A stretch of DNA of 64,000 nt from Chloracidobacterium thermophilum B (GTDB lineage: Bacteria > Acidobacteriota > Blastocatellia > Chloracidobacteriales > Chloracidobacteriaceae): assembly GCF_000226295.1 (NCBI RefSeq), contig NC_016024.1, positions 231,501-295,500 of the forward strand, given 5' to 3'. Each line of letters opens with the position of its first letter. Within the stretch, counting starts at the first letter, position 1. A model generated the notes under the pieces. It did not search any database and had not been told where the DNA came from. It worked only from the letters and a program-made list of their open reading frames with translations. Positions 1 through 64,000 of the stretch are shown in pieces. A program made the translations under genes and the position numbers.

Positions 1-4
1 GTGG

Positions 5-490
5 ATGGGGGTCGTGTGGGTGCTGGCGCTGGCGGTTGGGGTGGGCGCTCAGGATGCGGGGCTTCAGGATGCGGGCCGCACGGGGGAAGGGCGGCAGGGG
101 ACGATTGTCAACAGCCGGACGGGCTATGCCCAGCTTCTGGGGCGGCACAAGCTCCAGTTGCAGTGGATAAGCTGGTTTGAGCCGAAAAAGTCCGGTGATC
201 TCACGGTGACGGACCGGCAGGGATTGCTCGTGATACAGGGGGCGCAGCGGGACCCGCGAACCGGGGATTTCGTCGAGGTGGATGGCATTGTGACGCGCGT
301 TGAGGACCGGACGTTTGACTTTCGGGGGAGGATCGTCACGCGCGTGAGCCACATCAACGGTGGCGAGCCATGCCTGCGCGAAGGCGATATGACGTTTGCC
401 ATCAAGGGGAAGCGGCGTTTCTGGCGGCTGCAGCAGATGGACAACCCGTGTGATGGCGTGACCGATTACGTGGATATTTTCCTGCGCTGA
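5..490 (+). CDS. Conserved secreted hypothetical protein (possibly 5'-truncated)
   Basis: A 161-residue protein whose first 15-16 residues are hydrophobic and end in VGVGAQ, which looks like a signal peptide with an Ala-x-Ala-like cleavage site. The mature part is beta-rich and has two cysteines (in GEPCLREG and DNPCDG) that could form a disulphide. Conserved-looking stretches are HKLQLQWISW, SHINGGEPC and the tail TDYVDIFLR. I recognise the pattern as that of an uncharacterised exported family, with no known function. The frame stays open to the first base of the window, so the true start may lie outside it. The gene runs into the repeat region downstream with no clear terminator. Confidence 0.65.
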   Translation: MGVVWVLALAVGVGAQDAGLQDAGRTGEGRQGTIVNSRTGYAQLLGRHKLQLQWISWFEPKKSGDLTVTDRQGLLVIQGAQRDPRTGDFVEVDGIVTRVEDRTFDFRGRIVTRVSHINGGEPCLREGDMTFAIKGKRRFWRLQQMDNPCDGVTDYVDIFLR

Positions 491-495
491 TTGCC

Positions 496-830
496 GGGAG
501 CACGGGCGTCCCGCCCGCATTGGCCCGTATGGGAATGGGGGCATCACCGCGATCCGTGGGTTGAAAACCACGGCATTCAACCGTCGCTGACGCGACGGGC
601 CTGGGAGCGCGGGCGTCCCGCCCGCATTGGCCCGCATGGGAATGGGGGCATCACCGCGATCCGTGGGTTGAAACCCACGCCTCAATTCAACCGTCGCTGA
701 CGCGACGGGCCTGGGAGCGCGGGCGTCCCGCCCGCATTGGCCCGCATGGGAATGGGGGCATCACCGCGATCCGTGGGTTGAAACCCACGGCTAAAATCAG
801 GCGTCACTACGCGACGATGGAGATTCCAAT
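496..830. repeat. Tandem direct repeat, about 107-110 bp unit, three copies
   Basis: Units begin at 496, 603 and 713 with gggagc[a/g]cgggcgtcccg. Each contains three palindromes in the same order: GCGGGCGTCCCGCCCGC, then a CCGTGGGTTGAAACCCACGG-type hairpin, then GTCGCTGACGCGAC. The first copy has small differences (cacgggcg, gaaaaccacgg). The third diverges after about 806, where gctaaaatcaggcgtcactacgcgac replaces the usual end. No protein-coding signal is visible. Confidence 0.85.
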
Positions 831-1165
831 AAATTCAACCGTCGCTACGCGACGCGGGCCGATGCGGCACGTTTTCCCTGCGCGAGGGGGGCAACCTGGC
901 GGGGTGGTGGCTGCCCGTACGCAACGATGAAGATTTGGGGATGCCCACGGAAATGCGGGGTGGGAATACCTACGGGCCGCGAAGTGGGAACGGGCCGCGA
1001 AGTGGGAAACCATGCCGCGTCAGCGGCAACTGAATTTAGCCGTGGGTTTCAACCCACGGATTCGGGGGGGCAACCCACGGATCACGTCGCCCCCAATTGT
1101 TTCCCGTCGCGTAGCGACGGATGAATGCCACCGGCAGGGGGCGTCCGATACGTCGCGCAATCCGT
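831..1165. other. Non-coding repeat-rich spacer
   Basis: There is no convincing gene here. The stretch contains degraded copies of the same short palindromes: a GTCGCTACGCGAC element near 839, a direct duplication of cgggccgcgaagtggga near 975-1010, and a CCGTGGGTTTCAACCCACGG hairpin near 1039. Short open frames on both strands are built from the repeats. Confidence 0.6.
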
Positions 1166-1375
1166 GCGGGCGGGACGCCCGCGCGCCCAGGCGCGTCGCG
1201 TTAGCGACGATTGAATTTAGCCCGGCGTTTCAACGCCGGGAAAACGGTGTCACATCGCCCCGCGTCGTGTAGCGACGCCTGAAATCCACCGTGGGTTCAA
1301 ACCCGCGACGGATTTCAACCCCCGAATCGTGTGATGCCCCATGCCCACGCGGGCGGGACGCCCGCGCTCCCAGGA
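1166..1375. repeat. Composite palindromic repeat, about 210 bp (upstream copy)
   Basis: An ordered set of palindromes: GCGGGCGGGACGCCCGC, GTCGCGTTAGCGAC, CCCGGCGTTTCAACGCCGGG, GTCGTGTAGCGAC, a cgtgggttcaaacccgcg hairpin, and a second gcgggcgggacgcccgc. The same arrangement, nearly identical in sequence, recurs three times at 9987-10650 on the other side of the defence genes. One visible difference is GTCGTG here against GTCGCG in the other copies. Confidence 0.85.
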
Positions 1376-1915
1376 GCCGTGGGTTGTGAAACCCATCATG
1401 GGTTGAAAAAACACGCCTCAATTCAACCGTCGCTGACGCGACGGGGGTGTGGGGGCACCGCGTCCGTGGGTTGAAACCCACGGCTAAAATCAGGCGTCGC
1501 TACGCGACGAGCCTGGGAGCGCGGGCGTCCCGCCCGCACAGGAACCACAGCTCTGAGAGTGCGGGCGTTCCGCCACACAGAAAAAGCATGGTCATCCCTT
1601 TTGCCAGAAGGAAAGCCTCGATTTCCCAAGGCCTTATCCCAGAGCAAGCCTGTCCGGGGCTGTCGTGCTTCAGGGAAAGAGGTTTGCAAGTTTTTCAGGA
1701 AGCTTATTGACCCCTTATTGCCCCTGAGCCTTCACTTCTTGCAATAAACCTGCCAGCGCATTATCTTCAGAAGAAGCGACAGAAAAGCCAGACGCGCATT
1801 TCAGTGACAGGTGCTGCCCACGGCCCGGCTGATGGCCCGGATGACACCAGCCGGAGGGCAGCAAAGACAGGCCATGTCCCCCCCCGGAGAACAGCTCACC
1901 TGATGCGGGAAAGAT
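1376..1915. other. Non-coding region upstream of the defence genes
   Basis: The first 180 bases still hold palindromes: GTCGCTGACGCGAC near 1429, CCGTGGGTTGAAACCCACGG near 1465, GTCGCTACGCGAC near 1496, and GCGGGCGTCCCGCCCGC near 1520. From about 1560 to 1915 the sequence is not visibly repetitive. I see no gene or clear promoter in it, although it should carry the promoter of the helicase gene. Confidence 0.5.
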
Positions 1916-4900
1916 ATGCCCAAAATTTACGACAACATCGAGTGGCCGCTGGTTGAAGGGCTGCGCCGCATCCTCCCGGAAGCTGTCGCATGCTCGTTCT
2001 GCGTTGGCTATCTGAACCTGCGCGGCTGGGACCAGTTGGCCGACTCCATTGAACATCTGGGCGGCTCGGACGAACATCACGCATGTCGCATCCTCGTGGG
2101 CATGCATCGCCCGCCGGACGAGGGAATGCGGCTTTTGCAGGGCATCCATCGCCAGACCGGGGCAACCGGCCAGCCGTCCCTGCCCATTGACGGTCCGACT
2201 GCCGCGCGCCTCAGACGCCGCATCACCGAGAGCTTCAAGGAACAGCTTGAATTCGGCGTGCCTTCCAATGCCGCCGAACGTACGCTGCAACAGTTGTCCC
2301 GGCAACTCCGGGAACGAAAAGTCTTCATCCGGGCCTTCCTGCGCTATCCGCTCCACGCCAAGCTGTATCTGGTCAGGCGTGAAGACACCGTCACGCCGCT
2401 CATCGGCTTTGTCGGGAGCAGCAACCTCACGCTGGCCGGGCTTTCCCGGCAGGGTGAACTCAACGTGGATGTGGTTGAGCAGGATGCCGCACGCAAACTT
2501 CAAGGCTGGTTTGACGAACGATGGAACGATGACTTGGCCGTTGATCTCTCCAGCGAACTGGCCGACCTGATTGACCAGAGTTGGGCGCGCAAAGAACTCA
2601 TCCGCCCTTACTTGATTTACCTCAGAATCGCCTATCACCTCTCGGAAGATGCGCGCCAGGGCGAACGCGAATTCAAGGTGCCGGCGATGTTTCGCGATGT
2701 GCTGCTGGACTTCCAGAAAGCTGCTGTGTCTCTTGCGGCAAAGAAGCTCCATCGTCATGGTGGTGTGTTGCTTGGCGATGTGGTGGGTCTGGGGAAAACA
2801 TTGATGGCAACTGCCATCGCCCGCCTGATGCAGGAAGACAGCGGCGACAATACACTGGTCATCTGCCCGCCAAAACTCGCCCCTATGTGGGACCGCTACA
2901 TGCAGGAGTACCAGATCGCCGGGCGGGTGCTCTCCATCGGACGCGCCATCAGTGAACTGCCCGGCCTCCCGCGCTACCGGCTGGTCATCATTGACGAAAG
3001 CCACAACCTGCGTAACCGCGAGGGCGAACGCTACAAAGCCATCCAGGAGTACATCGCGCAGAATGAATCCCGGGTGCTGCTGCTCACCGCAACGCCCTAC
3101 AACAAGCACTACACCGACATCAGCAACCAGCTCCGCCTGTTTCTCGATGAAGACCGGGACCTGCACGTGCGCCCGGAACGCTACTTCCAGTGGCTGGCAC
3201 GGAAACGGGGTGAGACAGAAGCCGACTTTATTGCTCGCTTCCAGACTTCCCCGCACAGCCTGCGGGCATTTGAACAAAGCCTTTTCCCCGAAGACTGGCA
3301 GGACCTCATGCGGCTGTTTCTGGTCAGACGCACCCGCCAGTTCATCATCCGGCACTACGCCGAATTTGACGCGGCAAGCGGCCGCCACTACGTCCGGCTC
3401 AACGGTCAACCCCACTACTTCCCGGCGCGCCAGCCCAAACGGGTTAATTTCGCCATTAACGAAGCAGACCCCAAAGACCAGTACGCCCGGCTCTTCCGCG
3501 ATGAAGTGGTGAAGGTCATCGAAGACCTCGCGTTGCCACGGTACGGGCTGGCCAACTACCTCAAGCCCAAGGCTGAAAAAGGCGCTTCCGCCGAAGAAAA
3601 GCGCATCCTTGCCAACCTCAACCGCGCCGGCAAGCGCCTGATCGGTTTTTGCCGCATCAACCTCTTCAAGCGCCTCGAATCGAGCGGCCAGAGCTTTTTG
3701 CTCTCGGTGCAGCGCCACATGGTGCGGAACCTCATCACCCTCCACGCGCTCGAAAAAAACCTGCCCATCCCCATCGGTACGCAGGACGCCGCCATGCTGG
3801 ACACAGCCATGAGCGACGCCGACGAAGCAGCGGTGGACATTTCCGATCCCGACAACATAGAAGCGGCCGAAGCCACGGAGCCCCCGGCGCAAAAGGAGAA
3901 AACGTGGGACGAGTACCAAAAGCGCGCCGGGGAAATCTACAAAGCTTACCGACAGAATCATCACGATCGGTTTGACTGGCTGAATCCCAGATTTTTCACC
4001 AAAAAACTGGCGGACGCCCTGCGCTCCGATACACAGGCCCTACACCGTATTCTGGAGAGCGCGGGGCAGTGGCAGCCTGCGGCAGATACCAAGCTTCAGG
4101 CGCTGCTTGAGCTTCTCAGAACCCACCGCGATGAAAAGGTGCTGGTCTTTACGCAGTTTGCCGACACCGCGTTGTACCTCCACAAGCAACTTCGCGCCAC
4201 CGGCATGGAAGACGTTGCCGTGCTGACCAACCAGGTGGGCGATCCAGTCACACTGTCCCGCCGCTTCAGTCCCTCCACCAATGGCGGGTTGGCTGCCGGG
4301 GAAACCGGACTGCGGGTGCTCATCGCCACCGATGTGCTGGCCGAGGGCCAGAACCTGCAGGATGCACACATTGTGGTCAACTACGACCTGCCATGGGCCA
4401 TCGTCCGGCTCATCCAGCGCGCCGGGCGGATTGATCGCATCGGCCAGAAGCACGACACGATCCTTATCTACTCATTCTGGCCGGCCGAAGGGGTTGAGAA
4501 AATCATCCGCCTGCGCCAGAGGCTTGTCGCCCGTCTCCAGCAGCATCAGGAAGTCATCGGCAGTGATGATTCCTTCTTCGGCGAAGCCGCCGCGCAACGC
4601 CTGCGTGACCTCTACACGGAAAAAGCCGGCACGCTCGACGACGAAGGCGCCGATGAAGACATTGATCTGGCCAGCCTCGCCCTGCAGGTGTGGAACAGCG
4701 CCTCTGCCGACGACCGGAAGGCATGCCTGTCCCTGCCGCCGATTGTCTCAGCCACCCGTGCATTGCGTTGTAGTGGCGAACGGCCGTTTGCCCCTGCAGA
4801 CGGCCCGCCCGGCGTCGTCACCTATCTGCGCTACCCGGACGGCACCGATGCCCTCATCCGCGTGGATGAACATGGCAGCCTTGTGTCGCAGTCGCTTTCA

Positions 4901-5377
4901 GCCATCTTCCGCGACATTGCCTGCCCGCCGGAAACACCTCCGCTGGAGCGGACCGAACAGCATCACGAACTGGTGGCACGCTGCGTCGAGATGGCGACGG
5001 AAGAGCATGTCACAGGCGGTCATCTTGGCAGCCTGCGCAGCGTACGGCGCAAACTCTGGGAGCGTTTGAACAAATACCGCGATCGCCTGAAAGCAGGTGA
5101 GGGCGAATTGCCCTTCGCCCCTGCCGTCTCACCCGACCGGCTTCAGCAGCTCGATGCGGTGCTCGACATGATTTGGTGGTATCCGCTCAAGAGCGCCGCC
5201 CGGGAAGCCATCAGCCGGCAAATGCGGCTGGGCATTGCCGACCCCGATCTGCTCGATATGGTTGCCCGCCGCGCCGGGGAGGACAACCTCTGTGAAATCC
5301 GCGAAAAAGAAGCGGATGAATCCGCCGGGCCGCACATCATCTGCTCATTGGGACTGATTGCCACGGGAGCGAAGTGA
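1916..5377 (+). CDS. PLD-nuclease/SNF2-family helicase fusion, defence-type
   Basis: A 1153-residue protein. The N-terminal 200 residues form a phospholipase D-like domain with HAK (H147, K149) followed by GSSNLT (from G167), the signature of PLD-type nucleases. A SNF2/superfamily 2 helicase core follows: DVVGLGKT (Walker A, 288-295), DESH box (360-363), LLTATP (motif III), and a C-terminal helicase lobe with VLIATDVLAEGQNLQ and QRAGRIDRIGQ. The architecture implies ATP-driven translocation on DNA coupled to a nuclease. The downstream methylase gene overlaps this one's stop codon, so the two are translationally coupled. That pairing resembles DISARM- and BREX-like restriction modules, reduced to two genes. 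The start is the first in-frame ATG preceded by a purine-rich gggaaagat. Function in defence is inferred. Confidence 0.85.
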   Translation: MPKIYDNIEWPLVEGLRRILPEAVACSFCVGYLNLRGWDQLADSIEHLGGSDEHHACRILVGMHRPPDEGMRLLQGIHRQTGATGQPSLPIDGPTAARLRRRITESFKEQLEFGVPSNAAERTLQQLSRQLRERKVFIRAFLRYPLHAKLYLVRREDTVTPLIGFVGSSNLTLAGLSRQGELNVDVVEQDAARKLQGWFDERWNDDLAVDLSSELADLIDQSWARKELIRPYLIYLRIAYHLSEDARQGEREFKVPAMFRDVLLDFQKAAVSLAAKKLHRHGGVLLGDVVGLGKTLMATAIARLMQEDSGDNTLVICPPKLAPMWDRYMQEYQIAGRVLSIGRAISELPGLPRYRLVIIDESHNLRNREGERYKAIQEYIAQNESRVLLLTATPYNKHYTDISNQLRLFLDEDRDLHVRPERYFQWLARKRGETEADFIARFQTSPHSLRAFEQSLFPEDWQDLMRLFLVRRTRQFIIRHYAEFDAASGRHYVRLNGQPHYFPARQPKRVNFAINEADPKDQYARLFRDEVVKVIEDLALPRYGLANYLKPKAEKGASAEEKRILANLNRAGKRLIGFCRINLFKRLESSGQSFLLSVQRHMVRNLITLHALEKNLPIPIGTQDAAMLDTAMSDADEAAVDISDPDNIEAAEATEPPAQKEKTWDEYQKRAGEIYKAYRQNHHDRFDWLNPRFFTKKLADALRSDTQALHRILESAGQWQPAADTKLQALLELLRTHRDEKVLVFTQFADTALYLHKQLRATGMEDVAVLTNQVGDPVTLSRRFSPSTNGGLAAGETGLRVLIATDVLAEGQNLQDAHIVVNYDLPWAIVRLIQRAGRIDRIGQKHDTILIYSFWPAEGVEKIIRLRQRLVARLQQHQEVIGSDDSFFGEAAAQRLRDLYTEKAGTLDDEGADEDIDLASLALQVWNSASADDRKACLSLPPIVSATRALRCSGERPFAPADGPPGVVTYLRYPDGTDALIRVDEHGSLVSQSLSAIFRDIACPPETPPLERTEQHHELVARCVEMATEEHVTGGHLGSLRSVRRKLWERLNKYRDRLKAGEGELPFAPAVSPDRLQQLDAVLDMIWWYPLKSAAREAISRQMRLGIADPDLLDMVARRAGEDNLCEIREKEADESAGPHIICSLGLIATGAK

Positions 5378-8300
5378 TGAACCATCTGGAGTGCATTCGT
5401 CAGATACTGGAATCATGCGGGCAACAGGACGTTCCGGCGCTGATCGCCTCACTTTTTTGCGAAAAACTCTTGTGGGGCCACCCGCCGGATGGGCTGAAGC
5501 CGTGCGAACTGCAACTGAACGCCCCTGACTCGTGCGAAGTGACCGCTGCACCCGTAGCCCAGATGAGCGGGTTGCCGGTGTACCTGATTGACTGGCCCGA
5601 GGACAGACTGCCCGGTGTCACGGCCCGCCGCGCCGTCCAGCGGGCGCTTGCGCCAACGCATGCCGAACACCTGCTGGTGTATGTCGCCCGGAACCGGCGC
5701 CAGCTTGCCTTCACATGGGCGCGCAAACGCTCGGACGGAAAGATTGAACTGCGCACCCTGCCCTACGAAGTCGGCTCGCCGGCCCGCACCACCGTCGAGC
5801 GGCTGGCGGAGCTGGCCTTCAGCCTCGATGAACTCCGCGCCGGCGAACCGCCGATTACCCGCGTCACCGATAAACTCACCACGGCGTTCAGCGTGGAGGC
5901 GGTCACAAAACGGTTCTATCAGGAAGTGGCCAACTGGTACTTCTGGGCACTGGATCACGTAAGCTTTCCCCAGGATGCGCCCAAAACCGACGGCAAGGAC
6001 CACGTAAGCCTCATCCGCCTGATCACCCGGCTTATCTTTTGCTGGTTTCTGAAAGAAAAGGGTCTCATTCCGGCAACGCTCTTCGATCCGAAATCGTTAC
6101 CCACAATGCTCAACGGCTTCGCGCCGAATGAAGCCGCATCTTCTGTCTTCTACAAAGCCATCCTGCAAAATCTTTTCTTTGCCACGCTGAACACGGAGAT
6201 GGGCAAGCGCGATTGGGCGGAGGACGGGCAGCACTTCATGGCGCACAACCTCTACCGGCACAGGGAACTGTTCCAGAACCCGGAGACAGCTCTGGAACTG
6301 TTCAGGGACATCCCCTTTCTCAACGGCGGTTTGTTCGAGTGCCTCGACCGTATCGAAGGCACGAAGGAGCAACCGCGCTACATTCGGATTGATGGTTTCT
6401 CCCGTCGCCCAGACAGCCAGCCGGTTGTGCCGGATGTGCTCTTCTTCGGCGATGAGCGGGAAGTTGATCTGAGACACGCCTACGGCGAAACACGCGACCG
6501 CTGCGCCCGCGTGCGTGGTCTGATCCATATCCTCGCTTCCTATAACTTCACCCTTCAGGAGCATACACCCTTCGATCAGGAAGTGGCGCTTGACCCGGAG
6601 TTGCTGGGGCAGGTTTTCGAGAACCTGCTGGCAGCCTACAACCCGGAAACCCGTACGACGGCGCGCAAAGCCACCGGCTCCTACTACACCCCGCGTGAGA
6701 TCGTGGACTACATGGTGGATGAAGCCCTCATCGCCAGCCTGAAAACCAGACTGGAAGCTACATTTCCCGACACCAAAAACGTTGAAGACCGTCTCCGCCA
6801 TCTTTTTGCGTACAACGATGAACCGCACCAGTTCACGGATGCTGAAGTTGAAGCGCTCATCCACAAACCGCACCAGTTCACGGATGATGAAGTTAAAGCG
6901 CTCATCCACGCCATTGACCATCTGAAGATACTCGATCCGGCGTGCGGGTCCGGCGCGTTCCCCATGGGCATCCTGCACCGGCTGGTGTTTGTTCTCGGCA
7001 AGCTCGACCCCAACAATGCGCGCTGGAAAGAGCGCCAGATTGCCAAGGCCCTGGAAATCCCCGATGCCACCGTACGCGATAAAGTCATTGCCGACATCAA
7101 AGCGTCCTTCACGTCCAACGAACTCGACTACGGGCGCAAGCTCTACCTGATTGAAAACTGCATTTACGGCGTGGACATCCAGCCTATCGCCGTGCAGATT
7201 GCCAAGCTGCGCTTCTTTATCTCGCTGGTGGTGGATCAGCGGGTCGATCCGGAGGCGGAAAACCGGGGTATTCGGGCGCTGCCCAATCTGGAAACGCGCT
7301 TCGTGGCGGCCAACACGCTCGTTGGCATTGCGCGGCCGCGGCAGCCTGCCTTACGCCATGAAGAGGTCAATACACTGGAGCGCAAACTGGCACAGGTGCG
7401 CGCCGCCCACTTCACCGCCAAAACGCCCGCCACCAAGCGCAAATACCGCGAATGCGATGCCACATTGCGGGCTGAGATTGCCGAAATACTGAAGACCGAC
7501 GGCTGGGACGACGAAACCGCCCGCCTGCTCGCCGCGTGGGACCCCTACGACCAGAACGCCTCGGCGTCCTTTTTCGATTCGGAGTGGATGTTTGGTCTTA
7601 AGGAAGGTTTCGATATCGTGATAGGGAACCCTCCTTATAGTGCAGAAATCTCATCTCTTGATAGGGAAAAGATCGCGTGTAAGGACACCAAGAACTCAAA
7701 TAGTGCAGCTATTTTCATTGATGTGGCAAAAAACAATCTTACACATCAGTGGGGTTTGGTCTCCTTTGTTGTACCTAAATCCCTTCTATACTCAGAACGC
7801 TGGTTTTCACTCGTCGAAGCTCTTGCGCCAAACACGAAAATTTTGGTTGATCTCGAACAGGCTTTTGAAAGCGTTCTACTTGAACAAGTTGTCTTTGTCT
7901 TTCAACATTCGCAGTCAGTTCCGCTTTACAGAGCCTATAAGTTCCATGGCTCAAAATTTATTCAGCGCGCATCAGTTCCAGTTTCGTGTGTAAGTCAATT
8001 TCATACATGGCCATGTGATGTGAGCGATGAAGAGCTGCGACTTGGGATGAAAATGAGTAAATCTGGTTTGTTTTTGCGCGATGTTTCGCGATCATTCCGA
8101 GGACTCCCACTTCAGCAGAAAATCTCAGATTACGGTGAAGAGCATAGAGATGTTTGTGTAATTGGTGGAAAAAATATTGTAAGATACGGTACCAATGGAT
8201 TTAAGGGGTACTTGAGAAAAGACGATCTAGATGGGGCGAGTAATAAAGTGAAGATGCTCCTGCAGCCAAAAGTAGTTTCGCAACAGATTATCGCGCATAT

Positions 8301-8715
8301 TCAGAACCCTAAACCGCACATTATGATCATTGCTTCAGTTGACCCAGATGGTAGCATCCTGGGTTTGGATACAGTAGAAAATACTATCCCAATAAATGCT
8401 CCCATCCATCTCAACATGATTGCTGCCTTGTTTAACTCATCACTAATCAATTGGTATGCATATAGATTCATTTACTGTGCTGCTGTGAGGACGATGCATT
8501 TCGATGAGCACTACATAGGCAAAATTCCTCTTCCACTTGACTACCGATACAAACAAGATGATATTGTTGCATTAGTAGATAAAATTCTCGATGCCAAACG
8601 CGCTAACCCCAACGCCGATACCTCTGCTCTGGAACGCGAGATTGACGAACACGTCTATCGTCTTTACGGGCTGACGCCGGATGAAATCAGGATTGTGGAA
8701 GAGAGTTTGAAGTAA
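5377..8715 (+). CDS. Eco57I-like N6-adenine DNA methyltransferase (restriction-modification type)
   Basis: A 1112-residue class I SAM-dependent methylase. Motif I is DPACGSGAF (D520) and the catalytic motif IV is NPPY (751-754), the N6-adenine type. A long N-terminal domain of about 380 residues and a conserved LLGQVFENLL...TGSYYTPREIVDYMV block precede the core, as in large Eco57I/PglX-like enzymes. I see no obvious PD-(D/E)xK nuclease motif. Residues 482-511 are two in-frame copies of a 15-residue unit. From about 7600 to 8570, the probable target-recognition domain, base composition becomes clearly more AT-rich and codon use changes, then returns to normal for the last 45 codons. The ATG overlaps the helicase stop (TGATG); a GTG one codon earlier is possible. 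It presumably marks host DNA so that the partner helicase/nuclease spares it. Confidence 0.9.
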   Translation: MNHLECIRQILESCGQQDVPALIASLFCEKLLWGHPPDGLKPCELQLNAPDSCEVTAAPVAQMSGLPVYLIDWPEDRLPGVTARRAVQRALAPTHAEHLLVYVARNRRQLAFTWARKRSDGKIELRTLPYEVGSPARTTVERLAELAFSLDELRAGEPPITRVTDKLTTAFSVEAVTKRFYQEVANWYFWALDHVSFPQDAPKTDGKDHVSLIRLITRLIFCWFLKEKGLIPATLFDPKSLPTMLNGFAPNEAASSVFYKAILQNLFFATLNTEMGKRDWAEDGQHFMAHNLYRHRELFQNPETALELFRDIPFLNGGLFECLDRIEGTKEQPRYIRIDGFSRRPDSQPVVPDVLFFGDEREVDLRHAYGETRDRCARVRGLIHILASYNFTLQEHTPFDQEVALDPELLGQVFENLLAAYNPETRTTARKATGSYYTPREIVDYMVDEALIASLKTRLEATFPDTKNVEDRLRHLFAYNDEPHQFTDAEVEALIHKPHQFTDDEVKALIHAIDHLKILDPACGSGAFPMGILHRLVFVLGKLDPNNARWKERQIAKALEIPDATVRDKVIADIKASFTSNELDYGRKLYLIENCIYGVDIQPIAVQIAKLRFFISLVVDQRVDPEAENRGIRALPNLETRFVAANTLVGIARPRQPALRHEEVNTLERKLAQVRAAHFTAKTPATKRKYRECDATLRAEIAEILKTDGWDDETARLLAAWDPYDQNASASFFDSEWMFGLKEGFDIVIGNPPYSAEISSLDREKIACKDTKNSNSAAIFIDVAKNNLTHQWGLVSFVVPKSLLYSERWFSLVEALAPNTKILVDLEQAFESVLLEQVVFVFQHSQSVPLYRAYKFHGSKFIQRASVPVSCVSQFHTWPCDVSDEELRLGMKMSKSGLFLRDVSRSFRGLPLQQKISDYGEEHRDVCVIGGKNIVRYGTNGFKGYLRKDDLDGASNKVKMLLQPKVVSQQIIAHIQNPKPHIMIIASVDPDGSILGLDTVENTIPINAPIHLNMIAALFNSSLINWYAYRFIYCAAVRTMHFDEHYIGKIPLPLDYRYKQDDIVALVDKILDAKRANPNADTSALEREIDEHVYRLYGLTPDEIRIVEESLK
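6820..6909 (+). repeat. 45-bp in-frame tandem duplication inside the methylase gene
   Basis: Two adjacent 45-base copies (6820-6864 and 6865-6909) encode EPHQFTDAEVEALIH and KPHQFTDDEVKALIH. They differ at three codons, so the duplication is fairly recent. It lies just before motif I of the methylase. Confidence 0.9.
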
Positions 8716-8905
8716 CGACCGTGGGGCGGTCTGTAAACGATGCATGTCCATGCCATGCGATGACGTAGGATCGGACGAATGGCTGGTTACGCCCAACCGT
8801 CAACCGCGCTGTACCCTGCAACCATCCCTGTGCTGCGCCCGTGTCTGCATCCCAACCGCCCCGACCACGATTGAGACAACGCAAAACGACGCGAAAATCG
8901 TACCA

Positions 8906-9829
8906 ATGCCCTACGACCCTGCCAGACATCACCGTCGTTCCATTCGCCTGCAAGGGTACGATTACGCCCGGCCAGGGGCGTATTTCGTCACCATCGTCAC
9001 GCAGGGGCGGGCGTGTCTGTTCGGCGAGGTGGTGGCGGGCGAGATGCGAATGAACGACGCCGGGCGGATGGTTCATCATGTGTGGGATGAATTGGCGTTG
9101 TTTTATGAGGGCGTACAGACCGATGCGTTCATTGTGATGCCCAACCATGTGCACGGCATCATCATTTTGACCGGCAACGTACGGGCAACCCCCCACGTCC
9201 ACCCCGATGAAATGGCCGTACGGGCAACCCCCCGTGGTTGCCCCACAACCCCCCGTGGTTGCCCCGATGAAATGAATGCAACCCCCCGCGTCCACCCCGA
9301 CGAAATGAACGTAAACGTAGGGGCAACCCCCCGTGGTTGCCCCGATCATCCCCGTGATTGCCCCGATCATCCCCGTGATTGCCCCGATGAAATGGCCGTA
9401 CGGGCAACCCCCCGTGGTTGCCCCGATCCCCAATCCGCCCCAACCGCCCCGTCACATCCCCCAACGGCGCAACCGCATCCCCCGATGGGGCAGGCACGGG
9501 GGCCTGCCCCTACCGTTGCCCCGGCCGCCCCGTCACATCCCCCGATGGGGCAACCACGGGGGGTTGCCCCTACGTTGGGATTGCCGGATGTGGTGCACCG
9601 GTTCAAAACCATGACCACCAAACGCTACGCCGACGGGGTACGCGCGAACCAATGGCCACCCTTTCCCGGCCGCCTGTGGCAACGCAACTACTACGAACAC
9701 ATCATCCGTGACGACCAATCCTGGCAGCGCATCCGCGAATACATCCTGACCAACCCCCTGCGCTGGCATCTGGATCGTGAACGGGACATCGGCGCTGACC
9801 CATTGGATGTGATTGGGGACGGCACGTGA
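8906..9829 (+). CDS. REP-associated tyrosine transposase (Y1/IS200-like) with repeat-derived insert
   Basis: A 307-residue protein starting at MPYDPARHHRRSIRLQGYDY, the usual N-terminus of this family. The HUH-type metal-binding motif is PNHVHG (79-84) and the catalytic tyrosine lies in WQRNYYEH (Y262/Y263), followed by the family's C-terminal REYILTNPLRW. Such enzymes cut single-stranded DNA at palindromic REP hairpins. Between about residues 91 and 225 the protein is interrupted by low-complexity ATPRGCPDEM-like repeats encoded by palindromic DNA; without them it would be about 172 residues, the normal size. Whether the protein is active is unclear, since the insert separates HUH and Tyr. 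An upstream in-frame ATG at 8744 would add 54 residues with no family resemblance, so I prefer 8906. Confidence 0.85.
   Translation: MPYDPARHHRRSIRLQGYDYARPGAYFVTIVTQGRACLFGEVVAGEMRMNDAGRMVHHVWDELALFYEGVQTDAFIVMPNHVHGIIILTGNVRATPHVHPDEMAVRATPRGCPTTPRGCPDEMNATPRVHPDEMNVNVGATPRGCPDHPRDCPDHPRDCPDEMAVRATPRGCPDPQSAPTAPSHPPTAQPHPPMGQARGPAPTVAPAAPSHPPMGQPRGVAPTLGLPDVVHRFKTMTTKRYADGVRANQWPPFPGRLWQRNYYEHIIRDDQSWQRIREYILTNPLRWHLDRERDIGADPLDVIGDGT
9166..9590 (+). repeat. Palindromic repeat cluster inside the transposase gene
   Basis: Multiple copies of a gggcaacc-cccgt-ggttgccc hairpin and relatives (cccgtgattgccccgatcat, ccccgatggggcaggcacgg) are strung together in frame. Some copies carry the GTAGGGGC/GCCCCTAC ends seen in the intergenic palindrome at 9900 and in rpoD. 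Copies are often separated by gatgaaatg, encoding DEM. Confidence 0.85.
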
Positions 9830-9899
9830 AAACGTCGTAGTCGTGACGGCACACAAAACGGTGCATGAAAACGTTGGGGAACGTGGTGGTTATGGTTGC

Positions 9900-9929
9900 G
9901 GTAGGGGCGACCGGCCGGTCGCCCCTACC
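9900..9929. repeat. Perfect 30-bp palindrome (REP-like)
   Basis: The left half GGTAGGGGCGACCGG is followed immediately by its exact reverse complement. It shares GTAGGGGCG...CGCCCCTAC ends with palindromes in the neighbouring transposase gene and in rpoD. It lies 70 bp downstream of the transposase gene, fitting a REP element that such transposases recognise. Confidence 0.85.
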
Positions 9930-9986
9930 ACCCATCACAACCATAGCCATGCATTACGGCGTCTCCCCAACCGCGATGCACAACGC

Positions 9987-10196
9987 GCGGGCGGGACGCC
10001 CGCGCGCCCAGGCGCGTCGCGTTAGCGACGATTGAATTTAGCCCGGCGTTTCAACGCCGGGAAAACGGTGTCACATCGCCCCGCGTCGCGTAGCGACGCC
10101 TGAAATCCATCGTGGGTTCAAACCCGCGACGGATTTCAACCCCCGAATCGTGTGATGCCCCATGCCCACGCGGGCAAGATGCCCGCGCTCCCAGGA
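9987..10196. repeat. Composite palindromic repeat, downstream copy 1
   Basis: Same ordered palindromes as at 1166-1375 and nearly identical in sequence. The terminal GC palindrome has changed to cgggcaagatgcccg. The flanks 9830-9986 and 10651-10785 hold no gene that I can see. Confidence 0.85.
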
Positions 10197-10203
10197 AAGG
10201 ATA

Positions 10204-10400
10204 CCCGCGCGCCCAGGCGCGTCGCGTTAGCGACGATTGAATTTAGCCCGGCGTTTCAACGCCGGGAAAACGGTGTCACATCGCCCCGCGTCGCGTAGCG
10301 ACGCCTGAAATCCATCGTGGGTTCAAACCCGCGACGGATTTCAACCCCCGGATTGTGTGATGCCCCATGCCCACGCGGGCGGGACGCCCGCGCTCCCAGG
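10204..10400. repeat. Composite palindromic repeat, downstream copy 2
   Basis: Direct repeat of the preceding copy, lacking its first few bases. It contains the GTCGCGTTAGCGAC, CCCGGCGTTTCAACGCCGGG and GTCGCGTAGCGAC palindromes in order. Confidence 0.85.
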
Positions 10401-10466
10401 AAAGGACGCCCGCGCTCCCAGGAAAGGACGCCCGCGCTCCCAGGAAAGGACGCCCGCGCTCCCAGG
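10401..10466. repeat. 22-bp tandem repeat, three copies
   Basis: Three consecutive copies of aaaggacgcccgcgctcccagg plus one bases after (10401, 10423, 10445), formed by local expansion of the junction between composite copies 2 and 3. Confidence 0.85.
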
Positions 10467-10650
10467 CGCGTCGCGTTAGCGACGATTGAATTTAGCCCGG
10501 CGTTTCAACGCCGGGGAAACGGTGTCACATCGCCCCGCGTCGCGTAGCGACGCCTGAAATCCACCGTGGGTTCAAACCCGCGACGGATTTCAACCCCCGA
10601 ATCGTGTGATGCCCCATGCCCACGCGGGCGGGACGCCCGCGCTCCCAGGG
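10467..10650. repeat. Composite palindromic repeat, downstream copy 3
   Basis: Third downstream copy of the composite unit, ending in gcgggcgggacgcccgcgctcccagg. The unique sequence leading to panD begins after it. Confidence 0.85.
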
Positions 10651-10785
10651 ACGTAGAAAGCCGCGCTCCCGGCAAGAAAAACATGCACGACACACGCCGG
10701 ATTCCGCTATGTTTTGCTGTCCGCTTTTCTCTAACTCATAACCCATACCCTTCAGCCAAAGGACGGCACACCAATCTGACCGCTT

Positions 10786-11142
10786 ATGTTCCGCCTGATG
10801 CACAAATCCAAAATTCACCGCGCCACGGTGACGGAAGCCAACCTCAACTACACCGGCAGCCTGACCGTTGACCAGGACCTGCTCGATGCCGCTGACATCC
10901 TCCCCAACGAAAAAGTCTCCGTCGTCAACATCAACACCGGCGCCCGCTTCGAGACCTACGCCATTTCTGGCCCACGCGGCTCCGGCACCATCTGCCTCAA
11001 CGGCGCCGCCGCGCGGCTCGGTACACCCGGCGATCTCGTCATCATCATTTCCTACGGGCTGTTTACCGACGAGGAAGCCCGCCACCTCAAACCCCGCGTC
11101 GTCAAGGTGGATGCTCACAACCGCCTGCTGCCCGAAGCGTAG
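10786..11142 (+). CDS. panD: Aspartate 1-decarboxylase
   Basis: Converts L-aspartate to beta-alanine for pantothenate and CoA synthesis in the cytoplasm. The 118-residue zymogen aligns along its whole length with PanD. It shows K9 near the N-terminus and the self-processing site Y22-T-G24-S25, where cleavage before Ser25 creates the catalytic pyruvoyl group. Also conserved are the RFETYAI segment and [19 protein letters not shown]. It is the first unique gene after the repeat island and precedes a PlsC-like acyltransferase by 66 bp on the same strand. No other pantothenate gene is in the window. Confidence 0.97.
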
Positions 11143-11208
11143 GCGCTCCACAGCGCAGGCGCTTCAAAGCATAGGCCTTCCGTAGGCATCCAGGTCACGC
11201 TCCAGCCC

Positions 11209-11949
11209 GTGCTGCCGGCCCAGCCTTCACCGCTCTTTCAGCGCGTCGTCCACGCCTACAACCAACACCTGCTGCGCCGCGCCTTCCACGCCGTCTGGTG
11301 GCGCGGCGTTGACGTGTTCACCGCCGAACCACGCCGGCCGCTGCTCATCTACGCCAACCATCCGGGATGGTGGGACCCCCTGCTGGCCTTCTTTGTCGTC
11401 CGCCGTACCGGACGCGACGGCTACATGATGGGCGAGGAAACCACGCTCCGTACCTTCCGGTTTTTCCGCTGGATGGGCGGCTTTTCCGTCAACCGCGCCG
11501 ATGCCCGCGACGTAGCCCGGTCCATCCGCTATGCCAGTGAACGCCTGGCGGCTCCCTCAACCGCCCTGTGGATTTTCCCCCAGGGCGAAATCGTCCCGCC
11601 CGACAAACGCCCCCTGACTTTTCTGCCCGGCACAGCCCACATCCTGCGCCGGACAACCGCCTGCATCGCCGTTCCGACCGCCATCCGCTACGAGTTCCAC
11701 GACCAGCCGCGCCCCGAAGTGTTTCTCGATTTCGGTCCCGGTGAACTGATCCGTGGCGCTGAAGTCCACGACATCACCGCGCTGACCTGCCATCTGCAAG
11801 CCCGGCTGACCGAACGCATGGATGCCCTGCGCGATGCCGTCTGGGAACGCCGCCCGGAAGGATTTTCCTTGGCGCTGCGCGGGCAACCCTCCATCAGCGA
11901 CCGCTACGCTGCCGTCGTCGCCCGGCTGACCGGAAAACGCACCGGATGA
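11209..11949 (+). CDS. Lysophospholipid acyltransferase family protein (PlsC-like)
   Basis: A 246-residue member of the LPLAT superfamily. The catalytic block is NHPGWWD (N50-D56, the NHxxxxD motif with H51 and D56), followed by a FSVNRAD block and IFPQGEIV near residue 122, where most members have FPEGT. The family transfers acyl chains to lysophospholipids or related acceptors at the inner membrane. There is no clear transmembrane segment, so it may be peripheral. GTG start. Its stop overlaps an ATG (ATGA at 11946), but the next gene more likely starts further down. The exact substrate is not known. Confidence 0.85.
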   Translation: MLPAQPSPLFQRVVHAYNQHLLRRAFHAVWWRGVDVFTAEPRRPLLIYANHPGWWDPLLAFFVVRRTGRDGYMMGEETTLRTFRFFRWMGGFSVNRADARDVARSIRYASERLAAPSTALWIFPQGEIVPPDKRPLTFLPGTAHILRRTTACIAVPTAIRYEFHDQPRPEVFLDFGPGELIRGAEVHDITALTCHLQARLTERMDALRDAVWERRPEGFSLALRGQPSISDRYAAVVARLTGKRTG

Positions 11950-12062
11950 ACAAATCTTTACCCTGCCCACAGACCGGAAGGCTTGCGCCGGCAACCCATC
12001 CGTGCCATACAGAAACCGGTTTCAGAAGCCTGATTTCCGTTGCCAGCAAGGAGCCAAAGCCA

Positions 12063-12989
12063 ATGTCTGAAGGCGTTTTTTCCGTCCGCCGCCCGGTCTG
12101 GTGGGCGGCTGCCGTCGGTGGAGTGTTCGTCTCGGCCGCGTTGTTTTCCCCAACGGTACGCGCCGTCGGACAGTCCTTCCTGGACGCTTTCCGCCTGCCG
12201 CGTGTCGTCGCCATCGGTCTCGATGACCAGCAGATGACCGCCCTGCGGGAGCGCCTCAACCGCGTACAGTCGAAGTTTGACCTGCCGGCGCTCGTCGCCG
12301 AAAACGTCGAAGTCGCAGAGCCAACGGTCAGGTCCGCGCGGGTGAACTCAGCCAGGGAAGCCGGTCAGGTGGCGGGTATGGCTGTCCGTACGCCGGCATG
12401 GTTGCCGGAGGGCGTCACCATGCAGGACATGCGCGCCACGTCCAGCGGCGGCGGCGCGCGCTTCAAGGTGGACGTTGGCTTTGCCAATCAGGTGCTCGAC
12501 TTCCTCGAACTGCGGGACGCCCTGCTGCCGGCTTCACTCGACGGCCAAACCATTGCTTTCCGGCTGGGCGGGCGCGTGGAAACCAGCTTTGCCCGTGGCG
12601 ACGAACACCGGTTCGCGCTGGTGCAGGCGCGCCTGCCCGAAGTCAGCCTGCCGGAAGGGACATCGCTGACGCCGTTCGGCTACGCCTACCTGCGGATGCT
12701 CGGCATGGATGCCGAAGCCGCCCACCGCGTCGCCGCCACGACCGACTGGCGTTCGACCTTCGTGCTGCCCATCCCGGCCCGCTTCCACGATCTGCAACAG
12801 GTCATCGTGCGCGGGCAGCCGGGCTTTCTGCTGACACCGCACGCCGTTGAAGAAGCGCCACGGCGCAACCGTCGCTGGCAGCCGGTGCGGGCAACAACGC
12901 TGGCCTGGACGGAAGGCGACCAGGTGTTCGTCCTGAGCGGCAACCTGACCGAACAGGAAGCTCTCACCATCGCCGGCGCGTTGCAGTAG
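12063..12989 (+). CDS. Membrane-anchored hypothetical protein, DUF4367-like C-terminus
   Basis: A 308-residue protein with one N-terminal membrane segment (about residues 11-35, WWAAAVGGVFVSAALF) and a large extracytoplasmic part. The C-terminal third (VIVRGQPGFLLTP... to WTEGDQVFVLSGNLTEQEAL) resembles the DUF4367-type fold found in envelope-stress and sporulation-associated anchored proteins; this is a weak resemblance. I chose 12063 because aaggagccaaagcca gives a good ribosome binding site. An ATG at 11946 overlapping the previous stop would add 39 residues without signal features. An ABC ATPase gene begins 27 bp downstream, so the two may form one transport or signalling unit. Confidence 0.7.
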   Translation: MSEGVFSVRRPVWWAAAVGGVFVSAALFSPTVRAVGQSFLDAFRLPRVVAIGLDDQQMTALRERLNRVQSKFDLPALVAENVEVAEPTVRSARVNSAREAGQVAGMAVRTPAWLPEGVTMQDMRATSSGGGARFKVDVGFANQVLDFLELRDALLPASLDGQTIAFRLGGRVETSFARGDEHRFALVQARLPEVSLPEGTSLTPFGYAYLRMLGMDAEAAHRVAATTDWRSTFVLPIPARFHDLQQVIVRGQPGFLLTPHAVEEAPRRNRRWQPVRATTLAWTEGDQVFVLSGNLTEQEALTIAGALQ

Positions 12990-13016
12990 GGGCCGGAGCC
13001 GGTTCCGGGGCTGGCT

Positions 13017-13937
13017 GTGACCGCCGGAAACTGGGTGATTGAAGCGGAAGGTCTGCGCAAGGTGTTCGGCCGCAAGGTGGCCGTCGCCGACCTTTCGCTG
13101 CGCGTGGCTGCCGGCGAGGTGTTCGGGTTTCTCGGCCCGAACGGCGCGGGCAAGACCACGGCCATGAAAATGCTGCTCGGCCTCGTCCATCCGACGGCCG
13201 GGCGCGGCTTCGTTCTGGGGCATCCCGTCGGCTCGCGGGAAGCGCGCCGGTGGGTGGGTTTCCTGCCCGAACACTTCCGCTTTCACGACTGGATGACCGG
13301 CCGCGAGTTGCTCAATTTTCACGGGCAACTGCACGGGCTGCCGGCGACCGCGCGCGCCAAGCGCATCGAGACCCTGCTGGCACAGGTGGATTTGGCCGAT
13401 GCCGGCGACCGCCCGGTAGGCACCTACAGCAAGGGCATGCAGCAACGGCTGGGACTCGCCCAGGCGCTCATCCATCAGCCCAAACTCGTCTTTCTCGATG
13501 AGCCAACGTCCGGGCTTGATCCCATCGGGCGCATTCTCGTGCGCGATCTCATCGTGCGGCTGCGCAGCGAAGGCGTCACGGTTTTTTTCAACTCCCACAT
13601 TCTGGGCGATGTCGAAGCCGTCTGCGACCGCGTTGTGTTTCTCAAACGCGGCCGGGTGGTTCACGAAACCGCGCTGCGGGAGGGGCTCACACCGGAACTG
13701 CACCTGCGCCTTGGCGAAGTCCCACCGGAACTCGTCCGGGGACTGGCTGCCTTCGGCCGCGTGCTGCGTACGGCAGAACGTGAAGTCTGGCTGCAACTGG
13801 AACAGGAAACCGCCGTGCCGGGCATCGTCCGCTGGCTGGTTGAACGAGGGGCGGCGGTCTATGGCGTATGGGTGCAGCGCCCGTCACTCGAATCCCTGTT
13901 TCTGGAAACCATGGGGCCGGAAGAACGCGCCGGCTAG
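13017..13937 (+). CDS. ABC transporter ATP-binding protein
   Basis: A 306-residue ATPase with Walker [10 protein letters not shown] (40-48), signature [15 protein letters not shown] (around residue 137), Walker [14 protein letters not shown] and switch histidine in [11 protein letters not shown]. The C-terminal 80 residues form an accessory domain as in ABC-2-type exporters of the CcmA/YhaQ type. It starts at GTG shortly after the DUF4367-like gene. No permease gene follows: the next gene is on the opposite strand. The transmembrane partner must be encoded elsewhere, or the upstream single-pass protein takes part. Confidence 0.93.
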
Positions 13938-13954
13938 CGGTGGCTTATGTCCAT

Positions 13955-14770
13955 TCAAGTCCATTCGAGTTCGTCGGCGCGGAAAACCGGGCCTTCAACA
14001 CATGCCCGGCGGTAGTCCGTCGCGCCGTCCTGACCCCTGACGGCAACAACGCATCCGACACAGACGCCAAAGCCACAGGCCATGCGTTCCTCAACCGAAA
14101 CGTAGGTCAGTATGCAGGCCGCAGCCGTCAGCGCCGCCACCCGCTCCAGCATCGGCCCGGGGCCGCAGGCATAGACCACGAACTTCCCGCTGCGTACTTC
14201 ATCCGCGTGGTCATGAAGAAACCGCTCGAAGGGTGTGGTGACAAAGCCCCTGACGCCGCGTGAGCCATCATTCGTGGCGACATGAACCGGAATACCCAGC
14301 GCGGTGAAATCCTCCAGCCCGATGAGGTCCACGGTGGAGCGTCCGCCGAGAAACAGGCGCGTGGCTACCTGTTCCCGCTTGAGCTGTTCGGCCAGCGCAA
14401 GCAGCGCTGCACTCCCGACACCGCCGGCAACGAGCAGGGCTTCGCGTCCGCCAACAGCCACGGGGGCAATGTCGAACGGCCGCCCCAGCGGAAGCAGCGC
14501 CTGCACGGCATCGCCCGCGTGTACGCGCCGCAACGCCTGAGTGCCGCGCCCGAAGACCTGATAGATGAACTCAACCTGGCTGCCGGCCCCGCTGCGCCGC
14601 AGGCGGTAAATCGCCATGGCGCGTCGCCACATGGGGTCAAGTGCACCGGCCGGTTTGAGCATGGCGAACTGTCCCGGCGCAAATGTGAGCGGTTCCGCCG
14701 CCGTCAGCGTGAGGTGGCCGTAGCTGCCAAACGTACGGTGTCCGGTGACGGTGAGCCTGATGTCCTGCAC
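13955..14770 (-). CDS. pyrK: Dihydroorotate dehydrogenase electron-transfer subunit-like flavoprotein
   Basis: A 271-residue ferredoxin-reductase-family protein. The FAD-binding domain includes WRRAMAIYRL (RxYS-like position), the NAD-binding domain includes LLVAGGVGSAALLALAEQL, and the C-terminal [2Fe-2S] site is C232-x4-C237-x2-C240-x16-C257, typical of PyrK. PyrK passes electrons from dihydroorotate to NAD in class 1B enzymes. I chose the GTG at 14770 because ggagga lies 5 bases upstream; longer readings run into dnaG on the other strand. No pyrD is next to it, so it could instead serve another dehydrogenase. It is convergent with the ABC ATPase gene and divergent from dnaG. Confidence 0.85.
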   Translation of the reverse strand: MQDIRLTVTGHRTFGSYGHLTLTAAEPLTFAPGQFAMLKPAGALDPMWRRAMAIYRLRRSGAGSQVEFIYQVFGRGTQALRRVHAGDAVQALLPLGRPFDIAPVAVGGREALLVAGGVGSAALLALAEQLKREQVATRLFLGGRSTVDLIGLEDFTALGIPVHVATNDGSRGVRGFVTTPFERFLHDHADEVRSGKFVVYACGPGPMLERVAALTAAACILTYVSVEERMACGFGVCVGCVVAVRGQDGATDYRRACVEGPVFRADELEWT

Positions 14771-14927
14771 GGCAATCCTCCGGTCTGAAAAACCCGTTTT
14801 CCGACAAAAACATGCCGCCGCAACGTGGTCAACCGGAACGTTCGGCGTGAGCAGGATTTGCTCGGCGGGCTTGCATCCGGGGGCGCTGCAAGGTAGCCAT
14901 GGGCGTTTCTGAAACAGGTGCTTCACC

Positions 14928-16856
14928 ATGTTGCTTGACCGCCAAACCGTTGACGATCTGCGCGCCCAGGCGGACATCGTGCGCGTGGTTTCCGGCTATG
15001 TCACGCTGCGCAAGCGCGGCGCGAACTACCTTGCCTGCTGTCCGTTCCACAGCGAAAAAACGCCCAGCTTCAACGTCCATCCCGGCAAGCAGGTGTTCAA
15101 ATGCTTCGGGTGCGGCATCGGCGGCGATGTGTTCACCTTCGTGATGCGCATGGAGAATGTCGGCTTTGCCGAAGCCGTACGCATCGTGGCCGAAGTGTGC
15201 GGCCTGCCGCTGCCGGAAGCCCGTCCGGCCGCCCCGCCGGCACACGGGAAAGGGGCGCATCAGGAAGGGGGGCTGCCGGAAGCGGAAGAACGGGAGCGGC
15301 TGCTGCGCCTGCACGAGCTGGCCCTGCGGTTTTTCCAGAGCCAGCTTGCCGCCCCGGAACACTACGCTGCCCGCGAGTATCTGGCGCGGCGTGAGGTGGC
15401 GCCGTCCACGATTGCCGCGCTCGGCCTCGGCTATGCCCCCGACCGCTGGGATGCGCTGCTGACCTTTCTGCGCAGCCACGGCGCAAGCCTGACCGACCTC
15501 GAACGTGGCGGTCTGGTCACGCCACGGGAAAGTGGCAGCGGTGGCTACGACCGCTTCCGGGGACGAATCATGTTTCCGATTGCCGATTCGCAGGGGCGCG
15601 TCGTGGCCTTTGGGGGACGCACACTGGGCGACGGCGAGCCGAAGTACCTCAACTCGCCGGAAACACCGCTCTACGTCAAGGGAAAGCACCTGTTCGGGCT
15701 GCATCTGGCGAAGGAAGCCATCCGGCGCAGTGGCTTTGCCATTCTGGTGGAAGGCTACATGGACTTTCTGCGCCTGTATCAGGAGGGCGTTCACAACGTC
15801 GTGGCGACACTGGGCACGGCGCTGACGGAGGCGCAGGTGCGCCAGTTGCGGCGGTATCTGGAAACGCCCAAAGTCGTCATCAACTTCGACAGTGACCGCG
15901 CCGGACAGGCGGCCACCCGGCGTGGCTTTGAGCTGCTGCTGGAGCAGGGGTTTCGCGTCAACGTGCTCCATCTGCCGGAAGGCAAGGACCCGGATGATTT
16001 CGTGCGGGCCCAGGGCGTCCGCGCCTACCGCGCCTGCCTCCGACAGTCACAGCCGCTGGTGGAATATCTGGCCGATGCGGCGGGACTGGAGTACGACCTG
16101 ACGCGCCCGGCCGGGCGGGCCCAGGCCGTCAATGCTGTGCTGCCATACATTGCCAAACTCAACGATCCCATCGAGCGCGCGCTGGCGGCCGAACGGCTGG
16201 CTGACCGGCTTCAGTTGGATGTAGGGTTGATTCGTACGGCCCTGGAGCAGTCCGCCCGTGAGCGGCGCACTGAGCTGGCGGTGGAAACCGTCGAGGTGGC
16301 GGCCAAGCTGACGCTGGCCGAGCGGCAGGTGCTTCAGGTGCTGCTGTCCCATCCGCCGCTGTGCGAACTGGCCTTTGCCGCACTGGATGACGAACTCATC
16401 AGCATGCTCCCCGGGCGCGTGTTTTTCCGTGCGGTGCGGGAGGTCTATCTGAAAGGCGAGCCGTTTGCTTATGCTCCGCTGGCCGCAGCGGTGGCCCGTT
16501 GGCAGCGGGCCGAAACCAGCGGAAACGCCCACGGGCAGTTTGATTTCCTTGCGGAAGCCGACCACACGCCAACGCCGCTGGACCGGGAAATGGAAAACTA
16601 CGTCGCCGAACTGCTGTTGGGTGCTGAGCCGCCGGCCGACGACACGGCGCTGGCAAAGTACCGTTCCATTCTGGAAGACGGGTTGCTGGTGCTTCAGCAG
16701 CGGCGGCTGGAACACCAGAGCGCCGCCATGCACCGGAATGTGCAGAAGGCGGCGGAATCCGATGACGAGCAACTTGCCCTGCGCTATGCCCACGAACGGT
16801 TGCAGCTCAAACGGGCGCGTCTGGCGGCGCTGCACCATCGGCAGAAAAAGCCATGA
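14928..16856 (+). CDS. dnaG: DNA primase
   Basis: Synthesises RNA primers for chromosomal replication. The 642-residue protein has the N-terminal CHC2 zinc finger (C38, H41, C59, C62 in CPFH and CFGC), the RNA polymerase core with [10 protein letters not shown], and the TOPRIM domain with LVEGYMD and [11 protein letters not shown]. The C-terminal 200 residues correspond to the helicase-binding domain. Length is normal for the family. Its stop overlaps the start of rpoD (ATGA at 16853-16856), the bacterial macromolecular-synthesis arrangement, so primase and primary sigma factor are translationally coupled. Confidence 0.97.
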
Positions 16857-18454
16857 CCGGTGAGACGACCCAGCCGCTTGTGACGCAAGTGATAACCGCC
16901 GCGCGTGGCCGGGCTTTTCTGTCCTATGACGAACTCAATGCCCTGCTGCCGCTGGGGATGACCGATGTTGCGGTCATCGAGGCGCTGCTGTCCGCGCTGG
17001 AGCGGCGTGGCATTCGCGTGGGGGAGGAACATGAACGTCCGTTGCCGGCAGGGGCAATTCCGGTAGGGGCGGTTCACGGAACCGCCCCTACTACGGCGCC
17101 GGCGTCGCCAACGGCCTTTTTTGAAGACCCGCTGCGCCCGTACCTTCAGGAAATGGGACGGATTGCCACGTTGTCCGCCGAAGAAGAAGCCGCGCTGGTG
17201 GCCGGCATCCGCCGCGCCGAGGTGCGGTTTCGGAAACAGCTTTCCCGCGTGCCGGCCACGGCGGTGCTGCTCGTCGAAAAGGCAGAAGCCATGGCGCGGG
17301 GAGATGGTGCGGCGGCCCGCTGGTTTGATCTGTCGGGAACGGCAGCCGGGCCGGAGCCGGGCGAAACGGCATCGTCGGAAGCTGCTTCTCTGGAGGCGGC
17401 CCTTGACGAGGCTGTGGCGCGTATGAGGCAGGCGCTGGAAGCCGTTCAGGATGAGTGGTCTCTGCTGTCCGCCGTGGCCGATCTGCCCGCATCGGCGGAC
17501 TGGCAGCGCCGCCGCCTGGCCCGGGCGCGGATTCTCCTGTCGCGGGCCGTGCTGGATGTGCCGCTTTCCCGTACCGGCTACACGTCCCTGCTTGAGGCCC
17601 TGGAGGCTGGACGGCGTACCAACGCCGCGTGGCTGCTGACGGCGGCCGAGCCGGCCGAAGTGGCGCGCACCCTGGCGCAGGCGCGGCAGATGTTTGACCG
17701 GGCGGCGGCGGCGCGGCAGCGGCTGGTGGAAACCAATCTGCGGTTGGTCGTGTCGGTTGCCAGGCACTACACGCACCGGGGACTCGGACTGACAGACTTA
17801 ATCCAGGAAGGCAATCTCGGACTGCTGCGCGCTGCCGAGCGGTTCAGCGGGCAGCGCCCGGAACGGTTTGCTTCCTACGCGACGTGGTGGATTCGCCGCG
17901 CCATAGCCCAGGCGCTCAGCGAGCAGCCGCGCCTGATTCGGTTGCCGGCGGCCGTGCGCGCCGAACTCACGCGGCTGCTCGAAGCCATGCACCGTCTGAC
18001 GCTGGAACGGCGCCGTGAGCCAAAACAGGCCGAACTGGCGGAACATCTGGGCATGTCGCTTGAAAAAGTGCAGATGTTGCTCCAGTTGGCGCAGCCGCCG
18101 GTCAGCCTCGAAACACCGGTGGGCGATGAAGAAGACCAGAGTCTGGGGGACTTCATTGCCGATACCCACGCGCCGAATCCGCTGGATGATGCGGCGCGCG
18201 TCCGCCTGCGGGAAGACCTCAATGCCGCGCTTCAGTCACTCAATGCCCGCGAGGAGAAGGTACTGCGGATGCGCTTCGGGTTGGGCGCGGATGGCAAAGC
18301 CTACACACTCGAAGAAATCGCGCAGTTTTTTGCGCTCCCACGGGAGCGCATCCAGCGCATTGAAGCGGAAGCCCTGCGGAAGCTGCGGCGTCCGGCGCGC
18401 AGCCAGCGCCTGCGCCAGTTTCTGGACGATACGGCGCACGATGCGTCGGCCTGA
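16853..18454 (+). CDS. rpoD: RNA polymerase primary-type sigma-70 factor
   Basis: A 533-residue sigma-70 protein. Region 1.1-like N-terminus at about 1-60, region 1.2 at [11 protein letters not shown], region 2 at [12 protein letters not shown]...[12 protein letters not shown] and [10 protein letters not shown] (the -10 recognition helix), region 3 at [11 protein letters not shown], and region 4 with [12 protein letters not shown] and the helix-turn-helix [21 protein letters not shown]. The region between 1.1 and 1.2 contains [16 protein letters not shown], encoded by a palindromic repeat of the same family as the intergenic elements. The location directly after dnaG with overlapping start supports RpoD. 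The sequence is rather divergent from classical RpoD, so an RpoD-like secondary sigma factor remains possible. Confidence 0.9.
17063..17091 (+). repeat. GTAGGGGC-type palindrome inserted in frame within rpoD
   Basis: A 12-base stem, gtaggggcggtt and its exact reverse complement aaccgcccctac, around the loop cacgg. It encodes about residues 71-80 of the sigma factor in the linker between regions 1.1 and 1.2. The ends match the perfect palindrome at 9900-9929. Confidence 0.9.
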
Positions 18455-18464
18455 CGCCGGGGCC

Positions 18465-18499
18465 AGGCCACACAATCGGTTGGCGATTGGCCTTTATTT
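18465..18499 (+). terminator. Probable terminator of the dnaG-rpoD operon
   Basis: Hairpin with stem caatcg/cgattg around gttgg, extended by aggc/gcct with a bulge, followed by ttattt. It lies between the convergent rpoD and carotenoid oxygenase genes and overlaps the latter's stop. Confidence 0.45.
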
Positions 18500-19942
18500 G
18501 GCGACGAACTGCCCGTGCAGACCGTAGGGGACAGTATCGCGCAGGTGGAGCCGCGCCAGCGGCCCGCCGGCCACATTCCGGGCGTCAAAAATGGCCAGCC
18601 CGCTTGTTCCCCGTCGGGCATCGAACACCATCTGCAGGAGGTAGCCGGCGTTTTCTTCGGTAGCGCCCGGCGTGGGCACGAACACCGGCTCGCCGACGTA
18701 GCCGCCGGGGGCGAAGCTGTACGTCTGGGTTTCGCCCGTATGGGTGTTGTAAGCCAGAACGCCTTGCAGCGGCGCATTGCCGGTCGGTGCATCAGCCATG
18801 GCCATAAAGGCCCAGCGGTGGGGGAGTCCGACCCGCGCCGGGTGGACACTAGGGAACTCAACCGCGCGTTCCAGCAGGCGTTCCCGGCGGGACGCGCCGG
18901 TTTTCAGGTTGATGGTGAAGCGGAAAAGCTGCGAGGCCGCGATCTTTTCAATCTCGACCTGCCGGTACATCGTGCCCGGTTCGAGCGAGGGGAAGGTTTC
19001 GTACGCAATGGAATCCACAGTCAGCACATCATCTGCAATGTGGGCGTTGACGTGGTGGAACACAAAACAGGCGACAGTTTCGTAGGTGCGCATCCGTCCG
19101 CCGTGGCGTGGCAGCAGGTGGACTTTCGTCGGGCGGTCAGGCTGGAAGACGAGGCATTCGGCCGCGCCGCGAAAACCGAACCAGTAGGGCAGGGGATTGA
19201 CCGTGACCGGGTTCTGAAAAAATACGGCGTAGTCGTCGGTCAGGGCGAAGTCGTGGATGAAGGCAAAGCCGGGGACTTCCCAACGGTGTTGCGCCGTCAC
19301 GTTCAGGTTGGCGTCGAGGGTGTACAGGTTGATGGTTGAGGATAGTCCCGGCTCGATGCCGAAGTTGACCATCTCGCCGGTGCGCCGGTCGTAGTGGGGA
19401 TGTGCTGCAAAGTTGGCGTTGCCGGCGAGCGCCCCGCCCAAGTCATCTTCGCCAATGGTTTCAAGCGTTTGTGGGTCGAGAGCGTAGGGCTTTCCGCCTT
19501 CCCACAGCGCCAGCAGTTTTTTGGGCGAGTAGGCCACGTTGGTGTTGGCAATGTTTTTGGCCTGGAGGTCAAAGGCATTGGCCAGCCAGCCGCCCGGCTT
19601 TTGTGTGCCGAAGACACCGCGTTGCAGGAAGCGTCCGGCTTTGGACTCGGCAATGAAGCCGGCCGTGCGGACGTACCGGTTGCGAAACCGGACCCGGCCG
19701 TCGCCGGTGAAGTCAAAGGCGCAGATCATGCCGTCGCCGTCGAACGGATGCTGGACAGACTGACCACCGCGTTCGAGCAGTCCGGGCCCGTTGCGGTACA
19801 GCGTGCCGCAGAGGTCAGCCGGCAGGTTGCCTTCGATGTCGTCAATCCAGTAGTCGCGTTCTTCAGTCAGTGACGTGTAGCCGCGCAGCCAGTCGGCGCG
19901 GTTCCAGCGGCGGGTGGTGGGTTGGGGAGCGGGAGCAGCCAT
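18494..19942 (-). CDS. Carotenoid oxygenase family protein
   Basis: A 482-residue member of the RPE65/carotenoid cleavage dioxygenase family, a seven-bladed propeller with non-haem iron held by four histidines. Visible are the N-terminal LPADLCGTLYRNGPGL motif, AHPHYDRRTGEMVNFG and FIHDFALTDDYAVFFQNP, both family signatures with iron-ligand histidines, a HVNAH segment, and the final HGQFV with the last histidine. These enzymes cleave a carotenoid double bond to apocarotenoids or retinal. No rhodopsin gene is nearby. The ATG at 19942 is followed by a proline-rich lead. An HD-domain gene lies 10 bp upstream on the same strand, so they are probably co-transcribed. Confidence 0.93.
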   Translation of the reverse strand: MAAPAPQPTTRRWNRADWLRGYTSLTEERDYWIDDIEGNLPADLCGTLYRNGPGLLERGGQSVQHPFDGDGMICAFDFTGDGRVRFRNRYVRTAGFIAESKAGRFLQRGVFGTQKPGGWLANAFDLQAKNIANTNVAYSPKKLLALWEGGKPYALDPQTLETIGEDDLGGALAGNANFAAHPHYDRRTGEMVNFGIEPGLSSTINLYTLDANLNVTAQHRWEVPGFAFIHDFALTDDYAVFFQNPVTVNPLPYWFGFRGAAECLVFQPDRPTKVHLLPRHGGRMRTYETVACFVFHHVNAHIADDVLTVDSIAYETFPSLEPGTMYRQVEIEKIAASQLFRFTINLKTGASRRERLLERAVEFPSVHPARVGLPHRWAFMAMADAPTGNAPLQGVLAYNTHTGETQTYSFAPGGYVGEPVFVPTPGATEENAGYLLQMVFDARRGTSGLAIFDARNVAGGPLARLHLRDTVPYGLHGQFVAK

Positions 19943-19952
19943 GGCACCTTCT

Positions 19953-20546
19953 TCAGGCGTGGGGTTCGGCCTGGGGGGAAGCCAACGATGCCAGACGTTC
20001 CAGTTCCGCTACCGTGCGTTCAAGTTCGTTGGCAAGCGGTTGGCACGGCCCGGCGGCAAAGATTTCGACAAGGCGGCGGTAGTACCACAGCGTTCCTTCC
20101 CGGCCGCCTTCAAACCGCGACCACAGGGCTTCGCCGACCGTCCGGTAGTCGGCCAGAATCGTGCGCGCGTTGTGAACCTTGTCGGCCAGCGACACCAGCC
20201 GCGCCGTGTCAGGCGTCGTACGCAGGTGGGCGAGGTAGGCTTCCTTGCGCGCGCGCCACGGCGGTTTGGGTATCTGATCGGTGTCGGTACAGTGGTCCAC
20301 AATGGCTGCCACGTCTTCGCCGAAGCGGTGACGGATTTCCTGCCGTATGGCGTCGCCGCCCTGGTCTTCCACGGCGTCGTGCAGCAGGGCCGCAATGGCC
20401 TGGTCTTCCGTGCCGCCGTGTTCGAGGACCAGCGCCGATACCGACAGCAGGTGGCTGATATAAGGGATTTCCGTTCCCTTGCGCTTCTGGTGGCGGTGAA
20501 GCTGGTGGGCGAAGACCAGCGCCGCATCGTACCGTTCGCTGAGCAT
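19953..20546 (-). CDS. HD-domain phosphohydrolase (RelA/SpoT hydrolase-like)
   Basis: A 197-residue HD protein. The metal-binding residues are visible as H32 (PYISHLL), H56-D57 (ALLHDAVED) and the later LADKVHNAR block, the pattern of the SpoT/MESH1-type (p)ppGpp hydrolase domain. Only the hydrolase domain is present; there is no synthetase, TGS or ACT domain. It might act on (p)ppGpp or a related nucleotide. It is followed by the carotenoid oxygenase gene after 10 bp and preceded by a thioesterase gene on the same strand after 30 bp. Confidence 0.85.
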   Translation of the reverse strand: MLSERYDAALVFAHQLHRHQKRKGTEIPYISHLLSVSALVLEHGGTEDQAIAALLHDAVEDQGGDAIRQEIRHRFGEDVAAIVDHCTDTDQIPKPPWRARKEAYLAHLRTTPDTARLVSLADKVHNARTILADYRTVGEALWSRFEGGREGTLWYYRRLVEIFAAGPCQPLANELERTVAELERLASLASPQAEPHA

Positions 20547-20576
20547 GGTTTGTCTCCCAAGCCAGTGACTGAATCG

Positions 20577-21017
20577 TTATGCCGCCTGTCCGGTGGGGCC
20601 GGTGGAGAGTGCCGCGTGGATGTCTGCCGGCAGGCGTATGATGCGGCCCGCGTGGTTCGTCGGCAAGTGTGTCGTTTCGCCCGTGGCCAGCAGGGTGTCG
20701 TCGGTGGCGCGCCGGATGTCGTAACCAAAGACAACCTGCCGCGAGCGCAGCGCCAGCAGACGGGTGGTGAGGTGGATGTCGTCGTCGTAACGGGCCGGCG
20801 ACAGATAGCGCACCCGCGCTTCCGCCACGACAAGGCGCAGTCCGGCGGCTTCCATCGCGCGGTAGGCATATCCGCAGGCCCGGCAGTAGTCAGTACGTCC
20901 GATTTCCATCCAGACCAGATAGTTGGCGTGATAGACCACGCCCATCTGGTCGGTTTCGGCGTACCGGACGCGCAGGCGCGAAATGACACTGGAAGGCAGG
21001 GCTGAATCCGTCGCCAT
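20577..21017 (-). CDS. Acyl-CoA thioesterase, hot-dog fold (YbgC/FadM type)
   Basis: A 146-residue 4HBT-superfamily enzyme. The active-site block RYAETDQMGVVYHANYL carries the catalytic Asp (D23) and the conserved YHANYLVWMEIGRTDY helix. Family members hydrolyse acyl-CoA or related thioesters. Its start lies 14 bp after the stop of the upstream radical SAM gene. The run radical SAM-thioesterase-HD-oxygenase appears to be one transcription unit, which together with the Lgt-like gene gives it a lipid flavour. Confidence 0.9.
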   Translation of the reverse strand: MATDSALPSSVISRLRVRYAETDQMGVVYHANYLVWMEIGRTDYCRACGYAYRAMEAAGLRLVVAEARVRYLSPARYDDDIHLTTRLLALRSRQVVFGYDIRRATDDTLLATGETTHLPTNHAGRIIRLPADIHAALSTGPTGQAA

Positions 21018-21031
21018 GGTTGCGTGGGGGG

Positions 21032-22468
21032 TCAGTGCCGCGTTGCTTCCGGCAGCGGGGCCGCCGGAGCGGCGACGCGCTGCCGCAGCGCCACAAGCTG
21101 TGCCTCGCGGTCGTCGCGGTAAAACAGGTTGAAGGTGTCGAAGGGGATGATCCGCCCGTCAGGGTGAACGATGTGGACACACGACCGCTTCACCGAGCGG
21201 ATGTCGAGATTGTGGGCGTCCATAAACTGCACGATGAGAATCCGAAAGACGTTCTCGTAGCTCAGCGATGCCGGAACGTTGACCAGCGGCAGGCAGCAGA
21301 GGAGTTGTTTGAGGGAAAGCGCCTGCCCGTCCGGGGAGTGGCCCGTGGAAAACGTCCTGAACAGTTGCTCCCGAAACGCCGCCTGGTGCTCGTAGGCGAT
21401 GGTGTTGTTGCCTTCGCCGGCCAGCAGCATCTGCGGATCAATGAGTCCGGTCAGCGGGATGATGTCTCCGCCGAGTTTCAGGGCGTAGGCCATGGCCAGA
21501 CAGTCGGGATGGCAGGGAACGGGCAGGACATCCTGGGGGCGCAGCCACGGGACCTGCCGCAGCAGTTGCTGCCGTACTTCGCCCAGCGTCAGGCGGTCAC
21601 GCGCCGGGTCGAAGTGTTCGGTCCGTCCGGCGGCCTGTACCGGCTGGAAGGTCACACCGCGCACGCACGGATGCTGAAGGGCAAAGGCGATGATGTCGCC
21701 AATTTCGTCGTCGTTGACGCCCTTTTTGAGGGTGACGACAAGGGTTGTGGAGACCTTCAGCCGGTCGAGCCGTTCCAGCGCGCGCTCACGGACGGCCCGC
21801 AGGTCCAGTCCGCGCAGGTCACAGAGGGCGGCGGGCCGCAGGGAATCGAACTGAAGGTACACCTCGAAGCCGGGCATGTAGCCAGCCAGCCGTTCGGCAA
21901 AGGCTTCGTCCTGGGCGATGCGAATGCCGTTGGTGTTGATCATCAGGTGCTTGATGGGACGGCGGCGGGCGGCATCGAGAATCCCGAAAAATGCCGGGTG
22001 CAGCGTCGGTTCGCCGCCGCTGATCTGCACGATGTCCGGCTCGCCTTCATTGCGTACGACACAGTCGAGCATGAACTCAACCTGTTCGAGGCTGCGATGG
22101 GTCGGACGATGGGGCCCCGAATCGGCATAGCAAATCGGACAGGTCAGGTTGCAGTGGTCGGTGATCTCGACAATGGTCAGGCAGCCATGCTGCTCGTGAT
22201 CAGGACAGATGCCGCAGTCATACGGACAGCCATACCGAATAGGCGTGTTGAACTGCCGGACGAGTTGGCCGGGCTTCAAAAACTGCCGTTGCTGCCGGTA
22301 AAACGCGGCATCCGTGGAAATGAGCACCCGTTCGCGCCCGTGCGTCGGGCAGAACTTGTGCATGAACACCCGCTCGCCTTCGATGACAATCTTGGCCTCG
22401 ACCTTCTGGAAACATGTCGCGCAGATGGCGTTGGTCAGCTCATAGAACAGGTAGGGGCGGTCAGCCAT
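21032..22468 (-). CDS. Radical SAM protein resembling tetraether/membrane-spanning lipid synthase
   Basis: A 478-residue protein. The radical SAM cluster motif is C106-x3-C110-x2-C113 (CNLTCPIC). Before it stand C16/C19 and C40-PTH (a rubredoxin-like set) and a GCPYDCGIC cluster (C81, C85, C88). This arrangement of several Fe-S clusters plus a rubredoxin-like site is what I know from the MJ0619/Tes family, which couples hydrocarbon tails of membrane lipids, and from its bacterial relatives. The C-terminal DDREAQL follows a domain with CxxH elements. I start at ATG 22468, behind gaaaggaag, overlapping the stop of the Lgt-like gene by 8 bp. The role in membrane-spanning lipids (for example iso-diabolic acid in acidobacteria) is inferred. 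Alternatives are other MoaA-like methylases. Confidence 0.8.
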   Translation of the reverse strand: MADRPYLFYELTNAICATCFQKVEAKIVIEGERVFMHKFCPTHGRERVLISTDAAFYRQQRQFLKPGQLVRQFNTPIRYGCPYDCGICPDHEQHGCLTIVEITDHCNLTCPICYADSGPHRPTHRSLEQVEFMLDCVVRNEGEPDIVQISGGEPTLHPAFFGILDAARRRPIKHLMINTNGIRIAQDEAFAERLAGYMPGFEVYLQFDSLRPAALCDLRGLDLRAVRERALERLDRLKVSTTLVVTLKKGVNDDEIGDIIAFALQHPCVRGVTFQPVQAAGRTEHFDPARDRLTLGEVRQQLLRQVPWLRPQDVLPVPCHPDCLAMAYALKLGGDIIPLTGLIDPQMLLAGEGNNTIAYEHQAAFREQLFRTFSTGHSPDGQALSLKQLLCCLPLVNVPASLSYENVFRILIVQFMDAHNLDIRSVKRSCVHIVHPDGRIIPFDTFNLFYRDDREAQLVALRQRVAAPAAPLPEATRH

Positions 22469-23261
22469 GGGCCGGGCTTCCTTTCGCCGTGGAGTGGGCC
22501 GTTGCGGGGGCGTGGGGGAGCGTTGGTCTCCACTGACGCCACAGGCTGATGGCAGCCGCAACCAAGCCGAGCAAAGCCACAAACTGAATGGCCGTCAGTC
22601 CGATGAGGTAAGGGAACGGATGCGGCTTGATGAACTCGATGGCGAAGCGGAAGGCGAAGTAGCCGATGAGAAACTGGCGAAACCGCGCGCCATCCGGTGC
22701 GCCGGGCAGCTTCCATGTCCAGAGCAGCCAGCCAAGCCCGGTCAGATAGAGGATTTCATAGAGCTGGGTTGGGTGGCGGCGGAGGCCGTCGCCGAAATCA
22801 ACGCCCCAGGGCAGGCTGGTGGCGATGCCGCAGGTGCCGTCGGAGAGACCGGTGAGAAAGCACCCGATCCGTCCGATGGCGATACCCACGATGAGCGGAA
22901 AGACGTAGGCATCGCCGGTGGCCTGCGAAACGCCGGCAAAGCGTTTGGCGACTTCGACACCCAGCCAGCCGCCCAGCAGCCCGCCCACGATGGACTTTCC
23001 CTGAAGCCAGATGAGCGGGTTGGCGCGGTGCTGCCAGTAGAGCGGGAAGACTTCCAGCCAGGCGACGAGCTTTGACCCAAGGGCCGCGCCGGCCAGGCAG
23101 CCGACGAGCGTCCAGACTGCCTGTTCGACCGTCATTCCGCCGGGTTGCCGGCGGCGGGCGCGAAGGTAGAGCCGAAAGCCAACCGTGTAGGCCAGAATTT
23201 CACAGACCAGATGAATCGGAATGGTGACGCCGGGCAGCCGCAGGTCGTAGGGGAAGCTCAT
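22461..23261 (-). CDS. Prolipoprotein diacylglyceryl transferase-like membrane protein
   Basis: A 266-residue polytopic protein with about seven hydrophobic segments. It has Lgt-family features: GKSIVGGLLGGWLG, GRIGCFLTGLSDGT at the place of the Lgt signature, and HPTQLYE. In the canonical enzyme the signature reads GRIGNFxNxE; here the Asn is Cys and the second Asn is Thr, so activity on prolipoproteins is doubtful. It overlaps the radical SAM gene by 8 bp, indicating tight coupling. Lgt enzymes transfer diacylglycerol from phosphatidylglycerol, so a paralogue that handles lipid substrates for the radical SAM partner is conceivable. It could also be the only Lgt of the organism. Confidence 0.8.
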   Translation of the reverse strand: MSFPYDLRLPGVTIPIHLVCEILAYTVGFRLYLRARRRQPGGMTVEQAVWTLVGCLAGAALGSKLVAWLEVFPLYWQHRANPLIWLQGKSIVGGLLGGWLGVEVAKRFAGVSQATGDAYVFPLIVGIAIGRIGCFLTGLSDGTCGIATSLPWGVDFGDGLRRHPTQLYEILYLTGLGWLLWTWKLPGAPDGARFRQFLIGYFAFRFAIEFIKPHPFPYLIGLTAIQFVALLGLVAAAISLWRQWRPTLPHAPATAHSTAKGSPAHG

Positions 23262-23291
23262 GGCAGAACACCATTCTGCTGGGAGGTCCGT

Positions 23292-23720
23292 TCAGCGGGA
23301 CATGTAGCGTTCGGCGGTTTTGACGCGCACCAGCGCTGCTTCCAGTTCGGCGCGCAGACGGGAAAGGTCTTCATCGGGGCGTTCGGCTTCGGCTTTCCTG
23401 AGCGCCAGTTCGGCTTCACGCAGGCGCGTCCGGGCTTCCTCGATGTCAATGTCTTCGGCGAGTTCGGCCCGTTCGGTCAGCACGGTGACGCGGTTGCCCA
23501 GAACTTCCACGAAACCCTGCGCCACGAACGCCAGGGTTTCCTTTCCCCCTTGGCGATAGGTCAAAAGACCAGCCACACCAAGTTGTGACATCAGGGCGGC
23601 GTGGCCGGGGAGGACACCGATTTCACCATCCAGCGCCGGCAGGACGACTTCATCCACGGTCTGGGAAGGAAACGCCCGTTCGGGGGTAACGATGTCGAGT
23701 GTGAGAGACATATCCTTCAA
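23292..23720 (-). CDS. atpC: F1Fo ATP synthase epsilon subunit
   Basis: A 142-residue protein with the N-terminal beta-sandwich (LDIVTPERAFPSQTVDEVVLPALDGEIGVLPGHAAL) and the C-terminal two-helix domain, both standard for AtpC. It is part of the rotor stalk and an inhibitor of ATP hydrolysis. The best start is the TTG at 23720, because aagga stands 5 bases before it; the ATG at 23711 is also possible. No other atp gene adjoins it: the upstream neighbour is the divergent osmC gene. It is therefore separated from atpD, with which it is usually paired. Confidence 0.93.
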   Translation of the reverse strand: MKDMSLTLDIVTPERAFPSQTVDEVVLPALDGEIGVLPGHAALMSQLGVAGLLTYRQGGKETLAFVAQGFVEVLGNRVTVLTERAELAEDIDIEEARTRLREAELALRKAEAERPDEDLSRLRAELEAALVRVKTAERYMSR

Positions 23721-23899
23721 ATTGGTCCTTCATGTGCCAGATTTGTCTGTGGCGGCACGATACCAGCCCTGCCCCCGGATTGGAAACCGGTTGCCCAAGA
23801 CAGTGGTCAGGACAATGAAGTTGGGCATTCCGAGGCAGACCTGCCAATGAAAGTCTGAAAGTGTCGCCGCCTGAGTTTTCTTGAGACAGGAGATTGTTC

Positions 23900-24313
23900 A
23901 TGGCTGTTGAAATCACTGGCAAGTATCTCGGCGCTTTGCGCGTTGAAATGACCCACGGACCCTCCGGGGCACTTCTGCAAACCGTGGCCCCGACGGACAA
24001 CCAGGGGGACGGAAGCTGTTTTTCGCCAACGGACCTCGTGGCGGCGGCGCTTGGCTCCTGCATGATGACCCTGATGGGTATCGTTGCCCAGCGCGACGGC
24101 CTCGACCTTTCCGGCGCACATTTCCGCGTCGTCAAACACATGCAGACGACCTCGCCGCGCCGTGTGGCATCCCTACCCATCACCTTTCACCTGCCGGGTC
24201 ACATTCCAGCCGAGGCCCGTCCCAAACTCGAACGTGCGGCCCTGACCTGCCCCGTTCACCACAGCCTGCACCCGGACATTGAAAGCAAGGTTGAGTTCCT
24301 TTACGACCTGTGA
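23900..24313 (+). CDS. OsmC family protein
   Basis: A 137-residue OsmC/Ohr-fold protein. The two family cysteines are C54 (GSCMMTLMG) and C117 (LTCPVHHSL), which in characterised members form the thiol active site reducing organic hydroperoxides. SPTDLVAAALGSC is the characteristic helix. ATG start behind acaggaga. Transcribed divergently from atpC and followed after 65 bp by tRNA-Gly. Whether it is a peroxidase of the OsmC or YhfA type cannot be settled from sequence reading. Confidence 0.9.
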   Translation: MAVEITGKYLGALRVEMTHGPSGALLQTVAPTDNQGDGSCFSPTDLVAAALGSCMMTLMGIVAQRDGLDLSGAHFRVVKHMQTTSPRRVASLPITFHLPGHIPAEARPKLERAALTCPVHHSLHPDIESKVEFLYDL

Positions 24314-24378
24314 ACCGCACATCAACGGGCGTTGACAGGTCACAGGCGGCGGCGTATGTTCTCGCCAGGTCATCCGAT

Positions 24379-24453
24379 GCGGGCGTAGCTCAATGGTAGA
24401 GTACCAGCTTCCCAAGCTGGGTGTTGTGGGTTCGAGTCCCATCGCCCGCTCCA
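24379..24453 (+). tRNA. tRNA-Gly (CCC)
   Basis: Full cloverleaf: acceptor gcgggcg/cgcccgc, anticodon stem ccagc/gctgg with loop ttcccaa giving anticodon CCC, T-loop ttcgagtcc, discriminator T and an encoded CCA. Decodes GGG. Confidence 0.95.
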
Positions 24454-24507
24454 CATCCGGCGCCAAAAACCACGGCTGCCGAAAGACCACTTGACATACT
24501 CCCCTGC

Positions 24508-25771
24508 CTAAAGGCAGGGGATTCTTGTTCTTGGTTCTGCGAGCGCACTTACTTCATCAGGTTGCCCCTCTAAAGCAGCGGTGCATCTCTCCCCAAGCGT
24601 TCCCTCTTTCGAGGCAGTTCCCTTTTGCCCAAAGGTACTGTTTTGCCACTCCATTCCCAAGATGCTTAGTCCCTTCTTGAGGATGTTCAAAGCCGCATTC
24701 TGGTCTCTGTCTGATTCAAATCCACATTTAGGACAACTATGGGTTCTAGTGGATAGGGTTTTTACTACCCTATGCTCACAGTGACTACAGTCCTGTGTGG
24801 TGTACTGCGGCGGTACGCTGACTACTGCCTTGTCCCACACCTTGCCGTAGTAGTCCAGCCACGCAGTGAATTGAGACCAGCCAGCATCATGAATGGATTT
24901 GGCAAGATGATGATTTTTGACCAGGTTCTTCACCTGCAAGTCTTCATACGCCACGACATCGTGAGATGCCACCACGCACCGTGCCTGCTTAATTGCCCAG
25001 TCTTTACGCTGGCGTTGGACTTTCAGATGCACTTTGCCCAGTCGCTTTCTTTGCTTGTGGTAGTTCTTGGATTGGGATTTTGCCCCCTTCTTGAACTTCC
25101 GAACTTAATCTGCGCTGGTGTTGCTTTAACCTCCTTTCACTACGCCTCAAAAACTTAGGATACTCTACAGGGTTGCCGTTCTGGTCGGTGTAGAAAGCCC
25201 TTAAGCCCAAGTCAATGCCAATAACATTGCCTGTGTATGCTCCCTGCTCTTTGCGCTCCACATCCAAGCAGAACTGAGCATAGTACCCATCTGCCCTGCG
25301 TATCACCCGCACCCGATTGATTTTGGAGTTTAGGATATGGTGTCTTGCCTCACCATTGCAGTACAGAGCAAAAGCACCAGCATTGAAGCCATCAGTGAAG
25401 GTGATAGACATTCCATCTCCTGACAGCTTCCAGCCAGATACCTTGTATTCCACAGAACGGCAATGCCTCTTGAACTTGGGATACCCTTTCTTGACCGCCT
25501 TGTTTCTGCAGTTGGTATAGAACCGAGAAATGGAAGCCCAGGCTCGCTCTGCACTTGCCTGCCTTGCCGCTGAGTTTAACTTCCTGACAAAGTCAAACTC
25601 TTTGGCCAGGTCTTTGCAGTGGGCATAGAGAACAGCTTTGTTTACACTCTTGTTGTCCATCCAGTACCGCACACATTTGTTTCTGACAAACTGTGCGGTA
25701 CGGATGGCTTCATCCAGAGCCTGATACTGCTCTGCTGTCCCGTTGAGTAGCTTGGCTTCCATGACTCTCAT
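24508..25771 (-). pseudogene. tnpB: RNA-guided nuclease TnpB, disrupted by a frameshift
   Basis: The N-terminal part (25771 down to about 25105) encodes the helical region and the first RuvC motif GIDLGLRAFY. The C-terminal part continues in another frame and encodes the second RuvC motif (VAYEDLQVKNL, Glu), a zinc ribbon CSHC...CPKC and the last motif DRDQNAALNI (Asp). The reading frames join near 25100-25110, where QRRL should continue directly into VRKFKKGAKSQSKNYHKQ. Each half is otherwise well preserved, so the frameshift is recent, a sequencing error, or programmed. TnpB in intact elements is an omega-RNA-guided endonuclease that helps the transposon persist. Codon use is more AT-rich than the host genes around it. 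Confidence 0.88.
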
Positions 25772-25812
25772 ACTGCTATTTTAGCACAGGTTTGGCTTGA
25801 TAAAACAGCGTG

Positions 25813-25832
25813 CGCCTTATATCCCTGCCCTA
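25813..25832 (-). repeat. Left-end hairpin of the IS1341-type element
   Basis: Inverted repeat ccctgc/gcaggg around ccctaaagt-type loop, upstream of tnpB. The motif ccctaaagtgcaggg followed by ctttacggcg is typical of these elements' left ends. Confidence 0.6.
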
Positions 25833-25880
25833 AAGTGCAGGGCTTTACGGCGTTTTTTCGGTAAAACAGACAACAACAAA

Positions 25881-25913
25881 CAAAAAACGAGGCGGATGAA
25901 ACCATCCGCCTCG
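25881..25913 (-). terminator. Rho-independent terminator of the subtilase gene
   Basis: On the minus strand a perfect 10-bp stem cgaggcggat/atccgcctcg with a six-base loop is followed by TTTTTT and further T-rich sequence, 33 bp after the protease stop codon. Confidence 0.85.
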
Positions 25914-25945
25914 CGTCGTTTGGGCGTCCGTGTAACGCTACCGAC

Positions 25946-27412
25946 TTAGTAGTTACGGAACAGCGCGTTGGCATCCAGCGTGCCGTTGCTGACGCACCGG
26001 CCGTTGAGGGATGAAATCCGATAGACGCTGTTCATGATGTTGTTCTTGATGGTGAGGCCGCGCGCCGAACGCCGGGCGGCGTACAGTGCGACCACACCCG
26101 TGACGTGCGGGGTTGCCATCGAAGTGCCGCTCAGAGAGCCATACCGGCTCGCCGGCAGCGTGGACTGAATGTTAGAGCCGGGCGCGCCGAGGTCAACACT
26201 CGTGCGGCCGTAGTTCGAGAAGGAAGACAGCGCGCCGGTGCTCGTGATGGAAGCCACGGCAATGATGCAGTTGTGGCTGTAGCTGGCCGGGTAGGACGGA
26301 CGGCGGTCGTTGTCGTTGGACTCGTTGCCCGCTGCCGCCACGAAGAGAATGTTGCGCGCTTGGGCGCGGGAAATCGCATCGAACAGCGCCTGCGAGTAAC
26401 CGCCGCCGCCCCACGAGTTGTTCGTGGCAACGATGTCCAGCCCATGCCGCACCTTGAGGTCGGTGAAGTAGTCAATGGCGCGGATGGCGTTGGCTGTTGT
26501 GCCGCCCTGCGCACCCAGGAACTTGGCCGAAATCATGGTCACGCGCCAGTTGACGCCGACGACGCCGATGCCGTTGTTGCCTACGGCACCAATCGTGCCG
26601 GCCACGTGCGTGCCGTGGGAGTCAATGTTGGTCGAACCGGAAGCCGGCCCGTCATACACCGTCCGGTCGTTGTTGGCGAAGTCCCAGCCATGCGTGTCAT
26701 CCACATAGCCATTGCCGTCGTTGTCGCGTCCATCCACGGGATCGAAGGGGTTGACCCAGATGTTGGCCTGCAGGTCGGGATGGTTGACCTGGATGCCTTC
26801 GTCAATGACGCCGACGTAGATGTTGCGTGAACCGGTGCCATTCGTCACCGAGGTGGACCACACGGCGGCGGCTTCACTGCCGTACTGATTGCTCGTGCCG
26901 CTGCCGGTCCGGTAGCCATACATCCCCCACATCGAGCCGTTCAGGAAGAGCGGGTCGTTGGGACGCGCTGCCTGAAGCTTGGTGTAAATCCAGTTGGGTT
27001 CAACCGACTTGACGGCCCGGTGGCCGCGGAGAATTTCGCACGCTTCCTTGACGCTCAGACCCGGCGGCAGGGTGTCGAGTTCAACCTCACCGGCCGGGCG
27101 CTCCATACCGTTGCGCAGGGGCGTGCCAGCTTCGAGCATACGCCGTTCGTCGGACGAAAGCAGCGTTGTCGCACGGGCGGCGCCAATCATGGCGCGCACC
27201 TCGGCGCGGCTGCGCTCATCAGCGTCTTCGTAGTACTGGATGATGACCTGATTGGCCACGTAACGCGGCTCACCGGCTACGTCCACCGGGTATTCGTCGC
27301 GTCCACTACCACCTGCCGACGGCGGCAGCGGGCGGCTGATCTGGCTGAAAGTGGTTGCCGTCATACCTCCGGCAAGCAAAAGCGCAAACGCAAGGGCCAG
27401 TGACTTTTTCAC
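25946..27412 (-). CDS. Secreted subtilisin-like serine protease (S8 family)
   Basis: A 488-residue preproenzyme. Signal peptide at 1-23 (VKKSLALAFALLLAGG). Residues 51-140 are an inhibitor-I9-like propeptide (YVANQVIIQYYEDADERS... to VKSVEPNWIY). The catalytic domain carries D204 (GVIDEGIQ), H266 (DSHGTHVAGT), N363 (AAAGNESND, oxyanion hole) and S431 (SGTSMATPHVTG). NDGNGYVDDTHGWDF is a calcium-binding loop seen in thermitase/fervidolysin relatives. It presumably degrades extracellular protein. I chose the GTG at 27412 because gaggaatcc precedes it and the signal peptide starts there; a longer reading adds 87 residues without signal. It has its own terminator and lies divergent from the TPR regulator gene, with a 368-bp region between. 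Confidence 0.95.
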   Translation of the reverse strand: MKKSLALAFALLLAGGMTATTFSQISRPLPPSAGGSGRDEYPVDVAGEPRYVANQVIIQYYEDADERSRAEVRAMIGAARATTLLSSDERRMLEAGTPLRNGMERPAGEVELDTLPPGLSVKEACEILRGHRAVKSVEPNWIYTKLQAARPNDPLFLNGSMWGMYGYRTGSGTSNQYGSEAAAVWSTSVTNGTGSRNIYVGVIDEGIQVNHPDLQANIWVNPFDPVDGRDNDGNGYVDDTHGWDFANNDRTVYDGPASGSTNIDSHGTHVAGTIGAVGNNGIGVVGVNWRVTMISAKFLGAQGGTTANAIRAIDYFTDLKVRHGLDIVATNNSWGGGGYSQALFDAISRAQARNILFVAAAGNESNDNDRRPSYPASYSHNCIIAVASITSTGALSSFSNYGRTSVDLGAPGSNIQSTLPASRYGSLSGTSMATPHVTGVVALYAARRSARGLTIKNNIMNSVYRISSLNGRCVSNGTLDANALFRNY

Positions 27413-27780
27413 GATGAGGATTCCTCCATGGATGAAGCGGGAAAGGATTTGTGGTGCGCAGAACCGTCTGGCGCTGTGCGCATCCTGTGCAAGACAACTT
27501 GCGTGCCAAACCTGACGGACTCCCGTTGGAATGACACCCGCTATGGGCCGGCGGCGCGCCACACTGTGACCCGTGACGCGCCGGAATGCCGGCTTTTTCA
27601 AGGTTTTTTCGTCCATGGCACTGGCTTGTGACGCAAAAGGCTTGAGAAAGGGCCGACTTGGCATTACCTTCACGGCCTTGCACCTGAACCGTCAATCGCC
27701 GCTAAAGTGTCAAATGACTTGCTGTCAACCTGCTTGACGGCAAGCATCTTGATGGTTATGGAGACTGACTCGTCGCCGCG
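27413..27780. promoter_or_regulatory. Divergent intergenic region between protease and TPR/sigma-54 activator
   Basis: It should contain promoters for both genes. Facing the activator, ttgacg (about 27734) with tatgga 17 bases later is a weak sigma-70-like candidate. I see no confident sigma-54 (GG-N10-GC) site. No coding potential is apparent. Confidence 0.3.
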
Positions 27781-30753
27781 ATGTCTGATGCGCTTTCTGC
27801 CAGTGCGCCACGCCTGAGTCGCCATGAGTGGTTGGTCAGTCGGCTGCAATTCGAAATCGGAGAACTTGAGCAACAGGGGTCGCCGCTGGCTGTCGAACGG
27901 CGCTTTGAGCTGGCCCGCCTTCTGGCCGAGGTGCACCGCTTTGACGAGGCCGTACAGGTTCTGGACCGCATCGCCGCACAGGCGGCTGATGCGGAAACCA
28001 TCGCCGGCGTTCACCTCCAGCGGGCGGACACCTATCTGCGCCAGCACCACATTCCGCGCGCCATTCACGAAGCCAATCTGGCGCTGAAGGTGGGAGAGTC
28101 TGAGCGCCTGGAAACTGTAGTGGGGCAGGCGGAAGCCCTTTTGGGACGCATCTACGCGGCCATTGATGAATACGCCATCGCCCGTGAGCATCTGGAGCGG
28201 GGGCGGCGTTTGCTGGAAGCGGCCCGCAGGATGCGCGGCGTTGCCGAATGCCGCTGGCAACTTGCTGTTATTGCCTATCACGAGGGGCGTCCGGCCGAAT
28301 CGCGTGATGAAGCCGCGCGCGCCCTCGCGCTGCTTGAAGCCCTGCCGGGCGGGTTGGCGGCCCAGGACCCCAAGCTGGTGGGGCAGTTGCTTGACCACCA
28401 GGCTTTCATGGCTTTTGAGGCAGGCGATCTCGCCACGGCGCTGGCGCTGCTGGAAAGGGCCCTGTCCCACTGGGCGCAAACCGATGACCGGTTGGCGTTG
28501 GGGCGGGCGTATGACCTGGTGGCCGATGTGCGCATGTGCGCCGGCAAGTGGCGCGAGGCTGAAGAAGCCTTGGGGCAGGCGATGTCGCTGGTGGCGGATG
28601 ACCAGGCGGCTGAAAGCCTGGTACGCCGGACGGCAAGCCGCCTGCGGCTCTGGCAGGGTGATCTGGACGCTGCCGAACGGCAGGCCCGGTTGGCCGTGGA
28701 ACGGGCGCTGGCCGCCGGACGGGCGGCTGCCGAAGCCGGCGGCTGGGAAGCTCTGGCCGAAGTGCTGCTGGCGCAGGGACGCAACGAGGAAGCCCTGGCG
28801 CTGTTTGAGCAGGCCACGCGCATCAACGCCAAAATCAACCGGATCAACCGTCTGCCCATCAGCCACCTGCGTCTGGCCGAAGCCTGTCTGGCCACGGGCG
28901 ATGCCGTCCGGGCGGAAGCCCATATCCGCCGCGCCCGTGAGCTGTTCGGAGAGACATCGAAGCTTCATGCTGCGGGTCTGCTCTGTCGGCTCGAAGGGGA
29001 GTTGCACCTCGTGCGCAACAATCCCAGTGAGGCCGTCACGGCTTTTACCCAAAGCCTGTCCATGTTTGAAGCGGCCGGCTTTCTCTACGACGCCGCCACG
29101 AGTCACCTTGGAGCCGGCCGGGCCTTTCTCGCTCTGGGCAATCCGGCCCGGGCGCGCCTTCACCTCGAAGCCGCCCAGCGGCTCTTTATGGAACTGGGCG
29201 CCCAACGTGGCCTGGCACAGGCGATGCAGTTGCTGGCTGACGCCCAACGCGCCGATGAGCGGGACCGTCCACTGGCTCCCGCGCCCAGCCTCGATGCCCT
29301 GCTCGTCGAAAGTCTTGTGGCGGCTTCGACAACACCGGATTTGCTGCTGCGCGAACTGGTCATCCTGCTCCGTGATGAACTGCGGGTGAACGCTGCTATT
29401 TTTGAACAGATGCCCGATGGACTGCGGCTCCACGCGGGCAGCGCCGGTCCAGCCGAGCGGATGCGCCGTGCTCTGGAAAGCAGCCTGCATGATGAGCGTT
29501 CCCTGCCGGACGATCTGACGGTGCGCACGTTCAATGACGTGCGGCCCGGAGCCGATCTCGCTCCCATGCGGCGGTTTTTCCTGTGCCTGAGCGGCGTCAT
29601 CGCGCCCAACATCGCCACAACCATCGAGGCGCTCGTCCACGTCGTGGAGTTCATTCTCGAAAATCACCGTCTGCGCAACACCGTCCGGGCTTCCCGGGCC
29701 ATTGCAAGCAGTGAGCCGGCGGCCAACCGCTTTGCCCACCTGGGTCTGGTGTGCGAGTCGCCGGCCATGCTGTCGGTTGTGGAGCGGATTGAAAAAATCC
29801 GCTCCTCCGATGTGACGGTGCTCATCACGGGTGAGTCCGGGGTCGGCAAGGAACTCGTGGCCCGGGCGCTCCACGCCACCAGCCGCCGCCGGGACCGGGT
29901 GTTTTTGCCCTTCAACTGTGCCGCGATTCCGGCCGAGTTGGTCGAAAGCCGGCTGTTCGGGCACCGCCAGGGAGCTTTTACCGGGGCCAACAAAGACGCC
30001 CTGGGCATCATCCGGTCGGCTGCTGGCGGAACGCTGTTTCTGGACGAAATCGGAGAGCTGGCCCTGCACGTCCAGCCCAAGCTGCTGCGCTTCCTGCAGG
30101 AGCGCGAAATTCACCCGGTAGGCGAGGAAAAGCCCATCAAGGTGGATGTCCGGGTCATTGCGGCGACCAACCGCGACCTGGAAGCGGAGGTGGCCCAGGG
30201 CCGGTTTCGGGAAGACCTGTTTCACCGCCTCAACGTGGTACGTCTGCACGTCCCACCGCTGCGGGCGCGCCGCGAAGACATTGCGCCGTTGGTACGGCAT
30301 CTGTTGCGCGAGTGCGCCAAGCGGGAAGGGAAAAATGTTGCCCTTTCCGAAGCCGCTCTGGAACGTCTGTGCCAGCTTCCCTGGCCGGGCAATGTGCGGC
30401 AGCTCAAAAATGAAGTTGAGCGGGCGGTTGCACTTGCCGAACCCAACGACATCCTGACGCCCGATCACTTTTCACCGGAGTTGTGGCTCGCCACACCGCC
30501 GATGCCGAGTGGCGCGCACCGCATTCCGCCGTTGCCGCCGGGCGGTCGCCGTGGAACGGGGGAGCTGGTTCTGCCTTCCCGACCCACGTTGTCAGCGGCC
30601 GTGGAGGCGCTGGAGCGCCAGATGATTGCCGAGGCGCTGGAGCGTCACCACGGCAACGTCACCCATGCTGCACGTGAACTGGGCCTGACCCGGCAGGGGC
30701 TGATTCTCAAGCGCCGCCGCTATGGCCTTGAAAAAGAACCGCTGCGGGAATGA
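27781..30753 (+). CDS. Sigma-54-dependent transcriptional activator with TPR sensory region
   Basis: A 990-residue regulator. Residues 1-490 are rich in TPR-like helical repeats (for example LEQQGSPLAVERRFELARLL and later ALALFEQATRI). Residues 500-650 form a GAF-like region. The AAA+ domain has Walker A GESGVGKE (from G684), the sigma-54 contact motif GAFTGA (731-736) and Walker B with D755-E756. The C-terminus (about 940-985) is a Fis-type helix-turn-helix, GNVTHAARELGLTRQGL. TPR in place of a receiver domain suggests protein or peptide sensing or kinase input. A WD40 kinase gene is convergent 10 bp downstream. The regulator requires sigma-54; rpoN is not in this window. Target genes are unknown; the divergent protease is a candidate. 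Confidence 0.93.
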   Translation: MSDALSASAPRLSRHEWLVSRLQFEIGELEQQGSPLAVERRFELARLLAEVHRFDEAVQVLDRIAAQAADAETIAGVHLQRADTYLRQHHIPRAIHEANLALKVGESERLETVVGQAEALLGRIYAAIDEYAIAREHLERGRRLLEAARRMRGVAECRWQLAVIAYHEGRPAESRDEAARALALLEALPGGLAAQDPKLVGQLLDHQAFMAFEAGDLATALALLERALSHWAQTDDRLALGRAYDLVADVRMCAGKWREAEEALGQAMSLVADDQAAESLVRRTASRLRLWQGDLDAAERQARLAVERALAAGRAAAEAGGWEALAEVLLAQGRNEEALALFEQATRINAKINRINRLPISHLRLAEACLATGDAVRAEAHIRRARELFGETSKLHAAGLLCRLEGELHLVRNNPSEAVTAFTQSLSMFEAAGFLYDAATSHLGAGRAFLALGNPARARLHLEAAQRLFMELGAQRGLAQAMQLLADAQRADERDRPLAPAPSLDALLVESLVAASTTPDLLLRELVILLRDELRVNAAIFEQMPDGLRLHAGSAGPAERMRRALESSLHDERSLPDDLTVRTFNDVRPGADLAPMRRFFLCLSGVIAPNIATTIEALVHVVEFILENHRLRNTVRASRAIASSEPAANRFAHLGLVCESPAMLSVVERIEKIRSSDVTVLITGESGVGKELVARALHATSRRRDRVFLPFNCAAIPAELVESRLFGHRQGAFTGANKDALGIIRSAAGGTLFLDEIGELALHVQPKLLRFLQEREIHPVGEEKPIKVDVRVIAATNRDLEAEVAQGRFREDLFHRLNVVRLHVPPLRARREDIAPLVRHLLRECAKREGKNVALSEAALERLCQLPWPGNVRQLKNEVERAVALAEPNDILTPDHFSPELWLATPPMPSGAHRIPPLPPGGRRGTGELVLPSRPTLSAAVEALERQMIAEALERHHGNVTHAARELGLTRQGLILKRRRYGLEKEPLRE

Positions 30754-30763
30754 TGCCGGTACA

Positions 30764-32950
30764 CTATGGCAAAGGCAGGCCCCACCGGCGAACCGTGCCA
30801 TCCTGCCCGCAGGAAAAGGCGTGGACGCCATCGGGATGCAGAGCCACGTGGTGCACCCGTTCGGTGTGACCGGTCAGGCACATAATTTCACAGCCGCTTT
30901 CGATGTCCCACAGCCGCACGGTCCGGTCGTCGCTGCCCGACAGAAGCCGTTTGCCATCGGCCGAAATGGCCAGACTGTTGACGTAGTTGCCGTGGCCAAT
31001 GAAGACCTGCACCGGTTTTCCGTCGGCGACCTGCCACAGGCGAATTGTCGAATCAAGGTTGACTGACGCCACCTGCCGGCCATCGGGCGTAAAGACGACC
31101 TGCGCCGAGCCGTAGGGAATTTGCCCGGCATCAAGCCGTTTGATGCGCCGCCGCCCTTCACTTTCGGCCGTCTTGACCTGCTTGAGTTCGCTGCCGACCA
31201 GCCGCTGGCGGTCATCCGAAATGGACACGCTCAGCGAGTCGTAGGTCGTTTCGTCCGGCGGCAGATAGAGCAACTCCCGTCCAGTGTGCGTGGCCCACAG
31301 GTGGATGTCACCGCTGACGGTCATGACGATGACCGATTGCCCGTCCGGCGCAAAGGTGGCGCAGGCAATTTCATCGGCATGCTTGGTGAACCGGCGGATT
31401 TCGCGTCCGGTGGAAGTTTCCCACAGGCGTACGGTTTTGTCCTGCCCGCCGGTCACAATCCATTGCCCGTCTGGCGAGAACGCCACCGTCGTCACCATCG
31501 TGTGCCCGAAGAGCCGCCGCAGTTCGCTGCCGCTCTGGGCGTCGCGCAGGCGGAGGCTGTCATCCGCGCCGCTGAACACGGCCAGGCGGTTGTCGGGACT
31601 TAGCGCCGCACAGCGTACCGGAAACATGCGCCCGGCGGCAAAACGGGTGATTTCACGCCCGTCTTCAGTCGAAAACATGCCGATGGTCTGGTCACGGCGC
31701 GCTGAATGGAAAAACCTGCCATCCCGCGAAAAAGCAATGCTGTTTGGGTAGGTGTGGCCGGTGAAGACGGCAATCTCGCCGAGCTTTTCGGCCGGTTTTA
31801 CCGGTTCGGGCGCTGGCAACACCAGCCCTGCCAGATTCGGCAGGTGTGGAGCGGGGCCATTTGTCGCCGATGGAGCCGTGGCCGCCGGGACGCTTTCCGT
31901 CAGCGGGGAAGTGATGATTTCCAGGGTTGAGGTCAGGTCGAAGAGCAACGGTACGCTGGGGCCTTCAGCCGTCAGCGCCGGGAGTCCGGCCGGAACCGCC
32001 GGTGAGGCGGGGTCCGCCGATGGCGTTGACGCCGGACTGCCCAGGGTGAACTTCCCGGAAGAGTAGCCGAAGGAAGATTCGCCCGTGGCTGCCAGCAGCT
32101 CGCTGGCCAGTTCCTCTGCCGTCGGCCGGTTGGCCGGGTCCTTTTCCAGCGCGTGCAGGACAACCCGCTCGATTTCCGCTGGAACGGCCGGGTTGTATGA
32201 ACGCAATGGCGGCGGCGGATCATTGACCTGCATCCACATCACGGCGACGAAATCATTGTCCGGCGACTCGAACGGCAACTTTCCCGTCAGCATCTGGTAC
32301 ATCATGATGCCCAGACTGTACACGTCCGCCTTGCCGTCGTAGGGCTTGTTGCGCATGCGTTCCGGCGACATGTATTCCGGCGTCCCCATGAGAATGCCGG
32401 TGGCCGTCAGGTTGCGCCGGCCGGGTTCTTTCGGGGGGCGCGCCAGCTTGGCAATGCCGAAGTCGAGTACCTTGACGACCTCTCCGCGCCGGGTGCGGTG
32501 GAGAAAAATGTTATCCGGCTTGATGTCGCGGTGGACGATGCCCGATGCATGGGCTTCGGTGAGCACATCGCACACCGGGATGATGATTTCCACACAGCGT
32601 TCGAGTGGAAGCACAAACCGTTCCTGGAGTTCGTCGCTCAGCGGGCGGCCGTCGAGCAGCTCCATCACCAGGTAGGCATGGCCATCCTGGGTGATGCTGA
32701 AATCCAGAACGGCCACGGCGTTGGGATGGGAAACCGAGCAGGCCGAGACGCCTTCCTGCCGAAACCGCTCCAGGTTTTCCGGCGTGGTGTTGTGGATGTT
32801 GTTGTGCAGCACCTTGACTGCCACAGGGCGGTTGAGGTTCAGATGCGTGGCCCGATAGACCGCACCAAAACCGCCCACGCCAATTTTGGCGTCAAGGCGA
32901 TACTTGCCATCGAGAGTGACACCAATGAAGGGATCGGGGATGGTCGTCAA
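30764..32950 (-). CDS. Serine/threonine protein kinase with C-terminal WD40 propeller
   Basis: A 728-residue cytoplasmic-looking kinase. P-loop GVGGFG (24-29), K46, the catalytic loop HRDIKPDN (140-147), DFG at 163-165 and the APE-like PEYMSPERM. A low-complexity Pro/Ala/Ser linker follows (about 320-410). The last 310 residues hold about seven WD40 blades (GHTMVTTVAFSPDGQW, GHGNYVNSLAISADGKR, SGSDDRTVRLWD). Such Hanks-type kinases sense and phosphorylate partners, here using a propeller scaffold. I do not see a transmembrane helix. I start at the TTG at 32950, with ggag 10 bases before and a promoter 50 bases upstream; a TTG at 33046 would add 32 residues but lies upstream of the promoter. 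Confidence 0.92.
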   Translation of the reverse strand: MTTIPDPFIGVTLDGKYRLDAKIGVGGFGAVYRATHLNLNRPVAVKVLHNNIHNTTPENLERFRQEGVSACSVSHPNAVAVLDFSITQDGHAYLVMELLDGRPLSDELQERFVLPLERCVEIIIPVCDVLTEAHASGIVHRDIKPDNIFLHRTRRGEVVKVLDFGIAKLARPPKEPGRRNLTATGILMGTPEYMSPERMRNKPYDGKADVYSLGIMMYQMLTGKLPFESPDNDFVAVMWMQVNDPPPPLRSYNPAVPAEIERVVLHALEKDPANRPTAEELASELLAATGESSFGYSSGKFTLGSPASTPSADPASPAVPAGLPALTAEGPSVPLLFDLTSTLEIITSPLTESVPAATAPSATNGPAPHLPNLAGLVLPAPEPVKPAEKLGEIAVFTGHTYPNSIAFSRDGRFFHSARRDQTIGMFSTEDGREITRFAAGRMFPVRCAALSPDNRLAVFSGADDSLRLRDAQSGSELRRLFGHTMVTTVAFSPDGQWIVTGGQDKTVRLWETSTGREIRRFTKHADEIACATFAPDGQSVIVMTVSGDIHLWATHTGRELLYLPPDETTYDSLSVSISDDRQRLVGSELKQVKTAESEGRRRIKRLDAGQIPYGSAQVVFTPDGRQVASVNLDSTIRLWQVADGKPVQVFIGHGNYVNSLAISADGKRLLSGSDDRTVRLWDIESGCEIMCLTGHTERVHHVALHPDGVHAFSCGQDGTVRRWGLPLP

Positions 32951-33001
32951 GGGCTGGTGTCTCCACGAAGAAAACCTGGGTCTGTGCGGGATGAGAAGCC
33001 T

Positions 33002-33030
33002 ATTGTGTGCCAAACCTTGTGGTATGACAA
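33002..33030 (-). promoter_or_regulatory. Sigma-70-type promoter of the WD40 kinase gene
   Basis: On the minus strand TTGTCA (33030-33025) is separated by 17 bases from CACAAT (33007-33002). It matches -35 in five of six and -10 in four of six positions. The predicted transcript would begin near 32995, 45 bases upstream of the chosen start codon. Confidence 0.45.
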
Positions 33031-33127
33031 CCAAGTTTCTCGTCAACCTTTTGGCAGCCGATTGTAGCGAAAATTCAGATATGGTGCAGCCAGATGGCGC
33101 GCCGGCGGACTCTTTTTCCGTCGGTTT

Positions 33128-33433
33128 TCAGTCCGGTGTTCCGCGCTGCGCGCTGGTGGTTGGCCGGCGGCGGCCATAGCGAAACTTCAGCACCAGAATC
33201 GTGGCGACCAGAACCAGCGTGAGGGTGTTCCACACCATCAGCGGTATGTCCCGGCGGAGCAACCCATAGATGAGCCACAGGATGACACCGGTGGAAAACA
33301 CAAGGTACATGCCGGCCGAAACGTCTTTGACCGACTTCGTGCGCCAGCTCTGCCACACCTGAAGGGCGAAAGAAAAGCTGGTGAGGGCGCCGGCCAAAAG
33401 GCCCAGAACTGTCAGTGTGGCAGAGGAAGGCAT
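33128..33433 (-). CDS. SemiSWEET-type sugar transporter
   Basis: A 101-residue protein with three transmembrane segments (about 8-25, 41-58, 66-84), the size and topology of bacterial SemiSWEETs, which dimerise to form a sugar uniporter. The PQ-loop-like SFALQVWQSWRTKSVKDVS and the second-helix FSTGVILWLIYGLLRRDIPLMVWN match the MtN3/saliva family; the Asn in MVWN is the conserved substrate-pocket residue. ATG start at 33433. The substrate is not predictable. Confidence 0.9.
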   Translation of the reverse strand: MPSSATLTVLGLLAGALTSFSFALQVWQSWRTKSVKDVSAGMYLVFSTGVILWLIYGLLRRDIPLMVWNTLTLVLVATILVLKFRYGRRRPTTSAQRGTPD

Positions 33434-33475
33434 AGGTGTGGCACCGGTTGGTTACGGCGCATCCGGTCGGCCTGG

Positions 33476-34102
33476 TCAGGGTGTCAGCCAGTGGCCACGC
33501 CAGCCGGCGGCATGATCGTCCCAGGTGAAGGCGGCCCGCCGGTGGCCGCGGGCCGCAAGCTGGAGCCAGTCCAGCCGGATAACCTCCGTGACACAGACGG
33601 CAAAGTTGACAAAGCCGGCTTCACTTTCTTCCGCCGTCGGCGACCGCTCCACCAGAGCCGGCGGCAGTCCGCTGGAGGGGGTATCGGATGGAGTGCTGGG
33701 GGCGAGTTCGGCCAGGTAACAGCGCCGTGACATCAGCCTGGTGCGCGCCCAGGCGGCTTCGGCCACAGCATCGCCCTGGTGAACCACGGTGTTCCCTTTA
33801 GCCCGTACTTGTATTCTGCCGGCCGGGTCATAAAACACCCATGCCGTTGTGTGACAGGCCTGTAACAGACGCACCTTGGGAGCGCGGGCGTCGGTGTGGA
33901 ACGCCAGTTCGCGGCGGTCAGGGGAGGCGCGCCGCAGGACGACAACCCGGGCATCACAGTCCGCCAGGCCGGCCGTGGCCACGACGGGCGTGTGAAAGGG
34001 ATGTCCGGCTTCCCGGACGCCGACTTCAAAAGCCTTCCAGATGCTTGTGAGGATAGCGTCGAGATCGGTTGGCAGGTCGGTTGGCAGGCGGTGGTTCTTC
34101 AT
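33476..34102 (-). CDS. Pyridoxamine 5'-phosphate oxidase-like flavoprotein
   Basis: A 208-residue split-barrel FMN-binding protein. Segments RVVVLRRASPDRRELAFHTDARAPKV and HTTAWVFYDPAGRIQVRAKGN match the FMN-binding strands of the Alr4036-type PPOX subfamily. FVNFAVCVTEVIRLDWLQLAARGHRRAAF is the C-terminal dimer part. It may oxidise pyridoxamine phosphate or bind a flavin for another purpose; the subfamily is poorly characterised. The start overlaps the stop of the 3-methyladenine glycosylase gene (ATGA at 34099-34102), so the pair is coupled. Confidence 0.85.
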   Translation of the reverse strand: MKNHRLPTDLPTDLDAILTSIWKAFEVGVREAGHPFHTPVVATAGLADCDARVVVLRRASPDRRELAFHTDARAPKVRLLQACHTTAWVFYDPAGRIQVRAKGNTVVHQGDAVAEAAWARTRLMSRRCYLAELAPSTPSDTPSSGLPPALVERSPTAEESEAGFVNFAVCVTEVIRLDWLQLAARGHRRAAFTWDDHAAGWRGHWLTP

Positions 34103-34653
34103 CGGAAACGGCTGACACTCGGTTCGTTCGGAATGAAGAACCGCCAGAGTAAATCGCGTCCCTGAGTAATGCCAATGCGGGGCGAACTGGCGATGGGCGG
34201 CACGGTTGCGCGTGGTTGGAGGCAGACCCGGCGCCCGATCTGCTCGCCGTTGTGTTCGCGTCCAATCCCCAAGGCGCGGCAGAGGCGGCCCGGGCCGCGC
34301 GCCAACTCGTGAACCGGCATCGGGCGCGGCGTCCGGGCCTGCATGCTCTCGATGCCATGCGTCGGCGCAATGGCGCGAATGAGCACTGCGCCGGGGCCGC
34401 GCGTATCGGTCGTGAAGTTGAGGCAGTAATACATCCCGTAGATCAGATACACATAGAGCCGCCCGTAGGTCTCACGCATCAACTGGCCGCGCGGCCCACG
34501 CAAAACGGCATGCGAGGCCGGGTCGTCGGTGTAGGCTTCGGTTTCAACGATGATGCCGCCGGCGTCACCGTGCCAGAGCGTACATCCCAGAAGTTCCTGT
34601 GCGACGGTCACGGCGTCACGGGCGAAAAAATCAGCCGTCAGCATTGGGTTCAT
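34099..34653 (-). CDS. 3-methyladenine DNA glycosylase (AAG/Mpg family)
   Basis: A 184-residue base-excision repair enzyme that removes alkylated purines. Conserved blocks are FFARDAVTVAQELLGC, IIVETEAY (with catalytic Glu), GPRGQLMRETYGRLYVYLIYGMYYCLNF and GPGRLCRALGI. I start at ATG 34653 (MNPMLTADFF), which gives the usual family length; ATG 34644 is three codons further in. A longer reading would overlap the DUF362 gene. Only 22 bp separate it from that gene, so the run DUF362-Mpg-PPOX looks like an operon. Confidence 0.93.
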   Translation of the reverse strand: MNPMLTADFFARDAVTVAQELLGCTLWHGDAGGIIVETEAYTDDPASHAVLRGPRGQLMRETYGRLYVYLIYGMYYCLNFTTDTRGPGAVLIRAIAPTHGIESMQARTPRPMPVHELARGPGRLCRALGIGREHNGEQIGRRVCLQPRATVPPIASSPRIGITQGRDLLWRFFIPNEPSVSRFR

Positions 34654-34675
34654 ACCAGTCGGCACAGCGCGTCGG

Positions 34676-35464
34676 TCAACCGGCCCGCCGCTGCCGGGCA
34701 ATGGTCTGGAAATAATCCGAACACGGCTCACCGGCAAGCTCCACGGCGCGCAGGTCCACGTCCAGCAGGTCAGTCCCGGTGACAACCCTGCCCACCGGGA
34801 CGGCCGTTCCTTCATCCGGTTGCCAGTCCCGGCTGATGAACTTGTGGGTCAGGTCCACGACGGCCCCCTCAAACCGTACGCCAAGGGTGAAATAGACATC
34901 CACCAGGATGCGCTGCACGTCCGGCACGTGGAGTTGCCCACGGGCATGGGGGCTGCGGGCGCGATAGACGGCGCGTGGAAAGAGACCGTAGAGATTTTTG
35001 ATGGCGGCGCTGATGAGCGGGCGTCCCTTGAGCGTCGTGCGCTTGAAGCCGGCCACAGATACCCGGCAGTCAGCTTCCTCCAGAAGCGCCGGAGCCTGCA
35101 TCCGGTCAAACCGCTGCGGTTGCCGGAATGTGTTGGAATAGGTCTTGTGCGGCAGCGTATCCGCATCCAGCAGCCGCAGTCCCGGATCGTCCAGTTCAGC
35201 CAGCAGCCGGTTGACGCCCAGCCGGGCCATGACTTCCGCAAACGTGACCCTGGTGCAGACCCCTTCCAGGATGACGATCTCCGCCCGTGGCGCAACGCGC
35301 CGGATACCAAGCAACACTTCCCGCAGCACCGGCAGCCCTACCGTGACCGGAGCCGGTACGGGATAGCCCAGGTTCGGCTTGACGATGACCCGCTGCGCCC
35401 CATGTGCAGCCGGCGGCGGTACGTAGTGAAAGCTCGGACTATCGGCTACGGTGATGTCGGTCAC
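34676..35464 (-). CDS. DUF362 domain-containing protein
   Basis: A 262-residue protein of the DUF362 family. Typical features are RVIVKPNLGYP near residue 25, ILEGVCTRVT, and ISAAIKNLYGLFPRAVYRARSPHARGQL. Members are often fused to ferredoxin domains; this one lacks a cysteine cluster. The biochemical role of the family is not established. First gene of the probable DUF362-Mpg-PPOX unit. The 84 bp upstream contain a short duplicated ctagtcgggggacta. Confidence 0.85.
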   Translation of the reverse strand: MTDITVADSPSFHYVPPPAAHGAQRVIVKPNLGYPVPAPVTVGLPVLREVLLGIRRVAPRAEIVILEGVCTRVTFAEVMARLGVNRLLAELDDPGLRLLDADTLPHKTYSNTFRQPQRFDRMQAPALLEEADCRVSVAGFKRTTLKGRPLISAAIKNLYGLFPRAVYRARSPHARGQLHVPDVQRILVDVYFTLGVRFEGAVVDLTHKFISRDWQPDEGTAVPVGRVVTGTDLLDVDLRAVELAGEPCSDYFQTIARQRRAG

Positions 35465-35548
35465 GAAATGACGTGGGCCACGGCGAAGGCAGGCCGACTA
35501 CAGGCTAGTCGGGGGACTAGTCGGGGGAGCGTGCAGAACAATGGAGGG

Positions 35549-36922
35549 CTATCCGGGATGCCCATTGCCCAGGTCACGCTCGATGGCGGCAGCAACCTGG
35601 GCGGCAAGTGTGCCGATGTCTATGCCGTTGGCTGCTTCCAGCATCACCCGGGCCAGATTTTCCGTGCCGGAGTACCGCAGGAGCAGGCGTCCCCGTCCGG
35701 CAAGCTGGGCCTCGACTTCCCGCACCGTTGCCGCCACCCGTGGCAGGGTCTCGAAGGGGCGTTTTTCACGTACGGGAACGTTGACGAGCGTCTGTGGGAA
35801 GCGGGTCAGTCCGCGCACGGCTTCGCGCAGCGAGCACTGCCGCTCCACGAGCAGGCGCAGGACGTTGAGAGCGGTCAGCAGTCCATCGCCGGCCAGGCTC
35901 TGGCGGGCAAAAATGATATGGCCCGATTGTTCACCGCCCAGCAGCGCGCCATGTTCGAGCATTGCCGCCAGCACGGCCCGGTCGCCAACCGGCGTGCGGA
36001 TGAGGTCAATGCCCCGTTCCCGCAGGGCCAGTTCCAGCCCCATGTTGCTCATGACGGTCGCCACGACACAGCGCGGCGTCAGCTCGCCACGGGCATCGGC
36101 ATCGGTAGCCATGGCATAGAGGATGGCATCGCCGTCCACCACTTCGCCCTGCTCATCCACAAACAGGCAGCGGTCGGCGTCCCCGTCAAAGGCAATGCCA
36201 AGCTGCGCGCCGGCTGCACGGGTCACTTCAGCCACGTGCTGGATGTGAATCGTTCCACATCCGTCGTTGATGTTGCGTCCGTTGGCGGCAGCGCCGGTCA
36301 CAAAGGTTTTGGCGCCGAGCGCCTGGAGCATGATGTTGGCGTAAGGCGCGGCCGCGCCATTGGCGCAGTCAACGGCAATGGACCAGCCGGAAAGATCGAG
36401 GTCCGCGCCAATGTGCTGCGTGAGGAACTCCAGATAACTCAACGCATGGGTTGGGTCTTCCCACAACGAAGCCGGGGCTGAACCGGGCGCTTCAGGCTGC
36501 ACCGGAGCCGGGGACAGGTTTTCAAGGGCGGCTTCAATGGCGGTTTCCAGCGTGTCGTCGGTTTTTTCTCCCGAAGCCAGAAAGAACTTGATGCCGTTGT
36601 CGTGAAATGGATTGTGCGAGGCCGAAATGACAATCCCAGCGTCAAAGCCTTCGGCGCGGGTCAGGTAGGCAATGCCGGGCGTGGGGATGATACCGGCGCA
36701 GCTTACTGTGCCCCCGGCCTGTGCAATCCCCTGGGCAACGGCGGCAGCTATCCACGGACTGGATTCACGGGTGTCACCGCCGATGACCAACCGGGGCGTC
36801 CGTCCGGTACGCGCCGCCAGCACCTGGCTGAGCGTCGCCCCGATGATGGTCAGAGCTTCTGGTTGAAGTGGGAACTCGCCGGCGCGGCCGCGTATCCCAT
36901 CGGTACCAAAAAAGCGTCCCAT
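35549..36922 (-). CDS. glmM: Phosphoglucosamine mutase
   Basis: Interconverts glucosamine-6-phosphate and glucosamine-1-phosphate for peptidoglycan and lipopolysaccharide precursors. 457 residues, typical length. It starts MGRFFGTDGIRG, the canonical N-terminus; longer readings are unlikely. The phosphoserine is S102 in ISASHNPFHDNG, metal-binding DGDADRC and the sugar-binding GEQSGHI are intact, and the C-terminal phosphate-binding RYSGTENLARVM is present. It is divergent from glmU, which catalyses the next two steps. Confidence 0.97.
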   Translation of the reverse strand: MGRFFGTDGIRGRAGEFPLQPEALTIIGATLSQVLAARTGRTPRLVIGGDTRESSPWIAAAVAQGIAQAGGTVSCAGIIPTPGIAYLTRAEGFDAGIVISASHNPFHDNGIKFFLASGEKTDDTLETAIEAALENLSPAPVQPEAPGSAPASLWEDPTHALSYLEFLTQHIGADLDLSGWSIAVDCANGAAAPYANIMLQALGAKTFVTGAAANGRNINDGCGTIHIQHVAEVTRAAGAQLGIAFDGDADRCLFVDEQGEVVDGDAILYAMATDADARGELTPRCVVATVMSNMGLELALRERGIDLIRTPVGDRAVLAAMLEHGALLGGEQSGHIIFARQSLAGDGLLTALNVLRLLVERQCSLREAVRGLTRFPQTLVNVPVREKRPFETLPRVAATVREVEAQLAGRGRLLLRYSGTENLARVMLEAANGIDIGTLAAQVAAAIERDLGNGHPG

Positions 36923-37054
36923 GACAGTGAACTTCGCTGTGGCTGAATTTCGAGCCGCCGGACGCCAGACCACCATAGCGCCGGACTCTTTCTGGAATTT
37001 ATAGTCTGGCGGCGGCATCCGCACCAGCCAAGATTGTGTTGAGGAGCTATCCGT

Positions 37055-38437
37055 TTGTCTATTCCAGTTACCGTTGTCATATTGGCGGCTGGCGAAGGGA
37101 CGCGCATGAAGTCACGCCTGCCGAAAGTGCTGCACCCTGTCGCCGGCGATACGCTGCTGGGGCATGTTGCCCGGAGCGCGGCGGCACTGGATCCGAAGCA
37201 GGTCGTGGTCGTGGTCGGCCACGGGGCAGAAGCCGTACACGAGGCTTTTGCCGCCCGTTGGAAGGCGTTGGCCCCGCATATCCCGTTTTCAGTCGTCGTC
37301 CAGGCCGAGCGGCGTGGCACAGCCCATGCCCTGCGGGTGACGGAGGAAGCTCTGTCGGCCGTCACGGGCACGCTGCTGGTGCTTTCCGGTGATGTGCCGC
37401 TGCTGCGGCCGGCAACACTCCGCCATCTGCTGGCCGTCCATGCCGCAACCGGGGCGGCGGCAACCGTCCTTTCCACCAACCTGACGACACCGACCGGCTA
37501 CGGCCGCATCCAGCGCACATCCGACGGAGGCTTTGACCGGATCATCGAGGAACGCGACGCCACACCGGCCGAAAAAGCCATCACCGAAATCAACACCGGG
37601 GTCTATACCTTCCAGCTCGACGGCCTGTTTGACGTGCTGGCCTGCATCTCCAACGACAACGCCCAGGGGGAATACTACCTGCCCGATGCCCTGCGGCTGC
37701 TGCGCCAGGATGGGCGGCGCGTCGAGGTGCTGCTGCACCCCGAAGCCGAGGAGGTCTGCGGCGTCAACACCCGCGCCGAACTGGCGGCGGCAGGAGCGAT
37801 CCTGCGCCGTCGCAAGGTGGCCGAACTGATGGCCGCCGGGGTGACGTTTCTCGACCCGGCAACAGCGTACGTCGAAGTGGAGGTCGAGATTGGGATGGAC
37901 ACCGTGGTGTATCCCAACGTGCACCTCGAAGGTCAGACCGTCATTGGCGAAGATTGCCGGATTCACACGGGCGCACGGCTCGTCAATGCCTGCTTGGGGA
38001 ACAGTGTGACCGTACGCGACTACTCGCTGGTCTTTGACAGCCGCCTCGATGACCGGACGACGGTCGGGCCCTTTGCCCACCTGCGCCTGAACGCCCACGT
38101 GCAGGAAGGCGCTGTGGTGGGGAACTTCGTGGAGGTCAAGCAGTCGTCGCTGGGTCCCGGAACAAAAGCCATGCACCTGAGCTATCTCGGTGACGCCACG
38201 CTTGGGGCTGGGGTCAATGTGGGCGCCGGCACGATCACCTGCAACTACGATGGCAGACAGAAGCACCGCACCATTGTCGAGGACGGCGTCAAAATCGGCA
38301 GCGACACCATGCTGGTCGCGCCAGTGCGGGTGGGCGCGGGAGCCGTGACGGGGGCCGGGGCCGTCGTGACCGAGGATGTGCCGCCTGCCACGCTCGTGGT
38401 CGGCGTGCCGGCCAAGGTCAAAAAAGTTTTGTCCTGA
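37055..38437 (+). CDS. glmU: Bifunctional UDP-GlcNAc pyrophosphorylase/GlcN-1-P acetyltransferase
   Basis: Makes UDP-N-acetylglucosamine by acetylating glucosamine-1-phosphate and then uridylating it. 460 residues. The N-terminal uridylyltransferase has LAAGEGTRMKSRLPKVLH; GDVPLL binds metal. The C-terminal half is a left-handed beta-helix of hexapeptide repeats with acetyltransferase motifs (FVEVKQSSLGPGTKAMHLSYLGD, NVGAGTITCNYDG). Start is a TTG with gaggag 9 bases upstream. It is divergent from glmM across 132 bp, a shared control region for the same pathway. Confidence 0.97.
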   Translation: MSIPVTVVILAAGEGTRMKSRLPKVLHPVAGDTLLGHVARSAAALDPKQVVVVVGHGAEAVHEAFAARWKALAPHIPFSVVVQAERRGTAHALRVTEEALSAVTGTLLVLSGDVPLLRPATLRHLLAVHAATGAAATVLSTNLTTPTGYGRIQRTSDGGFDRIIEERDATPAEKAITEINTGVYTFQLDGLFDVLACISNDNAQGEYYLPDALRLLRQDGRRVEVLLHPEAEEVCGVNTRAELAAAGAILRRRKVAELMAAGVTFLDPATAYVEVEVEIGMDTVVYPNVHLEGQTVIGEDCRIHTGARLVNACLGNSVTVRDYSLVFDSRLDDRTTVGPFAHLRLNAHVQEGAVVGNFVEVKQSSLGPGTKAMHLSYLGDATLGAGVNVGAGTITCNYDGRQKHRTIVEDGVKIGSDTMLVAPVRVGAGAVTGAGAVVTEDVPPATLVVGVPAKVKKVLS

Positions 38438-38489
38438 GCGCCTGTCCGAAACACGGCGTTAACGCGCCTGCTCCAAGCTTCCCTTACGT

Positions 38490-38518
38490 TTGACATTGCT
38501 ATTTTCAGGCTTTGTTTT
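38490..38518 (+). promoter_or_regulatory. Candidate promoter of the phosphate transporter gene
   Basis: A perfect -35 box TTGACA (38490-38495) followed after 17 bases by TGTTTT, a poor -10 box. Located 18 bases before the transporter's start codon. Confidence 0.35.
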
Positions 38519-38535
38519 GAGGGAATCCGGTTCGT

Positions 38536-39936
38536 ATGGATGCATTATTTGGCGAGGCGCTTCCGCCGACGACCCTCGTGCTGCTCCTCGTGTCGCTTGC
38601 CGTCGCTTTTGGTTTCGAGTTCGTTAACGGTTTTCACGACACAGCCAATGCCGTAGCCACCGTGATCTACACGAAGTCGCTGCGTCCCTGGACGGCTGTG
38701 GTCTGGTCCGGGATTTGCAACTTCTGCGGCGTGTTTTTCGGCGGGATTGCCGTGGCCATGGGCATCGTCTATCTGCTGCCCGTCGAGCTGCTCATTTCAA
38801 AGAGCACCAGCGCCGGGCTGGCCATGGCGCTCGCCCTGCTGCTGGGAGCCATTATCTGGAATCTGGGCACGTGGTACTTCGGGCTGCCGGCTTCCAGTTC
38901 GCACACGCTGATTGGTGCGATTGTCGGCGTCGGTCTTGCCAATTCGCTTCTGCCCGGTCATCGCTTTGGTGATGGGGTCAACTGGGGCAAGGTCTCGGAA
39001 ACCGGGCTGTCGTTGCTGATCTCACCGCTCATCGGTTTTTCGCTGGCGGCCCTGCTCGTCCTGCTGTCAAGGTGGCTGATTCCCGACAAGCGGTTGTACG
39101 AAAAGCCGGATGAGCACAATCCGCCGCCGCTGTGGATTCGCGCCATTCTCATCCTGACCTGCACCGGCGTGAGTTTCGCCCACGGCTCCAACGACGGCCA
39201 GAAGGGCATCGGGCTGGTGATGCTCATTCTCACGGGGATTGTCCCGGCTTCGTTTGCGCTGGATATGTCCTTCAACGCCCAGCAGATGGAAAGCGCCCGG
39301 CAGGCGCTCGTGCGCATGGATGGCGTTGCATCCCGGCTGGCCCCGTCCGAGGCTGAGGCACTTCAGTCGGCTGTCGCGCGGGTGCGGGGGGCGCTTGATG
39401 GTCACACCACGCTGGGGGAGATTCCGCGTGAGCAACGCAAAGACCTGCGCTCGGACATCATCAAGCTCGATGCCACAGTGAAGAAAGTCCTCAAGGCGGA
39501 GCCAGCCGCCCTTTCTGCGGCTGAAGCCGGCACCCTCAAGCAGGATGCCGCCCTGCTCAAGTCACTCACCGACTATGCTCCCCTGTGGGTCAAAATCGCC
39601 ATTGCCCTTTCGCTGGGCATTGGGACGATGGTCGGCTGGAAGCGCATCGTCATCACCATTGGCGAAAAAATCGGCAAAGAGCATCTGACGTACGCACAGG
39701 GAGCCTCGGCTGAGCTGGTGGCGATGTCCAGCATCGGGATGGCGTCCTACCTGGGGTTGCCGGTGAGTACAACGCACGTGTTGTCGTCAGGTGTCGCCGG
39801 CACGATGGTGGCCAAGGGGTCGGGCCTTCAGGCGGCCACCGTCATCAAGATTGCCTCGGCCTGGGTGCTGACCCTTCCGGCCGCCATCGGGCTGGCCGGC
39901 GGACTGTTTCTGTTGTTCCACTGGCTGTTCGTCTAG
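38536..39936 (+). CDS. Inorganic phosphate transporter, PiT family
   Basis: A 466-residue polytopic inner-membrane protein. The duplicated PiT signatures are GFEFVNGFHDTANAVATVIYT near the N-terminus and GVSFAHGSNDGQKGIG in the middle; a second set ASYLGLPVSTTHVLSSGVAG mirrors GLPASSSHTLIGAIVG. A cytoplasmic helical loop (about 235-340) joins the halves. It takes up phosphate, probably with protons or cations. No phoU-like gene (often paired with PiT) is adjacent. Its stop codon overlaps that of the convergent esterase gene. Confidence 0.93.
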   Translation: MDALFGEALPPTTLVLLLVSLAVAFGFEFVNGFHDTANAVATVIYTKSLRPWTAVVWSGICNFCGVFFGGIAVAMGIVYLLPVELLISKSTSAGLAMALALLLGAIIWNLGTWYFGLPASSSHTLIGAIVGVGLANSLLPGHRFGDGVNWGKVSETGLSLLISPLIGFSLAALLVLLSRWLIPDKRLYEKPDEHNPPPLWIRAILILTCTGVSFAHGSNDGQKGIGLVMLILTGIVPASFALDMSFNAQQMESARQALVRMDGVASRLAPSEAEALQSAVARVRGALDGHTTLGEIPREQRKDLRSDIIKLDATVKKVLKAEPAALSAAEAGTLKQDAALLKSLTDYAPLWVKIAIALSLGIGTMVGWKRIVITIGEKIGKEHLTYAQGASAELVAMSSIGMASYLGLPVSTTHVLSSGVAGTMVAKGSGLQAATVIKIASAWVLTLPAAIGLAGGLFLLFHWLFV

Positions 39937-41759
39937 GGCTTTTGGGCGGCTTTGGGCCTGAACACCCAGCCGCCCTGCTGCATCGTCCAGCCGGGCGGTG
40001 CCGTAGCCTTGAGGCGCTCCATAATCTTGGGGACGTACATCTCGTTGTAGCGCAGCCGCGACAGGGCATTCGGGCGCGTGGGGTCGCCGTTCCAGCAGTG
40101 CTCGGCGCGGTCGCCGTAGCGTATTTCGCCCCCGTAAGGCGGGTCGGTCGTGGCGGCCAGGAACTCCTCGACGAGATAGACGGCATTGTTGAGGTAGTAG
40201 TTATCCATGTCCCCGCAGTAGATGTGGATTTTCCCCTGGAGCTTGGGCCCCAGCGTCTTCCAGTTGCGCCGCAGGATGTCGCCCAGGTCGTAGTGTTCCC
40301 GCCAGTACGCCGCTACGGACTTGTCAATGACGCCCGTGCGTTTGTCCCAGATGGGCTTGGGATAGCCGTCGGGCCCGACAGGTGAGTACACCGCCTGCCA
40401 GATGTCCCACTGCCCGCCGGAGCGGCCGTTGGAGCCGAGCGCCAGCTCCAGTTGGTTCATCTGCTGGACGGTCGCCTGAAGGTGGCCGAGGTAATCGCGC
40501 TTGCCCGGACGCGGGACGGTCTTCCACGGCCCACCGAAAACGTAGGCGTTGTCGTCCGCATAGATGTTGACCGTGGTGTAGGCGCGAAAATCAATCGGGT
40601 CGGGACAGGCGGCAAAACAGCCGTTGAAATCGTCCGGGTAAAAGATTTGCGCGGCCAGCGCTTCCCAGCCGCCGGTTGAGCCACCATAGGTGAAGCGCGC
40701 CCATCCCTGCCCGATGCAGCGGAAGCGGCGTTCGATTTCGGGAATCAGCTCGCGCATGATGGCGTCGCCGTAGGGGCCGACGTTGGCCGAGTTGACCGCG
40801 TAGGAGTCGTCGTAATACGGGTTGGCGTGCTGGATTTCGACAATGACCAGCCGTGGGAAGTCGGGACTCGTCCAGGTTTTGTAAAAGTCGTAGGCCGCCT
40901 GCTGCTGAATCCGGTTGTAGCCCGTCAGTTTGAAACGCTTGCTGTAATCCGGCTTGAGGTCGGGGTCGGGCGGTGTTTCCCGAAAGCCATCGAAGGTGTA
41001 GGGAAAATGCCCGTGGAACACGCAGAGCGGATAACGCAGGTCGGGATGTTCATCAAAGCCTTCGGGCAGAAGGACACATGCGCCGAGTTCCATGGGGCGT
41101 CCCCAGAACTTCGACAGCAACTCACTGCGGATTTTGAAGTGTTTGATGTACTTCGTGTCCGGCGGGGGCGGAATGGGCGGGATTTCCTGATCGAGGGACA
41201 GTTCCACCGTGCCGCCGCGCTGCGGGTTGAGCGTGATTTGCCGTGGCGTGCTGTAGGTGTTGCCCGGCGCGCGGTTCCACTGCTGCCCTTCGCCCCGGTC
41301 CATCGGCAGTTTGACGACGTGCCCATCGCTGCGTCGGAACGTCTCGTAGCGGTGGAACAGCACCTGCACGAAGTAGTCGCCGGGCGGGAGGTCGGCCAGG
41401 CGGAGCACCGGATAACCGTCAGCCTGGGGGTCGAAGGTCACCACCTGTCCGGGCTGGACGCCGTTGACATCCATGCCGAAAACCTGCTGCGTGTCGAGGT
41501 CTTCGCTGATTTGAAAGCGGGGTTCGGCGCTGGGGTCTTTCGAGATGAGCAACAGCAGCCGCCCGTCGCTTGGGGCGCTGAAGCGCGTCTTGGGAAACAG
41601 CACCCGGATGTTCAGCGAGGCGTTGGCCGCCGCCTGTCGGGCCGGGCCGAAAGCGCCCAGACCGCCCCACAGTAACAGAACACCGGCAACCAGCAGCCAT
41701 CTGACCCGATGTGCCGGCGACATCCGGGCTGACTGAAGCAGGAACAGAGGTTTCGGCAT
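39933..41759 (-). CDS. Secreted alpha/beta-hydrolase (esterase-like)
   Basis: A 608-residue protein with an N-terminal signal/anchor (RWLLVAGVLLLWGGLGAF, about 20-38). Residues 45-190 are a beta-rich domain. The remaining part is an esterase-D-like alpha/beta-hydrolase with nucleophile elbow YGGSTGGWEALAAQ. The sequence before it (CVLLPEGFDEHPDLRYPLCVFHGHF) matches the entry of the family fold, and AEHCWNG near the C-terminus is a likely catalytic His. Probably periplasmic or extracellular; substrate unknown. It lies immediately after the homocysteine methyltransferase/MTHFR gene (stop-start gap 3 bp), suggesting co-transcription without an obvious functional tie. Confidence 0.85.
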   Translation of the reverse strand: MPKPLFLLQSARMSPAHRVRWLLVAGVLLLWGGLGAFGPARQAAANASLNIRVLFPKTRFSAPSDGRLLLLISKDPSAEPRFQISEDLDTQQVFGMDVNGVQPGQVVTFDPQADGYPVLRLADLPPGDYFVQVLFHRYETFRRSDGHVVKLPMDRGEGQQWNRAPGNTYSTPRQITLNPQRGGTVELSLDQEIPPIPPPPDTKYIKHFKIRSELLSKFWGRPMELGACVLLPEGFDEHPDLRYPLCVFHGHFPYTFDGFRETPPDPDLKPDYSKRFKLTGYNRIQQQAAYDFYKTWTSPDFPRLVIVEIQHANPYYDDSYAVNSANVGPYGDAIMRELIPEIERRFRCIGQGWARFTYGGSTGGWEALAAQIFYPDDFNGCFAACPDPIDFRAYTTVNIYADDNAYVFGGPWKTVPRPGKRDYLGHLQATVQQMNQLELALGSNGRSGGQWDIWQAVYSPVGPDGYPKPIWDKRTGVIDKSVAAYWREHYDLGDILRRNWKTLGPKLQGKIHIYCGDMDNYYLNNAVYLVEEFLAATTDPPYGGEIRYGDRAEHCWNGDPTRPNALSRLRYNEMYVPKIMERLKATAPPGWTMQQGGWVFRPKAAQKP

Positions 41760-41762
41760 GGT

Positions 41763-43625
41763 TTATCCAACGGTTTCCCGAAGCACTTCAAAGACTTCCA
41801 GTGCGTAGGCGACGCGCCCGAACGGTGCGCTCACCTGTACGCCCTGTACGAGATCGCGCACTTCAGACAACATTTCACGGGCAATGGCCAGCCCTTCCTG
41901 CTGTCCGGCTTCCGGCGAGGTATTGGCCCGGCGCATGCGTTCAAGAATCTCCGGCGCCACGACGACGCCGGGGACTTCGTTGCTCAGAAATTCCGCATTG
42001 CGGTAGCTCGTCAGGGGCCAAATCCCGGCTATGATGGGAATGCGGCAGTGTTCGATGCGCTTGAGAAAGGCGCGGAACATGCCGATGTCAAAGATGGGCT
42101 GGGTGATGGCGAACTCCGCGCCGGCCTCGACCTTGTACTCAAACCGCCGGATTTCGTAGTCCAGGTCAACGGCGCAGGGATTGACACCGACGCCGATGAA
42201 ATACGAGGTCGGCTGACCGATGGCATTGCCGCCCAGATCGAGACCCAGGTTGAGCCGCTTGACCATGTTGGTCAGACCGATGGAGTCAATGTCGAAGACG
42301 GCTGTGGCGTCCGGGTACGGCCCCATCTTCGGCGGATCGCCCGTGATGAGGAGGATGTTCCGCAAGCCGAGGGCTGCTGCCCCCAGCAGGTCGGAGGTCA
42401 TCCCCAGCAGATTCCGGTCCCGGCAGCAGTAGTGCGTGACCGTCTCGATGCCGACCTGCTGCTCGATGATGAGCGAGGTTGCAATGGCACCCATCCGCGA
42501 CTGCGCCCGTGGGCCGTCGGGAACGTTGACGGCATCCACGCCAGCCGCTTTGAGCAGACGCACGCCTTCCAGCATTTTGGTCGGGTCGCAACCACGTGGG
42601 GGGACAATCTCCACGCTGGTGACGAACTCGCCCTGCACGATCTTGCGCGCAAACCGGGACTTTTCCTCCGGCGGCGTGATGCGCACATCCGGGCACTTTG
42701 TCTCCAGAACCTGTATCACCGGCTCGATGCGCTTGGCCGGCGACAGCGCCCGCACGGCCGCCTTGAGGGTCTTGATGTGCTCCGGGGTTGTGCCACAGCA
42801 GCCGCCGATGAACCGTACGCCGGATTGAATAAGTCGGCGGGCGTATTTCGCCATGTATTCCGGCGAGCAGAGATAGATTTTGCGTCCCTGCAGGTCTTGC
42901 GGCAGGCCGGCGTTGGGCTGCGCGGACAGAGGTTTTTCCGTAACGGCCGCCATCCGCTCAATGGCTTCCAGCATGGGCTTGGGCCCTACGCTACAGTTGA
43001 GACCAATGACATCCGCACCCCACTCGTCGAGCCGTTTGGTGAAGATTTCCGGGGCTGTCCCGTAGCCGGTGGCACCGTCTTCCCCCACGGTCATCTGGGC
43101 GACAACCACCATGTCCGCGGACAGTTCCCGGACGGCGGCCAGCGCCTGCCGAATCTCTGTCAGGTCAGTGAAGGTTTCGAGCACGATGAGGTCCACGCCG
43201 CCATCGAGCAGGGCTTCGGCCTGCTCGCGGAAAAAGGCTTTGGCTTCGTCAAACGAGGTCGGCCCCCACGGCTCGATGCGGATGCCCAGCGGCCCGATGG
43301 AACCGGCCACATACACCTGCGGGCCAACGGCCTCGCGGGCCAGTTTGGCCGCCTTGTAGTTGATCTCCTGGACGCGATCCTGAAACCCGTGCATTTCGAG
43401 CTTCGGACGATTCGCACCAAAGGTATTGGTCTGGACAATTTCAGCGCCGGCCTTGACGTATTCACGGTGCACTTCCTGGACGAGCGCCGGATTGGAAAGC
43501 GAAATCTCGTCGTAGCATCGGTTGACATAGACACCTTTGGCGTACAGCAGGGTTCCCATCGCGCCGTCGAAAACGTGGATACCGTCGGCGGCAAGGAGTT
43601 CACGGAACGGTTTGAGGACTTTCAT
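41763..43625 (-). CDS. Bifunctional homocysteine S-methyltransferase/methylenetetrahydrofolate reductase
   Basis: A 620-residue fusion. The N-terminal 300 residues are a zinc-dependent homocysteine methyltransferase with C211 (GLNCSVGP) and C276-C277 (GGCCGT). The C-terminal 300 residues are a MetF-type methylenetetrahydrofolate reductase (FVTSVEIVPPRGCDPTKML, LLLITGDPPKMG-like LLITGDPPK, GAEFAITQPIFD, PIIAGIWPLTS). The fused arrangement is known, for example in YitJ-like proteins. Together the two halves make methyl-THF and pass methyl groups to homocysteine, although the methyl donor of the first half may be S-methylmethionine or methyl-THF. ATG start at 43625. Confidence 0.95.
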   Translation of the reverse strand: MKVLKPFRELLAADGIHVFDGAMGTLLYAKGVYVNRCYDEISLSNPALVQEVHREYVKAGAEIVQTNTFGANRPKLEMHGFQDRVQEINYKAAKLAREAVGPQVYVAGSIGPLGIRIEPWGPTSFDEAKAFFREQAEALLDGGVDLIVLETFTDLTEIRQALAAVRELSADMVVVAQMTVGEDGATGYGTAPEIFTKRLDEWGADVIGLNCSVGPKPMLEAIERMAAVTEKPLSAQPNAGLPQDLQGRKIYLCSPEYMAKYARRLIQSGVRFIGGCCGTTPEHIKTLKAAVRALSPAKRIEPVIQVLETKCPDVRITPPEEKSRFARKIVQGEFVTSVEIVPPRGCDPTKMLEGVRLLKAAGVDAVNVPDGPRAQSRMGAIATSLIIEQQVGIETVTHYCCRDRNLLGMTSDLLGAAALGLRNILLITGDPPKMGPYPDATAVFDIDSIGLTNMVKRLNLGLDLGGNAIGQPTSYFIGVGVNPCAVDLDYEIRRFEYKVEAGAEFAITQPIFDIGMFRAFLKRIEHCRIPIIAGIWPLTSYRNAEFLSNEVPGVVVAPEILERMRRANTSPEAGQQEGLAIAREMLSEVRDLVQGVQVSAPFGRVAYALEVFEVLRETVG

Positions 43626-43831
43626 GGGCAGCAGACCGACAGGGATGTGGGGGTTGGTTCGGGCTGGAAGTCCCGATTGTCAGGGAAGATGGCTTTCCAT
43701 GCAACCTGCCGGCGAACGCCCGCCGGTTCCGGCGACCACCGGGGCTGTCCGCTGATGGGTGCCGGCTTGCTTCCGCCCCTATTGCTTCTGCCTTTGGGCG
43801 CATACTACAGTGGCGGCGGAGAGACAACCCC

Positions 43832-44257
43832 ATGTGTGTGCAGCATTCCGGTCAGCACAAAACAGGTTGGCAGCAGGGCTTCGGGAGTTTTTTCCTGCTC
43901 TGGCTGCTGTTTGACCTGTGTGTGGTGCACCTGCTTTGCCCGCAGTACGCGGCCGGTGAACTTTTCGGGTGCGCTGTGCCGGCGGTTGTCGCTGTGCCCA
44001 CTTCGGGAGACCTGGCGCCGGAAGACGGTGGTGTGCCGCAATTGACGGCGGTTGCCCTCGGCGGCAGCGTGACCGAAAAAGGCGCTGTGGCACATTCCTG
44101 CCTGTGGAACACCCAGTCGGTGGTTGAATCTCCCCCCTTCGTCGTCCCGCCGCTGCACGGTATCCCGCTGGCGGCAGGCGCCCATGGCGACGACCTCCCG
44201 GTGTTCTACGCCCGCCTGTTTCCCGGCGCGATTTTCCACCCACCACGACATTCCTGA
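43832..44257 (+). CDS. Small hypothetical protein with one membrane segment, upstream of metal-efflux genes
   Basis: A 141-residue frame oriented with the efflux operon. It has a hydrophobic segment at about 17-40 (FGSFFLLWLLFDLCVVHLLC) and then a proline-, valine- and histidine-containing tail. Cysteines and histidines (MCVQHSGQHK at the start, several in the tail) could bind metal, though that is speculative. I do not recognise the family. It could encode a small periplasmic partner of the efflux system, as often found before czc/cus operons, or the frame could be spurious: a similar-sized frame exists on the opposite strand. 43626-43831 shows no gene. Confidence 0.45.
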   Translation: MCVQHSGQHKTGWQQGFGSFFLLWLLFDLCVVHLLCPQYAAGELFGCAVPAVVAVPTSGDLAPEDGGVPQLTAVALGGSVTEKGAVAHSCLWNTQSVVESPPFVVPPLHGIPLAAGAHGDDLPVFYARLFPGAIFHPPRHS

Positions 44258-44344
44258 CCCAATGCCTGTTTGACGGCGGCTGGCGCCCGAAGCCGGGCCC
44301 GGCAGTCTGGCTTTCCACAAACAGATGAGGTCAGGAGTTGTGTC

Positions 44345-45760
44345 ATGACGACGGAAATCATGCCGGAGGTTTCTCCGGCTGTTGGTACAGAAGTGTCCGG
44401 CGGCGGAATGGCCCCGGTCGCGCCGCCCCGGTGGGGACGCGGGTGGTCATCCTGGGCGGTTGCCTTGGGGCTTTTGGGAATTCTGGCGCTGGGCGGCTGG
44501 TGGCTTGTGGGTGCGCGCCGTTCGGCCGTCGTGGCCACACCGCCGGCAACGCCGCAGCCGAAAGCGGGCACGCCGGCGCTGCGGCTTGAGTCTCTGGACG
44601 GCGTACGCCTTGAGCCGGCAGAGACCGCCGCTGTGTCTGCGGAATGGCATGTCACCGGCACAGTCGAACTCAATCCCCAGGCGAATGTTGTGATTGCGCC
44701 GCTGGTGTCCGGGCAGGTCAAGCGGGTGCTGGTCACGCAGGGGACGCGGGTGCGGGCCGGACAGCCACTGGTGATTCTCGACAGCCCTGAAATTGCCGAC
44801 CTGCACGTACGGTTGCACGACGCCGAAACCCGCCGCGACATTGCCGCGCGCAACGTGCAGCGGGTCGAGCGCGACGAAAGCCGGGTGGCGCTTGTGCAGG
44901 CGCAGGCGCGTCTGAAGCAGGCGGAAGCCACCTTTGAGCGCATGAAACAGCTCTTCGAGGCTGGCGTGCTGTCGCGGCAGGAGTTGCAGGACGCCGAAAC
45001 CGCCTATGCCACGGCCAAAGCCGAGTATGACTTTCAGAAAGTGGTCGGTCTGGAGCGTGATTTACGGGAGGCGCGGGCCGCACTTGAAGTCGCCACGGTG
45101 GAGGTCAGGCACATCCAGGATCAGCTTGCCGCGCTTGGCGCGCCGGCCGGTGCTTCCGATGACACGGCCCATCCGACGGCAGAAATCACACTCGTTGCGC
45201 CGCTCTCCGGTCTGGTGACGGAACGAACGGCAAATGTCGGGGCGTTTGTCCCGGTTGGCACGCCGCTGCTGACGGTCGCTGACCTGCGGACGGTGTGGGT
45301 CATGGCGGCCGTTCCCGAAGCCCAGTTGGGGCAGGTACGCCTGGGGCAGCCGGTGACGGTTCACGCGCCAGTGCTTGGGGCAACGCCTGTGCGGGGGCGG
45401 GTGGCCTTTATCGAAGCGCAGATCAATGCCGACACCCGTACGGCGCGCGTCCGCATCGAGGTGCCCAATCCCGGCGAGCGTCTGCGGGCGGGGATGTTTG
45501 TCGAAGTCGCCCTGCTGTCACCGTCACCGGTAGCGCAGCTTGTCATTCCGGCAGCGGCCGTCCAGCGCATTGGCGCCCGAACGGTGGTGTTTGTCGCGGG
45601 AGCCGACCCCCACGAGTTTCACCCACGGGACATCGAGGTTGGAGCAATCCAGGGCGACAGCGTTGTGGTGCTGCGCGGTCTGGAAGTCGGTGAGCGTGTC
45701 GTGGTCGAGGGGGCGTTGGCGCTCAAAACCCAGCTTGTCGGCCTCGAAGCGGAGGAATAA
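44345..45760 (+). CDS. Heavy-metal efflux RND periplasmic adaptor (CzcB-like)
   Basis: A 471-residue membrane-fusion protein. Membrane anchor at about 37-57 (WAVALGLLGILALGGWWLV), then a barrel-sandwich lipoyl half (VIAPLVSGQVKRVLVTQGTRVRAGQPLVILDSPE), a coiled-coil hairpin (about 155-260), a second lipoyl half (TLVAPLSGLVTERTANVGAFVPVGTPL) and a beta-barrel. It bridges the RND pump to an outer-membrane channel. ATG with aggag 7 bases before. The pump gene begins 4 bp downstream. No TolC/CzcC-type channel gene is in the window. Confidence 0.93.
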   Translation: MTTEIMPEVSPAVGTEVSGGGMAPVAPPRWGRGWSSWAVALGLLGILALGGWWLVGARRSAVVATPPATPQPKAGTPALRLESLDGVRLEPAETAAVSAEWHVTGTVELNPQANVVIAPLVSGQVKRVLVTQGTRVRAGQPLVILDSPEIADLHVRLHDAETRRDIAARNVQRVERDESRVALVQAQARLKQAEATFERMKQLFEAGVLSRQELQDAETAYATAKAEYDFQKVVGLERDLREARAALEVATVEVRHIQDQLAALGAPAGASDDTAHPTAEITLVAPLSGLVTERTANVGAFVPVGTPLLTVADLRTVWVMAAVPEAQLGQVRLGQPVTVHAPVLGATPVRGRVAFIEAQINADTRTARVRIEVPNPGERLRAGMFVEVALLSPSPVAQLVIPAAAVQRIGARTVVFVAGADPHEFHPRDIEVGAIQGDSVVVLRGLEVGERVVVEGALALKTQLVGLEAEE

Positions 45761-45763
45761 GCC

Positions 45764-48700
45764 ATGCTTGACCGTATCCTGCGCTTTTCGGCCACCCATC
45801 CGCTGCTCATACTCATCGGCGTCCTGCTGCTCGTGCTGGCCGGGCTGGATGCGTTCCGGCGGCTGCCGATTGATGCCGTGCCGGATGTCACCAACAACCA
45901 GGTTCAGATACTGACGTCCGCGCCCGCCCTGACACCGCTGGAAATCGAACGCCAGGTAACGTTTCCGATTGAAACGGCGCTGGCCGGACTGACCGGCGTC
46001 GAGGAAATCCGCTCCCTGTCGAAGTTTGGTCTCTCGGCCGTCACTGTCGTCTTTGATGATGACATGGACATTTACCGGGCGCGGCAGTTGGTTTTTGAAC
46101 GGTTGGCAGCCGCGCGCGATCAGATTCCGCCGGGTAGTGGTGCACCAATGCTGGGCCCCATCACAACCGGTCTGGGGGAGGTCTATCAGTATGAGCTGCG
46201 CGCCGCGCCCGGCAGTGGTTACGACGCCATGGGGCTGCGGACCATCCAGGATTGGATTGTCCGGCGGCAGTTGCTGGGAACGCCGGGTGTCGCTGAGGTC
46301 AACAGTTACGGCGGTTTGAGCAAGCAGTATCAGGTGCGGATTGAGCCATCCCGGCTTCAGGCGTACGGTCTGACGCTGCGGGAGGTCATGGATGCCGTTG
46401 TCCGCAACAACGCCAACGTGAGCGGCGGGGCGATTGTCCATGCTCAGGAACAGTTCCTGTTGCGTGGCGTGGGACTGGCGCAATCGGTGGAAGACCTGGC
46501 ACGGATTGTCGTGGCGACCGGACGCGGTGGAACGCCCATCCTGGTGCGCGACCTGGGTGAGGTTGTCTGTGCGCCACCCGCTGTACGGCAGGGGGCCGTA
46601 ACGGCCGACGGTGCTGGCGAAACGGTCTGCGGCATTGCGCTGATGCTCAAGGGCGCCAACGCCCGGACGGTGACGCAGAACGTGGCCGAACGGCTGGCCG
46701 AAATTGCGCCGACGTTACCGCCCGGCGTGCACATCGTGCCGTTTTATGACCGGGCCGAACTGGTTGGGCGCACCATCCGCACGGTGATCTGGAACCTGAC
46801 CGAAGGGGCGCTGATTGTCATCGGTGTCCTGGTCCTGCTGCTGGGTCACTGGCCGTCGGCGCTGCTGGTCGCCACGGTGATTCCGCTCTCGATGCTGGGC
46901 GCTGCCGTCGGCATGCAGATGCTGGGACTGTCGGGCAACCTGATGAGTTTGGGGGCGATTGATTTTGGTCTCATCGTGGATGGGGCTGTCATCCTGACGG
47001 AAAACAGCATCCGGCGGGTTGCCGAGCACCAGCATGCGCTTGGGCGGCGGCTGACCACGGCGGAACGGCAGGAGGTCGTGGTGGCGGCCTCAAGCGAGGT
47101 GCGGCGCGCCACGATGTTCGGCGAGATCATCATTGCCCTGGTGTATGTCCCGTTGCTGGCCCTGCGCGGTATCGAGGGAAAAATGTTTGCGCCCATGGCG
47201 CTGACCGTCATGTGTGCGCTGGCCAGCGCGGCGGTACTGTCGCTGACCTATATCCCGGCGATGCTGGTCTTTGTCCTGCGCGGCTCCGTTGCGGAGCATG
47301 AAGTCTGGCTCATCCGCCTGGCCAAGCGCGGTTACGGCCCCGTCTTTGCGTGGATGCGGCGGCAGCGCGCCCAGGCCACGGCAGTGGCTTTTGGACTGGT
47401 GCTGCTGTCCGGCGCGCTGGTGATGTCGCTGGGGGCGGAGTTCATTCCACGTCTGGAAGAAGGGGCGCTGGCAGTACAGATACAGCGCCTGCCCAGTGTG
47501 TCGGTTGCCGAAGCCGTCCGCACGGCCACCGAAGCCGAACGGGTGCTGCTGGAATTCCCGGAAGTGACCAAGGTCGTCACGAAAAACGGCAGTGCCGAAA
47601 TTGCCACCGATCCGATGGGGATCGAGTTGGGCGACATATACATCGGGTTGAAGCCGCCCGCCGAATGGAAGACGGCCCGAACCCGCGAAGAGCTGGTGGC
47701 GGCGATGGCCGCGGCGCTGCGGCAGCGGATTCCTGAAGCGCGTTTCAGCTTCAGCCAGCCCATTGAGCTGCGGGTGGCGGAACTCATTTCGGGCGTCAAG
47801 TCGGATGTTGCCGTCAAAGTCTTTGGGGATGACCTGGAGGTGCTGCGTGACCGGGCGGAACGGATTGCCCAGGTGCTGACCCGGATTCCCGGCGCAGCGG
47901 ATGTCAAACTGGAAACGATCGCCGGCATCCCGCAGGTACAGATTGTGCCCAACCGCCCGGCGCTGGCGCGGTACGGTCTGAGTGTCGAGGATGTCAACCT
48001 GCTGGTGGAATCACTTGTGGTCGGGCGGGAAGTCGGCACGGTCTATGAAGGCGAACGGCGTTTTCCGCTGGTTGTGCGTCTTGGTGAGACCAGCACCCGC
48101 CGCATCGAGGACATTGCCGCCCAGGTGCTTTTGACGCCGACTGGTGCGCGGGTGCCGTTGGCGGCCGTGGCTGAGGTGACGCTGGTCGAGGGGCCCGCCC
48201 AGGTGTCGCGTGAACACGGTCGGCGCCGGATGGTGGTCGAGTGCAACGTACGTGGGCGGGATGTGGCCGGCTTCGTTGCCGAGGCCCGGTCCAAACTCAA
48301 GGCGTCTGTGGATCTGCCGCCCGGCTACCGGTTGGTGTTCGGGGGGCAGTTTGAAAACCTGCAACGGGCTGCCGCCCGGCTGGCGGTGGTTGTTCCAGTC
48401 GCCCTGTTGCTGATTTACGCGCTGCTTTACACCTCGTTCGGGCAGGCGCGGGCGGCGGCGCTGGTCTTTACCGGCGTGCCTTTTGCCGCCGTGGGCGGCG
48501 TGGCGGCGCTGGCGCTGCGCGGTATGCCGTTTTCCATCTCGGCCGGCGTTGGCTTTATTGCCCTGTTTGGCGTGGCGGTGCTCAACGGGCTGGTGCTGGT
48601 GTCGGCCATGAAGCAACTGCGGCGGCAGGGCTTGACGCTGGAAGCCGCCGTGCGCGAGGGGGCGCTGACGCGCGTGCGTCCGGTACTGACCACGGCGCTG

Positions 48701-48880
48701 GTGGCAAGCCTGGGCTTTTTGCCCATGGCTACGGCCACTTCGGCCGGCGCAGAAGTGCAACGGCCGCTTGCCACGGTCGTCATCGGCGGGTTAGTGACAG
48801 CCACGCTGTTGACCTTGCTTCTGTTGCCGGCGCTGTATGAGTGGGTGGAGCAGGCAGCAGACACACCGGAAGGGAGATGA
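45764..48880 (+). CDS. CzcA-family heavy-metal efflux RND pump
   Basis: A 1038-residue proton-driven inner-membrane pump with twelve transmembrane segments and two large periplasmic loops. In TM4 it has D400 (DFG), D406 (VDGAV) and E413, the same spacing as the acidic residues needed for proton/metal transport in CzcA (Zn/Co/Cd type). The CusA-type methionine relay is not evident. Other family hallmarks: N-terminal RLPIDAVPDVTNNQVQI and PALTPLEIERQVTFPIE. The exact metal is inferred. GTG or ATG choice is not an issue; the ATG follows gaggaataagcc. Confidence 0.95.
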   Translation: MLDRILRFSATHPLLILIGVLLLVLAGLDAFRRLPIDAVPDVTNNQVQILTSAPALTPLEIERQVTFPIETALAGLTGVEEIRSLSKFGLSAVTVVFDDDMDIYRARQLVFERLAAARDQIPPGSGAPMLGPITTGLGEVYQYELRAAPGSGYDAMGLRTIQDWIVRRQLLGTPGVAEVNSYGGLSKQYQVRIEPSRLQAYGLTLREVMDAVVRNNANVSGGAIVHAQEQFLLRGVGLAQSVEDLARIVVATGRGGTPILVRDLGEVVCAPPAVRQGAVTADGAGETVCGIALMLKGANARTVTQNVAERLAEIAPTLPPGVHIVPFYDRAELVGRTIRTVIWNLTEGALIVIGVLVLLLGHWPSALLVATVIPLSMLGAAVGMQMLGLSGNLMSLGAIDFGLIVDGAVILTENSIRRVAEHQHALGRRLTTAERQEVVVAASSEVRRATMFGEIIIALVYVPLLALRGIEGKMFAPMALTVMCALASAAVLSLTYIPAMLVFVLRGSVAEHEVWLIRLAKRGYGPVFAWMRRQRAQATAVAFGLVLLSGALVMSLGAEFIPRLEEGALAVQIQRLPSVSVAEAVRTATEAERVLLEFPEVTKVVTKNGSAEIATDPMGIELGDIYIGLKPPAEWKTARTREELVAAMAAALRQRIPEARFSFSQPIELRVAELISGVKSDVAVKVFGDDLEVLRDRAERIAQVLTRIPGAADVKLETIAGIPQVQIVPNRPALARYGLSVEDVNLLVESLVVGREVGTVYEGERRFPLVVRLGETSTRRIEDIAAQVLLTPTGARVPLAAVAEVTLVEGPAQVSREHGRRRMVVECNVRGRDVAGFVAEARSKLKASVDLPPGYRLVFGGQFENLQRAAARLAVVVPVALLLIYALLYTSFGQARAAALVFTGVPFAAVGGVAALALRGMPFSISAGVGFIALFGVAVLNGLVLVSAMKQLRRQGLTLEAAVREGALTRVRPVLTTALVASLGFLPMATATSAGAEVQRPLATVVIGGLVTATLLTLLLLPALYEWVEQAADTPEGR

Positions 48881-48886
48881 GTCAGC

Positions 48887-49618
48887 GTGGCCGAACTGCC
48901 GATTTATCACGATTCCTACCGCCCTTCATCGAACTGGGCGAAGCGACTTGAAGCGGCCCGGCAGGCGCACCCGGCTGCGGCCGTTCTGGCGGCGCAGCCA
49001 CGGTGGCTGCCGAAGTGGATTGCCGGGCTGGAAGCTTATGCCGTGCCGCCGTTTGATACGGCGTCGGATGCGACAACGCCGGCTGCTCTGGAAAGGGCTG
49101 CGCGGTGGCTGCTGGCGCGGGCAACCGCCAAGCCCGGAGACCAGCGGGATGCCCTGACGATGGACGATCTGGAAACGGCCTGCCGCGAACTCGTCGGGGA
49201 ACAGGGAGACACCGTTCAGGTGTGGCGTACCGCTGCGGGCCGGCCCCAGGTGGAAAACCACCAGCCGGCCGCGCCGGCCGCCTTGCCGGTGCTTTTGGAG
49301 ATGACCCTCGACTGGTTCACCACCGACGCCTTTTCCGAACTGCATCCGGTGGAGCAGGCGGGTCTGTTTCACCTGCGCCTGCTCGATCTCCAGCCCTTTG
49401 CCGCCCGGACAAACACCCTCGTGCGCCTGCTGTCCAGTTTTTATGTCCTGCGGGCTGGCTTTCCGCCCATCATTCCCATCGCCGAAGAACAGTCGGCCTA
49501 TCGGGATGTTGTCGGGTATGCTTTCCAAATGATCACGCAGCCCGGGGTGGAACTGTTTGCCCGCTGGCTGCTGGCGGCTTACAGCCTCATCGAGACGGAG
49601 CAGGAGGAACGACGGTGA
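48887..49618 (+). CDS. Fic-like domain protein with degenerate active site
   Basis: A 243-residue protein. From about 140 it resembles a Fic fold: DWFTTDAF, LHPVEQAGLFHLRLLDL, then QPFAARTNTLVR (169-180) where the canonical motif would read HPFxxGNGRxxR, then LLSSFYVLRAGFPPIIP. Thus the catalytic His is Gln169, and the Gly-Asn-Gly-Arg of the phosphate-binding loop is lost, while P170, F171 and R180 remain. AMPylation activity is therefore unlikely; a binding or structural role is possible. GTG start six bases after czcA. It overlaps the hydrolase gene downstream by four bases (GTGA), indicating translational coupling. Confidence 0.7.
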   Translation: MAELPIYHDSYRPSSNWAKRLEAARQAHPAAAVLAAQPRWLPKWIAGLEAYAVPPFDTASDATTPAALERAARWLLARATAKPGDQRDALTMDDLETACRELVGEQGDTVQVWRTAAGRPQVENHQPAAPAALPVLLEMTLDWFTTDAFSELHPVEQAGLFHLRLLDLQPFAARTNTLVRLLSSFYVLRAGFPPIIPIAEEQSAYRDVVGYAFQMITQPGVELFARWLLAAYSLIETEQEERR

Positions 49619-50262
49619 GATTTTTCCGTGTCACAACGGGTGTATTTCAGGCGCATACGTACTTTCTCATCTGCGAGCAGACCCGCCAGACGCTGGTCAT
49701 CGATCCCGGTGAGGAGTTCGACGCCATTGCCGATGCCATTCAGAAAGAACGGCTGGACGTGGTGCGGATTGTGGTCTCTCACGCCCACCTGGATCACTTC
49801 TGGAGCGCTGGGGCGCTCAAAGCCATGACGGGTGCGCCGATTCATCTGCATCCGGCGGATGACTTCCTTTACAGGCAGTTGCCAGAGCAGGGGTCGTGGT
49901 TTGGGTTTGATCTGGAGGATGCGCCGCCGGTGGATGTGTACTTGAAAGATGGCGACGTACTGACCTTCGGGCGCGAGCAGGTCAAGGTGCGTCACGTGCC
50001 CGGACATTCACCCGGACACGTGATGCTGTACAACGAAACCGATGCGTGGGTAGGTGACTGTCTGTTTGCTTCGTCGGTTGGGCGGGTGGACCTGCCTGGC
50101 GGCGACGGCCCAACGTTAATCAACTCGATTGAAGAACGCATCGTGACCTTGGGCGAGCACTACCGGATTCATCCCGGCCACGGGCCGTCAACAACGGTGG
50201 CCCGTGAGTTGGATGAAAACCCATTCCTGACCGGCCGCATCCCAGGGATGGGCCGACGGTAA
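49615..50262 (+). CDS. Metallo-beta-lactamase-fold hydrolase (glyoxalase II-like)
   Basis: A 215-residue enzyme. Metal ligands are H56, H58, D60, H61 (SHAHLDHF), H131 (PGHSPGH), D148 (GDCLF) and H189 (HPGHG), the full two-metal set of the glyoxalase II group. Probable activity is hydrolysis of a thioester such as an S-acyl-glutathione analogue. GTG start overlapping the Fic-like gene's stop, with aggagg 9 bases before it. The substrate is not predictable. It is the last gene of the run that begins with the efflux operon. Confidence 0.92.
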   Translation: MRFFRVTTGVFQAHTYFLICEQTRQTLVIDPGEEFDAIADAIQKERLDVVRIVVSHAHLDHFWSAGALKAMTGAPIHLHPADDFLYRQLPEQGSWFGFDLEDAPPVDVYLKDGDVLTFGREQVKVRHVPGHSPGHVMLYNETDAWVGDCLFASSVGRVDLPGGDGPTLINSIEERIVTLGEHYRIHPGHGPSTTVARELDENPFLTGRIPGMGRR

Positions 50263-50299
50263 CCTTCCGGGCCAGCCATCAGCATCGTTGACTGACACA

Positions 50300-50509
50300 C
50301 TAAAACTTTGTGATGCTGATGTCTTCGGCGCGCTCTTCCGGTTTGGTCAGGAAGAAGCCAAGGGCCGAACCGCCAGCCGCCACAAAGCACGCAACAGCAA
50401 TCCAGAACTTGTGGGTTTCCGTCGAAGACGCCTGGCTCATGTACAGCCAGGCCCCGACGATCGCCAACAGAATCGCAGCACTGAGCAATCCAATCCGCAG
50501 AGGGGACAT
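50300..50509 (-). CDS. Small two-helix membrane protein, unknown function
   Basis: A 69-residue protein with two hydrophobic segments (about 4-24 and 36-55) and a charged C-terminal tail LTKPEERAEDIS. ATG at 50509 with ggagg eight bases before it; a TTG at 50524 is less likely. It lies opposite to the tRNA/tuf cluster that begins 240 bp away. I do not recognise the family. Confidence 0.6.
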   Translation of the reverse strand: MSPLRIGLLSAAILLAIVGAWLYMSQASSTETHKFWIAVACFVAAGGSALGFFLTKPEERAEDISITKF

Positions 50510-50675
50510 ACGCTTAGCCTCCAAGGTGTGACAGGTGGTGGGGGTGAACGTCAGGTGGCTGAAGTGCCTGCGGCTTCAGCTCCCCTTGACGGCTTCAGGT
50601 CTTCCAAGTGTAAACATTATCACATGTGGAGATGGCTGTGGCCAAGTCTGCCCGGCAAGGTGGAGAAGAAAGGCG

Positions 50676-50703
50676 TTGCAATCCATGGACGTTGTGCTAC
50701 TAT
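50676..50703 (+). promoter_or_regulatory. Candidate promoter of the tRNA-tuf operon
   Basis: TTGCAA (50676-50681), a 16-base spacer and TACTAT (50698-50703), each matching four of six consensus positions. It is located about 48 bases upstream of the first tRNA. Confidence 0.35.
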
Positions 50704-50750
50704 CATGGCTTTTCCAGGCAATCATGGTGTGTGTCACCAAGGAGGTTTTT

Positions 50751-50823
<73 letters not shown>

Positions 50824-50840
50824 CTTTACAAAAGATCGAT

Positions 50841-50927
50841 GCAGGGGTGGCCGAGCGGTCAATGGCAGCAGACTGTAAATCTGCCCTCCGAGTGAGTTCA
50901 CAGGTTCGAATCCTGTCCCCTGCACCA
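50841..50927 (+). tRNA. tRNA-Tyr (GTA)
   Basis: Class II tRNA with a long variable arm. Acceptor gcagggg/cccctgc, anticodon stem gcaga/tctgc with loop ctgtaaa giving GTA, T-loop ttcgaatcc and an encoded CCA. Confidence 0.95.
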
Positions 50928-50939
50928 GCTTGGACTTGA

Positions 50940-51014
<75 letters not shown>

Positions 51015-51019
51015 TCCAC

Positions 51020-51092
<73 letters not shown>

Positions 51093-51182
51093 CTCGTAAT
51101 TTTGTGCGCCGTCCACCCCTGGCAGGTGAGCGACGCCGTATTTTTCGCGGTAACTTACGCGGGCATTTATCGAGGTTTTGAC

Positions 51183-52370
51183 ATGTCAAAGGAGAAGTTT
51201 GACCGGAGTAAGACGCACGTCAACATTGGGACGATTGGGCATGTGGATCACGGGAAGACGACGTTGACGGCGGCGATTACGTCGGTGTTGGCGAAGAAGA
51301 ATCCGAAGGTACAGAAGAAGACCTACGATCAGATTGATGCGGCGCCGGAGGAGAAGGCGCGTGGGATTACGATCAACACGGCGCACGTGGAGTACGAGAC
51401 GGCGACGCGGCACTATGCGCACGTGGATTGTCCTGGGCACGCGGACTACATCAAGAACATGATTACGGGTGCGGCGCAGATGGACGGGGCGATATTGGTG
51501 GTGGCGGCGACGGACGGGCCGATGCCACAGACGCGGGAGCACATCTTGCTGGCGCGGCAGGTTGGGGTGCCGGCGATGGTGGTGTTTATGAACAAGTGCG
51601 ACATGGTGGACGATGCGGAGTTGCTGGATTTGGTGGAGTTGGAGGTGCGGGAGTTGCTGTCGAAGTACGACTTTCCCGGGGACGAGATACCGGTGATTCG
51701 GGGGAGCGCGCTTGGTGCGTTGAACGGGGAGCCGCAGTGGGAGGCGAAGATAGAGGAGTTGATGGCGGCGGTGGACAACTACATACCGACGCCGGTGCGG
51801 GACATTGACAAGCCGTTTTTGATGCCCGTGGAGGATGTGTTTTCGATATCGGGGCGCGGGACGGTGGCGACGGGGCGTGTGGAGCGTGGTGTGGTGAAGG
51901 TGTCGGACGAGGTGGAAGTGGTTGGGATACGGCCGACGCGGAAGACGGTGGTGACTGGGGTGGAGATGTTTCGGAAGCTGCTGGATCAGGGGCAGGCTGG
52001 GGACAATGTGGGGTTGCTGCTGCGGGGTGTGGAGCGGCGGGAGATAGAGCGGGGGCAGGTGATCGCGAAGCCTGGGACGATTACGCCGCACACGAAGTTT
52101 CGGGCGGAGGTGTACGTGTTGACGAAGGAGGAGGGTGGGCGGCACACGCCGTTTTTCAAGGGGTATCGGCCGCAGTTTTACTTTCGGACGACGGACGTGA
52201 CGGGGGTGACGGAGTTGCCGGAGGGGGTGGAGATGGTGATGCCTGGGGACAATGTGGCGTTGACGGTGGAGTTGATTACGCCGATTGCCATGGAGAAGGG
52301 GCTGCGGTTTGCGATTCGGGAGGGGGGACGGACGGTCGGCGCAGGTACGATTTCGGAAATCCTCGAATGA
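51183..52370 (+). CDS. tuf: Elongation factor Tu
   Basis: GTPase that delivers aminoacyl-tRNA to the ribosome. 395 residues starting [28 protein letters not shown] (P-loop GHVDHGKT), with DCPGHADY (G3), NKCD (G4) and the two C-terminal beta-barrels; the gene is intact. Codon use is odd: most of the body uses codons ending in G (GGG, GTG, ACG, GCG, CGG, TTG), unlike the surrounding genes and unlike a typical highly expressed gene. The first and last stretches look ordinary. The gene is followed by tRNA-Trp, secE, nusG and rplK in the standard order. Confidence 0.98.
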
Positions 52371-52381
52371 GCCGGCTTTGC

Positions 52382-52457
<76 letters not shown>

Positions 52458-52520
52458 ATCCATCCCATATCACACCACGTAGGTCTCCGTGCCGAGTTTA
52501 GAAGGTGTTTGGGGTATTTC

Positions 52521-52793
52521 ATGGAACGAGCTTCCGAGACAGTAACCGCGCCGGAGAGCAAGCCGTCCGTACCAGTTTCAAAACTGACCGGCTGGTGGTC
52601 GTCGAGTATCCAGTTTCTCCGTGACACACGCAATGAACTCAGGAATGTAGTTTGGCCAACCCGCGAAGAGGTCTATGATACGACCCTCGTAGTTATTGGC
52701 ATCACGACTTTCTTTGGTTTCTTTCTGTGGGGCGTGGATGTTGTAGTGGCACGCCTTCTGGAAACGATCCTCAAGTGGTTGGGAGGGGCGTAA
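52521..52793 (+). CDS. secE: Preprotein translocase subunit SecE
   Basis: A 90-residue single-span protein with the amphipathic [18 protein letters not shown] motif followed by one membrane helix ([18 protein letters not shown]). Part of the SecYEG export channel. ATG start at 52521, after the tRNA-Trp gene and 23 bp before nusG. Confidence 0.95.
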
Positions 52794-52816
52794 ACGCGCG
52801 CCGACCGAGACAGTCT

Positions 52817-53380
52817 ATGGCAAAGCGCTGGTACATCATTCATACCTATTCAGGGCACGAGAAAAAGGTACGCGAGAGCTTGCAGAGCCGCCTCAAGGCG
52901 TATGGCCTGGAAAACGAGGTGACGGAGGTGCTTATTCCTTCGGAAACCGTCGTCGAAATGCGTGGCAACAAGCGTGTCGAGACCTCACGGATGATTTTTC
53001 CGGGCTACGTTCTCGTGCAGATTGAAACGGACGATGAAACTGGTGAAATGTCGGAGCGTGTCTGGCACACCATCAAAAATACCCCCAAAGTGACCAACTT
53101 CATTGGTGGCCAGAAGCCAACAGCCCTTACCGAAGAAGAGGTCAACCAAATCATCAACCATGTCACCGAGACCACGGACCATCCGAAGCCCAAAATTGTG
53201 TTCTCCTCCGGAGAGACCGTACGCATCATCAGCGGTCCTTTCACGGGCTTTACCGGAGTGGTGGAAGAGGTCAATGTGGAGCGCAGTACGTTGAAGGTCA
53301 TGGTGACGATTTTTGGGCGGGCGACGCCGGTTGAGCTGGATTTTCTGGGCGTCGAAAAGCCCAACTTTGCTGAATCCTGA
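52817..53380 (+). CDS. nusG: Transcription termination/antitermination factor NusG
   Basis: A 187-residue protein with the NGN domain ([32 protein letters not shown]) and the C-terminal KOW motif ([21 protein letters not shown]). It couples RNA polymerase to Rho and ribosomes. The usual companion of secE; ATG 52817. Of normal length. Confidence 0.97.
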
Positions 53381-53516
53381 AATCTATCCGGTATTCTGAA
53401 ACAGTAACCTGAATGTCGTTGCCCGGAGGTTGCTGTCGTAAGGTGGTATTCACCTTTTGTCCTGCCGTGATGCCGCCAATACGGCCGCAAGTAACCAAGT
53501 GATTTAGGCGCAAGCT

Positions 53517-53942
53517 ATGGCAAAAAAAGTTACAGCGTATATCAAGCTTCAGGTCCAAGCTGGGAAAGCCAATCCAGCGCCACCAATTGGCCCTGCCCTG
53601 GGTCAGCACGGGGTCAACATCATGGAGTTCTGCAAGCAGTTCAATGCACGCACGAGCGACATGGGGGACCTGAAAATTCCGGTTGTCATCACGGTCTATT
53701 CAGACAAGTCGTTTACCTTCGTGACGAAGACGCCGCCAGTCCCCGACCTGATCAAAAAGACGTTGGGTATCACGAGCGGCGCAGCCCGACCTGGACGGGA
53801 GCGGATTGGAAAGTTGACCATGGCGCAGGTGCGTCAGATTGCCGAGACCAAGCTGCCAGATATGAACTGTGCTTCATTGGAAGCGGCTATTCGCTCGGTC
53901 AAAGGGACGGCCCGAAGTATGGGACTTGAGATTGTGGAGTAG
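53517..53942 (+). CDS. rplK: 50S ribosomal protein L11
   Basis: A 141-residue protein of full length. Conserved segments [29 protein letters not shown] and the C-terminal RNA-binding [17 protein letters not shown] are present. It binds the GTPase-associated region of 23S rRNA. Start ATG 53517, 136 bp after nusG; the spacer shows no coding signal. Confidence 0.97.
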
Positions 53943-54037
53943 GTACAAGCCAGGTACACCACACCGGCAGCGTTGACGGGGCGAGTGATTCAGGGAGCGA
54001 CGGTAAGGGGTCGCGCTGGCACCTGAGAGGAGACAGT

Positions 54038-54733
54038 ATGGGACGAATGGGCAAGAAACACCGGGCTGCACTGGCACAAATTGAGCCGGGGCGGCTCTAC
54101 ACTCTGGCGGATGCCGTGCCGCTTATCAAGCGGATGGCTTACGCCAGGTTTGATGAGACGGTTGAAGTCACCATGGTTTTGGGGGTTGATCCCCGTAAGG
54201 CCGACCAGATGGTGCGCGGGACGGTTGTTCTGCCAAACGGACTGGGGAAAACCAAGCGGGTCGTGGTGATTGCGGCTGGTGAAAAGCAATCTGAGGCCCA
54301 GTCTGCGGGAGCTGACGAGGTCGGCGGTGAAGACTTTGTCGAGCGTATCAAGGGCGGCTGGCTGGACTTTGATGTGCTCATTGCCACGCCGGATATGATG
54401 AAGTCCGTCGGCACGCTGGGTAAAATTCTCGGCCCACGGGGACTGATGCCAAACCCAAAGACAGGAACCGTAACCTTTGAGGTCGGCAAGGCCGTACAGG
54501 AAGTCAAAGCCGGTAAGGTTGAGTTTCGTGTGGACAAAACCGGCGTCGTTCACGTTCCGGTGGGGCGGGTTTCCTTCCCTGATGAAAAGCTCATTGAAAA
54601 CATCCGTACCCTCATCGAGGCTGTTCTCCGTGCCAAACCGTCGGCAAGCAAGGGGCGGTACGTGCGGGCTGCCTACTGTGGCTCGACGATGGGGCCAGCG
54701 GTACCGCTTGCACCATCGGAGTACCATAGCTGA
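54038..54733 (+). CDS. rplA: 50S ribosomal protein L1
   Basis: A 231-residue protein of the L1 stalk, with the conserved KFDETVEV-like [35 protein letters not shown] block and [29 protein letters not shown] behind gagaggaga. In other bacteria L1 represses its own operon by binding the rplK leader; no site is evident to me. Confidence 0.97.
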
Positions 54734-54819
54734 ATCCTTAGACCATCGTGAGGAACGTTGATGCCCTGTGGGGAAGCCGGGCGGCCTGTTCCTGCGCGAT
54801 GCCGGAGTTGGGGGGAACG

Positions 54820-55338
54820 ATGACGCGACAGGGAAAAGTATCAGTCGTTGAGCAATTGGCGGCGGAGTTTCAATCCACCCGCCATGCCTTTCTGGTTGGC
54901 TTTCAGGGGATGACCGTGCAGTCCGACACGGCGCTGCGCAGTGAGCTGCGCCGGGCGGGGATGCGCTACCACGTTGTCAAGAACACACTGGCGCGCCGCG
55001 CGGCCAAGGGAACAGTACTGGAGCAACTCGGCGAGCAGTTTACGGGGCCGACGGCGGTTGCTCTGGCCCCGGAAGACCCGGTGACAGCAGCCAAACTGCT
55101 GCTCAAACTCTTCAAGGAATACCAACAGTTTGTTTTCAAGGCCGGGGTTGTGGATGGGAAAACCATCGGGGAACAGGACATTGAGGCCCTGGCCACGATG
55201 CCCTCCCGCGAGGAACTCATGTCCCGTCTGATGTTCCTGATCAACTCTGGAGCACAGCGGATTGCCGCGGCGACAAGTGGTGTGGCGCGCAATGTGGCGG
55301 TAGTCACGGCGCAGGTGCGAGACAAAAAAGCAGAGTAA
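54820..55338 (+). CDS. rplJ: 50S ribosomal protein L10
   Basis: A 172-residue protein binding L7/L12 dimers. Sequence VEQLAAEFQSTRHAFLVGFQGMTV and RRAGMRYHVVKNTLARRAAKGT match L10. I chose ATG 54820 (MTRQGKVS) behind ggggg; an earlier in-frame ATG at 54748 would add a non-conserved 24 residues. The 86-bp spacer from rplA would host any L10 leader. Confidence 0.95.
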   Translation: MTRQGKVSVVEQLAAEFQSTRHAFLVGFQGMTVQSDTALRSELRRAGMRYHVVKNTLARRAAKGTVLEQLGEQFTGPTAVALAPEDPVTAAKLLLKLFKEYQQFVFKAGVVDGKTIGEQDIEALATMPSREELMSRLMFLINSGAQRIAAATSGVARNVAVVTAQVRDKKAE

Positions 55339-55491
55339 CGCCCGGTCGAGTGATAGTGGCCTGGCGTCTGCCAATGGATGTCCCGGAATAGGGATAAGAG
55401 CAAGGGGGAGAACGGCGCTGCCCGGTCAGGAGCCTGAATAACCCACGACAGCTCGTGATTTTACGTTTTAGTTCAGAAAGGTAGGATGAAC

Positions 55492-55884
55492 ATGTCGGAG
55501 AAGTTGACGGCCATTGTCGAGCAAATTGGTTCATTGACGTTGTTGGAAGCGGCGGAACTCGTCAAGCTGATGGAAGCAAGGTTTGGAGTTTCAGCAGCGG
55601 CTGCTGCGGTTGCGGTTCCAGCGGCCGCGGCTGCGGCGGGAGGCGCCCCAGCCGCTCCGGCTGAAGAAGCCAAAGATGAGTTCGATGTGATCCTGGCGGC
55701 TGCCGGTGCCAACAAGATCAATGTCATCAAGGTCGTTCGCGAAATTACCTCGCTGGGGCTGAAGGAGGCCAAAGACCTTGTGGATGGCGCTCCCAAGCCG
55801 ATCAAGACTGGCATTCCAAAGGCCGAAGCCGAGGCCATCAAGGCCAAGTTGACGGAAGCGGGGGCAACCGTCGAAATCAAGTAA
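55492..55884 (+). CDS. rplL: 50S ribosomal protein L7/L12
   Basis: A 130-residue stalk protein with the N-terminal dimer helices, an alanine-rich hinge (about 38-60) and the C-terminal domain [45 protein letters not shown] 55492 ([11 protein letters not shown]) matches family starts; the ATG two codons before it (55486) is equally near the Shine-Dalgarno-like aggtagg. Confidence 0.95.
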
Positions 55885-55902
55885 GGGTGTTTGTCGGCGG
55901 CG

Positions 55903-55953
55903 GGCAATCAACCACCACTGGGCCCGACAGGTCCCGTGGTGGGCTTGCCTTTT
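55903..55953 (+). terminator. Attenuator-like hairpin between rplL and rpoB
   Basis: Stem pieces ggcaa/ttgcc, ccaccac/gtggtgg and ggg/ccc, then TTTT. In many bacteria a partial terminator at this place lowers rpoBC relative to ribosomal protein transcription. Confidence 0.6.
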
Positions 55954-56287
55954 GAGCATCAGGCTGACCTGAAGGGCTTGTCCGTTTGAGCCATTCTTGT
56001 GGCGGGAGGCGCTTTTGAAGAATCTCAGTGGCGCCAACTGGCTCGTGATGACGGTGTACGCACGAGTAGTTCGACCTTGTCCTCTGACAAGCCGCTGGTA
56101 CCGGCTTGCTTTGGCAGGTGAAGCCCGCCGGTTTGTGGCCTGTCAATTTTCCCATCTGGTTTCGCTGCACCATTTCCTTGTTGACTTCCTTACTTCACGC
56201 GCATCGGAAGCTCGTTTCCGGCGGGCAGGTCTTGGCGTGCCCGCTTTTGGGGTGCTTGCCTGATGCGGAAAGGCATGTCTTTGGCTT
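55954..56287. other. Non-coding spacer before rpoB
   Basis: About 330 bp with no convincing gene; an 88-codon frame at 55997-56263 shows no family features and no good ribosome binding site. It may hold an extra rpoBC promoter, but I see no strong one. Confidence 0.4.
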
Positions 56288-60727
<4,440 letters not shown>

Positions 60728-60791
60728 GATGGTCAACCGGTGACGGCTGTTCGGTCTGGCGGCCGTCACATTGCCGCTTTGGAGGTCATTC

Positions 60792-64000
<3,209 letters not shown>

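Follow-up and report, generated by a model that had tools for sequence, protein, structure and literature searches.

How does a transposase gene come to hold, inside its own open reading frame, palindromes of the kind such an enzyme may act on, and are these palindromes tied to the enzyme that surrounds them? The question is raised by a gene at positions 8906–9829 (forward strand) of the window, by which we mean the whole 64,000-nucleotide stretch of Chloracidobacterium thermophilum B DNA analysed here (G000:C1:231501-295500, in a genome of 3.695 Mb on two contigs). The ORF runs for 307 codons from an ATG at 8906 to a stop at 9827–9829; a longer ORF in the same frame begins at 8744. Its translation, profiles, an AlphaFold2 model and fold matches including 4er8 identify the 307-residue product as an intact HUH/Y1 REP-associated tyrosine transposase (RAYT, TnpAREP). 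The HUH motif PNHVHG (9140–9157, forward strand, from the translation and the letters themselves), one tyrosine in YIxxNP and the Y1 fold are all present. Residues M78-H81 and H83 are invariant in the homologue alignment (A4), and the presumed catalytic Tyr279, in YILTNP (codon at 9740–9742, forward strand), aligns with the YIYINP tyrosine of 4er8, which we take to be the catalytic Y115. The motif WQRNYYEHIIR (9677–9709, forward strand) also aligns to 4er8, as the counterpart of the W94-R104 region of E. coli TnpAREP, described as holding residues that contact GTAG (PMC6006769).

The split of the domain is presumably why family profiles score below their cut-offs: the NCBIfam model NF047646 (REP-associated tyrosine transposase) hits two separate stretches of the ORF at 61.1 bits against a curated cut-off of 80, and Pfam Y1_Tnp matches the C-terminal half alone at 21.6 bits against 23. 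The IS200/IS605 test, NF033573, taken by profile score alone, gives 13.7 bits against a cut-off of 55. The AlphaFold2 model has a confident core (block means of pLDDT 85–97 over residues 21–90 and 221–290), with helix αC at residues 226–248, and block means of 37–57 over residues 101–220. Its seven Foldseek matches at E ≤0.001 are all to the ISDra2 transposase, with E. coli TnpAREP (4er8) eighth (E 1.1e-3); for the model of a shorter homologue (L056, mean pLDDT 89) 4er8 is the top match (Z 11.8, rmsd 3.7, 136 residues aligned). Searching the PDB by phmmer with a single homologue gave chance-level matches only, and a search with a homologue profile recovered 4er8.

The low-scoring residues belong to a REP-derived in-frame insert of ~138 residues (89–226; positions 9170–9583, forward strand), predicted to be disordered, which runs from the HUH strand to helix αC and is supported by repeats, shuffles, the AlphaFold2 model and the fold. 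It is encoded by GTAG-footed hairpin repeats and their inverted copies. The hairpin unit, GTAGGGGCAACC-CCCCGT-GGTTGCCCC, also written GTA-GGGGCAACC-CCCCGT-GGTTGCCCC, forms as single-stranded DNA a 9-bp stem with a 6-nt loop; the stem opens with G-C pairs, and its first base is the final G of the GTAG foot. Two abutting units lie at 9217–9265 (starts 9222 and 9243; the first has GTAC instead of GTAG, the second is partial), followed by a unit with a GTAG foot at 9317–9343 (unit match from 9321) and one with a GTAC foot at 9397–9424 (unit match from 9402), all on the forward strand. Inverted units, with CTAC at the outer end, occupy 9487–9513 (diverged arms; repeat family I4) and 9547–9573 (repeat I1, 30 nt, 100%) on the reverse strand. 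The units at 9317–9343 and 9547–9573 form a REPIN-like inverted pair, with GTAG at the outer end of the forward unit and CTAC at the outer ends of inverted ones. In carrying several REP units in both orientations, the gene is unlike most of its relatives.

Perfect inverted repeats in the linker reach 30 nt. In 300 synonymous-codon shuffles encoding the same protein the longest inverted repeat averages 11.6 nt with a maximum of 24, and in 300 shuffles of codon order the maximum is 18; as none of the 300 synonymous shuffles reaches 30 nt, chance palindromes are rejected as the source of the linker. Folded as single-stranded DNA, the insert segment has a z of -6.3. Copies of its direct repeats (families D3, D4 and D5) are spaced by multiples of three throughout, as the open frame demands, and the insert has tandem periods of 21, 33 and 99 nt. 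This array is best explained by a REP dimer that was inserted and then duplicated in tandem.

A pair of paralogues shows that insert is the right term. Genome G041 carries two RAYTs of the window gene's subtype, L222 and L218, ~93% identical (92.7% and 94.5%) on the two sides of a 126-nt in-frame block. This block, an inverted REP dimer (GTAGGGGCAACCCCCTGTGGTTGCCC..GGGCAACCACAGGGGGTTGCCCCTAC, nearly the window's unit), is present in L222 and absent from L218. L218 is frameshifted elsewhere in the gene; both genes have related REPs upstream, and L222 has them downstream as well. The dimer may have been gained in L222 or lost from L218. The gap between HUH and WQ is 44 residues in the repeat-free L218, and 43, 36, 38 and 68 residues in the hairpin-free loci L249, L252, L255 and L259, respectively. 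The original prediction, that the catalytic halves are parted by about 135 palindrome-encoded residues with the frame kept, therefore stands: ~138 residues, a 30-nt inverted repeat and an open ORF bear it out in the window gene, and the shorter homologues, together with the in-frame difference between L222 and L218, confirm both the insert and the preservation of frame.

To place the insert among its relatives, we scanned one genome per species with a query that contained the palindrome linker, and kept the 80 best loci, which come from many phyla; 78 of them entered the linker count (L066 and L105 were left out, having no motif pair by the patterns used). A GTAGGGGC..GCCCCTAC-like palindrome (≤2 mismatches per foot) lies between the paired motifs in 62 of the 78. 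Linkers hold 64 of the 117 palindrome matches at these loci, though they make up 11.3 of 428 kb; a further 10 matches lie elsewhere in the ORF and 43 in the flanks of 21 of the 78 loci. Because the first query itself held a palindrome linker, the search was repeated with a linker-free C-terminal alignment of 15 sequences (themselves palindrome carriers), which matched 137 of the 396 genomes of the window's phylum. Thirty loci were fetched (L231-L260), and 21 of the 25 readable ones have a hairpin score of at least 7, the other four being L249, L252, L255 and L259; L242, L245, L246, L253 and L254, with no HUH and WQ motif in one frame, were left out. Viral contigs gave no relatives with the window gene's C-half as query and one with the C-half alignment. 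The linker of one homologue (L134, G006:C1:313300-316900) extends to 344 residues, with tandem GSSVGSSA- and NTVDTAGV-like repeats flanking one intact palindrome.

The insert is thus, as first proposed, made of the kind of hairpin that such transposases act on, namely GTAG-footed REP units in frame. It was also called unusual, and this we have to correct: in-frame REPs between the HuH and Y motifs are a published hallmark of TnpAREP subclass 2.4, as described by Quentin et al. 2018 (PMC6006769), and 62 of the 78 homologue loci carry one. The refuting condition set beforehand, that all homologues share one linker with no relation to intergenic palindromes, fails: most of them have the linker, yet this is the palindrome itself, and intergenic matches are found in part of the genomes.

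Judged from the sequences compared, the DNA palindrome is conserved at this point of the gene and the peptide is not. One palindrome is read in different frames, the arm GTAT giving VGAYCNTPL or RGVLQYAPT, and the arm GACCGG giving VGATGRSPL or RGDRPVAPT in different homologues. An exact GTAGGGGC is present in 86 of 110 rows, where frame 0 is used 61 times, frame 1 25 times and the frame that reads TAG never. In 23 distinct even palindromes (28-mers), selected as loopless, 136 of the 138 inner cells are paired, with two to four pair types at each of the six inner pairs. The use of two frames, and arms that vary yet stay paired, argue that the DNA palindrome is what has been kept, and a peptide-level explanation of the linker is rejected, the same palindrome being read in two frames.

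The window unit itself is confined to its gene: a search of the whole 3.7 Mb genome, allowing ≤3 mismatches, found 5 sites, all in this gene and none elsewhere. A cognate REP in many dispersed copies is a common, not universal, feature of RAYTs and was not found for the window unit, so that the genome shows no sign of mobilisation by the window enzyme. Related palindromes do occur at other places: the looser pattern GTAGGGGC..GCCCC has 11 + 11 strand matches in the genome, against 0 for a reversed-pattern control. A second RAYT of this type lies at C2:641006-641635 (L006, L138), with a shorter linker than that of the window gene and 21-nt units ending in GTAGGGGCGACCGGCCGGTCGCCCCTAC. Its 25-base core has a sole other exact copy in the genome, ~70 bp downstream of the window gene, where a double-foot palindrome of another type (GACCGG arm) at 9900–9929 has a core identical to C2:641360-641387; near copies, differing from it at 1–3 bases, are found at C1:2094183 and C1:1384580. 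The window gene is therefore accompanied by a palindrome of the other enzyme's type, and we reject it as the window gene's own unit on account of its GACCGG arm and the confinement of that unit to the gene. The claim that similar palindromes lie right next to the gene is true in a loose sense only, since 9900–9929 and the array at 9973–10649 are of different types. This array, BIME-like and situated behind the RAYT, consists of three copies of a 223-nt repeat with several other palindromes (e.g. GCGCGGGCGGGACGCCCGCG and CCCGGCGTTTCAACGCCGGG). Parts of a 110-nt array at 496–816 are similar to its repeats, and a 45-nt tandem duplication is found at 6821–6909, within an Eco57I-type methylase gene.

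Dispersed palindromes were counted in 42 genomes, of which 39 come from the 80 homologue genomes and three belong to the window's family. Of these genomes 40 contain the strict pattern GTAGGGGCN{4,24}GCCCCTAC, with 588 forward matches against 6 for the reversed control and 1 to 173 matches per genome. Eight genomes have a single copy; by coordinates it sits in a RAYT linker in five (G011, G016, G029, G035 and G036), and the other three have a known RAYT locus without a strict match. Outside RAYT genes and their flanks, 7 of 49 sampled copies from 17 genomes match the six-base arm of a known RAYT of their own genome (2.4 expected, P 0.011), and 12 of the 49 match its four-base arm; for this comparison RAYT arms were entered by hand, and G040 and G014 are represented by some of their copies. 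Agreement is clear for GGGTTT in G032 and G040, and no RAYT with the arm in question was found among the known RAYTs for the abundant GAGGCA (G014) and GCAGCA (G040). The genome of L070 (G018) contains 173 strict palindromes within 1.5 Mb, and those listed comprise at least six arm types; the RAYT C-half has only three matches there, of which one is weak and another contains a stop.

A closer tie between palindrome and enzyme is suggested by a comparison of 100 RAYTs in which the opening six bases of the inner arm were set against the protein sequence. The RAYTs compared derive from 110 distinct rows, 14 of them without an automatic arm, of which 4 were set by hand (L062, L076, L222 and L236) and the others dropped (L095, L108, L113, L210, L216, L221, L252, L255, L259 and L261). 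The protein module considered is formed by the six residues preceding the FK of αC, and was re-cut by hand in L110, L123, L159 and L248 (wrong FK) after the table had been seen. In the window gene it reads PDVVHR (residues 227–232, codons at 9584–9601, forward strand), at the start of helix αC, and it co-varies with REP type across homologues. GRLIGA goes with the arms GGTTCG/GATTCG, GAI[IV]RA mostly with GCAGCG/GGAGCG, GA[IM][IV]RG mostly with GTAT.., PT[IV][IV]R. with ACGG/ACGA/ACAG, [PS]TI[IV]RL with ACGT, ..AG mostly with ..CGG arms, [SPT]E[IV]VR. with GGGTTT, and PDV[VM]HR with the window-type arm. Palindrome and module do not overlap, and are at least 16 nt apart (median 37) in the 49 loci with a strict palindrome.

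The partial Mantel correlation of arm and module given the rest of the protein is 0.469 (0/2000 permutations, null maximum 0.091), and that of arm and rest given the module is 0.135 (1/2000). Given the protein ends, the module reaches 0.501 (0/1000) and a 25-column block before HUH 0.403, with -0.055 for the ends given the centre; the partial correlation is 0.566 among 66 perfect palindromes and 0.461 among 18 rows from the linker-free query. Nearest-neighbour prediction of the four-base arm is correct for 56.2 of 89 rows from the module, 24.5 from the rest and 35.1 from a 13-column block at the end of αB, shuffled labels giving 8%. As this block was picked from a scan of 102 six-column windows and the module was also picked after inspection, the permutation counts are exploratory, and they ignore phylogeny. 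The arm labels of 89 rows were also placed on a linker-free tree, built quickly and poorly resolved (stars on 9 of its 107 inner branches). They require 45 changes there, whereas 300 shuffles average 64.6 and never fall below 57; with the weak link between arm and rest, this non-random distribution means that shared descent explains part of the covariation. At an exploratory level, then, the inner arm co-varies with six residues at the start of αC and the block preceding HUH, and far less with the remaining protein. From its place between HUH and WQ, αC would correspond to the DNA-binding helix α3 of E. coli TnpAREP, which (K82) is described as contacting the bulged base of the REP stem (PMC8266576).

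One orthologue pair differs in just these parts. L138, in the window genome, and L132, in its congener G001, are orthologues by synteny, with matching flanks that are 96% identical over 1.2 kb including the gene start and 86% over 1.3 kb including the gene end. The gene ends are 92–100% identical in most 60-nt windows and the centre 44–75%. The differing centres of L132 and L138 (259 and 334 nt), comprising the αB end, HUH strand, palindrome and αC start, share family-level likeness only: L138 combines the arm GACCGG with the module ASFVAG, L132 the arm GGTTCG with GRLIGA, and their frames differ. By their ends the two genes are each other's nearest. As to the centre, the nearest relatives of L132 are L082, L141, L114 and L096 (GATT/GGTT arms), and those of L138 are L088, L054 and L059 (GGACGG/GACCGG arms). 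The simplest account of this pattern would be one recombination that swapped the specificity region and the embedded REP together. Six different-arm pairs have an ends distance <0.2, and wholesale replacement of the centre is seen in L132/L138 only (0.65); the other five pairs (0.23–0.32) differ little there, so that arms also change with few residue changes. The central swap is a single case, seen at L132/L138 and not at the window gene.

Taken together, the best reading, and in our view probably the right one, is that the window gene has an exchangeable specificity cassette of a subclass 2.4 RAYT that carries its own putative substrate. The loop between the HUH strand (β3) and αC would be a tolerated, disordered site where GTAG-footed REPs sit in frame, and in the window gene one REP lineage would have multiplied there, through insertion and tandem duplication, into a REPIN-like inverted array. 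The embedded palindrome would be of the kind matched to the enzyme, lying shortly upstream of the αC codons that are tied, with the αB-end block, to the arm. The αB end, HUH, palindrome and αC start would be exchanged between RAYT genes as one cassette. We infer that the WQ..R motif reads the GTAG of the single-stranded hairpin and αC with the αB end its stem or loop, the embedded hairpin being the likely cognate substrate. Placed inside the enzyme's own gene, the hairpin would stay with its enzyme during transfer and recombination, and may act as the seed copy from which REPs spread in a new genome.

Whether the RAYT genes of this branch are in general self-contained cassettes, with the cognate REP beside the codons that recognise it, exchanged jointly and seeding a new REP family after transfer, is a more tentative matter, and we hold it to be slightly less likely than not. 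If true, the REP preference of an uncharacterised RAYT could be predicted from the palindrome in its own gene, enzyme and REP would be inseparable by transfer, a new specificity could arise from one recombination event, and a recognition code would become directly testable for many uncharacterised RAYTs. The proposal bears on the way in which the DNA preference of a REP transposase is maintained, altered and spread.

The embedded palindromes could instead have accumulated passively in cis, the enzyme or its paralogues in trans dropping REPs in and near the gene, where in-frame copies in a tolerant loop survive without function and a match shows which enzyme inserted them. REPs do also flank RAYT genes, in the 43 flank matches at 21 of 78 loci, the loop is predicted to be disordered, a palindrome of the paralogue's type lies beside the window gene, and little impact on the protein is suggested by Quentin et al. 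2018 (PMC6006769). However, the sole strict copy sits in the RAYT linker in five of the eight single-copy genomes, so abundance does not explain retention; arms remain near-perfect palindromes even in strongly diverged proteins; and palindrome and recognition residues changed together in L132/L138. We regard passive accumulation as a serious possibility, if a somewhat doubtful one. A role of the palindrome as an mRNA or transcription element, where the hairpin of the transcript would let the RAYT protein or a nuclease limit RAYT expression, is unlikely, since covariation of arm and αC would not be expected unless the same protein surface binds RNA. Such an element would fit the strong hairpins (folded as DNA), their conserved position within the ORF and, as described in PMC8450116, the case of ISPpu9, a REP-inserted IS whose transposase is controlled by sRNAs and the structure of its 5'-UTR. 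Expansion of a proline-rich, disordered loop by replication slippage, with palindromes as a by-product of codon usage, would suit the 21-, 33- and 99-nt tandem periods and the mostly tandem growth of the 344-residue linker of L134, and is nevertheless very improbable given that 0/300 synonymous shuffles reach the observed inverted repeat, that the same palindrome encodes unrelated peptides in two frames, that GTAG feet are present and that the same kinds of palindrome occur outside RAYT genes in relatives.

Whole RAYT domains are in turn nested in other genes, in frame and with no stop, namely in acetyl-CoA synthetase-like genes of six genomes of the window's phylum and a PriA gene of one (L262 1288-4350(-), L268 356-3376, L269 666-3572, L270 998-4174(-); L265 672-3548(-), L266 220-2940(-); L267 1839-4856). 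In four genomes the acetyl-CoA synthetase-like hosts are entered at apparently the same point, between ISPTL(V/I)R and LRI(F/L)ASTGEP, and repeated peptides, e.g. (S)ADTPVR.. or SGDT.VP.., border the nested RAYTs; nothing on RAYTs nested in these two kinds of gene was found in the literature searched. DNA methyltransferase genes also host RAYTs (L140 924-4679, on C1 of the window genome; L139 491-4255, in G001; L272 1281-4877; L264 1060-6492, in G006; L263; L271; L273). By Pfam the hosts are of DUF1156 type in L140 and L272, L139 is a RAYT in a 1255-aa frame, and the hosts of L263, L264, L271 and L273 are of Eco57I type. By eye and Pfam, L264 resembles the window's neighbouring gene at 5374–8715, which is without a RAYT and seems to be its empty counterpart. 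To judge by these nested RAYTs, residence within other reading frames may be tolerated, or exploited, by the family on a wider scale.

Placed by its features, the window gene is of the TnpAREP subclass 2.4 kind, with an in-frame REP between β3 (HUH) and αC, a GTAG foot and a 9-bp stem; double-foot REPs are found in homologues. The subclass as described (PMC6006769) has the same HUH..Y1 core with WQ and YIxxNP, a variable insertion domain between β3 and αC, in-frame REPs between HuH and Y, and both canonical and double-foot (GT[AG]G..C[TC]AC) REPs. Unlike that description, the window gene has an array of ~138 residues, with several REP units in both orientations and no dispersed copies. E. coli TnpAREP (PDB 4ER8; subclass 2.2), which recognises a GTAG-footed single-stranded hairpin (PMC8266576), is like the window protein in fold, HUH motif, the region of W94, Q95, E100, H101 and R104, and YI..NP; it is unlike it in that its REPs are described as flanking the gene and carrying a bulge, and its C-terminal tail as contacting GTAG. 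Coevolution of RAYTs and REPs was reported from phylogeny by Nunvar et al. 2010, where syntenic RAYTs are described as evolving faster than their neighbours. The literature searched held no report of a relation between arm and αC or of central cassette exchange; as far as this search goes both would be new, and the in-frame REP habit is already known. Palindromes that lie in frame and encode tens of residues also characterise intragenic REPs and the Rickettsia palindromic elements (Di Nocera et al. 2013, PMC3733652). The host genes named there are others, e.g. uvrA and dnaE, whereas here the host is the transposase itself, the palindromes occupy one point of the protein and their type appears matched to it.
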